A DNA stretch of 35,485 nucleotides, from contig JABIFP010000005.1 in assembly GCA_018650645.1 (NCBI GenBank), positions 1-35,485 on the forward strand, written 5' to 3'. Below, one piece after another: positions 1 to 35,485 of the stretch; the first letter of the stretch is position 1; each line of letters opens with the position of its first letter. The notes beneath the pieces are model-generated. The model had not been told where the DNA came from, did no database searches, and saw nothing but the letters and a program-made list of their open reading frames with translations. The translations under genes were made by a program, and so were the position numbers. The stretch comes from Candidatus Magasanikiibacteriota bacterium (GTDB taxonomy: Bacteria; Patescibacteriota; Patescibacteriia; Magasanikbacterales; UBA922).

Positions 1-631
1 ACACAGAGTCCATGTGCGTGCACAGGTGTGCCAGCTTGGCCTCGTAAAAGGCCAGCGCGCTGTCGATCGAGCGGATGTTCCGCACCCGCTCCTCAATTTC
101 GCGCATAGCCTTCCGGGACCCGGCGACCAAGACGTGCGTCTCGATCGCTCCTCCACCTACCCGCACTGTGACAAGCTTCACAATACGACGCTGTGCACGC
201 CTCTTGTGCTCATCACGAGGCATGCCAAGGAGCGCCGAAGTCTGCGCCCAGTTGCGCTGGAGACGCGCTACTGCCGCCTTCAGCTCATCCCCCTCCAGAG
301 ACGCCAAGTGTAAGACCTGGACCGCAGTAGCTTCACTGGCGATCCTCACCGTCTGCAGCTCAGGCAACTCCTCCCTGTAGGTGCGCCGCATGTGCCGCAC
401 CTGACGGAGCGCAGCCCACTCTCCACTCCCCACCACGCTGTACAAGCCGCGCGAGTAGTCGTAGAAGAACGGCCTCCACTTGTTGTCATGATTCGGCGAC
501 CGCAAGATCCCCAGCTTCTTGCGCGCACCCGGTACAAAACGAGCCGCCACGCTATGACGCGCTCGGTCGACCCACACAACCACTGACCCCTGTCGCCAGG
601 TGTCCGGATTACTCATTGAACGATTTGGCAT
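1..631 (-). CDS. Partial high-GC hypothetical protein running off the left edge
   Basis: An uninterrupted minus-strand frame of 210 codons starts with ATG at 631 and is still open at base 1, so the C-terminus is outside the window. The start is well supported: AAAGGAGGG lies just upstream, and a promoter with a 17-base spacer sits at 669-697. The predicted protein begins MPNRSMSNPDTWRQGSVVVW and is rich in Arg, Val and Ala. The part from about residue 95 looks helical (ASLEGDELKAAVARLQRNWA). I recognise no family. GC content is far above that of the AT-rich core genes, as in the lipoprotein at 1955-3169. Overlapping shorter frames on both strands here are shadows of this one. The reading frame is well supported; the function is unknown. 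Confidence 0.72.
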   Translation of the reverse strand, partial: MPNRSMSNPDTWRQGSVVVWVDRARHSVAARFVPGARKKLGILRSPNHDNKWRPFFYDYSRGLYSVVGSGEWAALRQVRHMRRTYREELPELQTVRIASEATAVQVLHLASLEGDELKAAVARLQRNWAQTSALLGMPRDEHKRRAQRRIVKLVTVRVGGGAIETHVLVAGSRKAMREIEERVRNIRSIDSALAFYEAKLAHLCTHMDSV

Positions 632-668
632 TGCTGCCCTCCTTTGGTTATCAAAAATGTCCGCACGG

Positions 669-697
669 AGTGTATCCATTTTTTTACCATTTGTCAA
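669..697 (-). promoter_or_regulatory. Promoter of the left-edge gene
   Basis: On the minus strand, TTGACA (692-697) is followed after exactly 17 bases by TACACT (669-674). This predicts a leader of about 30 nt that contains the AAAGGAGGG ribosome site before the ATG at 631. Confidence 0.7.
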
Positions 698-699
698 TC

Positions 700-727
700 A
701 TAAAACCGAGCGCTAACTCGGTTTTTT
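700..727 (-). terminator. Terminator after the PD-(D/E)XK nuclease gene
   Basis: AACCGAG and CTCGGTT form a 7-bp stem with a 6-base loop, with T runs on both sides. It begins a few bases after the stop codon of the gene ending at 731. The promoter of the next minus-strand gene abuts it. Confidence 0.6.
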
Positions 728-730
728 GAT

Positions 731-1591
731 TTAGAGAATGATGCTCTCTGGCGTATCGTCTGCTTTTTTTTCTATGATATATGTATCAGCCCCATATTCA
801 TCCTTACCAATATGTTCCGCTTCTCCGCGGAATATCTTTTCATATGGCTCGCAGGCATAACACCCCTCTTTAGGACAGCTGAATTTTTTTAACTGCCGTG
901 CAAGTTTTATTTTTAACGCAATGTCATATACTTTTTTTTGCGCTTCTTCCAAACTCGGTAATTCTTTTTCTGTAAGAGAATCGTTTGATTCCACATACCA
1001 ATAGCTTGCCCGAGCTACTTTTCTTTTTTGACAATTGTGCACCAGCAAATGATAAATCGGTAGCTGCAATGATGCAGCATCCTCTTTTTCTTTTCCCGTT
1101 TTAAAATCAATAATATGTACGGCATCTTCTTCTGGAAGATATTCGAGCCAATCCACCTTTCCGCATAAAATGATGTTTTCTTCTTCACTGAGCCAATAAA
1201 ATGGTAAGTCTTGCTGAATTTTTACCGCCAGCCTGGTAATTGGGCCTGGGTTTTCCATAACCCGTCTAATCATGGCTCTTCCTCTATTTTGATATTGCAA
1301 TTCTGTCTGCATATCAAAAAATCCACCTTTCTTTCCTTTCACTCTTTCCCAAGCCTTATCAAATTTTTCCATGAGTGGATCTGACAACCGTTTTTCTGTT
1401 GGTAGTACCGAAAGCGATTCAAGCACTTCATGAACAACCTGCCCAAGCGCAAGCGGTGGAGACATCAGTTTCATCTTACTGTTTGTCTTTGGGTCTTTAT
1501 ATACATTTTTTAAGTAGTACGATCTTGGGCACTGCAAAAAAGAAGAAATTGACGAATGTGACACCCACGTTGCGGTAAATTTATCTGGCAT
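731..1591 (-). CDS. PD-(D/E)XK nuclease of the Cas4/AddB (RecB-like) type with a Cys cluster
   Basis: A 286-aa protein with the layout of RecB-family (PDDEXK_1) nucleases. The N-terminal motif SSISSFLQCPRSYYLKNV contains Cys21. GQVVHEVLE supplies His54, GKVDWLE supplies Asp147, and IIDFKTGK supplies Asp162 and Lys164, the metal-binding D-x-K core. QLPIYHLLV is the QxxxY-type motif. C-terminal Cys239, Cys244 and Cys247 together with Cys21 form the four-cysteine set that holds a 4Fe-4S cluster in Cas4 and AddB. The predicted role is DNA exonuclease or end processing. No cas genes, repeats or helicase partner are nearby, so it is probably a repair enzyme rather than a CRISPR component. A likely -10 (TATACT near 1755) lies beyond the inverted-repeat element at 1616-1736, which would place that element in the 5' leader. 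Confidence 0.85.
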   Translation of the reverse strand: MPDKFTATWVSHSSISSFLQCPRSYYLKNVYKDPKTNSKMKLMSPPLALGQVVHEVLESLSVLPTEKRLSDPLMEKFDKAWERVKGKKGGFFDMQTELQYQNRGRAMIRRVMENPGPITRLAVKIQQDLPFYWLSEEENIILCGKVDWLEYLPEEDAVHIIDFKTGKEKEDAASLQLPIYHLLVHNCQKRKVARASYWYVESNDSLTEKELPSLEEAQKKVYDIALKIKLARQLKKFSCPKEGCYACEPYEKIFRGEAEHIGKDEYGADTYIIEKKADDTPESIIL

Positions 1592-1615
1592 AGAAAACGG
1601 TTACATATGTCTTAA

Positions 1616-1736
1616 TGTCATCCTGAGCAACCTCGAATGAAACTCGGGGCGTCGAAGGATCTCAAAATACAATAAAGCCCTGTCAATCCTTCAACGCCCC
1701 ATTTCACTTCGTTCACTGAGGTTGTTCAGGATGACA
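1616..1736. repeat. Imperfect inverted-repeat (MITE-like) element
   Basis: The left arm starts at TGTCATCCTGAGCAACCTC (1616) and runs through GGGGCGTCGAAGGAT to 1660. The right arm (1687-1736) is its reverse complement with an insertion of about 5 bases and a few mismatches. About 26 AT-rich bases separate the arms. The GTCATCCTGAGC...GAAGGAT signature resembles short palindromic intergenic repeats dispersed in many bacterial genomes. It sits between the nuclease gene and its likely promoter. Confidence 0.6.
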
Positions 1737-1828
1737 GGTTGTAGAGCTAAGTATAACACAGGGGCGCAGCATGAATAGTGGACGCTTGTTCTCTTGGCGT
1801 TTTTAACCCGATATGAAAATTGAGTATG

Positions 1829-1854
1829 AAAAAACCCACATCTTGCGACGTGGG
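1829..1854 (-). terminator. Terminator of the high-GC lipoprotein gene
   Basis: On the minus strand CCCACGT and ATGTGGG (7 bp with one G-T pair) enclose CGCAAG and are followed by six T. It lies about 100 bases beyond the stop codon at 1955, after a series of other hairpins. Confidence 0.7.
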
Positions 1855-1886
1855 CTGGCTTTGCGCGACCGGGTGGCCGCAAGCGA

Positions 1887-1949
1887 CTCCTACTTACGTA
1901 GGAGGAACCGGTATCGCAACCGGATCTTCCGAATCTCCGCTTTGCGGAG
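1887..1949 (-). other. Three tandem perfect hairpins in the 3' UTR of the lipoprotein gene
   Basis: Between the stop codon at 1955 and the terminator at 1829-1854 the minus-strand RNA can form CTCCGC/GCGGAG with an AAA loop (1935-1949), CCGGT/ACCGG with a 6-base loop (1908-1923), and CTCCTAC/GTAGGAG with a GTAA tetraloop of the GNRA type (1887-1904). TGCG in the second loop is complementary to CGCA in the terminator loop, so a loop-loop contact is possible. Confidence 0.5.
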
Positions 1950-1954
1950 TGGCT

Positions 1955-3169
1955 TTACTTGCACCCTCGCTCACCAAGGGCGGCGCGGGCGTTTTGCTCG
2001 AATGCGCTCCCCAGCTTGAATCGCCGGGTCACGTCGAGCGCGCTGCAGAAGCGGGCCTTCCCGTGAAGTTCCCGGAAAATCTTCTGCGCGTGCTCGGGCT
2101 GCCCAAGGCCCATGTTGACGGACAGCCAGGCCGCGCGCCAGGTGGCATCCTTGCCCAGAGAGAAGCTGTTGAAGGGAACCTTCACCAACACCTTCTTGGG
2201 CTGCAGCAGCTGCGGAGCAGCGCCAGGAACCTTGCGAGTACGAACCCGCCTCTCCTCCCGGTGGGTCATGAAGAGGTCCTTCTTGAGAACCAACTTCACC
2301 GCCTTGTTGGCGGTATCGATGACCTCCACCTTCTTGAAGAGAGTGGGGTTCTCTTTCGCAAGCCTGGCAGCAAGCGCGAGGCCCACCACTTTGCGCGTCG
2401 TCAACCGATGGTCCCAGAGCTGGCGACTCATGGAGAAAACCCAGTACACTTCTGGGGCGGCACTGTCTCCGATGTCCTCGAACACGCCGCGAGTGCTGAC
2501 CGCCACGAACGCGCCCCACACATCGCGAGCATCCTTCCCCAAGAGGGCCGGCGCGAATACGTGGACCGTTCCGCTTTCAGCACGCAAAAGCGACCAGTAG
2601 CAGATCCTGAGGATCGGCTGCGGGAGCCCGTCCTTGCGAACCGGCAGGTTGTGCTTGATTCGCCCCACCACCTTTTCACAGGCGCTGCGCCAATCGTAGG
2701 TCCACGACTGGCTGGGCATCTCCACCGGTTCGGGGGAGGTGAGCTTGGCGGCCTTGGGGAGGTCCGCCAGGTGGGCAACGGCCTGGGGCATGCCCCGGAA
2801 GAACGCCACCACCGGCTGACCCGAGTGGGTCCGCTGGAGATGCCGCTTCAGGCGACGGCCGGCCGTAACCGCTTCCGAGTTCGGGAAGAAGCGCACGCAC
2901 TTGCTGAGCGCCTTCTCGAAGCTCGGGAGCTCCTGGTTTACCTTCACGCAGACCGGCCGGCCGGCCATCGAGATCTGCGCGGCATCGGCGTAGGACACGC
3001 CAGTGGGCTGCCGCTTGGCAGAATCCGCCGCGGGGGCGAGCCAGGCAGCCTTCTTCTTGGCCGGGGCCTTGCGGGCCGCGACCGGCTTCGTTGCGGGAGC
3101 GGGCCTAGGCGCCGCTCCACAGCCAGCCACCAAAACGGTGGCGACAATCATCAGTACGGTACGCAACAT
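1955..3169 (-). CDS. High-GC predicted lipoprotein, function unknown
   Basis: A 404-aa protein with a lipoprotein signal: MLRTVLMIVATVLVAGCG has a hydrophobic core and an LVAG-C lipobox, so Cys17 would be lipidated and the protein membrane-anchored outside the cytoplasm. An Ala/Pro/Lys-rich linker (about residues 19-60) follows, then a region of roughly 330 residues without a family I can name. The start is firm: AAAGGAGGT lies 4 bases before the ATG and a promoter is at 3247-3275. GC is very high and codons end mostly in G or C, unlike the AT-rich core genes. The leader contains an inverted repeat (CATATC/GATATG, about 3203-3216), and the 3' end carries several hairpins. Recent acquisition or strong expression selection are both possible. 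Confidence 0.8.
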   Translation of the reverse strand: MLRTVLMIVATVLVAGCGAAPRPAPATKPVAARKAPAKKKAAWLAPAADSAKRQPTGVSYADAAQISMAGRPVCVKVNQELPSFEKALSKCVRFFPNSEAVTAGRRLKRHLQRTHSGQPVVAFFRGMPQAVAHLADLPKAAKLTSPEPVEMPSQSWTYDWRSACEKVVGRIKHNLPVRKDGLPQPILRICYWSLLRAESGTVHVFAPALLGKDARDVWGAFVAVSTRGVFEDIGDSAAPEVYWVFSMSRQLWDHRLTTRKVVGLALAARLAKENPTLFKKVEVIDTANKAVKLVLKKDLFMTHREERRVRTRKVPGAAPQLLQPKKVLVKVPFNSFSLGKDATWRAAWLSVNMGLGQPEHAQKIFRELHGKARFCSALDVTRRFKLGSAFEQNARAALGERGCK

Positions 3170-3246
3170 GCATACCTCCTTTCATTGGGGTTCTCTCTAT
3201 ATCATATCGAGATATGAGACAAAAAGCACCCCAGAAAGGACAGAAG

Positions 3247-3275
3247 ACTATACCATAAAATAGCCCTTTTGTCAA
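3247..3275 (-). promoter_or_regulatory. Strong promoter of the lipoprotein gene
   Basis: TTGACA (3270-3275), 17 bases, then TATAGT (3247-3252) on the minus strand. The predicted leader of about 70 nt contains GGGGT/ACCCC outer and CATATC/GATATG inner complementary segments, which could be a stabilising stem or an operator, and ends in a perfect SD. Confidence 0.75.
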
Positions 3276-3317
3276 CCCCCTTACCCACAGGGCAAAAAAG
3301 AGAACACTCATCCACTA

Positions 3318-3347
3318 TTGGCAAATACGACCTCTGCAGTCTATACT
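3318..3347 (+). promoter_or_regulatory. Promoter of the DUF1059 gene
   Basis: TTGGCA (3318-3323), 18 bases, TATACT (3342-3347), about 25 bases before the ATG at 3373. No SD is visible before that ATG. Confidence 0.55.
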
Positions 3348-3372
3348 CAATACCTACTCATAACGCATATAT

Positions 3373-3591
3373 ATGAAAAAGGTATCATGTAACGTGTTCA
3401 CTGACGGAAAATCTGAATGTGACTTCGAAATCACAGGAGAAACCGCTGAGGAAATGGGATCAAACGGAAAACCTCATTGCATGGAAGCTCACCCAGAGCT
3501 CGTAGAAGCTTGGAAAAACATGCCCAAAGAAGAAGCTGAAAAGTGGTATAAAGAATTTGAAGCAAATTTTGCAAATTTGGAGGACGCTTAG
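3373..3591 (+). CDS. Small DUF1059-like protein
   Basis: A 72-aa acidic protein. The N-terminal half (MKKVSC, then CDFEITGETAEEM) matches the usual pattern of DUF1059, annotated in databases as predicted small metal-binding proteins. Cys6, Cys17 and the His/Cys pair near residues 35-36 are plausible metal ligands. The C-terminal half is helical and rich in Glu, Lys and Trp. It is a single-gene transcription unit with its own promoter and a strong terminator just after the stop. No neighbour indicates a specific job. Confidence 0.65.
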   Translation: MKKVSCNVFTDGKSECDFEITGETAEEMGSNGKPHCMEAHPELVEAWKNMPKEEAEKWYKEFEANFANLEDA

Positions 3592-3616
3592 ACCACAGTT
3601 AAACACCTCCTATAAA

Positions 3617-3647
3617 CAAAAAACACCGAAAGGTGTTTTTTGTTTGG
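3617..3647 (+). terminator. Terminator after the DUF1059 gene
   Basis: ACACC-GAAA-GGTGT hairpin with a GAAA tetraloop followed by six T, about 30 bases beyond the stop. It is nearly the same stem as the terminator at 4541-4571. Confidence 0.8.
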
Positions 3648-3763
3648 TAAACCCGTTATTCTCTCAATCGAATTTTTTCTTGACTGAGTTTCTCTTATGT
3701 ATTTTTTTGTATAAAAGAGGTTTTTTGTGTACTATTTAGTTGGAGTGTTAATCATCTTTTTTT

Positions 3764-4525
3764 ATGCAAATGAATATGTCAGAACGAGCAACCGATATAA
3801 TGGAAACCGGCGACATGTGTAGCCACAAAAATTTCCCAAGCACTTGCCTACATTGCAAAAAAGAACAGACAAAACTGGAACCCACAGAAACTCGGGATGG
3901 CCTGCCTGTTATCAAGGCGGTATTATATGAGAGATTATATAATACTGACATTAGGGCCGCAGGTGAAGACTCCTCTTCCACCTTCAATTTTCAAGGTTTT
4001 GTTGATGAAGATAGAGAGGATTATCACCCCGGAGTAGCCTACAGAGATTCATTGGCCACAAATGGAATCCTAAAAGAGGCTGGACAACATGACGGCATAC
4101 ATGTCGGGACAGATGGGATTATTGGTTATAGTGCAGATAATACTAGAATGCAATCGCCTGCTGATATTGGGGAATATAATATATATATTACTATTCCAGG
4201 GAAATTACAAAAAGAAAAAGGTGTGTTTTGTCGATATGACAGCTGTTTTAGAGTAGAAACGTTTGACGAGGACCCGGAGAATTTGGAAGATATTCACGAT
4301 AGTAAGAAGGGTTGGATTGTCATGAGACTTGGGTTGGATCCAAAGGAAGACCTATTGGCTCGCAGGAAAGTGGAGTTTATACATGCACAAATTGTGAGAT
4401 TTGTTGAAGAAGGGGGAGATTTATCTGAGATTAAGGTTAGGACCAGAGCGCTTGAAAATGTGCTGATTGATTTGGATGAGACAGATTTACAAGCTAAAAT
4501 GAAATCATTGGAAGATAAGAAATAA
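3764..4525 (+). CDS. Hypothetical protein with an N-terminal zinc-ribbon-like CxH...CxxC motif
   Basis: A 253-aa soluble protein that I do not recognise. CSHKNFPSTCLHCKKEQ near residues 19-35 has Cys/His spacing (C-x-H-x6-C-x2-C) suited to zinc. The middle is rich in Gly, Asp and Tyr. The last 70 residues are charged and helical (LLARRKVEFIHAQIVRFVEE onwards). No signal peptide or membrane segment is seen. Three in-frame ATGs lie close together (3764, 3770, 3776) and no good SD decides between them. It stands alone, followed by the terminator at 4541-4571. Confidence 0.65.
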   Translation: MQMNMSERATDIMETGDMCSHKNFPSTCLHCKKEQTKLEPTETRDGLPVIKAVLYERLYNTDIRAAGEDSSSTFNFQGFVDEDREDYHPGVAYRDSLATNGILKEAGQHDGIHVGTDGIIGYSADNTRMQSPADIGEYNIYITIPGKLQKEKGVFCRYDSCFRVETFDEDPENLEDIHDSKKGWIVMRLGLDPKEDLLARRKVEFIHAQIVRFVEEGGDLSEIKVRTRALENVLIDLDETDLQAKMKSLEDKK

Positions 4526-4540
4526 TAATTGCAGTAAAAA

Positions 4541-4571
4541 ACAAAAAACACCTTTCGGTGTTTTTTGTTTT
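4541..4571. terminator. Bidirectional terminator between the zinc-motif gene and the tRNA-Pro repeat module
   Basis: ACACC-TTTC-GGTGT with A and T runs on both sides. On the plus strand it ends the gene at 3764-4525. On the minus strand it lies just beyond the truncated tRNA 3'-end copy at 4577-4589. Confidence 0.75.
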
Positions 4572-4576
4572 GCCCT

Positions 4577-4738
4577 GCTGGTGGGACTCTCACTCGGCGC
4601 TTCGCGTCCTCTTGTAAAAACCTTCGGGTTTTTCCACCCTTTCCTCCACATGTAAGGGGCCCTGCCCCTTACCATCCCCAGTTCAACTCCTCGCACCAGC
4701 TGCAAAATAAAAATGACCTAACGGTCATCTTTATTTTG
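4577..4738 (-). repeat. tRNA-Pro-associated repeat module (copy 1)
   Basis: Downstream of tRNA-Pro (minus strand) lie, in order: a terminator (4704-4728); a 71-bp core at 4609-4679 nearly identical to 13800-13870; and GCTGGTGGGACTC (4577-4589), a direct repeat of the tRNA's own 3' part at 4743-4755. The core contains GTAAGGGGC/GCCCCTTAC and AAAAACC/GGTTTTT hairpins. The repeat period is 166 bp. The arrangement of tRNA, core, then tRNA 3'-end duplicate is typical of insertions into the 3' end of tRNA genes. Confidence 0.75.
4704..4728 (-). terminator. Terminator of tRNA-Pro
   Basis: ATGACC/GGTCAT hairpin immediately downstream of the tRNA on the minus strand, followed by TTTTTATTTT. Confidence 0.7.
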
Positions 4739-4812
4739 TCGGGCTGGTGGGACTCGAACCCACGGCCTCACGCTCCCAAAGCGCGCGCTCTAGCCAACTG
4801 AGCTACAGCCCG
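4739..4812 (-). tRNA. tRNA-Pro (anticodon TGG)
   Basis: The reverse complement folds into a full cloverleaf: acceptor CGGGCTG/CAGCCCG, D arm GCTC/GAGC, anticodon stem CGCGC/GCGTG with loop TTTGGGA, and T arm GTGGG/CCCAC around TTCGAGT. The anticodon is TGG. The discriminator is A (base 4739). CCA is not encoded. Its 3' part is repeated at 4577-4589. Confidence 0.95.
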
Positions 4813-4856
4813 TCTACGCTCTTTCGCTTTGCTTAGAGCTTCGACGGGCGAGGCCC
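4813..4856. repeat. Dispersed repeat, copy 1 (CTCTTTCGCTTTGCT...GAGCTTCG type)
   Basis: The segment TACGCTCTTTCGCTTTGCTT...GAGCTTCGACGGGC is similar to 15333-15368 (TATGCTCTTGCTTTGCTCGAGCTTCGGCGG). It contains an imperfect dyad (GCTCT...AGAGC). It lies between tRNA-Phe and tRNA-Pro. Confidence 0.5.
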
Positions 4857-4974
4857 GCCTTGTGGCCTGAGCCACCAGCGAAAAAGTAATGTTTACAGTG
4901 TTCCTTTCCCTTACTACGGAGTGCATCGCACGCCGTAGCTCACCTTACCGGAAGGTAAGAGATGAGCGAAGGAG

Positions 4975-5046
4975 TGCCGAGGGGGAGAATCGGACTCCCG
5001 ACACGAGGCTCTTCAAGCCACTGCTCTACCACTGAGCTACCTCGGC
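4975..5046 (-). tRNA. tRNA-Phe (anticodon GAA)
   Basis: Cloverleaf on the minus strand: acceptor GCCGAGG/CCTCGGC, D arm GCTC/GAGC, anticodon loop TTGAAGA giving GAA, variable loop GTGTC as usual for Phe, and T arm GGGAG/CTCCC around TCCGATT. The anticodon stem GTGGC/GCCTC has one T-T mismatch. Discriminator A; no encoded CCA. Confidence 0.92.
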
Positions 5047-5054
5047 ATTGAAAA

Positions 5055-5072
5055 CCCGCCCCATTGGGCGGG
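5055..5072 (-). terminator. Strong hairpin between tRNA-Ala and tRNA-Phe
   Basis: CCCGCCC/GGGCGGG perfect 7-bp stem with a 4-base loop, then TTTTC on the minus strand. It could terminate after tRNA-Ala, or be a processing or stabilising element in a polycistronic tRNA transcript. No separate promoter for tRNA-Phe is visible in the short gap. Confidence 0.45.
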
Positions 5073-5079
5073 AAATCTG

Positions 5080-5152
5080 TGGACCCGAGGAGAGTCGAAC
5101 TCCTGACCTCCGCAGTGCAAATGCGGCGCTCTACCAGCTAAGCTACGGGCCC
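5080..5152 (-). tRNA. tRNA-Ala (anticodon TGC)
   Basis: Cloverleaf on the minus strand: acceptor GGGCCCG/CGGGTCC, anticodon stem CCGCA/TGCGG with loop TTTGCAC giving TGC, T arm AGGAG/CTCCT around TTCGACT. Discriminator A; no encoded CCA. First gene of the tRNA cluster. Confidence 0.95.
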
Positions 5153-5192
5153 GTCTTCGAAATGAAAAAAGTACTTCATTTGTGTGGCCATC

Positions 5193-5221
5193 ATTATAGC
5201 AACGGCCCCTTTTACTGTCAA
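5193..5221 (-). promoter_or_regulatory. Consensus promoter of the tRNA cluster
   Basis: TTGACA (5216-5221), 17 bases, TATAAT (5193-5198): both boxes are perfect matches. It drives tRNA-Ala and probably tRNA-Phe and tRNA-Pro. It starts 3 bases after the stop codon of the upstream antiporter gene. Confidence 0.88.
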
Positions 5222-5224
5222 CCC

Positions 5225-6925
5225 CTATTTATGCATGTCTAGCGTATATCGCATTTTCATTTCTTCCTTCTGCTCCTTCTGCAAATGACTAAATGTCCGC
5301 TTACTCCAACTTTCATTTTTCAGTATATCTGATAGCCATGTTCCACCCACCAAATGTGGCATCATTACGTAGCTGGCCCCAGCGTCATACATCTCTTTAA
5401 GTGCATCGATATGATACAAATTGGCAATGATATGTACCTTCTTCCCCTCTGGAGTAGATCTAAGGTGTTTAATACAAGTCAGCTGATCATCAACCTCTGG
5501 CAGTGTAGAAATAATCATTTTTGCTTTTTCAATAGGCAGCTGAGATAAAAATTCTACATCAGAAGCATCTCCAAAAAATGCAGGAATGCCTCGCTGCTTT
5601 AGTTTTGCAATTGCAGCAGGGTTGTAATCAACAACCGCAAACGACTTCCCTTTTTCTGCAAGCGCTTCACAGATTTTCCACCCAATCCTGTGATATCCAA
5701 ACACCCACACATCATATTTTTGTGCTTTGTCTTCTCTTTGCCGATATTTATCTTTACCAAACATATCAAAAAACGGAATCATCATCTTATAGAGCTGTTC
5801 ATTATAGGTAATGGCATAACTCGATAAAATAATAGTGACCAGCGCAACGAGTGTAAACACTTCAACCTCTTGCCCGTGAATATATCCGAGCTGTTGACCT
5901 GTAAAAAGAAGCACAAACCCAAATTCACTTACCTGCGCTGCAGTTACTCCAGAAAGAAAACTATTTCTTCTGGTGAATTTAAGCGCCCGGAATGTTCTGT
6001 ATAAAATGAATGGGTTTCCAAACAAAATAAATGCAGACAGTGTCAGTCCGGGAACTACAACAAGCGGAAGTTGCGCTAAACTTAATTCGCTTCCCAAAAT
6101 AATAAAGAAAATCACAATGAAAAAGTCCCGCAGCGGTTTTACGCGACTACTAATTTCTGATTGATACGGACTAGACCCAAGCGTAAGCCCGGCAATAAGT
6201 GCCCCAACTTCTATAGAAAATCCGAGTAGTGTTAATATTGAAGCAACTCCAAAACACCACGCAACGGTAAATAAAAATAAAAATTCTGAAGACTCCGCAA
6301 CACGATCCATGATTTTTGGTACAACGTAGCGCGCAAGAACAATAACAAAAGCTATAAGTAGCACAATATTGAAAATGAGATCAACAATCGTTTCACCAAT
6401 CGTCATGTCTCCAGAGAGCGAGGTCAACACAATCATGATGAGCAGCGCCAGTATGTCTTGCACAATCATGACACCAATCGTATAGCGCCCATACACTGAT
6501 TGTAAATCTTTTTTATCTGTAAGGAGTTTTACAATAATGATTGTACTTGAAAATGTCAGCGCGAGCGCTAAATACATTGCTGAACTTGCCTCATAATTCA
6601 AAGATCGCAATATGCCGTATCCTATGGCGGCCGTAAACATCACCTGCGTCAGCCCCACCGTCAGGGCCACTTTTCCGATTCTTTTAATGTGATCAAAGTT
6701 TAAACTCAGCCCTACAACAAATAACAGCAAGATAACACCAAACTGTGAAAGCGCATGAAACACTTCCGTATCTCCTTGTACTAAATTTAATACAAACGGA
6801 CCCGCAACAATTCCTGCAATCAAGTACGCGGTCATGAGTGGCTGACGCAACATGCGCATTAAAAAAGCAACCGTAACGGTGATGCCAAGCAAGACTCCAA
6901 TTTGTAAAAATATATTGTCAATCAT
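5225..6925 (-). CDS. Kef/CPA2-type cation:proton antiporter with C-terminal TrkA-N domain
   Basis: About 566 aa. Residues 1 to about 385 form a Na/H-exchanger fold of some 12 membrane helices (the conserved GVILLLFVVGLSLN and FSIEVGALIAGLTLG segments). A cytoplasmic TrkA-N/RCK domain follows, starting at VWVFGYHRIGWKICEALAEK, a GxxxxG nucleotide-binding loop, with an acidic residue after the second strand (VVDYNP). It probably exchanges K+ or Na+ for protons under NAD(H) gating. I chose the ATG at 6925; the frame also allows a TTG at 6937. There is no SD. The upstream lamin-tail gene ends 25 bases before this start, so the two may share a transcript, though TATACT at 6943-6948 could serve as a local -10. 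Confidence 0.88.
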   Translation of the reverse strand: MIDNIFLQIGVLLGITVTVAFLMRMLRQPLMTAYLIAGIVAGPFVLNLVQGDTEVFHALSQFGVILLLFVVGLSLNFDHIKRIGKVALTVGLTQVMFTAAIGYGILRSLNYEASSAMYLALALTFSSTIIIVKLLTDKKDLQSVYGRYTIGVMIVQDILALLIMIVLTSLSGDMTIGETIVDLIFNIVLLIAFVIVLARYVVPKIMDRVAESSEFLFLFTVAWCFGVASILTLLGFSIEVGALIAGLTLGSSPYQSEISSRVKPLRDFFIVIFFIILGSELSLAQLPLVVVPGLTLSAFILFGNPFILYRTFRALKFTRRNSFLSGVTAAQVSEFGFVLLFTGQQLGYIHGQEVEVFTLVALVTIILSSYAITYNEQLYKMMIPFFDMFGKDKYRQREDKAQKYDVWVFGYHRIGWKICEALAEKGKSFAVVDYNPAAIAKLKQRGIPAFFGDASDVEFLSQLPIEKAKMIISTLPEVDDQLTCIKHLRSTPEGKKVHIIANLYHIDALKEMYDAGASYVMMPHLVGGTWLSDILKNESWSKRTFSHLQKEQKEEMKMRYTLDMHK

Positions 6926-6950
6926 AGTGAGTGACAATAGTATATCATAA

Positions 6951-9728
6951 TTATTGTTCCGACTGCACGTTCTTTTTCACATAGAGTTGCCGAACTATTG
7001 CACCAATGATTAACACAGTAAATAATACTGCCGGAAAAAAAGATTTTTTTTCTTTTTGTATTTGCGGCTGAACTTCTGGCAAAGAAATCACAGAAATATC
7101 ACTCGCTTTTGTTACCAGTAGCACCTCTTCTTCTTTTTTTAGTAGCAATCCCGTCATCTCTACTTCAGCTCCTTGCGGCAAAACAATTCCGGACGCACCC
7201 TCGCTAAGCGTTACACGCAGCGCACTGCCACCATCAAAAATCATAACCCCACCATCAGCGTGGTCGACTATTCCTTGTGTCCTTATGCGCTGATAAGAAG
7301 GCACCGATGCAATGTGATCAATCGAAACAACCCTTTCTTTTGCTTCACCGGCAACAGAAATGCTAATATCATTTTTGTTTGATACATTTATTCGATTCCC
7401 ATTTTTTGTTGTTGAAATATGCCCGATAACACGCACTTGTTGCCCATGTAACAGAGCTGGAAATTGCTTACCGTGCTGGTACACCTCAATTCCGGCACCT
7501 TCTGCGGCAATAACCATGGTTCTACTATTCACCTCACCAGGCAACGCCTGCACCACCCCCTCTACGGTAACGTATGCGTTATCATCCATAAGTAGGGTCT
7601 CAGAAATATGCACCTTAGCAGGCTGCGCCGTCCTCCTTACCTTGCGCACAGACGTAAAAGGCACATTAACATTCTGCTTGCCTGGGGTACTCACCGAGGT
7701 CCATCCCCAAATAGAACCGAACTTAGCATAAGAACCCCCCTCTTTTACATCTCTATAGCCTACAGAGGCTATTTGCTCCCCATCAAACAATACACGCGCA
7801 GAATCAACGCTATTATTTAGTGAGATTCCCGTTTGAGTTTTTTTATATACGCCATATGTCCCCGCAAAAAGTGTTGCGCTGCCATCAAACACATATGGCG
7901 CAGATCCGCCCTCTCCATCATCAAGTGCGTATCCAGACAATTGAATTGGTTCATCTCCTGGATTATATAATTCAATATATTCCTGTTCATCACTTCCAAA
8001 CGGGTTAGGAAATATTTCAGTAATCCATATTTCTTTTTTTTGAATTGATTTTTTTAAGATTTTTGGTAGATCATTTTTTGCCAGCGTTGTTGTCACTACA
8101 AAAGTTTCATTTGTTGCCGATATGTTTTGCACGTTTTCAGTTTCTTTTTCCTCTTGCGCAATGTGTAAATAGTTTCTTTCTCCTGGAGTTGGCATTTTTG
8201 TTACCAAAAAAATATTTCCCTCTTTCATTATGCTTTCACCTTTTTTTGGTGCCGGAATGTTTGACGTAACATCGTTCCAGGTTCCATAAATCACATCATC
8301 AAGCACTTGCAATCCTTGCTGCAAAGAAACTCTGTCACCCGTATTGTTTAATTTTCCTTTTATTGATTCAACCACAATAAAATCAAACGGTTTGAGGCTT
8401 CCTTCCAAACGAGTTTTAGCGCCACTTCCTTCCAAAACATGTAAGCCTGCTAACGATATGGTTTCTGCAGTTGTATTCCTAATTTCTACATACTCTTCTT
8501 TTCCACTCGCAGGACTACTGTAGATTTCAGAAATTTCAAGCGCACCAATCGGAATGGTGTTCAGAGCTTCCACTGCTTTTTTGGGCGATGTTTTTTTTGA
8601 TATACTTTTTGTACTACCACTTGCTGCTATAGAATTTTTTTTGCCTGGAGTTGCAACGGCGCTACTTACATATGCATCCCCGTTTCTTACAACACTCCAC
8701 CCGCGCGCTATACTTCCAACAGAAGAATCCTTTCCATATTTAACACTCGCTCGTTTTTCTCCCGCAGCATCAAATAACGTGAGTGTGTCACCGCTATTGT
8801 TTAATACATTACTGTTGAACTCAATAATCGTGTACGTCCCTGGCGATAACACCGTATCTAACGCCAGCACTTCCCCTTTTTCATCATGAAAACTCCAGCC
8901 AACCACAGAGGTACTCACCGTACCACCAAAAAACAACTCCACCCACTCTTTTTTACCCGTATACGGATACGGTACGAACTCTGACAGATAAACATACTCC
9001 GGTTGTTCCACAACAGCGACCTCACTTTTTACTGTAGATGTTACTGTTGATGTCACAACAAGAGTGGTTGTGCTTACTGAACTTGTTACCAACACTATTT
9101 CTGGAATGATTATTGAGCTACTAACAAAAATATCCGCAACATCATCAACAACAAGTTCCGTTGATGATGAGACAGAGGTTGTTACAAAAATATTCTGCGG
9201 CGTATTCGTAAAGTTTGAAAACACACCAATGGAACTCGACACAACATGCTCTTTCCAATCATAATAACCCGGCCCAATTCGCTCTAAAGAAAAGCCCGTA
9301 CTCGTCACATAAAAAATGTTATCCACTCTGTCCCCAGTTTCATCCACAAGTGAAATTTCTTCCCCACTCATTTTTAATGATCCCCAACTACTATCAAAAA
9401 CACTCACCGTTGTTGATGGATAGTGCAAAAAAAACGCATCACTGTTTTGCACTACAAGCGCAGTGTCATGTGCATGCAGGGTTGATGTTCCTTGCACCAA
9501 TGTCATTGCATGCGCAGTTCCATTTTCAAAAAATTTCCAATTATTAAGAGAAACGCTGCTACTACTTATGTTCGTAATTTCAATCCACTCATTATTATTT
9601 TTTTCATGCGCACCAACTTCAGAAATTATGATGCTTGGGTTTTCTGCATATACCGCTTTTCGCAAAAAAAATGCAAGTATGATGCAACAGCAAATAAAAA
9701 TGGTGAGAAAAATATATTCTTTTTTCAT
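6951..9728 (-). CDS. Surface protein with four lamin-tail domains, OB-like repeats and a C-terminal membrane anchor
   Basis: About 925 aa from the ATG at 9728. The frame extends upstream to 9884, but the signal peptide MKKEYIFLTIFICCCIILAF...VYA starts here. Four lamin-tail (LTD) domains begin at IIISEVGAHE (about 31), VYLSEFVPYP (about 245), LEISEIYSSP (about 395) and IWITEIFPNP (about 575), each with the E(W/Y)(I/V)E(I/L) strand. Two OB-fold-like segments follow (VTVEGVVQALPG and IRTQGIVDHADG), then a single membrane helix (FFPAVLFTVLIIGAIV) and a basic tail. Ser/Thr/Val-rich linkers separate domains 1 and 2. LTD plus OB architecture is known from exported nuclease-type and surface proteins; no nuclease domain is visible here. 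Likely roles are extracellular DNA or surface binding; this is an inference. Confidence 0.85.
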   Translation of the reverse strand: MKKEYIFLTIFICCCIILAFFLRKAVYAENPSIIISEVGAHEKNNNEWIEITNISSSSVSLNNWKFFENGTAHAMTLVQGTSTLHAHDTALVVQNSDAFFLHYPSTTVSVFDSSWGSLKMSGEEISLVDETGDRVDNIFYVTSTGFSLERIGPGYYDWKEHVVSSSIGVFSNFTNTPQNIFVTTSVSSSTELVVDDVADIFVSSSIIIPEIVLVTSSVSTTTLVVTSTVTSTVKSEVAVVEQPEYVYLSEFVPYPYTGKKEWVELFFGGTVSTSVVGWSFHDEKGEVLALDTVLSPGTYTIIEFNSNVLNNSGDTLTLFDAAGEKRASVKYGKDSSVGSIARGWSVVRNGDAYVSSAVATPGKKNSIAASGSTKSISKKTSPKKAVEALNTIPIGALEISEIYSSPASGKEEYVEIRNTTAETISLAGLHVLEGSGAKTRLEGSLKPFDFIVVESIKGKLNNTGDRVSLQQGLQVLDDVIYGTWNDVTSNIPAPKKGESIMKEGNIFLVTKMPTPGERNYLHIAQEEKETENVQNISATNETFVVTTTLAKNDLPKILKKSIQKKEIWITEIFPNPFGSDEQEYIELYNPGDEPIQLSGYALDDGEGGSAPYVFDGSATLFAGTYGVYKKTQTGISLNNSVDSARVLFDGEQIASVGYRDVKEGGSYAKFGSIWGWTSVSTPGKQNVNVPFTSVRKVRRTAQPAKVHISETLLMDDNAYVTVEGVVQALPGEVNSRTMVIAAEGAGIEVYQHGKQFPALLHGQQVRVIGHISTTKNGNRINVSNKNDISISVAGEAKERVVSIDHIASVPSYQRIRTQGIVDHADGGVMIFDGGSALRVTLSEGASGIVLPQGAEVEMTGLLLKKEEEVLLVTKASDISVISLPEVQPQIQKEKKSFFPAVLFTVLIIGAIVRQLYVKKNVQSEQ

Positions 9729-9875
9729 ATAACACATATCAAATGTGTTCTGCACATACATATTCATTGCGGAGGCCTTCTGCTCAAGATTCTGAGGGGA
9801 GTATGACGCAGAAACAACGAGCACATGCAGAACACACTTGCCGTGTGCATTCACACTGTGCCAAAAATAAAAAAA

Positions 9876-9900
9876 CATCGCCAACGAATTGCGATTTTTA
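9876..9900 (-). terminator. Possible second terminator upstream of the lamin-tail gene
   Basis: ATCGC/GCGAT stem with a 9-base loop followed by GTTTTTTTATTT on the minus strand. It would back up the terminator at 9933-9965. Bases 9729-9875 hold no gene or clear promoter that I can identify. Confidence 0.4.
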
Positions 9901-9932
9901 TATGGTTTTTAAACAAGTTGTATAAATGAGAA

Positions 9933-10101
9933 GGGGTAGTCGGCCACTGACGTGACCGACTCCCCTTGCGCGCACTAGATAGTGCCCATCGGGCCGGTAG
10001 GGCCGCCGCAGCGGTCAACCCGATGTTTAATCACCTCCTTTCGTAGTGCCACGACTAATAGCCGCAGCTTTGCTGGGGTTGCCCCAAGCAAAGACGTCCT
10101 T
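9933..10101 (-). ncRNA. Candidate small structured RNA or leader-peptide transcript between polA and the lamin-tail gene
   Basis: On the minus strand a transcript of about 170 nt is suggested by a promoter (10108-10136) and a terminal hairpin GGGGAGTCGG...CCGACTACCCC (9933-9965). It contains a long stem CTTTGC...GCAAAG with GGGG/CCCC inside (about 10070-10095). A perfect SD, AAAGGAGGTGATT (10029-10041), is followed by a CATCGGG/CCCGATG stem. No ATG follows the SD at normal spacing. The only short frame (GTG or ATT start at 10034 or 10031 to a stop at 9975) would encode about 19 residues ending GGPTGPMGTI. It is GC-rich, like the accessory genes. It may be a leader peptide, a small RNA, or the remnant of a lost high-GC gene. 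Confidence 0.4.
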
Positions 10102-10107
10102 AAAAAT

Positions 10108-10136
10108 ACAATATCAAAAACAGTATTATCATGCAA
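10108..10136 (-). promoter_or_regulatory. Probable promoter of the small structured RNA
   Basis: TTGCAT (10131-10136), 17 bases, TATTGT (10108-10113) on the minus strand. Both boxes are imperfect. It lies directly after the polA terminator. Confidence 0.4.
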
Positions 10137-10146
10137 ATCGAATAAT

Positions 10147-10174
10147 AAAAGAGCGCTTAGATAAGCGCTCTTTT
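10147..10174 (-). terminator. polA terminator
   Basis: GAGCGCTT-AGAT-AAGCGCTC perfect 8-bp stem (10151-10170) with T runs on both sides, directly at the polA stop codon (10176-10178). Confidence 0.85.
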
Positions 10175-10175
10175 A

Positions 10176-12833
10176 TTATTTTACCCCACCCCAACTCGCA
10201 CTCACTGCAGCGTCTACCACTACTGGCACATTTAGCTTACTCACTGCGAGCATCGCTTCCTCTACCAACGTCATTACGTCAGCTTCTTTCCCTTTTTTCA
10301 CCTCTAATACCAGTTCATCATGCACCTGTAACAACTGACGCGCCTCCTCATGGGCATATCCAGCCTCTTCTAGCCGTTTTTGCACCTCAATCATGGCAAG
10401 CTTCATCATATCGGCCTCAGTCCCCTGAATCGGCATATTAATGGCCATACGCTCTCCTGCAGCTCGCATCTGGTAGTTCCCTGACGTCAATTCCGGTACA
10501 TATCGCCTTCTTCCATACAATGTTTCTACATATCCATCTTTATGTGCCTGCTCAATCGTCTCGTCTAAATACGTTTTAAGCCCAGAAAAAGCCTTATAAT
10601 ATTCTTCAATAAAATGTTTTGCCTGCTTTTGCGTTAAATTTGTGCGCCAGGCAAGTCCAAACGCTCCCATACCAAAGAGCACGCCAAAGTTCACCGCCTT
10701 TGCTGCGCTTCTCATTTCTTTTGTTACGTCTTTTAATGGCACTCCTTCAATTGCAGCGGCCGTAGCCTTATGCACATCCTCCCCTGCTTCAAAAATTTCT
10801 AACATGCGTGCATCTTTTGAAAGTGCTGCCGCAATACGCAATTCAATTTGCGAATAATCCGCGATAACAAATGTGTATCCTTCTGCGGCAACAAATGCAT
10901 CGCGAATTTTTTTCCCGTAACTACTTCTAATTGGAATGTTTTGCAAATTTGGATCAGAACTAGACAACCGACCAGTCGCTGTTACCGTTTGATTAAACGA
11001 TGTATGAATTCTTCCCGTTTCACTATCTACTAATGTTGGTAATACATCAATATATGTATTAAGAAGTTTTGTAAGCTCTCTAAATTCTTCAATGCAGTGA
11101 ATGATGTCATGTTCATCTCTCAGTTTTTCAAGCTCACTTGCCGCAGTTGAATATCCAGTCTTCCCTTTTTTAATTCCTGCCGTTGGCAACTCGAGTTCTT
11201 CAAATAATATTTCTCGGAGCTGTACTGAAGAAGCAATATTAAATTCTTTTTTTGCGTGTCCGTGGATTTCTTTTGTGAGTTCAGCAACACGAATATCTAA
11301 TGTTTTTTTCAAATCGTTTAACTCATTTTCAGCAATCGAAATGCCAACCCACTCCATGCGCGCCAAGATACTAATCAGTGGCATCTCTATGTCATAAAAA
11401 ACGTTTTCTCCTTCGATGTCTTTTAGTTGCTCCTGTTGCATCTTCCAAAGCGCTCGTAAATATTGAGTTCCTTCAAACTGTTCACTTTCATCAGTTTCTC
11501 CAAAGAGTGATGACTGAGATGTAGACTCTTTAAATTCAACCCCAAGCTCTCTTGTTAGTACTGCAACCATATCATGAGACCGCGCACTACCGTGCACCAC
11601 ATACGAAGCCACTTCAATGTCAAACCACTGCACTTTTGGTGCTAACCCTGCACCCAAGATTGCCTTTGCCAGCGCTTTTGAATGCCCGCAAATAACCGGA
11701 ACGTCCATATCTACTACCAGCTTGAGTATTTGGTCGCAGCCAAGTTCACCTGCATCATACACATGCACTTTTCCATCAATTTCAAACGCGAGTTTTGTTA
11801 ATTTTTTTCCCTCTGCAAAAAATGGCAGTATTATTAATTCGGTTTGTTTTTTTAACAGTGCAAAAAAATCATCTTGTTCTTTTTTTGTAACATGAACAAG
11901 TTCAACCTCTTTTTTTTCTTTCTTTTTTGCTACCTTTTTTTCTCCTGGCAATCTTTTTACCAATGAAAAAAATTCACAACGCTGTAAAAATGATTTTGCA
12001 CCAGCATATGTTATTTGAGCGATTGATGCATCGTCTAAACTGAGTGTGATTCCTTCCACATCGCGCACAATAGTTGCAAGTTCCTTACTCATGAACGCGT
12101 TATCCTTTCCTTCAATCAATTTACTTTTTACGCCCGGTTTTAATGCTTCAAATGCTGCCGTTTTTTCTTTCACAGCATCATACAATGCTTCAATTGGACC
12201 AAACTGCTCGATTAATTGTGCTGCTGTTTTCTTACCGACCCCTTTTACTCCAGGAATATTATCAGACGGATCGCCCATGAGCGCTTTATAATCTGTGACC
12301 ATTTCTGGCCCAAACCCAAATCGATTTTGTACTGCAGCTCTATCATAAAGCTGATAATCACTCATTCCTCTTTGGAGCAAAAATACGCCAACATGCTCAT
12401 TATTTACAAGTTGCAACATATCTTTGTCCCCCGTCACAATAATAACTTGCCCTTCTTTTTCTGTTTGCTCAGCAAGCGTTCCAATAACGTCATCAGCCTC
12501 AAATCCTTCCTTTGTATAAATAGGTAATCCAAACGATTCGACCAATTCATAAATAATCGGTATTTGATCGTAGAGCTCTTGGTCAGCCTTCTCCCGATGC
12601 GCTTTATATTCACTGTAGACTTCTTCTCTAAACGTTCCTCCTGGCACATCAAAGGTCACCGCAATATGAGAAGGAGCAAGGTCAGTAATAACTTTAATAA
12701 GCATGGATGCAAAACCATACACCGCATTCACAATGGTGCCGTCTTTTGTGGTCATCGGCGGCAAGGCATGATACGCGCGATGAATAATCGCATTTCCATC
12801 AATAATAACAATAACGTTTTCTGTATTTTTCAT
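10176..12833 (-). CDS. polA: DNA polymerase I with an apparently inactive proofreading domain
   Basis: 885 aa from the ATG at 12833. The frame extends further upstream, but the protein family starts at VIVIIDGNAIIHRAYHALPP. Residues 1 to about 290 are the 5'-3' exonuclease (GFEADDVIGTLA, ALMGDPSDNIPGVKGVGKKTA). The middle section has the 3'-5' exonuclease size, but the usual FDTET acidic motif is replaced by LIILPFFAEG, so proofreading is probably lost. The polymerase domain is complete: ATGRLSSSDPNLQNIP, motif A VIADYSQIELRIAA, motif B KAVNFGVLFGMGAFGL and motif C QVHDELVLEV. In motif B the usual Tyr after GxxY is Phe. It acts in Okazaki-fragment maturation and repair. The -10 box ends 9 bases before the ATG and there is no SD, so the mRNA looks nearly leaderless. 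Confidence 0.97.
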   Translation of the reverse strand: MKNTENVIVIIDGNAIIHRAYHALPPMTTKDGTIVNAVYGFASMLIKVITDLAPSHIAVTFDVPGGTFREEVYSEYKAHREKADQELYDQIPIIYELVESFGLPIYTKEGFEADDVIGTLAEQTEKEGQVIIVTGDKDMLQLVNNEHVGVFLLQRGMSDYQLYDRAAVQNRFGFGPEMVTDYKALMGDPSDNIPGVKGVGKKTAAQLIEQFGPIEALYDAVKEKTAAFEALKPGVKSKLIEGKDNAFMSKELATIVRDVEGITLSLDDASIAQITYAGAKSFLQRCEFFSLVKRLPGEKKVAKKKEKKEVELVHVTKKEQDDFFALLKKQTELIILPFFAEGKKLTKLAFEIDGKVHVYDAGELGCDQILKLVVDMDVPVICGHSKALAKAILGAGLAPKVQWFDIEVASYVVHGSARSHDMVAVLTRELGVEFKESTSQSSLFGETDESEQFEGTQYLRALWKMQQEQLKDIEGENVFYDIEMPLISILARMEWVGISIAENELNDLKKTLDIRVAELTKEIHGHAKKEFNIASSVQLREILFEELELPTAGIKKGKTGYSTAASELEKLRDEHDIIHCIEEFRELTKLLNTYIDVLPTLVDSETGRIHTSFNQTVTATGRLSSSDPNLQNIPIRSSYGKKIRDAFVAAEGYTFVIADYSQIELRIAAALSKDARMLEIFEAGEDVHKATAAAIEGVPLKDVTKEMRSAAKAVNFGVLFGMGAFGLAWRTNLTQKQAKHFIEEYYKAFSGLKTYLDETIEQAHKDGYVETLYGRRRYVPELTSGNYQMRAAGERMAINMPIQGTEADMMKLAMIEVQKRLEEAGYAHEEARQLLQVHDELVLEVKKGKEADVMTLVEEAMLAVSKLNVPVVVDAAVSASWGGVK

Positions 12834-12842
12834 AGTGGTCTC

Positions 12843-12871
12843 ATTGTACCTGTTCGCTCTTTTTTGGGCAA
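12843..12871 (-). promoter_or_regulatory. polA promoter giving a near-leaderless mRNA
   Basis: TTGCCC (12866-12871), 17 bases, TACAAT (12843-12848). Expected initiation about 7 bases further on falls within a few bases of the ATG at 12833. Confidence 0.6.
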
Positions 12872-12896
12872 ACCAAAAAGGAGCTTTCGCTCCTGG
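12872..12896 (-). terminator. Terminator of the PAP2 gene
   Basis: GGAGC-GAAA-GCTCC (12880-12893) followed by TTTTTGG on the minus strand, about 13 bases after the stop. The polA promoter starts directly behind it. Confidence 0.8.
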
Positions 12897-12906
12897 TCTT
12901 CTCCTT

Positions 12907-13569
12907 TCACGACTCATCCTTCCACGTACTCTTGTACGGAAGGAACATGTCGAGGTTTTTCATCACCGTATACACAAACAGCGAAATGCCCGCGCCCCCA
13001 ATCGCATCAAGCACAAAGTGCTGGTGTGTGGTGACGGTGCTCACCGCAATGGCCGCCGTCCAGAACCACATCAGTGCGTGCACCCAGCGCTTGCACTGTT
13101 TCCCCACGCTCAGCGTCATGTACACGGGAATCGCGACATGAAACGACGGGAAGCAGTTGGTCGGCGCATCTGCCCAGGTATAAAGTGCGTACAGCGCTCC
13201 TGTGAAAGAGCCGCTGAGCTCACGATCTGGCCGTGGATACTCCGTGGGGAATCCCACAAACACCACCGCGTGCAGCACCGTCATGGCGAGCGCCCCAAAC
13301 CACACACGCCAGTAATCGCTGTCTTTGGTGACAGAACGTACCAGCACCGTGATCTGAAAGCCAATCAGCACAAACGCCGACATGTATACCAGAATGCTCG
13401 ATTCCACGAACGGAATCGCCCCTTCCCCCAAAAGGAAGAGCTGCGTCGGTTCGCGCAGCGGCTCCATCCTGTTTGGGACCATGTACAGCACCGTAAAAAT
13501 GCAGCACATGACCAAAACTCCTCCCCAGCGCGAAAGCTCCTTGAAGAGCGCCATCAACCTCGTCCCCAT
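12907..13569 (-). CDS. PAP2-superfamily membrane phosphatase
   Basis: A 220-aa integral membrane protein with about six hydrophobic helices. PAP2 signature parts are visible: YPRPD (the RP of motif 1, near residue 114), CFPSFHVAIPV (PSxH, motif 2, near 141) and STVTTHQHFVLDAIGG (SxxxxxHxxxD, motif 3, near 176-191). The family dephosphorylates or transfers head groups on lipid substrates such as undecaprenyl pyrophosphate or phosphatidate. The PSFH motif and overall layout resemble the inositolphosphotransferase-type (PAP2_3) branch. The substrate cannot be told from sequence. A GGGGGGAA stretch precedes the ATG. GC content is clearly above polA next to it, placing it in the high-GC accessory class. 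Confidence 0.85.
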   Translation of the reverse strand: MGTRLMALFKELSRWGGVLVMCCIFTVLYMVPNRMEPLREPTQLFLLGEGAIPFVESSILVYMSAFVLIGFQITVLVRSVTKDSDYWRVWFGALAMTVLHAVVFVGFPTEYPRPDRELSGSFTGALYALYTWADAPTNCFPSFHVAIPVYMTLSVGKQCKRWVHALMWFWTAAIAVSTVTTHQHFVLDAIGGAGISLFVYTVMKNLDMFLPYKSTWKDES

Positions 13570-13631
13570 ATTCCCCCCATTTTTGTTTAGTTTACCCTAG
13601 CGCAATGCCCGCAATTTTTCAAGTTTTCCCC

Positions 13632-13660
13632 TTGATGTTTACCATACCTCATGCTACAAT
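13632..13660 (+). promoter_or_regulatory. tRNA-Cys promoter
   Basis: TTGATG (13632-13637), 17 bases, TACAAT (13655-13660), 13 bases before the tRNA 5' end. Confidence 0.75.
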
Positions 13661-13673
13661 CCTTCAAGCAAAT

Positions 13674-13745
<72 letters not shown>

Positions 13746-13751
13746 CATAAA

Positions 13752-13778
13752 GAAATTCCTGTAAAGGGATTTTTTTTA
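13752..13778 (+). terminator. tRNA-Cys terminator
   Basis: AATTCC/GGGATT stem with one G-T pair, followed by TTTTTTTT, directly downstream of the tRNA. Confidence 0.65.
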
Positions 13779-13908
13779 TGGGGAGGTGAGAATCGAACCG
13801 GGGATGGTAAGGGGCAGCGCCCCTTACACATGGAGGAAAAGCTGGAAAAACCCGAAGGTTTTTACAAGAGCCCGAAGAGGCGACGTGAGTTCTCACCGGT
13901 ACCTCAAT
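13779..13908 (+). repeat. tRNA-Cys-associated repeat module (copy 2)
   Basis: It opens with GGTGAGAATCGAACC, the exact reverse complement of the tRNA-Cys T arm. It continues with the 71-bp core (13800-13870) shared with the tRNA-Pro locus, and closes with TTCTCACCGGTACCTCA (13890-13906), a 17-base direct repeat of the tRNA-Cys 3' end at 13731-13747. The period is 159 bp. The core carries a GTAAGGGGC/GCCCCTTAC palindrome and an AAAAACC/GGTTTTT hairpin. It has no coding capacity. Confidence 0.78.
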
Positions 13909-13910
13909 AA

Positions 13911-13938
13911 AAACATCCTCTATACGAGGGTGTTTTTA
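13911..13938 (+). terminator. Terminator after repeat-module copy 2
   Basis: ACATCCTC-TATAC-GAGGGTGT hairpin followed by TTTTT, immediately after the duplicated tRNA 3' end. Each tRNA tail copy in the window is followed by such a terminator. Confidence 0.7.
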
Positions 13939-13970
13939 TGTGTGTTTTGTTTTTCCCAATACAGATCACC

Positions 13971-14738
13971 CTACCTCAACCCTCTTTTTTCAATTTGACT
14001 TGTTGCTCTTTTTCGATACATTTCAAATGCATATTCACTCTCTATTTTTTCAAGTAATGCGAGACTGCTCTTTGTATTTTCAACAATGGCCCCAACAACA
14101 TAATTAGCATATTGATCTTCAGCGATCTGTTCATATAACGCCATCAGGAGTGCCTCGTCACTGTGTACATGAGAAGCTAACTCTGTTCCAAATCTACCAC
14201 CACCACTGTTAAAATATTTCCAAAGTAATTCTGTAGAAGCGTTATCGTTTGCGACAATGCCGTGCCAAGCTGAAGAACTTTTCTTTGCAGGATGACGTTC
14301 TGCATACTTTTCTAGCATCTCAAGTGTTACGTGTTCCGAACGCAATATATCACTAGCAATGGCTGGATACTCAATAAGATACCACGTATCATACAACTCT
14401 TGGGCTTCTTCATAAGAGTTAATCTGTTCGACAGAGCGTGCAAGATAGCTCGTTGTAATAAGTGCAGAGACGCCCAAAACTACGACAACCAAGAAGGCCC
14501 CTGTCATATAGACACTTGATTTATCAAAGGGAACAATTTTCTTTCTCACTTTCGCAAGATACTGTAGCCCGTACACAAGAAAAAATGTGACCACAGCAAC
14601 TGGCGCTATAAAAAACAACCCATACACCACCCCTTCAGTCACCAGGCAAGGCTCCTCACAGGTAGAGAACATCACATAATACACCAAAGGATACACCAAA
14701 GCCGCAATAATGAAGGGTAATTTTTTCGAAAGAAGCAT
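13971..14738 (-). CDS. Orphan membrane protein inside the tRNA-Cys tail-repeat interval
   Basis: About 255 aa from the ATG at 14738; the frame opens earlier with a TTG at 14777. Three hydrophobic segments (FIIAALVYPLVYYVMF, YGLFFIAPVAVVTFFLVYGL, YMTGAFLVVVVLGVSALITT) precede a soluble C-terminal half of about 145 residues. The latter contains loosely repeated helical units (ILRSEHVTLEMLEKYAERHP, IVANDNASTELLWKYF, HVHSDEALLMALYEQIA) resembling leucine-rich-variant or HEAT-like repeats. No family is certain. It is AT-rich, unlike the small genes that follow, and is bracketed by two direct repeats (13869-13905 and 14779-14815) of the module end, so it may have arrived with that unit. Confidence 0.7.
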   Translation of the reverse strand: MLLSKKLPFIIAALVYPLVYYVMFSTCEEPCLVTEGVVYGLFFIAPVAVVTFFLVYGLQYLAKVRKKIVPFDKSSVYMTGAFLVVVVLGVSALITTSYLARSVEQINSYEEAQELYDTWYLIEYPAIASDILRSEHVTLEMLEKYAERHPAKKSSSAWHGIVANDNASTELLWKYFNSGGGRFGTELASHVHSDEALLMALYEQIAEDQYANYVVGAIVENTKSSLALLEKIESEYAFEMYRKRATSQIEKRGLR

Positions 14739-14778
14739 AATCGATAAATCAATAGTAATATTTTTATAATAACACAAT

Positions 14779-14815
14779 AGCCCAAGGGGGCGCCATGAGT
14801 TCTCACCGGTACCTC
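14779..14815 (+). repeat. Third copy of the tRNA-Cys tail with module end
   Basis: TGAGTTCTCACCGGTACCTC (14796-14815) is identical to 13886-13905. The 17 bases before it are also similar (16 of 21 positions over 14779-14799 against 13869-13889). The last 16 bases equal the tRNA-Cys 3' end. This marks the far boundary of a ~0.9-kb unit holding the membrane orphan. Confidence 0.7.
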
Positions 14816-14830
14816 CATGAAATTCATATC

Positions 14831-14860
14831 AAAAAAAACGCTTCATGCGTTTTTTATTTT
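14831..14860. terminator. Bidirectional terminator
   Basis: AACGC-TTCAT-GCGTT with eight A before and six T after. It serves the minus-strand gene at 14888-15232 and, on the plus strand, the third tRNA-tail copy. A perfect 12-base palindrome GTGTCCGGACAC (14866-14877) lies between it and that gene's stop. Confidence 0.7.
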
Positions 14861-14887
14861 GGCGTGTGTCCGGACACCTCATGATGT

Positions 14888-15232
14888 TCACGCCTCGTGT
14901 AGTTCGATGGCAAGAAGGAAATTATCAATCCCCTCGTCATCCGTATCAAACGCCCTCTCAACAGCGCCTGTCATCAGATAGGCGGGCAACCCCCAAAAGG
15001 GTGCCTCCTGCTGAAACCAGTACGTTGGAGCCCCAGAGTGGACCAACTTCCGCTGCATGTGTGCATTGGGATCCTGATCTTCGTGCACCGCAATGACGCA
15101 GATGTCGAAGTCTTCCAGCAAAGCCTTTTCCCAGGCACCCAGCCCCTCCACGACCTGGATGTCACATTCCGGAAGCTGCTTGAGCAGCGCGGCAACAAGA
15201 TCTTGGTCTTGCGTGGCAATAAGAATCTTCAT
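14888..15232 (-). CDS. Small high-GC hypothetical protein with receiver-like N-terminus
   Basis: A 114-aa acidic soluble protein. MKILIATQDQDLVAALLKQL followed by EDFDICVIAV has the beta-alpha-beta spacing of a response-regulator receiver or flavodoxin-like fold, but the phospho-acceptor Asp-Lys set cannot be assigned, so function stays open. GAGAGG lies just upstream of the ATG at 15232, and a promoter sits at 15267-15295. Codon use is GC-rich. It forms a single-gene unit ending in the terminator at 14831-14860. Confidence 0.7.
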   Translation of the reverse strand: MKILIATQDQDLVAALLKQLPECDIQVVEGLGAWEKALLEDFDICVIAVHEDQDPNAHMQRKLVHSGAPTYWFQQEAPFWGLPAYLMTGAVERAFDTDDEGIDNFLLAIELHEA

Positions 15233-15266
15233 AGAACCTCTCTCTCAGAGGGTCCGGACGTGTCCT

Positions 15267-15295
15267 ATCCAATCATAATTTGAGGGGGATGTCAA
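15267..15295 (-). promoter_or_regulatory. Promoter of the receiver-like small gene
   Basis: TTGACA (15290-15295), 17 bases, TTGGAT (15267-15272). The -35 is perfect and the -10 is weak. Confidence 0.45.
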
Positions 15296-15332
15296 TGGTG
15301 TTAAATAGATTTATCATATCCACTCATTCCTC

Positions 15333-15368
15333 CTATGCTCTTGCTTTGCTCGAGCTTCGGCGGATGAT
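15333..15368. repeat. Dispersed repeat, copy 2
   Basis: TATGCTCTTGCTTTGCTCG followed by AGCTTCGGCGG matches the repeat at 4813-4856 with small differences. A perfect GATTTTG/CAAAATC hairpin follows (15368-15386). The rest of the 15296-15403 gap holds the terminator below and nothing else I can name. Confidence 0.5.
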
Positions 15369-15382
15369 TTTGTATAGCAAAA

Positions 15383-15404
15383 TCAAAAAACCCGCCGCGC
15401 CCCC
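15383..15404 (-). terminator. Likely terminator of the His/Cys-rich peptide gene
   Basis: GC-rich inverted CCCG...CGGG segments followed by GGGTTTTTTG on the minus strand just after the stop at 15404. The stem is partly ambiguous, but the T run is clear. Confidence 0.5.
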
Positions 15405-15568
15405 TACGCAACGGGTCTCATCTCCTTCTTCTTGGGTTCTGGTGCCGGTGGGGCGCGGCACTTGTCGTCGTCCATACACTCGCAGTCGTGCGAATGGTCG
15501 TGACGATGCGGCGTCTTGTGCGTGGAACAGCGGGGGCTGCCGAGCACAAGTAGTAGCAGTCGAATCAC
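15404..15568 (-). CDS. Small His/Cys-rich secreted or membrane-tethered peptide
   Basis: 54 aa from a GTG at 15568, fixed by a perfect SD (AAGGAGGT, 6 bases upstream). A short hydrophobic N-terminus (MIRLLLLVLGSPRC) is followed by THKTPHRHDHSHDCECMDDD, dense in His, Asp and Cys, then a Pro/Lys tail. This composition suits binding of transition metals such as Zn, Ni or Cu. The hydrophobic start could be a short signal or lipoprotein-like leader with Cys14 in the lipobox position, though the box GSPRC is poor. The stop of the preceding gene (15588-15857) is 19 bases upstream, so the two form an operon. A longer frame to 15685 lacks any start signal. Confidence 0.65.
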   Translation of the reverse strand: MIRLLLLVLGSPRCSTHKTPHRHDHSHDCECMDDDKCRAPPAPEPKKKEMRPVA

Positions 15569-15587
15569 TGCCTGACCTCCTTGTCGG

Positions 15588-15857
15588 TTACATGTTGAGG
15601 TTCTTCCAGGGCTCTCGCTCCCGCAGGATCTTCCGCCGGGTGTTCCAGATGAACAGCTGGATGCGGGCAAGGCTCCCCTCGACATCTAGCGGATGATGCT
15701 TCTCAGCATACCCCGCTTCCTCCAGAGCCTCCATCGCCTGCTCAAACTTATCGGGGTCATAATGTCCCGGAAAGATGAGCAACAGCACACCGCAGACAGC
15801 GTCATCACGCTCTCCTTCCGGCTTTTTCAGCGCCTCCTGCAAATCCTTCAGATCCAT
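15588..15857 (-). CDS. Small high-GC hypothetical protein
   Basis: An 89-aa soluble protein of mostly helical character (MDLKDLQEALKKPEGERDDA, FEQAMEALEEAGYAEKHH, LFIWNTRRKILREREPW). No family recognised. GGGGAGAG precedes the ATG. It is the first gene of a two-gene operon with the His/Cys-rich peptide. A weak promoter (TTTGCA, 17 bases, TAAGGT) may lie near 15905-15933. High GC, like the other accessory genes here. Confidence 0.65.
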   Translation of the reverse strand: MDLKDLQEALKKPEGERDDAVCGVLLLIFPGHYDPDKFEQAMEALEEAGYAEKHHPLDVEGSLARIQLFIWNTRRKILREREPWKNLNM

Positions 15858-15929
15858 CTCTCCCCATTTCAGCCTTTCGGCGTAACGTCAGTGTTCTCAC
15901 ACCTTACTCTTTTTTAGCTAAAATGCAAA

Positions 15930-15961
15930 CAAAAAAGCACCCAAAGGCGCTTTTTTGTTTT
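15930..15961 (-). terminator. Terminator of the 3D-domain gene
   Basis: On the minus strand AGCGCC-TTTG-GGTGCT (one G-T pair) is followed by six T, 14 bases after the stop at 15975. Confidence 0.7.
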
Positions 15962-15974
15962 TTGAATGTTTTGT

Positions 15975-16586
15975 TTACCCACGTCCGTATACTTCCATTT
16001 TAAGCTGCTTCATTCCAAAGCTTCGGGCTTCCTTTTTCGCTGTTTGGATAATTTCTTGATTTACCGGTGTTTCAGAACCGACCCAAAAGTCGACTCGGTT
16101 ACATCCGTAACGCGCATTCATACGGTCACGAACGGTAAAGAGCTTATCACCGTATAGATCCGGAAAACGAACCTTTGTTCCAAGTGGTAAACAGTTGTTG
16201 GCAATACTATCTTCCACTCCGTTTTCTTCGTAATGTTTACAAAGATCGAAGCTTCCCATAGCCGGAGTACACGGGGTATCATCCGTTTGCCACGGGTCTG
16301 AAGAATATGCAGTAGCAACTACCCAGTTCGTATATCGCGCAGAACGCTCTCCACTTTCTGGAAATTCACCTGGCTCAGACTCTTCTGGTACTTCCTGTGC
16401 ATTTACATTGGTAGCAACAGAAAGTGCCTTCGTAATAATAGGAGCAATCTGTCTTGCAGACGCATAATCAAACGCAAGTGCTTGCGTTGGAATAAAGAGT
16501 GCACTCACCATAATCATAAGTGATGCGGCTACTACATTCTTCCCTACTAGTTTGATTTGCTTTTTTGTATTTGTTGACTTGTTCAT
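15975..16586 (-). CDS. Secreted 3D-domain (RlpA-like double-psi barrel) cell-wall protein
   Basis: A 203-aa protein. A basic N-terminus and hydrophobic stretch (VVAASLMIMVSALFIPTQALA) form a signal peptide or anchor ending near residue 38. After an acidic linker, the C-terminal domain starts at VATAYSSDPWQTDDTPCTPA and contains NNCLPLGTKVRFPDLYGDKL and VRDRMNARYGCNRVDFWV. This is the pattern of 3D domains, named for three conserved Asp and typical of lytic transglycosylase-like wall enzymes such as B. subtilis YocH. Cysteines at CTP, LCK, NCL and GCN could form disulfides outside the cell. Probable role: peptidoglycan remodelling. It is divergent from the class A PBP gene, which makes peptidoglycan. 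Its leader holds two hairpins (see 16597-16643). Confidence 0.82.
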   Translation of the reverse strand: MNKSTNTKKQIKLVGKNVVAASLMIMVSALFIPTQALAFDYASARQIAPIITKALSVATNVNAQEVPEESEPGEFPESGERSARYTNWVVATAYSSDPWQTDDTPCTPAMGSFDLCKHYEENGVEDSIANNCLPLGTKVRFPDLYGDKLFTVRDRMNARYGCNRVDFWVGSETPVNQEIIQTAKKEARSFGMKQLKMEVYGRG

Positions 16587-16596
16587 ATACTGATGG

Positions 16597-16643
16597 CCAA
16601 TAGTATACTACTATTGGATTATCCTGTCGAGGTTTAATACCTC
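16597..16643 (-). promoter_or_regulatory. Two perfect inverted repeats in the 5' leader of the 3D-domain gene
   Basis: CCAATAGTA-TAC-TACTATTGG (16597-16617, 9-bp arms) and GAGGT-TTAAT-ACCTC (16629-16643) lie in the roughly 95-nt leader between the promoter at 16688-16716 and the ATG. They may be operators for a repressor or RNA hairpins controlling translation. No known riboswitch consensus was recognised. Confidence 0.5.
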
Positions 16644-16687
16644 TCCAAGAAATACGCTATGAGTTGCGTTGTCTGTAACGACGGATT

Positions 16688-16716
16688 ATAATACCATATA
16701 TTACCGCTTTTGTCAA
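16688..16716 (-). promoter_or_regulatory. Promoter of the 3D-domain gene
   Basis: TTGACA (16711-16716), 17 bases, TATTAT (16688-16693). Confidence 0.75.
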
Positions 16717-16728
16717 TGCTTTTTGCTA

Positions 16729-16756
16729 TTGACAAGACGTGTTTTTCGCTTAAATT
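16729..16756 (+). promoter_or_regulatory. Promoter of the class A PBP gene
   Basis: TTGACA (16729-16734), 16 bases, TAAATT (16751-16756). It is back to back with the 3D-domain promoter and leaves a leader of only about 9 nt and no SD. Confidence 0.55.
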
Positions 16757-16771
16757 AGCCAAATTTTGTTT

Positions 16772-19750
16772 ATGTCAAAAAGACGCCACAGAAGCTACGG
16801 AATAGAAGACGGCGCTCAGACGGAATCTCCGCCCCTTTCTCAGCCTAAAAAGCCAGCCATTACGCCAACCTCGCCAAATGCTGCGCACATCGTAAAGACT
16901 ATCCTGTTTCTTCCTTTTAAGCTCATAGCAGTTGTTTTTACCCTTCTAGGATGGCTCTGGCATAAAAGACCGCGGCTTAGTAAAGACAAAAAGGCATCGA
17001 TTAAAGGAAACACGCTTAAAATTATGCTCTATGGAGCACTTTTTTGTGGCCTTGCCGTAATTGGACTCTTTGTTTGGGCCGGAAGAGACCTCAATGGTGT
17101 TAATCCAAATGGACTCCTAGACAGACCCGTTCACCAGAGTACAAAAATTTATGACAAAACCGGAGAGCACCTCCTGTATGAAATTTTTGCTGATGAAAAA
17201 CGAACTGTTGTTTCTTTAGAAGATTTACCACAAGACCTTATTGATGGTGTGGTGGCAACAGAAGATACTGCATTTTATGATCACTTCGGTATTCGCCCGC
17301 TCAGTATTGTTAGATCGATTGTGTATGGTGTCATGGGCAAAGGCCGACTTGGTGGAGGAGCATCAACCCTTACACAGCAGCTGGTAAAAAATGCAATTCT
17401 TACAAACGAAAGAACCATTTCAAGAAAAGCAAAAGAAATTATTCTCTCAATAAGACTCGAACAGCTCTATACTAAAGATCAGATATTGCAGATTTACTTT
17501 AACGAAATTCCGTACGGATCTACCAACTACGGCGTTGAATCTGCAGCACAAAGTTACTTCGGAAAATCTGTTTCGGATCTTGAGCTGCATGAATCAGCAA
17601 CGCTTGCGGGGCTTCCAAAAGCTCCAACGTGGTATTTAAACGATCACGAAGCGCTCACAAACAGAAGAAATTTTGTTCTTGCAAGAATGCACGCGGAAGG
17701 ATTTATTTCTGAAGAAGAAAAAAATGCTGCGCAAGAAATGCCACTCGAGTTACAACAAAAATTCCAAAACATTAAAGCGCCGCATTTTGTTTTATATGTA
17801 AAACAATTATTGGTAGATGAGTTTGGAGAACAGATGGTAGAAACTGGCGGACTAAAAGTTATTACTTCGCTTGATTGGGATCTGCAACAAAAGGCAGAGC
17901 AAGTTATTGAAGAAACAGGAACAGAAGTCCTTGAGGCGGCGGATGCCAACAACACATCTCTTGTTGCCATGGACCCAGAGAACGCACACATCGTTGCCAT
18001 GGTTGGTTCAAAAGATTTTTTTGACCGAGATATTAACGGGCAATTTAACGTCGCGACGCTTGGAAAACGACAACCGGGTTCGTCATTTAAACCAATCGTG
18101 TACGCTGCTGCATTTGAAAAAGGATTTACTCCTGAAACTATCGTGTTTGATGCAATTACCAATTTTGCTATTTCTGGAAAACCGTATCGCCCACTTAATT
18201 ATGATCTAAAAGAACATGGCCCTGTTTCGCTTATGCAAGCAATGCAAGGCTCGCTAAATATTGCCGCAGTAAAGGCGATGTATTTGGTTGGGCAAAAATA
18301 TGCAAGCGAGTTTACTGCAAAACTTGGATACACCACCCTTGAAGACTCCGATCGATTTGGATTATCACTTGTGCTTGGTGGAGGAGAAGTAAAACTTCTT
18401 GAACATGTTCGCGCCTATACCATCTTTGCAAATGGTGGAACAAAGCGTGATCCTGTCGCAATTGTTCGCGTAGAAAATGCAAAGCAAGAAGTATTAAAAG
18501 AATGGAAAGCAGAACGCGGTGAACGCGTCATTGAAGAAAGACTCGCGCAAACAATGAACAGTGTCCTCAGCGATGATAGTGCGCGTGCATATGCGTTTGG
18601 TGCTGGCGGAATTCTTACATTGAAAGATCGGCCAGTTGCGGCAAAAACAGGAACAACAAATAGTTATATTGATGCCTGGACTGTTGGATACACACCTTCC
18701 CTTGTAACGGGTGTTTGGGCAGGTAACACAGACAACTCACCAATGACAAGAGGGTTTGGTGGTTCCCGTGTAGCAGCACCAATCTGGAATGCATTCATGA
18801 CTGCAGCACACGAAGATATGCCTGTTGAATCATTTGCTCCTCGGCCAGAAAACACCGCAAAGAAACCAGCACTCCGCGGTTCTACCGGTGGTGCTATCAC
18901 ACTAAAGATAAATAAAGTCACCGGAAATTTGGCCAATTCTTCCACACCCGAGCGACTTATTGTGGACAGAACATACACGCAACCACATAGTATTTTGCAC
19001 TATGTGGATAAACACAACCCACGTGGGGATATCCCATCTAACCCGGGGATAGATTTGCAATACGGTGTGTGGGAAGCATCTATTCAAGACTGGATTACAA
19101 GAAGACAAGAAGAGGATCCAGACTGGCAAATCAGTTTTGAAGAACCACCAACAATAGAAGATGATGCCTATTCAATTGAGCTACTCCCAACACTGAATGT
19201 TGTGTATCCTGCGCCAAGTTCAACGCTATTTTCAAGACAGCTCGATACTGATATTCGTGTATCAGCTCCAAGAGGAGTAAAAAAAGTAACCTACAAATTA
19301 AATGGTGTGTACATTGGAGTAGAAGAAAATCACCCATTCAATTTAAATTCCTACGTGCGCGACATGCCAATTGGAGCAAACATGCTTACCATTTTGGTAG
19401 AGGATGATATTGGAAATAGACTTGAAGAAAATATTGTTTTCACTCTCGAAGCTGCAGAAGAACCACCGTCAGTAACGTGGCTTGGAAAAAATTCAAAAGT
19501 AAGTTTACCGGCTATTATTAATATGCACCTATTCAAAGTCGAGGAGATTAAATCGCTTACCGTTACTGCTAATAATGGCGACGAAACAATCGTTATTGAA
19601 ACCTACACTTCCTTTGATAATCTTTTCAATAACCAACTCGCATTAACTATTTCTAGTCTCCCTGAGGGGACGTGGCAACTTACCCCAACAATAGAAATGG
19701 TGAACGGAAAAACAATTACATCAAATACCAAAGAAATACGCATTAAATAA
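16772..19750 (+). CDS. Class A penicillin-binding protein (transglycosylase/transpeptidase)
   Basis: About 992 aa; ATG at 16772 chosen over an in-frame TTG at 16766. A basic cytoplasmic N-terminus and hydrophobic stretch precede the main membrane helix (IMLYGALFCGLAVIGLFVWA, about 75-95). The GT51 glycosyltransferase follows with catalytic Glu in VVATEDTAFYDHFGI, GASTLTQQLVKN and the RKAKEIILSIRLE region. The transpeptidase has SSFKP (SxxK), SLN (SxN) and KTGTTNSY (KTG), all intact. After about residue 810 the protein continues with two Ig-like beta domains (NVVYPAPSSTLFSRQLD and PPSVTWLGKNSKVSLPAIIN regions), which are extra to the standard enzyme. It polymerises and cross-links peptidoglycan outside the membrane. 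Confidence 0.95.
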   Translation: MSKRRHRSYGIEDGAQTESPPLSQPKKPAITPTSPNAAHIVKTILFLPFKLIAVVFTLLGWLWHKRPRLSKDKKASIKGNTLKIMLYGALFCGLAVIGLFVWAGRDLNGVNPNGLLDRPVHQSTKIYDKTGEHLLYEIFADEKRTVVSLEDLPQDLIDGVVATEDTAFYDHFGIRPLSIVRSIVYGVMGKGRLGGGASTLTQQLVKNAILTNERTISRKAKEIILSIRLEQLYTKDQILQIYFNEIPYGSTNYGVESAAQSYFGKSVSDLELHESATLAGLPKAPTWYLNDHEALTNRRNFVLARMHAEGFISEEEKNAAQEMPLELQQKFQNIKAPHFVLYVKQLLVDEFGEQMVETGGLKVITSLDWDLQQKAEQVIEETGTEVLEAADANNTSLVAMDPENAHIVAMVGSKDFFDRDINGQFNVATLGKRQPGSSFKPIVYAAAFEKGFTPETIVFDAITNFAISGKPYRPLNYDLKEHGPVSLMQAMQGSLNIAAVKAMYLVGQKYASEFTAKLGYTTLEDSDRFGLSLVLGGGEVKLLEHVRAYTIFANGGTKRDPVAIVRVENAKQEVLKEWKAERGERVIEERLAQTMNSVLSDDSARAYAFGAGGILTLKDRPVAAKTGTTNSYIDAWTVGYTPSLVTGVWAGNTDNSPMTRGFGGSRVAAPIWNAFMTAAHEDMPVESFAPRPENTAKKPALRGSTGGAITLKINKVTGNLANSSTPERLIVDRTYTQPHSILHYVDKHNPRGDIPSNPGIDLQYGVWEASIQDWITRRQEEDPDWQISFEEPPTIEDDAYSIELLPTLNVVYPAPSSTLFSRQLDTDIRVSAPRGVKKVTYKLNGVYIGVEENHPFNLNSYVRDMPIGANMLTILVEDDIGNRLEENIVFTLEAAEEPPSVTWLGKNSKVSLPAIINMHLFKVEEIKSLTVTANNGDETIVIETYTSFDNLFNNQLALTISSLPEGTWQLTPTIEMVNGKTITSNTKEIRIK

Positions 19751-19756
19751 CAATAA

Positions 19757-19792
19757 AAAAACACCGCAATGAAAGCGGTGTTTTTTTATTTG
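19757..19792. terminator. Bidirectional terminator between the PBP gene and dnaN
   Basis: ACACCGC-AATGAAA-GCGGTGT 7-bp stem (19761-19781) flanked by A7 and T7. It serves both convergent genes. Confidence 0.88.
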
Positions 19793-19798
19793 CCTTTT

Positions 19799-20917
19799 TT
19801 ACTGACGAATAGGCATCACAATATATTTGTAATCATTTTTTTCTCTTCCAGAAAAGACACATGGTGAATCTTTACTGTTCACTCCAAGCATAATATCACT
19901 CGTATCGATTTTTCCTAAACCATCCAAAACATATTTGTGGTTTAACAAAATTTCGTTGTCGTCACCAGTGATTTCAACGTCCACAGAGGACGCGTGAGCG
20001 CCTGCCTGCGTGTTTGTACTCGTCATGATGAGTTGTTTTACCTTAGAGTCAACATTGAAATGCACAGCATTAATTCCTGTTGTGGTAAATAAACTCGCAG
20101 CCTTAATATTTTTTTGCGCAACGTCTTTGTCAAACACAATTTCTGTTGCAAAATTTTCTGGAATAATCTGTCGGTAGTCGGGATACGTTCCATCAACAAG
20201 TCGAGAAATAATTTCCCCACCATCAAGCTGAATACCAACTTGGTTTCCGGTTAATTTGATGTGAACAATGTCTTCAGTTCCTCCTTGCACACTAAGCAGT
20301 CGAATAAATTCGATGATTGCTCGTGCTGGAATAATTACTTCCTGGTTTTCTTGCCCTTCTTTGATGGCAAGCGAACGCTCCGCAAGACGGTAACTGTCCG
20401 TTGCAGCAATAGTAAGCTTCCCTGCATCTTTTGCGTTAAAACCGCAATATACTCCGGCTAGCTCTGGGCGGATATCGTTCTTTGCCGCAGCAAACACCAC
20501 CTGGGCAAGTGCTTCTTTGAGCACGCCAGTTTCAAAGCCATAAACATTCCCCTCGCTCATGGTTGGAATTACCGGATATTCATCCGCTTCGATTCCCTTG
20601 ATTTTCGTACTTGAACTTCCACACTCAACAAGCAGTTCGTTTTCTTCTCTCGAAACAGTGACTTGTTCGTCAGATAGCAAATTCACGTAATCGTTCAGAA
20701 TTTTTGCAGGGACGGTATACTCACCAGCTGTATCAACCTTCGCACGTAAATGTGAAGTAATAGCTAATTCAAGATTTGTTGTAATTACTTCAACCCCAGA
20801 TTCACTCACCTTCAGGAGTACGTTACTCAGAATAGGGAGATTTCCTGGTTTTGTTGTGATTCCGCTTGTTAACTGCAAAGCCTTTGCGAGGTTTTCTCTC
20901 GTACAGGTAAATTTCAT
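19799..20917 (-). CDS. dnaN: DNA polymerase III beta subunit (sliding clamp)
   Basis: 372 aa, normal clamp length. It starts MKFTCTRENLAKALQLTSGI, carries the typical NLPILSNVLLKV and ATDSYRLAERSL segments, and ends YIVMPIRQ, the usual clamp C-terminus (VMPxR). Three repeated clamp domains of about 120 residues each fit the length. It encircles DNA and tethers the replicative polymerase. It lies 317 bases downstream of dnaA on the same strand, as in the classical origin cluster. No SD is seen; a perfect TATAAT at 20953-20958 with a weak -35 could start a leader of about 30 nt. Confidence 0.97.
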   Translation of the reverse strand: MKFTCTRENLAKALQLTSGITTKPGNLPILSNVLLKVSESGVEVITTNLELAITSHLRAKVDTAGEYTVPAKILNDYVNLLSDEQVTVSREENELLVECGSSSTKIKGIEADEYPVIPTMSEGNVYGFETGVLKEALAQVVFAAAKNDIRPELAGVYCGFNAKDAGKLTIAATDSYRLAERSLAIKEGQENQEVIIPARAIIEFIRLLSVQGGTEDIVHIKLTGNQVGIQLDGGEIISRLVDGTYPDYRQIIPENFATEIVFDKDVAQKNIKAASLFTTTGINAVHFNVDSKVKQLIMTSTNTQAGAHASSVDVEITGDDNEILLNHKYVLDGLGKIDTSDIMLGVNSKDSPCVFSGREKNDYKYIVMPIRQ

Positions 20918-21234
20918 AACAGTTGAGACTTGTCGACAGGTCAGCCTATTAAATTATAAGTAAATAAATTTATATAACTAGTAGTTAATAGTAATAGGGG
21001 AGTGGATAACGTGGAAAACTCCGATTTACTGCTAACGTTAGCGATAAAGTTATTAGACACGGGTGTTCACAGTTACCCCCAAATCTTGGGGACAATTTTG
21101 AACACCTGTGGATAGTTTTAAAGGTCATTTGGATTCATGTGTATAAGTCACTATGTTGTGAACATACATGTCACCAAGCTCGGTTCGTCTTATGCACACA
21201 TTCATCCTTACCAACATGTGTGCATGTCTGTGGA
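20918..21234. other. dnaA-dnaN intergenic region with DnaA-box-like sites
   Basis: Two exact TTATNCACA boxes: 21138-21146 (minus, TTATACACA) and 21190-21198 (plus, TTATGCACA). One-mismatch boxes are at 21001-21009 and 21107-21115. An AT-rich stretch (20946-20995) could unwind. This is the standard position of oriC, but the box density is lower than at 31.8-32.0 kb. Confidence 0.5.
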
Positions 21235-22611
21235 CTAAGGCGCGTTGGCGTAAAGTTGTTGTTTTATCAGTTCAATATCTTGTTTGAGTTTTAAATCAGA
21301 TTCAACGAGTCGTTTAATTTTGGAGTCAGCGTGGATTGCTGTTGTGTGGTCTCTTCCGCCAAGTTCTTGTCCAATCGCTGGGAAAGATAGTTGTAACTCC
21401 CCTCTTAGCAAATACATTGATACCTGCCTTGGGAAAGAAATTTTCTTTTCTCTACTCTTTCCAACAATATTTTCGTTCGTTACATCGTAAAACTTACACA
21501 CCGTTGCAATGATATCTCTTGGTGTTGTTGATTTACGCATGCTTTGCGCTTCAAACGATACAAGAATTTCTTTAATCGATGCTTCTGAGGGTTCGCTGTT
21601 CTTTAATTGATGGAATGCAATGATTTTATTGAGCGCTCCTTCAAGTTCACGAATATTGCTTTGAATTGCTGTTGCTACTAAGTGAACAAGCTTGTCTGCA
21701 AGAGGAAAGTTTTTTTCCTGACACTTCGCTTGTACAATAGCTTGCCGCGTTTCAAGGTCAGGTCGCGCCACGTCGGCAATCATTCCCCATTCAAACCGTG
21801 ATCGTAATCTGTCTTCTAGTGCTGGGATTGCTTTTGGTGGTCGGTCACTCGTTAAAACAACCTGTTTCCCCTGCTGATGTAATTCATTAAAGGTATGAAA
21901 GAACTCTTCTTGTGTTTGTTCTTTTCCACCAATAAATTGAATGTCATCAATAAGAAGTAGGTCTACATTTCTATATCGATCTTTAAATTCTTTGGCTCGC
22001 CCTTCTTTTACCGCTGTTACAAATTCGTTTGTGAATTTTTCTGAAGAAACGTATAAAATCCGCGTTTGTGGATGCATCTTAATCATGTGATGCCCAATTC
22101 CTTGAATCAAATGCGTTTTTCCTAGTCCAACACCACCATATATAAAGAGTGGGTTGTACGCATCGCCCGGCCGGTCAGCAACAGCGTGAGCTGCCGCGTT
22201 GGCTAATTCGTTTCCTTTTCCAACAATAAAGGTATCAAACGTATACTTTGGATTCAGTCCAAATTCCGTTGCACGCTTTGTTGTGTTTGAATAGATAGGA
22301 TTTTTTGGTGTAGACACTGAAGGCTGCTCTTGGATAAAACATTCATGTTCTGAGATGTTTTTCATGTTCTCTACCTTATACTCTACTCGTTTAATGGGTT
22401 TTCCGGTAACTCGTTCCATGGTCTTTACTAAATCAGAGTGATACTTTTTTTCAAGCCAACTCTTTGTAAACGTATTTGGAACAGCAATAACAACAGATCC
22501 CTGCTTAAACTCACCAATACAGGTGTGCTGGAACCAGGTGTTGAAGTTTGCTTTGGACAATTTTAGTTCAAAGTCGGCAAGCACAGCTTGCCATATTTCA
22601 TAATTTGTCAT
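21235..22611 (-). CDS. dnaA: Chromosomal replication initiator DnaA
   Basis: 458 aa with all DnaA parts. Domain I lies at residues 1 to about 85 (IWQAVLADFELKLSKANFNT), followed by a short linker. The AAA+ domain has Walker A GGVGLGKT at 159-166, Walker B LLLIDDIQFIGGKEQTQEEF, and sensor motifs near LTSDRPPKAIPALEDRLRSR. Domain IV ends with GGRDHTTAIHADSKI, the DnaA-box-binding signature. It melts the origin and loads the helicase. ATG at 22611; no SD. A TATGAT box at 22723-22728 is the best promoter guess and would give a leader of about 110 nt. It is divergent from rpmH-rnpA-yidD, the common ancestral bacterial arrangement. Confidence 0.98.
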   Translation of the reverse strand: MTNYEIWQAVLADFELKLSKANFNTWFQHTCIGEFKQGSVVIAVPNTFTKSWLEKKYHSDLVKTMERVTGKPIKRVEYKVENMKNISEHECFIQEQPSVSTPKNPIYSNTTKRATEFGLNPKYTFDTFIVGKGNELANAAAHAVADRPGDAYNPLFIYGGVGLGKTHLIQGIGHHMIKMHPQTRILYVSSEKFTNEFVTAVKEGRAKEFKDRYRNVDLLLIDDIQFIGGKEQTQEEFFHTFNELHQQGKQVVLTSDRPPKAIPALEDRLRSRFEWGMIADVARPDLETRQAIVQAKCQEKNFPLADKLVHLVATAIQSNIRELEGALNKIIAFHQLKNSEPSEASIKEILVSFEAQSMRKSTTPRDIIATVCKFYDVTNENIVGKSREKKISFPRQVSMYLLRGELQLSFPAIGQELGGRDHTTAIHADSKIKRLVESDLKLKQDIELIKQQLYANAP

Positions 22612-22866
22612 AATCGCTCTAATACAGATACAAAAAGAAACAATGTACGTCCATTTGCTTCCTGAAAGGTGCTTTTTACGGCTTTTTATATTGTTTTTGC
22701 TTCTTTTTCAGTTCGTGAGGTCATCATAGCACAAGAGTTGCAATTAAAAAAACGCTTAAATAAGCACAAAAGTTAGTAAAATGGGGATAAGGTGTGGATA
22801 TAGTGGATAACTTTGCAATAATTAGCCAATTTTTATTTTCATCATAAAGTTTTCCATGTGGACGCC
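22612..22866. other. dnaA-rpmH intergenic region
   Basis: AT-rich spacer. TGTGGATAT (22793-22801) and AGTGGATAA (22802-22810) are adjacent one-mismatch DnaA boxes read on the minus strand; they could serve dnaA autoregulation or the origin. TATGAT (22723-22728, minus) may be the dnaA -10. No gene seen. Confidence 0.45.
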
Positions 22867-22895
22867 TTGACAGTATTTAGACTGACTGATATAAT
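22867..22895 (+). promoter_or_regulatory. Consensus promoter of rpmH-rnpA-yidD
   Basis: TTGACA (22867-22872), 17 bases, TATAAT (22890-22895): perfect in both boxes, 24 bases before the rpmH ATG. Confidence 0.88.
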
Positions 22896-22919
22896 CTGGC
22901 CACGAAATCAAACAACTAT

Positions 22920-23096
22920 ATGCCAAAGAGAACATATCAACCGAAAAAAAGAAAGCGTGCTAAAACACATGGTTTTAGAGAACGCATGTCAACTCCTACC
23001 GGGAGAAAGGTGCTTAAGAAACGTCGTCAAAAGGGACGAAAGATGATTACCGTAAGCAGCGCGAAGAAAGGAAAAAGAACAAGAAAGACAAGATAA
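22920..23096 (+). CDS. rpmH: 50S ribosomal protein L34
   Basis: A 58-aa, highly basic protein read from ATG at 22920 to TAA at 23094-23096. It starts [20 protein letters not shown] and continues with the [20 protein letters not shown] pattern of L34. The C-terminal tail ([14 protein letters not shown]) is about 12 residues longer than the usual 44-47-aa L34. Another frame over the same bases is a shadow. It follows a perfect promoter, as expected for a highly expressed ribosomal gene, and precedes rnpA as in most bacteria. Confidence 0.95.
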
Positions 23097-23105
23097 CCAT
23101 TGTAC

Positions 23106-23153
23106 ACGATAAGCGCCTCGCAATTTGCGGGGCGTTTGTTATACTGGTGACAT
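23106..23153 (+). promoter_or_regulatory. rpmH-rnpA intergenic hairpin and possible rnpA -10 box
   Basis: CGCCTCGC-AATTT-GCGGGGCG (one T-G pair; about 23115-23135) followed by TTTGTT can act as an attenuator or terminator after rpmH. TATACT (23140-23145) ends 8 bases before the rnpA ATG and no SD is present, consistent with a leaderless rnpA transcript. Confidence 0.5.
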
Positions 23154-23531
23154 ATGTTAATGCAAGCCAACAGATTAAAAAAGAAAACAGATATTGAACG
23201 TGTTTTTACGCACGGAACATTCTTTAGAGCAAAAGGAGTGAATGTTGTGTTATGGAAAAAAGGACACTTACTTCAGCCAGAGCGTGGATACACTGCAGAC
23301 GATCTTAAGTTCGCGGTTGTGGTGCCAAAAAAATATGAAAAAAGTGCCGTGCGTAGAAATATATTAAAAAGGCGTGTGCGCGAAGCACTGAGACTACTCA
23401 TAAAGGAACAAAATTGCGCAACAGGAGTGCTTGGAGTAGCAATGGTGCAAGCGTCAGCAAAAGAGATGACCGTTGTGCAAATAAAAGAAGCGTTAACACA
23501 ACTATTTAAAAAAGCAAAACTGATTGTGTAA
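23154..23531 (+). CDS. rnpA: Ribonuclease P protein component
   Basis: A 125-aa basic protein. The RNase P protein signature RRNxxKRRxRE appears as SAVRRNILKRRVREALRLL (about residues 65-83). The N-terminal ANRLKKKTDIERVFTHGTFF segment is typical. It binds the RNase P RNA and helps mature tRNA 5' ends. A second ATG lies two codons in (23160). It overlaps nothing but is followed at once by yidD, whose ATG is one base after the rnpA stop codon. Confidence 0.95.
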   Translation: MLMQANRLKKKTDIERVFTHGTFFRAKGVNVVLWKKGHLLQPERGYTADDLKFAVVVPKKYEKSAVRRNILKRRVREALRLLIKEQNCATGVLGVAMVQASAKEMTVVQIKEALTQLFKKAKLIV

Positions 23532-23532
23532 T

Positions 23533-23784
23533 ATGTGGCTACTCCATATTTCCAAAAAAATATTGCTCTTTTTCATTGTGTTATATCAAAAAACTATTTC
23601 TCCAGATCACGGGTGGAGAAGGCACCGGCATCCGTATGGGTTTTGTCCGTTTACGCCGTCTTGTAGTGAGTATGGACGGCAGGCAATAGAAAAGCACGGA
23701 GCGGTAAAGGGATCGGCAAAGGCAGCGTGGCGAGTGTGTAGGTGTCATCCGTGGACGAGTGGTGGTTTTGATCCTGTGAAATAA
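23533..23784 (+). CDS. yidD: Membrane protein insertion efficiency factor YidD
   Basis: 83 aa from the ATG at 23533; the frame opens with a TTG at 23524 inside rnpA. The YidD signature is clear: YQKTISP near the start, then FCPFTPSCSEYGRQAIEKHG and RVCRCHPWTSGGFDPV with the conserved cysteines. It is a small amphipathic inner-membrane protein that aids insertion through YidC. In most bacteria yidC follows; here the next gene is an unrelated protein on the other strand, so yidC must be elsewhere. Confidence 0.95.
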   Translation: MWLLHISKKILLFFIVLYQKTISPDHGWRRHRHPYGFCPFTPSCSEYGRQAIEKHGAVKGSAKAAWRVCRCHPWTSGGFDPVK

Positions 23785-23815
23785 AAAAACAGCGCGTGGC
23801 GCTGTTTTTTTATTT
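23783..23815. terminator. Bidirectional terminator between yidD and the orphan gene at 23824-25440
   Basis: ACAGCGC-GTG-GCGCTGT 7-bp stem (23789-23805) with A7 before and T7 after. Confidence 0.88.
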
Positions 23816-23823
23816 GTTGTTGT

Positions 23824-25440
23824 TTATTCGTTATCGGCAAGGCTCTCTTCAATACTATTTCCGTATTTATTGCGTTCAATATGTTCTTCACGCTGACTTC
23901 CGAGGAAACCACTCAGCTCTTTAGATGGCTGACTAGTAATAGTTCCGGTTTCTCCAACGTAGACTCCATTTAAAGGGTTTGTGTCACGGGTGAGGACTCC
24001 ACCAACTAATTTTCCATCTGGGCTGTAGGTGTTGTAGTGAAATGTTTCTCCAAGATTGTTAACTAGGCTATGGCGGTCTCCAATAGGCATTCGAGTGGCC
24101 GGATCAAGTATCACTTCTGCGGCGGTCTCTTTTAATCCCTTCATGAGATTTTCAGCATTCATACCAGGCTTAAAATCCTCAAGTGATACAGGCCGCGTTC
24201 CTTCGACAATTTCTGCTTTTGTAAAGGTATGCTCTGTAATATCTTGTTCAAAGGTAGGAATGTTTGTAATTTCTTCCCTAGAAGAAGCTCCGGGCATATC
24301 AATCTTTGGATTCATCTCTGATCGCATTGATTCAGCGTTTGCAGCTGCAATGTTAGACTCTCTTACATTTTCATAATTCTGTGCAGCTCCCGTTCCAGCA
24401 CCTAATAAGCCAAGCGCTAATCCAAACTTTCTGAAACTTCTTCCAAAAAATCCGGCGCCAGCTTGTTTTTTAAGTTTTTTCATTTCTTTTCTATCTGCTC
24501 GCGCCATCATTTGTTCGCCCTGCTTGTCGGCTTTTAATTGCCTGCGCTCACCTTTACGCTCTTCGTTCATGAACGCTTTGTCATGCGCAACTTGTTTTGC
24601 CTCTGCATTTTTTTCAGCATCAATTACGACTTCGTTTACGCGGATTTCTGCTTGAGCGGCAGGAAGTGTTGCTTCATCATATTTTGCCTCTGTAACCTCA
24701 ACTTCATGACGAACAAGTTGCTCAGAAAACATATCTTCTTCCTCTGCAGAAAAACTAAGAAGATTTTGTTTTTGCAGATATGCATTCGATTCCTTAATTT
24801 GAGAAAGAGTTCCTTGCACATCAAATCCATTTTTTTCTGCTTTTTTTACCTTTCTTCCATTCCACAAACCAGGAAGGATGTTTCCGTGAACATCTACCTT
24901 GATTTTGTGTGCATCTAGAGCTTGATATAGCTCGGCTTGTTTTGCTCGCTCGTTTGAAAGAACCATTTCATTTATCGCCTCTAGATTATCAGTGCTTGCA
25001 GGAATGTTTTTAATCTGTTTATTCAGCGCATCAAGGTCAAGGATGTCCTTACTTTCTTGAAGATAGTTTTTTCGGCTGGTTTCAGATAAGAGTCTCTTAT
25101 TTTCGCCTTGTGGTTTTTTTTGCTCGGGCTTCTCTTGCATTGTATCAAGGTCGAGGATGTCTCTATTTTCTGCCAAATATACCTTTCGTTCAGCCGCAGA
25201 TTGCTTTCTTGCGCCTGTGTAGCTTCCATCCTCTTTTGCCATGTCGAGCACTTCTTGTAATTCTGGATCCCGCTCAATTGGGTCATTAATAGAATATGTT
25301 TTCGTTTCATCGAAGACTTCTTGTAACATCGGATCTCTCTCTTCCTTAACTCCGGCCACTTTAGCTTTGCTATCAAAACTTTGTTCTGGAGTTGGTTGTT
25401 GTGGCTCGAAATTTCGAGCTACACTTGATTCTCTTCCCAT
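23824..25440 (-). CDS. Lineage-specific coiled-coil protein with internal repeats and one hydrophobic segment
   Basis: A 538-aa charged protein, not recognised. The first 120 residues hold two repeated units: DPMLQEVFDETKTYSIND / DPELQEVLDMAKEDGSY and ERKVYLAENRDILDLDTM / SRKNYLQESKDILDLDAL. A long Glu/Lys/Gln-rich helical part (about 160-330) suggests coiled coil. One hydrophobic stretch (FRKFGLALGLLGAGTGAAQ, about 338-356) may cross the membrane. The C-terminal 130 residues are rich in Gly, Asn, Thr and Glu and could be a folded domain. A perfect TATAAT (25451-25456) ends 10 bases before the ATG with no SD. The repeated YLxExxDILDLD segments could be docking peptides for a partner; that is only a guess. 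Confidence 0.7.
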   Translation of the reverse strand: MGRESSVARNFEPQQPTPEQSFDSKAKVAGVKEERDPMLQEVFDETKTYSINDPIERDPELQEVLDMAKEDGSYTGARKQSAAERKVYLAENRDILDLDTMQEKPEQKKPQGENKRLLSETSRKNYLQESKDILDLDALNKQIKNIPASTDNLEAINEMVLSNERAKQAELYQALDAHKIKVDVHGNILPGLWNGRKVKKAEKNGFDVQGTLSQIKESNAYLQKQNLLSFSAEEEDMFSEQLVRHEVEVTEAKYDEATLPAAQAEIRVNEVVIDAEKNAEAKQVAHDKAFMNEERKGERRQLKADKQGEQMMARADRKEMKKLKKQAGAGFFGRSFRKFGLALGLLGAGTGAAQNYENVRESNIAAANAESMRSEMNPKIDMPGASSREEITNIPTFEQDITEHTFTKAEIVEGTRPVSLEDFKPGMNAENLMKGLKETAAEVILDPATRMPIGDRHSLVNNLGETFHYNTYSPDGKLVGGVLTRDTNPLNGVYVGETGTITSQPSKELSGFLGSQREEHIERNKYGNSIEESLADNE

Positions 25441-25490
25441 ATGGTTTGGAATTATATGTATAGAAGCGGATAAGCAGTGTTTAGGTATAT

Positions 25491-25718
25491 CTATAAAGAT
25501 ATGATAAACACTTTTTTTTTGCTTGTTTTACCGCTTTTTAAGGAAATATTATAAGGTTTTATCCCGAGGTGCTTTGCAAGAAGTGCAATAACGGCGGTAT
25601 TTGCCTTTCCCCCAACCGGAGGAGCTGTGACGCATACTTTTAGGGATCCATCTGCCATCTGCTCGCAAACCTCATTTTTTGAGGAGGCTGGCGAGATGGT
25701 GACGCGTAATTCTTTCAT
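25491..25718 (-). CDS. DUF167 (YggU-family) protein
   Basis: A 75-aa protein with the DUF167 pattern: VTISPASSKNEV at the start, then LKVCVTAPPVGGKANTAVIALLAKHLGI and a final SGKTSKKKVFII. The family is small, widespread and of uncertain function. A promoter (TTGACA, 16 bases, TATACT) ends 7 bases before the ATG at 25718, so the mRNA looks leaderless. Confidence 0.88.
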   Translation of the reverse strand: MKELRVTISPASSKNEVCEQMADGSLKVCVTAPPVGGKANTAVIALLAKHLGIKPYNISLKSGKTSKKKVFIISL

Positions 25719-25725
25719 ATGCTCT

Positions 25726-25753
25726 AGTATATTGTATCTACTGCAAGTGTCAA
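25726..25753 (-). promoter_or_regulatory. Promoter of the DUF167 gene (leaderless type)
   Basis: TTGACA (25748-25753), 16 bases, TATACT (25726-25731), with only 7 bases to the ATG. Transcription should start at or within 1-2 bases of the start codon. Confidence 0.65.
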
Positions 25754-25788
25754 GAAAAAAAGTGCTGTTTCCAGCACTTTTTTCTTAT
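25754..25788 (-). terminator. tig terminator
   Basis: AAGTGCTG/CAGCACTT 8-bp stem with a 4-base loop and T-rich flanks, at the tig stop. The next promoter starts directly behind it. Confidence 0.85.
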
Positions 25789-27086
25789 TTTGTATCTTTC
25801 TTTGGTGTTCCCATGACTTGTTCTTTTAGCCATCCGATCACCTTTCTGTTTTGTACCATGGTTGCAATAGCATCATGGACATCTTGTCTTTTAAGATTCT
25901 CTTGCGCTTCTTTATTGTGTGCATACGCTTCTTTCATGCCTTCAATCTCTGCCTCTACCTCTTCTTGTGTTGGGGCAAGTGCATGCTGCTTTGCGATTTG
26001 TCTTGAAATGAGCGCAGCCTTTGCTCGCTCTTCAGCTTGTTTAGCAAATCCTTCTTGTAGTTCTTTCTCAGTTTTCTTTAGGTCTTGCAAGTATTGATCA
26101 ACGGTAATGCCGTGTTTTTCTAAATCACGCTTCAGTTCGTTGAAAATCTTTTGCTTTTCAGCATTGATCAGTACTTCAGGAAGTTCATTGAACGTTGATT
26201 TTTCAATCATTGCATTTAGAATTGCAATCTCCTGTCGCTGTTCTTCCTTTTTAATCTTCTCCATCTTCATGTTGTCTGTAACGAGTTTTTTGAATGTTTC
26301 AATAGACTCTTGTCCAAGTTTTTTTACAAACTCTTCAGTAAATTCCGGCAACTTACGTTCCTTTACTACTGTTGCTTTCACATCAAACTCAACATCCTTT
26401 CCGGCGAATTGTTTTTGGTAATGATCTTTTGGAAAAGGAACGGTGAAGTTTTTTTCTTCTCCGGCCTTCATTCCTTTTAGGTGGTCAGTCAGTCCTGGAA
26501 TGTAATGTTTTTCACCGAGGCTTACAGCATGATCTTTTGCTTGGCCGCCTTCCATAGGAACGCCATCAACTTTCATGTTCATGTCGATAACAATAATGTC
26601 AGTTCCTTCAGCTCCGCCTTTCTTTTCAACTTCTTCTGCGTGCATGCCACGAAGTGCGTCAAGTGTTTCTTGCACCTCAGATTCTTCAACAGAAACTGCC
26701 TCTGCTTTTACTTTAATTTTTTTCGGATCAGCGAGTTTTACTTCTGGAAGAAGTGCCACAACTGCTTTATATTCTAAATCATTTCCTGGAGCAACTTTTT
26801 CCACATTAATTTCTGGGTTTCCAACAATTTCTAGCTTTTCTGCCATCACTGCTTCAACATATGTTTCTTGGATGATGCTTTGCATTGCTTCTTGCAAGAT
26901 ACGCATTTCACCAAGCTCCTTTTTCATGATGTCATATGGAGCGTGTCCTTTTCTAAATCCTTTAATGGCTGTTTTTACAGAAAGTGTTTTTGCCGCTTTG
27001 TGCAAATGTGGTTCGTATGCTTCAGGTGTTACGGTAATGGTCAATTCGATTTGAGAATTACCGATTTTTTTTGTCTTATGTGACAT
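25785..27086 (-). CDS. tig: Trigger factor (ribosome-associated chaperone)
   Basis: 433 aa from the ATG at 27086 (the frame opens further upstream). The N-terminal ribosome-binding domain includes the conserved IKGFRKGHAPYDIMKKELG, matching the GFRxGKxP signature. The FKBP-like domain (VIDMNMKVDGVPMEGGQA, YIPGLTDHLKGMKAGEEKNF, FPKDHY) is in place. A long helical C-terminal domain (about 265-433) follows, ending in a Lys-rich tail. It meets nascent chains at the exit tunnel. No SD; a promoter at 27111-27139 leaves a leader of about 18 nt. Confidence 0.95.
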   Translation of the reverse strand: MSHKTKKIGNSQIELTITVTPEAYEPHLHKAAKTLSVKTAIKGFRKGHAPYDIMKKELGEMRILQEAMQSIIQETYVEAVMAEKLEIVGNPEINVEKVAPGNDLEYKAVVALLPEVKLADPKKIKVKAEAVSVEESEVQETLDALRGMHAEEVEKKGGAEGTDIIVIDMNMKVDGVPMEGGQAKDHAVSLGEKHYIPGLTDHLKGMKAGEEKNFTVPFPKDHYQKQFAGKDVEFDVKATVVKERKLPEFTEEFVKKLGQESIETFKKLVTDNMKMEKIKKEEQRQEIAILNAMIEKSTFNELPEVLINAEKQKIFNELKRDLEKHGITVDQYLQDLKKTEKELQEGFAKQAEERAKAALISRQIAKQHALAPTQEEVEAEIEGMKEAYAHNKEAQENLKRQDVHDAIATMVQNRKVIGWLKEQVMGTPKKDTK

Positions 27087-27110
27087 ACTAATGGTATTAG
27101 GAATGGGCAA

Positions 27111-27139
27111 ACTATAGCCAAAAATCATTTTCTTGTCAA
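27111..27139 (-). promoter_or_regulatory. tig promoter
   Basis: TTGACA (27134-27139), 17 bases, TATAGT (27111-27116). Confidence 0.8.
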
Positions 27140-27228
27140 TCCTCTTCCCTCTTTTTTTCCTTAAATAAAAGCTGAATATGTGATACTCTTGACATAGTAC
27201 AGTTTTTCCAGCATCCTATAGGCTCGAT

Positions 27229-28641
27229 ATGAAATTTTACCTATACAAAGCCTTTTTGCTTCTTTTAAGAAGCCTTATTTATGTTAAGCGAGGGCTTGCG
27301 TACGTGTTTAATAAGCTAATCTTAGCAATTACCAAGGTGCATAGTTGGTATGCGGCCCATATAGGCTTCCACCTCTATAAGATCTGGTTTATTCTAAAAA
27401 AGCGCTTAGTAAAGTATAAAATCCCACTTGATGGGCGATTTGTAGAATTTTTTGGAAGAAGAGGGACGTTGCAGATTCTCCTATTTGTTATTGGTACGGC
27501 AGTATTATTCCCGCATAGTGCGCTCTATTCTCAAGAGATTGAGCGGGTTCCTGGCCGTCAAACGCTTCTTTATGCGTTAGTTGGTCCTGGTGAACAGGAT
27601 TTTGCTGCTGAGGATATTATTATTGAAGAGGTTGGGCTTCCAACCGAGGTGGTAAAAGAAGGGCAGGCCTGGCGAGAAGGTGCGCTTGCGTTGGGGCAAC
27701 CTGGAGCATTGGGAAGAGATAGTTTGGGTGCTACGCAAGATATTTCATCAGTAAGTGCTGGTGGAACAGCACTGACCAAACCAACAATATTGCCAGGATC
27801 AGAATTGCCTGCCGACGATTCGTCCGCTCCAACGCAGGAAGTTGAATCAAACAGAAAAAATACTGTTACCTATACGGTGCAGTCAGGAGATGTCATAGGA
27901 AGAATCGCAACGCGGTTTGGTGTGAGTTTAGAAACCGTGCTTTGGGCAAATAATTTGACGTATAGATCGTATATTCGCCCGGGGGATGTGCTAGATATTT
28001 TGCCAGTAAGTGGAGTAAAGCATACGGTTAAACGAGGAGAAACTGTTTCAAAAATTGCGAGCACCTATGATGCCGATTCGAGTGAAATTATTGCATTTAA
28101 CAAACTGCAGAGAGACGGTGGGGACATTGTTATAGGAGAAGAACTCATAATTCCAGATGGAGAAAAACCACAACCAGTGAGAACTGTGGTTGCTCGTCCA
28201 CGGGTGGATGTGTCAGAGTCTTCTCAGTTTAGAAATGTTGCTGCGCCACCTCCTTCTGTGCAAACCCCGGCTGGTTCAGGGTTCTTGTGGCCTACTGGAG
28301 CAACTATCATTACGCAGTATTCAAACTGGCAGCATATCGCTCTTGATATTGCAGGGCCAATTGGTACGCCGCTCTATGCATCAAAGGGAGGAACTGTTAT
28401 TCGTTCTCAATGTGGATGGAATGGTGGATATGGGTGTTATGTTATTTTAGACCATGGTGGGGGCGTACAAACGCTCTACGCGCATGCAAGTAAGCTACTT
28501 GTCTCTTTGGGTGATAGCGTTGCGCAGGGGCAAACAGTGGCCCTTATGGGGTCAACGGGGCGTTCTACTGGACCACATATTCATTATGAGGTTCGTGTAA
28601 ACGGGAAGCGTCAAAATCCGTTGCGATACGTTCGTAAATAA
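27229..28641 (+). CDS. Membrane-anchored M23 peptidase with two LysM domains
   Basis: 470 aa. A long basic, aromatic N-terminus precedes one membrane helix (LQILLFVIGTAVLFPHSALY, about 79-98), then a low-complexity linker. LysM 1 starts at YTVQSGDVIGRIATRFGVSL (about 210) and LysM 2 at HTVKRGETVSKIASTYDADS (about 262). The C-terminal M23 domain carries the zinc ligands: His/Asp in HIALDIAGPIG and His-x-His in GPHIHYEV, with VILDHGGGVQTLYAHAS between. It probably cuts or trims peptidoglycan cross-links from the outer face of the membrane. It is divergent from tig. No SD; TATAGG near 27218 is a weak -10 candidate. Confidence 0.92.
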   Translation: MKFYLYKAFLLLLRSLIYVKRGLAYVFNKLILAITKVHSWYAAHIGFHLYKIWFILKKRLVKYKIPLDGRFVEFFGRRGTLQILLFVIGTAVLFPHSALYSQEIERVPGRQTLLYALVGPGEQDFAAEDIIIEEVGLPTEVVKEGQAWREGALALGQPGALGRDSLGATQDISSVSAGGTALTKPTILPGSELPADDSSAPTQEVESNRKNTVTYTVQSGDVIGRIATRFGVSLETVLWANNLTYRSYIRPGDVLDILPVSGVKHTVKRGETVSKIASTYDADSSEIIAFNKLQRDGGDIVIGEELIIPDGEKPQPVRTVVARPRVDVSESSQFRNVAAPPPSVQTPAGSGFLWPTGATIITQYSNWQHIALDIAGPIGTPLYASKGGTVIRSQCGWNGGYGCYVILDHGGGVQTLYAHASKLLVSLGDSVAQGQTVALMGSTGRSTGPHIHYEVRVNGKRQNPLRYVRK

Positions 28642-28644
28642 GTC

Positions 28645-28675
28645 AAAGAAGAGCCTGTATGGCTCTTCTTTTGTT
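28645..28675. terminator. Bidirectional terminator between the M23 peptidase and yifB genes
   Basis: AAGAAGAGCC-TGTAT-GGCTCTTCTT perfect 10-bp stem (28646-28670), then TTTTG. Confidence 0.82.
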
Positions 28676-28689
28676 GACTAAAAAATATA

Positions 28690-30195
28690 CTATCGATATT
28701 GAAGTGCCTCACTAATATGTTTTTTTTCTATAGATGGGCGTTCTTCAAGATCTGCAATAGTCCTTGCAACTTTTAATGTGCGAAAATAGCTACGTGCTGA
28801 AATGTTTAGCAACGAAGCCGCTGCTGTATAAAATTTTTTACATTCAGAAGAAATGTTGCAATGTGTTTTTACTTGTTGCGTGTTTAACGAAGCATTGAGT
28901 ACGCCATGTGGATTTCTTTGCTTCCCCACTTCCCTTGCTTTGGCTACTCGTTTCAAAATTTGCGCAGAGGACTCTTCGGCAAAGGATGTGGAAAGATGTT
29001 CAAGCGGAACTTTTGGAACCTGCACATGTAAATCGATTCGATCAAGCAGAGGGCCGCTTAATTTTTTTTCATATCGAATTTTTTCCATCGCACTGCAGAT
29101 ACATAGGTCTTCTTCATGTTTTGCAAACCCGCAGGGACATGGATTTTGACTAACCACAAACATACAGTTCGCTGGAAAGGTATACGCTCCCTGTTGTCTT
29201 GAAATGGTCACCTCTCCATCTTCTAGCGGCTGACGCAGACTTTCAAGGAGTTGCCTTGAGCATTCAGGCAATTCATCAATAAAGAGGACACCATTGTGCG
29301 CAAGAGATATCTCTCCGGGTTTTGGAGTGGTACCACCGCCAATAATGGCGGCCGTACTGGCGCTGTGGTGTGGCGATCTAAAGGGTGGGTGCAATATAAG
29401 CGGTGTATTGCCAAGAAGGCCGGCTATTGAGTGAATGCAGGACGTTTCAATAGATTCTTTATAGCCGAGTGGTGGCAATATACTTTGAAACGCTTTTGCT
29501 AGTGCTGTTTTTCCAGATCCGGGTGGCCCAATAAGGCGAATATTGTGTCCTCCTACGGCAGCAATTTCTAGGGCTCGTTTTGGAGTGCATTGACCATAGA
29601 TATGTGTAAAATCATGTCTTTGCTTTTGTGAAGATATGATAGGAGGAGAATATGGCGGCGTTGGTTGCATGGGGACACTTTTATCAAGGTGAGCAATTAA
29701 TTCTGCTAATGTTGAAATACCAAACACATGCATGTCTGGTACAACAGAAGCTTCAAGCGCGTTTTCTTTGGGAACAAAAATGTGCGTGCACCCTTGGGCT
29801 TTTGCTGCAAGAGTTATGGGAAGAATGCCGCGGACATGTCTGACGTGTCCATCTAGGGTCAGTTCTCCTACAAATAAGGAAGTGTCGATGTTGTATGTTT
29901 TGTCAGTGTGCGAAATATGCATACCAATGGCAATAGGCAAATCAAAAGAAGACCCCTTCTTCTTTATGTGTGCGGGAGCAAGGTTTACAACTATTCTGGA
30001 ACTGTGTGGAAACGATAGTCCCGCATATTTCCAAGCGGACCGAATGCGATCTTTGGCCTCATGAATAGACGCATCGGGAAGTCCAATAATTTGAAAGCCT
30101 GGCCAGCTGCCGGATATATCTACTTCTACATCGATTGGGATTGCCTGTGTCCCAACTATTGTTGCGCTTCTAATGTGAGTAACCATATCCCCCAT
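28690..30195 (-). CDS. yifB: YifB/ComM-type AAA+ ATPase (Mg-chelatase-like)
   Basis: 501 aa, normal for the family. The N-terminal LonS5-like domain ends in FVGELTLDGHVRHVRGILP. The Mg-chelatase AAA+ core has Walker A LIGPPGSGKTALAKAF (about 216), FRSPHHSAS, GEISLAHNGVLFIDELPE (Walker B) and an arginine-finger region. CPCGFAKHEEDLCICS is the Cys-rich insertion of YifB proteins. Its relative ComM is a hexameric helicase promoting branch migration during integration of transforming DNA. A second ATG at 30186 is possible. Confidence 0.93.
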   Translation of the reverse strand: MGDMVTHIRSATIVGTQAIPIDVEVDISGSWPGFQIIGLPDASIHEAKDRIRSAWKYAGLSFPHSSRIVVNLAPAHIKKKGSSFDLPIAIGMHISHTDKTYNIDTSLFVGELTLDGHVRHVRGILPITLAAKAQGCTHIFVPKENALEASVVPDMHVFGISTLAELIAHLDKSVPMQPTPPYSPPIISSQKQRHDFTHIYGQCTPKRALEIAAVGGHNIRLIGPPGSGKTALAKAFQSILPPLGYKESIETSCIHSIAGLLGNTPLILHPPFRSPHHSASTAAIIGGGTTPKPGEISLAHNGVLFIDELPECSRQLLESLRQPLEDGEVTISRQQGAYTFPANCMFVVSQNPCPCGFAKHEEDLCICSAMEKIRYEKKLSGPLLDRIDLHVQVPKVPLEHLSTSFAEESSAQILKRVAKAREVGKQRNPHGVLNASLNTQQVKTHCNISSECKKFYTAAASLLNISARSYFRTLKVARTIADLEERPSIEKKHISEALQYR

Positions 30196-30217
30196 TCAAT
30201 CACAATCTTCGGAGAAT

Positions 30218-30255
30218 AAAAAAAGAATGGGCATGTAACCCCATTTTTTCTTAGG
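30218..30255 (-). terminator. lspA terminator
   Basis: AATGGG/CCCATT stem (30226-30245) followed by CTTTTTTTATTC on the minus strand, about 25 bases after the lspA stop. Confidence 0.7.
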
Positions 30256-30278
30256 TTTGTTTACAAAAAGAGAACAAA

Positions 30279-30713
30279 CTAGTGGCGCGGCTGGTGCAAT
30301 GTATAAAAAATCATTCCCGCCCCAATAACGATAAGCAGATCGGCGACATTCATAATGGACGTAATAACGCGCAGATAGTCTACGGTATATTCAAAGATGA
30401 CTCGATCAATAAGATTAGAAAGTGCGCCAGCACAGATGAGTGCAACACCTGTGGTAAAGAGCAGGGTCCGCTTAGATTGTGTGTGCCAGGCAAGAAGCAA
30501 AATAACAATAATTGGTGTTACCACAATAAGCAGCGTATTTGGCACAGGAATACCAAACGCAACACCGGGGTTTGCAAGAAACTCCCACCCCAGCCACGGT
30601 TCAATAATATAGTGCGTGACTGATTGATGCGTTCTTGCAACATACTTCAGCCCTTGGTCAATGAAAAACAAAACACCTGTTACAAAAAAGATGTACAGGT
30701 GTTTGCGTTTCAT
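30279..30713 (-). CDS. lspA: Lipoprotein signal peptidase (signal peptidase II)
   Basis: A 144-aa protein with four membrane helices. The conserved parts are FFIDQGLKYVA, NPGVAFGIP, ALSNLIDRV (first catalytic Asp) and MNVADLLIVIG (second catalytic Asp). It cleaves prolipoproteins before the lipidated Cys; the lipoprotein at 1955-3169 is a possible client. It lies 9 bases after the DksA/TraR gene, on the same strand, and probably shares its transcript. A DksA-like gene next to lspA is also known in Firmicutes. Confidence 0.95.
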   Translation of the reverse strand: MKRKHLYIFFVTGVLFFIDQGLKYVARTHQSVTHYIIEPWLGWEFLANPGVAFGIPVPNTLLIVVTPIIVILLLAWHTQSKRTLLFTTGVALICAGALSNLIDRVIFEYTVDYLRVITSIMNVADLLIVIGAGMIFYTLHQPRH

Positions 30714-30722
30714 AAGAAATTG

Positions 30723-31115
30723 TTAAGCTTCCTGGGTCAGTGTTTTTTTGCAAGAAACACAAGAGCCTGATGTTGGCCGTGCTTGCAATCGTTTTTCTGC
30801 AATTGGTTCTTCGCAGTATTTGCAGATGCCGTATGTTTTTTCTTCAATACGTTGGAGTGATTTACCAATATCTCGGAGTTCTTTCTCCATAGCCATTTCG
30901 AGCGGCTTGTTTGCGGTGAAGTCTGCGATTTCTCTTGCATTTTCATCGTCTTCATTTCCGTATTCTGGAAAATTGGCATTATATTCACCATCAACATGGG
31001 CATCTTTGCTTGCAAAGTTGGACAATTCTTCTGTCAGCTTGATTTTCTTTGCTTCAAGTGCGGTTTTCATATCCGCCAAGAATGCTTCATCGTGTTTCGT
31101 ATTTGCCATATGCAT
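30723..31115 (-). CDS. DksA/TraR C4-type zinc-finger protein
   Basis: 130 aa. Helical N-terminal two thirds with an acidic patch (EYGNEDDENAREIADF), then a four-Cys zinc finger CKYCEEPIAEKRLQARPTSG followed by CVSCK. The family binds the RNA polymerase secondary channel and adjusts initiation. The start is ATG at 31115 or the in-frame ATG at 31109. The promoter at 31132-31160 leaves a leader of only about 10 nt. Confidence 0.9.
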   Translation of the reverse strand: MHMANTKHDEAFLADMKTALEAKKIKLTEELSNFASKDAHVDGEYNANFPEYGNEDDENAREIADFTANKPLEMAMEKELRDIGKSLQRIEEKTYGICKYCEEPIAEKRLQARPTSGSCVSCKKTLTQEA

Positions 31116-31131
31116 GTATTAATTCGGAAGT

Positions 31132-31160
31132 AGTATACGATGAACACCTCGGATTGACAA
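31132..31160 (-). promoter_or_regulatory. Promoter of the dksA-like gene and lspA
   Basis: TTGTCA (31155-31160), 17 bases, TATACT (31132-31137). It lies directly behind the terminator of the structured RNA, so the two units are separate. Confidence 0.7.
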
Positions 31161-31179
31161 GGGAGATCAAAATTTTTGT

Positions 31180-31675
31180 AAAAGAAAAAGCGGACATCGC
31201 CTCGTACAAATAGATTTGTAGGCTAGTCCGCCTTCCGCTCGCCTGTTGGCGATTACCCGATGTTGTGCCACGAAGTTTCATGGCGCTACACTGGGTAACC
31301 GTCAAACAATTTGGAGCGAATGTAATGACCCTTCCACCGCTCAGAGGTGATAATGTTCGGAGACACATCTCAAGGATGTGACCATATATGAACGTCACCA
31401 AAACTATCGGTATTGCTCTGCTTCGGTCTTGTTTTACCTTTGTCTTTGTTTTGGTCCTGCTACCATATTAGGGAACTGCCATGAAAGGCGCTCAACCATA
31501 TAGGTGGTACTACCTGTGAAGGCGTACTCTGAGGGAAGCAAGGTAAAACCGACAATCAATAGAGTAGTTGAAAAGGGAAACTCTGTGCGTAACAAGTGTA
31601 TACGCAGAGAATTTCTGTCGGTTGTGTTAAAGAGCGATTGCTGCGGCACACTTGGATAGGTGCTGCTTTGATTCT
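31180..31675 (-). ncRNA. Candidate ~500-nt structured non-coding RNA
   Basis: A minus-strand transcript is bounded by a strong promoter (31682-31710) and a compound hairpin GCGGAC...GTCCGC (31190-31231) with a second stem inside and TTTTTCTTTT after. In between many perfect or near-perfect helices are visible: AACCGACA/TGTCGGTT (31547-31554 with 31616-31623) enclosing CTCTG..CAGAG; ACCAAAAC/GTTTTGGT (31397-31404 with 31448-31455); GTGAC/GTCAC (31378-31398); CACATC/GATGTG; TTACCC/GGGTAA (31253-31258 with 31293-31298) enclosing GCCACG/CATGGC; and TCGCC/GGCGA. Short frames in both strands lack SDs and normal protein composition. I tested it by eye against tmRNA, RNase P RNA and SRP RNA signatures without a match. 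Identity unknown. Confidence 0.55.
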
Positions 31676-31681
31676 GTATAT

Positions 31682-31710
31682 ACTATAGCACAAAAAACGG
31701 GTTTTGTCAA
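31682..31710 (-). promoter_or_regulatory. Promoter of the structured RNA
   Basis: TTGACA (31705-31710), 17 bases, TATAGT (31682-31687), a strong match with no gene reading frame behind it. Confidence 0.8.
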
Positions 31711-31799
31711 TGGGCTTATATTTGCCTTAGTTTAGCGCAGAAAGCCGAGTACTTTAGGTGTTCATAGGCATTTTTACACCATTTTTCCCACAGGTTGTT

Positions 31800-32040
31800 A
31801 AATTTGGGTGGATAACCTCTCTTTTTTATCCACAGATTTGGCATGTTATACACAACCTTATGCACAATGAGCACGCTTGTGTATACAAACAGAGGTGTTT
31901 TGACCACCTCAACTGTGGACAAAATTGTTTAAAATCTGTGATTATGTAGGAAAGTGGCCAAAATGGGCTAATATTGGCTAGGGAAACGTTTGTCCCCAGA
32001 AGACGAGAGTTATCCCGAGAGTTATACACATTTTTGTATA
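31800..32040. other. Dense DnaA-box cluster: candidate replication origin
   Basis: Four exact TTATNCACA boxes on the plus strand: 31826-31834 (TTATCCACA), 31846-31854 (TTATACACA), 31858-31866 (TTATGCACA) and 32022-32030 (TTATACACA). One-mismatch boxes lie on the minus strand at 31807-31815, 31878-31886 and 31914-31922. AT-rich stretches at 31920-31945 and 32085-32120 could be unwinding elements. No gene lies in 31711-32152. Confidence 0.6.
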
Positions 32041-32114
32041 CGCCAGCCTATACAATGGCTAAATATGTGCAATAATTGAGCAAATCCACCTTTTTTTATA
32101 AACAAGCGAGTTAT

Positions 32115-32143
32115 TTGCTATTCAAACACGAAGCACTTATACT
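32115..32143 (+). promoter_or_regulatory. holA promoter (leaderless type)
   Basis: TTGCTA (32115-32120), 17 bases, TATACT (32138-32143), 9 bases before the ATG at 32153. No SD. Confidence 0.65.
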
Positions 32144-32152
32144 AGGCCCACT

Positions 32153-33106
32153 ATGATTATTTGTGTATACGGAAAAGATTCATATCGTGGATCGGTTCAG
32201 CTAAGAAAGATGGTAGAAAAATTCTCTCTGCAACGTGACCCACAGGGGTTGAATTTGGTGCAATTGCAGGGGAAAGGGTTAGCATACTCAACATTTGCTC
32301 AGGAAGTCTGTGCTTCACCATTTCTTGCCGAAAAGCGGATGGTGGTTGTGAAAGGGCTTATTGAAGACGGAAGTGATGATTTGATTGGAAGCGTGCAAAC
32401 ACTTTTTGAAAAAGGTGTTCCTGATACTACCGTTCTTATTTGTTTTGAACAGAAAGATACATTCAAAAAGAAAATACAAAAGACACTCTTTGCATCGCTT
32501 TGCGAGCAGAAATATGCGCAGCGGTTTGATATGCTCTCCGGAAGCGCTTTGCAAGGGTATATTGGCGCTGAAATTATAGAAAAAGGTGGTGCAATTCAGA
32601 AGGCGGCGGTGTTTACCCTGTCACGGCTCTTTGCCGAAGATATGTGGGGGCTTCATAACAGCATTGAGCAGTTGGTGGCGTATGCCCGTGGTAGAGAGAT
32701 CACAAACGAAGATGTACTAACATTTTGCGAAGAGCAGGCGCAAGATAATATTTTTGCTCTTGTAGATGCTATTTTGGGTAAAAACAAAAAGCAGATGGTG
32801 CAACTTCTTGAACAACAGTATAAGCAAGGGAAAGATGCGCTGTATGTATTTGCCATGGTGTTAAGACAGTTTCGCATCCATTTGCAGCTAAGAGATTGTG
32901 TGGATGCAAATATTACGCCTGATGCAAAGGCTATGGGGCTCCATCCGTATGTGGTAAAAAAAACACTACCTTCTGTGAGGCAGTATTCGATGGATAGACT
33001 AACAGGAATTTATAAGGATCTACTTATAGTGGATACCCGAATTAAAACGGGCGTATTGCCTGCAAACATAGCTGTTGAGCGGCTTTTGGCGCAGTGTGTT
33101 GCTTAA
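32153..33106 (+). CDS. holA: DNA polymerase III delta subunit
   Basis: 317 aa, normal for HolA. It starts MIICVYGKDSYRGSVQLRKM, the family's start, in which the Walker-like site is degenerate. FLAEKRMVVVKGL and the C-terminal LYVFAMVLRQFRIHLQLRDC helices match the delta fold. Residue blocks 1-140 (AAA+-like), 140-210 and 210-317 fit its three domains. It is the clamp-loader wrench that opens the DnaN ring. Its stop codon overlaps the stop of the convergent gene at 33103-33423 by a few bases. Confidence 0.9.
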   Translation: MIICVYGKDSYRGSVQLRKMVEKFSLQRDPQGLNLVQLQGKGLAYSTFAQEVCASPFLAEKRMVVVKGLIEDGSDDLIGSVQTLFEKGVPDTTVLICFEQKDTFKKKIQKTLFASLCEQKYAQRFDMLSGSALQGYIGAEIIEKGGAIQKAAVFTLSRLFAEDMWGLHNSIEQLVAYARGREITNEDVLTFCEEQAQDNIFALVDAILGKNKKQMVQLLEQQYKQGKDALYVFAMVLRQFRIHLQLRDCVDANITPDAKAMGLHPYVVKKTLPSVRQYSMDRLTGIYKDLLIVDTRIKTGVLPANIAVERLLAQCVA

Positions 33107-33423
33107 GCAGCTTTACTTTGTTCAGCATCGTTAGAAAATGGGGCTTCTTGCAAGAGAAGTTCTTTTGTTTGCGTAATGGCCTCGTTTTTTTCACCAGATA
33201 AATATAGTGCTCTAATGGCCGCTGGAGTGCCGCCTAATTGCTTCATAAATCGCTCTCTGAACTGTTCTGCATATGAATCGACATAGGCTATCGCTTTTTC
33301 CTCATTGCCGTTGAATAGTGCCGATAAAACACCGCTTTGAAATGACATGAACTGTTCTTCATTAAACGATGTGGGGGGTCTATGTCCTTCCCTGTTTAAA
33401 ATATATTTCATAAATACAAACAT
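33103..33423 (-). CDS. Small hypothetical protein
   Basis: 106 aa, not recognised. A basic start (MKYILNREGHRPPTSFNEEQ) leads into an amphipathic helical body (FQSGVLSALFNGNEEKAIAY, TPAAIRALYLSGEKNEAITQ) with tetratricopeptide-like spacing but no firm repeat. The first ATG (33423) sits inside the rpsT terminator hairpin. An in-frame ATG at 33411 just after the hairpin is an equally likely start. No SD at either. Confidence 0.6.
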   Translation of the reverse strand: MFVFMKYILNREGHRPPTSFNEEQFMSFQSGVLSALFNGNEEKAIAYVDSYAEQFRERFMKQLGGTPAAIRALYLSGEKNEAITQTKELLLQEAPFSNDAEQSKAA

Positions 33424-33439
33424 CCCATATTATGGGATG
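33412..33439 (-). terminator. rpsT terminator overlapping the next gene's start
   Basis: CATCCCAT-ATT-ATGGGATG perfect 8-bp stem (33421-33439) followed by TTTGTATTT on the minus strand. Its 3' arm contains the first ATG of the downstream gene. Confidence 0.6.
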
Positions 33440-33452
33440 TAGTATAACAGGA

Positions 33453-33725
33453 TTATTTTTTTTCTGCTAAAGCTCGTTTCGCGTATTTTGAAAGTCTTGA
33501 GAGCTTTCTTGCCGCTGCGTTCTTTTTGAGAACACCTCGTTTTGAAGCTTTATCAAGGCGCTTTTGAGCCTCTTGTAGTAGTGGGGTGAGGTCAGTTTCA
33601 CCTTTTTCTACTGCTTTTCTTACCGCTTTGAGCGCACCTTTGTACGCTTCTTTAACGATTTTGTTTTGCACTGCACGCTTTTGCGCTTGTCTCAGTGCTT
33701 TCTTTGCATTTTGTAAATTTGGCAT
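33453..33725 (-). CDS. rpsT: 30S ribosomal protein S20
   Basis: A 90-aa, strongly basic helical protein. MPNLQNAKKALRQAQKRAVQN at the start and the LDKASKRGVLKKNAAARKLSRLSKYAKR region are typical of S20. It binds 16S rRNA near the bottom of the 30S body. A promoter at 33766-33794 inside the 3' end of rmuC drives it. No SD is evident in the roughly 35-nt leader. Confidence 0.95.
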   Translation of the reverse strand: MPNLQNAKKALRQAQKRAVQNKIVKEAYKGALKAVRKAVEKGETDLTPLLQEAQKRLDKASKRGVLKKNAAARKLSRLSKYAKRALAEKK

Positions 33726-33765
33726 AATACTAACTAGTGATTTATCCTAGCGTGAGAGTGGAGCG

Positions 33766-33794
33766 AGTATACAGGCTACAGCCTTACCTGTCAA
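33766..33794 (-). promoter_or_regulatory. rpsT promoter
   Basis: TTGACA (33789-33794), 17 bases, TATACT (33766-33771). The -35 lies inside the last codons of rmuC. Confidence 0.8.
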
Positions 33795-34932
33795 GGCTAA
33801 GATCCTCCATTTGTGGTCTATCGATTGCTTCAGCTTCAATCTGCCTCTCCCCCTGCGTAATACGAACTACATCCTTATCAATTTTAGCAAGTTCTTTATA
33901 CGCAGTATTGTAATGATTAACTGATGTGCCAAGGCTTCCACCAAGCTTAGTCATGAATTGCTCATAGGCTTTGAGGTGCTTTTGCAGACGTTCTACATTC
34001 TTTCTGATTGCCTTAGCTCCCTCTTCAATCTTTAGTGCACGTAGCCCTTGTAGTACTGTTTGTAGGTACGCCGCAAATGTTGTTGGTGAAACAATAATGA
34101 CGCGCTTTTCTGCAAAGGCGTAATCGATTAAGTTTCTTGTGTTTACGGTTACGGCACCAACTTCATTGACCAAAAGGTCATAGTAGATAGCTTCTGATGG
34201 AATAAACATGAAGGCAAATTCCATGGTGCCATCTTTGGGCTTAATATATTTACTTGTTTCATCGATTCTTTTTTTAAGGTCTTGCTTGAAAGCTTTTTCT
34301 AATTCTTTTTTTCGTGCATTATCTGTTTCGTGGACGAGTCTACTGTAATTATCGAGAGGAAATTTTGCATCTATTGGGATGATTCCGTCTTTCATATGAA
34401 TCACCGCGTCAACAATATCACCATCGGGAAACGCATGTTGAAGGGTAAATGCGGTCGGGGGGAGAATGTTTTCTAAAACAAGCTGCAGCCCAGCTTCACC
34501 TAAATTCCCCCGCTGCTTCTGGCTTGTCAAAATCTTTTCTAAATTGTTGAGTTGTTCTGAAAAACTAATAACTTGTTGGTTCGTTTTATCTAAACTTGTG
34601 AGTTTTTCAGTAATCTCACCGATCATTTTAGCGCTTTGACCAGTAATTCCTTGGATAACGCGCGTGTTTTGAGAAAATTGTTCTTGAATTGTTTGATGTA
34701 GATGTCGTTGTGACTCCCCCATCGACTTTTCTGATTGTGTAATTTTTTTATCAACCGTCTGAGCGAGCACTTGCACGCTTTTTGACTGATCCTGAATCAT
34801 GTTTTGCAACATAAGAAACAGGTTTTTATCTGGACCGCTATCAATAGTCTCGATTTTTTTGGATATCTTAAAAAGAAACGCAGCAAGAGCAGCGATTATT
34901 GCAAGTAATAAAAGTATTATGAAATTTTCCAT
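33784..34932 (-). CDS. rmuC: RmuC-family protein
   Basis: 382 aa. One N-terminal membrane helix (IILLLLAIIAALAAFLFKI), then a coiled coil (about 35-135), then the RmuC domain with the typical GNLGEAGLQLVLENILPP, IPIDAKFPLDNYSRLVHE and FAFMFIPSEAIYYDLL-like segments (here MEFAFMFIPSEAIYYDLLVN) and VIIVSPTTFAAYLQTVLQGL. The domain belongs to the PD-(D/E)XK nuclease-like superfamily. E. coli RmuC limits recombination between inverted repeats. Start ATG at 34932 without SD; TATACT at about 35176 on the minus strand is a remote -10 candidate. Confidence 0.92.
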   Translation of the reverse strand: MENFIILLLLAIIAALAAFLFKISKKIETIDSGPDKNLFLMLQNMIQDQSKSVQVLAQTVDKKITQSEKSMGESQRHLHQTIQEQFSQNTRVIQGITGQSAKMIGEITEKLTSLDKTNQQVISFSEQLNNLEKILTSQKQRGNLGEAGLQLVLENILPPTAFTLQHAFPDGDIVDAVIHMKDGIIPIDAKFPLDNYSRLVHETDNARKKELEKAFKQDLKKRIDETSKYIKPKDGTMEFAFMFIPSEAIYYDLLVNEVGAVTVNTRNLIDYAFAEKRVIIVSPTTFAAYLQTVLQGLRALKIEEGAKAIRKNVERLQKHLKAYEQFMTKLGGSLGTSVNHYNTAYKELAKIDKDVVRITQGERQIEAEAIDRPQMEDLSLDR

Positions 34933-35342
34933 AGCATGTGCGCCAATGATGTATTAATTGAAATAAAAGTACACTAAAATACATTCGATGGTTTGCGCAT
35001 GAACTGCTTTAGGAAATGGTGATGTTTCATGTTCATAGCAGAAAGCCTCTTTGGTTGCGTCAAATGTGTTTATTTAAGCACTTTTTTTATTTTGGTATTG
35101 CGAATTTGTTTTGTTTGCTATTGTGATTTTTCTATTTTTTGGTACACTGAGGTGGAAGCTCAATGTGTAGTTGCAGTATAGCATCATTAGTGATCTGTGA
35201 CAGGGGTGGGTTGAGGATGTTTGTTCTCCTCAACATCTGGCAACAATGTGCGACACAAGAAAGGTGCTGTATTAAGCTTTAACTTGTGTGTCACATATAA
35301 ACAGTCGAGTGAGCTTGGTATAAAAACGGTGATCAGAAATAC
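34933..35342. other. Intergenic region upstream of tRNA-Arg, possibly structured
   Basis: No convincing gene. A weak plus promoter (TTGTGA, 16 bases, TACACT, about 35123-35155) precedes sequence with TTGAGG/CCTCAA (about 35212-35237) and GACACAAG/CTTGTGTGTC (about 35253-35296) helices. TATAAA (about 35320) may be the tRNA-Arg -10. It could be a tRNA leader or a small RNA; evidence is thin. Confidence 0.3.
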
Positions 35343-35414
35343 CTCCTTGTAGTTAAATGGATAGAACATTCCCCTCCTAAGGGAAGGATCCACGTTCGAT
35401 TCGTGGCAGGGAGA
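35343..35414 (+). tRNA. tRNA-Arg (anticodon CCT)
   Basis: Cloverleaf: acceptor CTCCTTG/CAGGGAG with one T-G pair, short D stem, anticodon stem TTCCC/GGGAA with loop CTCCTAA giving CCT, T arm CCACG/CGTGG around TTCGATT. Discriminator A; CCA not encoded. Confidence 0.92.
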
Positions 35415-35421
35415 CAAAAAT

Positions 35422-35466
35422 TATTTCACATGAAACAAAATTAAACAAGTTGTTTCATGTGAAACT
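35422..35466. other. Pair of parS-like ParB-binding sites
   Basis: TATTTCACATGAAACA (35422-35437) and TGTTTCATGTGAAACT (35451-35466) each match the bacterial parS consensus TGTTTCACGTGAAACA at 14 of 16 positions. Read on opposite strands they share the 14-mer TTTCACATGAAACA. They form a 13-bp inverted repeat around a 13-base AT-rich spacer. Confidence 0.65.
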
Positions 35467-35485
35467 AAAACCATATATGAACGTT

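Follow-up and report, generated by a model that had tools for sequence, protein, structure and literature searches.

Genomic context and architecture of the RNA gene

The window, i.e., the whole 35,485-nucleotide stretch of Candidatus Magasanikiibacteriota DNA that was analysed, carries a group of DnaA boxes and, further down on the minus strand, a dksA/traR zinc-finger gene and lspA. Between them, the minus strand at 31180-31676 appears to encode a standalone RNA with a promoter, a boxA-like leader, a multi-helix core and an extended terminator hairpin. The following features were assigned, listed from the origin side in the direction of transcription of the RNA.

32035-32054, either strand: 20-bp palindrome TGTATA-N8-TATACA, putative origin module, present in 40/46 related loci
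32022-32030, plus strand: DnaA box TTATACACA, by motif
31858-31866, plus strand: DnaA box TTATGCACA, by motif
31846-31854, plus strand: DnaA box TTATACACA, by motif
31826-31834, plus strand: DnaA box TTATCCACA, by motif
31682-31710, minus strand: RNA promoter, TTGACA-17-TATAGT with TG before the -10 element, by site scan; similar promoter in 46 related loci
31180-31676, minus strand: RNA gene, about 497 nt, start placed from the promoter
31621-31635, minus strand: boxA-like leader GCTCTTTAACACAAC, by motif reading
31577-31615, minus strand: P1 hairpin, by folding
31562-31577, minus strand: P2 5' strand CCCTTTTCAACTACTC, by covariance-model alignment and covariation
31540-31555, minus strand: P3 5' strand, by covariance-model alignment and covariation
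31437-31452, minus strand: A-rich unpaired tract AAAACAAAGACAAAGG, conserved in the family as AAAACAAAAACAAAA
31405-31416, minus strand: P3 3' strand, by covariance-model alignment, register uncertain in the window copy
31346-31399, minus strand: P4 stem-loop GGTGA...TCACC, by covariance-model alignment and covariation
31329-31342, minus strand: P2 3' strand GAGCGGTGGAAGGG, by covariance-model alignment and strand-pairing test
31313-31320, minus strand: P7 5' strand, closing the P8 domain, assigned by eye
31250-31301, minus strand: P8 long hairpin, by folding; covaries in relatives
31231-31240, minus strand: P7 3' strand, assigned by eye
31180-31234, minus strand: terminator hairpin with internal loop and T-run, ending in TTTTTCTTTT, by folding and in relatives
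31132-31160, minus strand: separate promoter of the dksA-like gene, TTGTCA-17-TATACT, by site scan
30723-31115, minus strand: dksA/traR zinc-finger gene, conserved downstream neighbour outside the RNA, by Pfam and synteny
30279-30713, minus strand: lspA, conserved second neighbour, by Pfam and synteny

A first-pass annotation of the DNA letters had described a near-perfect promoter, a compound terminator and many helices beside a DnaA-box cluster, in a stretch of about 500 nt lacking plausible genes. Each of these elements was found. The promoter (TTGACA-N17-TATAGT, minus strand 31710-31682) has 11 of 12 consensus bases and a TG preceding its -10 element, and was the best of six promoter-like sites in the region 30600-32400; as 3.5 such sites are expected there by chance, a single promoter site is by itself weak evidence. 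The terminator was recovered as an extended hairpin with a T-run at 31234-31180, and the DnaA boxes begin at 31826, 31846, 31858 and 32022. The minus strand folded with a minimum free energy of -162.8 kcal/mol (z-score -6.3; 0 of 100 shuffled sequences were equally low), and seven elements could be assigned, namely P1, P2, P3, P4, P7, P8 and the terminator. The conserved P2 pairing is incomplete in the single-sequence fold of the window copy and became visible only with homologues, and the 3' strand of P3 has an alternative partner, AAGGTAAAACAAGACCGAA at 31422-31440, in this copy. The plus strand was also considered as the RNA and was rejected, its z-score being weaker (-3.8) and conserved U-G pairs favouring the minus strand.

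Homologues in Magasanikbacteria and sister families

When 59 relatives were searched directly at the DNA level, matches were essentially confined to the promoter and did not cover the RNA body; therefore, synteny was used instead. Reading around holA in relatives revealed three homologues, each located upstream of the dksA/traR zinc-finger gene followed by lspA. The gene holA, the neighbour on the other side, was itself dropped as a synteny anchor, as it is not always a neighbour of the RNA. The locus set was built by a DksA-like protein search, after which 1.3 kb upstream was read in each genome. This gave 46 loci in which a promoter close to consensus, in most cases with the TG extension, stands 400-830 bp before dksA; most of them have a second promoter close before dksA, and the median length of the predicted transcripts was ~390 nt. 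By synteny, homologues occur in most Magasanikbacteria (the named members are Candidatus Magasanikbacteria) and in sister families, and one Buchananbacteria locus and one Uhrbacteria locus looked similar by eye. At two loci, L083 (G049) and L096 (G045), dksA was present with no RNA upstream. In addition, an extended inverted repeat, AGGCCTGTCGCACAATGG ... CTATTGTGCGACAGACCT, lies in the leader of L105 (G038), within the RNA gene region; it is perhaps a small mobile element.

Conserved structure and covariation

Minimum-free-energy folds of individual homologues contained the same long-range helix, P2, in most members despite sequence divergence. Its consensus strands are CCCYUUUUACUGCUC and GAGCGGURGAARGGG, and divergent examples include GCTTTTTACTACAC with GTGTGGTAGAAGGC and ACATCTTTGACTGCTTT with AAAGTGGCAAAGATGT. 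RNAalifold applied to 11 members returned P2, enclosing P3 (with the A-rich loop AAAACAAAAACAAAA inside) and P4, with two-sided changes in 31 of 42 pairs. A covariance model, R1, was then made from these 11 relatives, leaving out the window copy. This model recovered the held-out copy at 31328-31577 (47.2 bits, E ~1e-9), and nothing as strong was found elsewhere in the window. In 15 held-out sequences, 90.9% of cells paired, compared with 71.9% in shuffled and 42-47% in slid controls; two-sided changes affected 35 of 42 pairs (22.2 in shuffles), and the covariation score was 0.522 (0.221 shuffled, at most 0.13 slid). None of 500 shuffles reached any of these measures. At the class level, the covariation score was 0.280 against 0.111 in the control. 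The first-pass annotation had suggested looking for covariation, and it proved strong in the homologues.

The alignments were fitted to the covariance model and hence lean towards its structure, a bias that is limited by the slide and shuffle controls and by a duplex test that compared P2 strands directly. Strands from the same genome paired better than strands from different genomes (-16.2 vs -12.4 kcal/mol; -18.1 vs -10.5 at the class level), which was reached in 0 of 10000 permutations. Similarly, the 3' domain, consisting of a small hairpin, P8 and the terminator with its internal loop, showed two-sided changes in 28 of 34 pairs. One P2 pair was U-G in all 28 sequences of alignment A4; this invariant wobble points to an RNA made from the minus strand, rather than to DNA or to an RNA of the other strand. 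The covarying architecture can be written as P1 - P2[P3 with A-rich loop, P4] - small hairpin - P8 - terminator. Taken from sequence comparison, these data constitute a very strong case for a real, conserved, standalone structured RNA.

Occurrence across Patescibacteria

A search of 286 genomes of the class with R1 yielded at least 13 hits from families that do not belong to the order; all of them have the A-rich loop, and a promoter and DnaA boxes could be made out upstream of most of these 13. Twelve of them were used for a second model, R2; when 380 genomes of the phylum were searched with it, other classes also yielded hits, of modest score (28-41 bits). When these were read individually, about a dozen had the A-rich loop and P2 together with a promoter or DnaA-like boxes. 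Locus L138 is a genuine family member, whereas L191, L197, L199 and L201 were doubtful by eye and were left out of the count. Recall was low, as the strict first screen missed even the window's own genome; the class and phylum tallies are thus lower bounds from which absence should not be read. Specificity of R1 was high: at E<=0.05, 822 kb from three genomes contained two hits and no more, namely the RNAs of G010 and of the window; the divergent G058 copy went undetected in the same search. The RNA was single-copy where checked. A weak R1 match at 22669-22767 of the window (19 bits) covers the P3/A-rich part only and is probably due to chance.

In several classes the RNA is often followed by dksA and lspA. 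Gene order is recA-RNA-dksA-lspA in G498, recA-RNA-dksA in G478, RNA-ORF-lspA in G601, RNA-lgt-dksA in G348 and pnp-RNA-dksA-comM in G333, and in G383 rnpA and yidC lie near the RNA. Sequence comparison shows a family core that is shared across the class and is also found, with weaker scores, in other classes of the phylum. This phylum-wide spread, the dksA-lspA synteny, the boxA-like leader and the fixed register to the origin all go beyond what the first-pass annotation described.

Association with the probable replication origin

In the order, each of the 46 loci carries DnaA boxes with no more than one mismatch in the 450 bp that precede the -35 element of the RNA. Strict boxes numbered 87 in these upstream regions, compared with 0.84 in shuffled sequences, and none fell within the transcripts. 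The palindrome TGTATA-N8-TATACA was found in 40 of the 46 loci (0.3 expected), often with a DnaA box directly after it, and recurred at fixed distances, mostly about -75 to -90 and -155 to -185 relative to the RNA -35 element. GC-skew minima were located within ~10 kb of the RNA in three genomes (286 kb vs 275.6 kb in G058, 122 kb vs 133 kb in G010, and 22-28 kb vs 31.7 kb on the contig of the window), and in G205 the skew changes sign at ~300 kb, within about 25 kb of the RNA at 325 kb. The boxes, the palindrome and the skew position together suggest that the locus is very probably the chromosomal oriC in this order.

This proximity raises the question of whether initiation at the neighbouring oriC is regulated by the transcript, or by its synthesis as such, by analogy with plasmid copy-control RNAs or with transcriptional activation of an origin. 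ColE1-type origins provide a familiar case of a structured RNA made beside a replication origin. The new RNA is likewise structured and made beside an origin; however, it is chromosomal, is transcribed away from the DnaA boxes and has no antisense partner that we could see. The universal boxes, the fixed register and the skew data in the order all fit such a role, as does G028, in which oriC and the RNA have stayed together while dksA lies elsewhere. On the other hand, transcription is directed away from the boxes, and in G498, a member of another class, the RNA lies 60-80 kb from the skew switch, after recA, indicating that the RNA family is not tied to the origin everywhere. We therefore consider it unlikely, albeit worth keeping in mind, that this phylum-wide RNA is a part of the chromosomal oriC in its order that helps to control initiation. 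If true, the oriC of a bacterial chromosome would itself include a structured RNA.

Relationship to dksA and lspA

The recurrence of a dksA-like gene, often with lspA, after the RNA in several classes leaves room for a cis-regulatory reading, in which a long 5' leader or an attenuator would control dksA-lspA. Such a leader would be expected to stay joined to dksA, and constant joining was not found. Inserted genes separate the RNA terminator from dksA in G044 and G040 (L100 and L102), and in G028 the origin boxes, promoter, boxA-like leader and terminator stand before lspA, with dksA on another contig with no RNA beside it (this RNA copy was identified by visual reading; R1 did not find it at E<=0.01). 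Moreover, in most genomes a terminator stands ahead of dksA, which also has a promoter of its own. Regulation of dksA-lspA in cis thus appears very unlikely, and a freestanding RNA remains the preferred reading.

Coding potential and known RNA families

The view that the region holds no plausible gene was borne out, since a 104-aa ORF overlapping the RNA had no Pfam match. No conserved coding frame was found in the 46 homologous transcripts either, their longest sense ORFs being no longer than those of shuffled sequences (47.6 vs 45.3 +/- 2.1 aa). Rfam models run on the whole window at gathering threshold identified no family at the RNA locus, and at E<=10 the locus gave only a 17.9-bit chance match. 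Searching 20 diverse homologues against all 4227 models of Rfam 15, including OLE, ROOL and GOLLD, likewise gave no match.

The first-pass annotation had seen no conserved core of tmRNA, RNase P RNA or SRP RNA, and this held for each of them. The RNase P RNA model with its conserved core (RF00010) and the tmRNA model with its tRNA-like ends (RF00023) were both unmatched at the locus, and the genome encodes these RNAs elsewhere (G000:C17, 169.6 bits, and G000:C29, 117.9 bits, respectively). No match to 6S RNA (RF00013) was detected at the locus or in the 20 homologues, the consensus being multi-branched with no bubbled rod. The SRP RNA models RF00169 and RF01854 found nothing at E<=0.1 in 29 relatives, a result that is weak alone because both also missed the B. 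subtilis control. The SRP domain-IV hairpin pattern was absent from 59 relatives, and the Ffh M domain (PF02978) was found in 0 of 12 relatives (the window's own genome, G001-G008 and G037-G039) with 14 of 14 controls positive. Identity with SRP RNA was accordingly dropped, as neither the RNA by two models nor the M domain was found and the lineage would offer no SRP partner. As an observation in its own right, the signal recognition particle seems to be missing from this lineage, with PF02978 in 0 of 12 genomes and no SRP RNA found by either model in 29.

A very divergent RNase P RNA, tmRNA, SRP RNA or 6S RNA would have just such a strong promoter, wide conservation and single copy, but with two of these encoded elsewhere, no SRP RNA or Ffh M domain in relatives, no Rfam match and an architecture unlike the single rod with a bubble by which 6S RNA is defined, this identity is most improbable. 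The RNA is counted as new on the grounds that it matches no known RNA family and has no known function. A description of it was not found in a search that covered published open-access papers, and the family is apparently undescribed.

The boxA-like leader and the proposed nature of the RNA

With a boxA consensus, a boxA-like 7-mer was found in the first 100 nt of 36 of the 46 order transcripts, compared with 3.7 in shuffles; in more distant loci the strict 7-mer was present in only 10 of 27. The 16S leader of G205, a member of the same class, carries GATCCTTACAAC. In E. coli rRNA, boxA is bound by NusB/NusE (PMC4807359, PMC5725501), and by analogy Nus factors may bind the leader of the new RNA. 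A boxA-like GATGCTCTTTAC also stands immediately ahead of the 5' end of the mature tmRNA encoded by the genome (L022); the RNase P RNA leader has none.

Considering all these observations, we regard the family as probably a new Patescibacteria family of standalone, trans-acting, highly transcribed structured RNA, likely the RNA part of a stable particle. We infer abundance from the promoter and the boxA-like leader, and action in trans from independence of neighbouring genes and depth of conservation. In such a scheme, RNA polymerase would start at about 31675, be modified at the boxA-like leader, as is known for rRNA, for efficient transcription of a long untranslated RNA, and stop at the terminator hairpin. 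The folded RNA would then act in trans, with likely binding or tertiary-contact sites at the A-rich tract and at the conserved centre of P2 (ACUGCU/AGCGGU). A promoter on the origin side would provide a high gene dose and might be under DnaA control, and transcription away from the DnaA boxes would leave negative supercoils at the origin. Candidate partners, suggested only by proximity, are RNA polymerase and the DksA-like neighbour.

Several known systems offer points of comparison. OLE, ROOL and GOLLD are likewise long, heavily structured and non-coding, with function unsettled (PMC12286853), but the new RNA matches none of them in Rfam and differs in architecture, host phylum and locus; it joins the heterogeneous large structured bacterial RNAs, e.g., OLE, only in the loosest sense, and is unrelated to any. 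Ms1 and 6S RNA, which bind RNA polymerase, are also untranslated and are recognised by synteny where sequence is weakly conserved (PMC9130861), whereas the new RNA is longer and multi-branched and lacks an open-promoter-like rod. As in the boxA antitermination system of rRNA leaders (PMC4807359, PMC5725501), a long RNA that is not translated has a boxA-like sequence close to its 5' end; the new RNA, however, is not an rRNA.

Very few stable structured RNAs are common to an entire bacterial phylum, and the hosts of this one, the ultra-small Patescibacteria (CPR bacteria), are among the largest and least understood bacterial groups. It persists in genomes apparently devoid of the signal recognition particle, offers work on Patescibacteria a definite object for metatranscriptomics, probing and genetics, and its locus marks the likely oriC of Magasanikbacteria and relatives. 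Elsewhere in the window, positions 1500-3500 are rich in GC (up to 0.64), and both strands carry long ORFs there that overlap.
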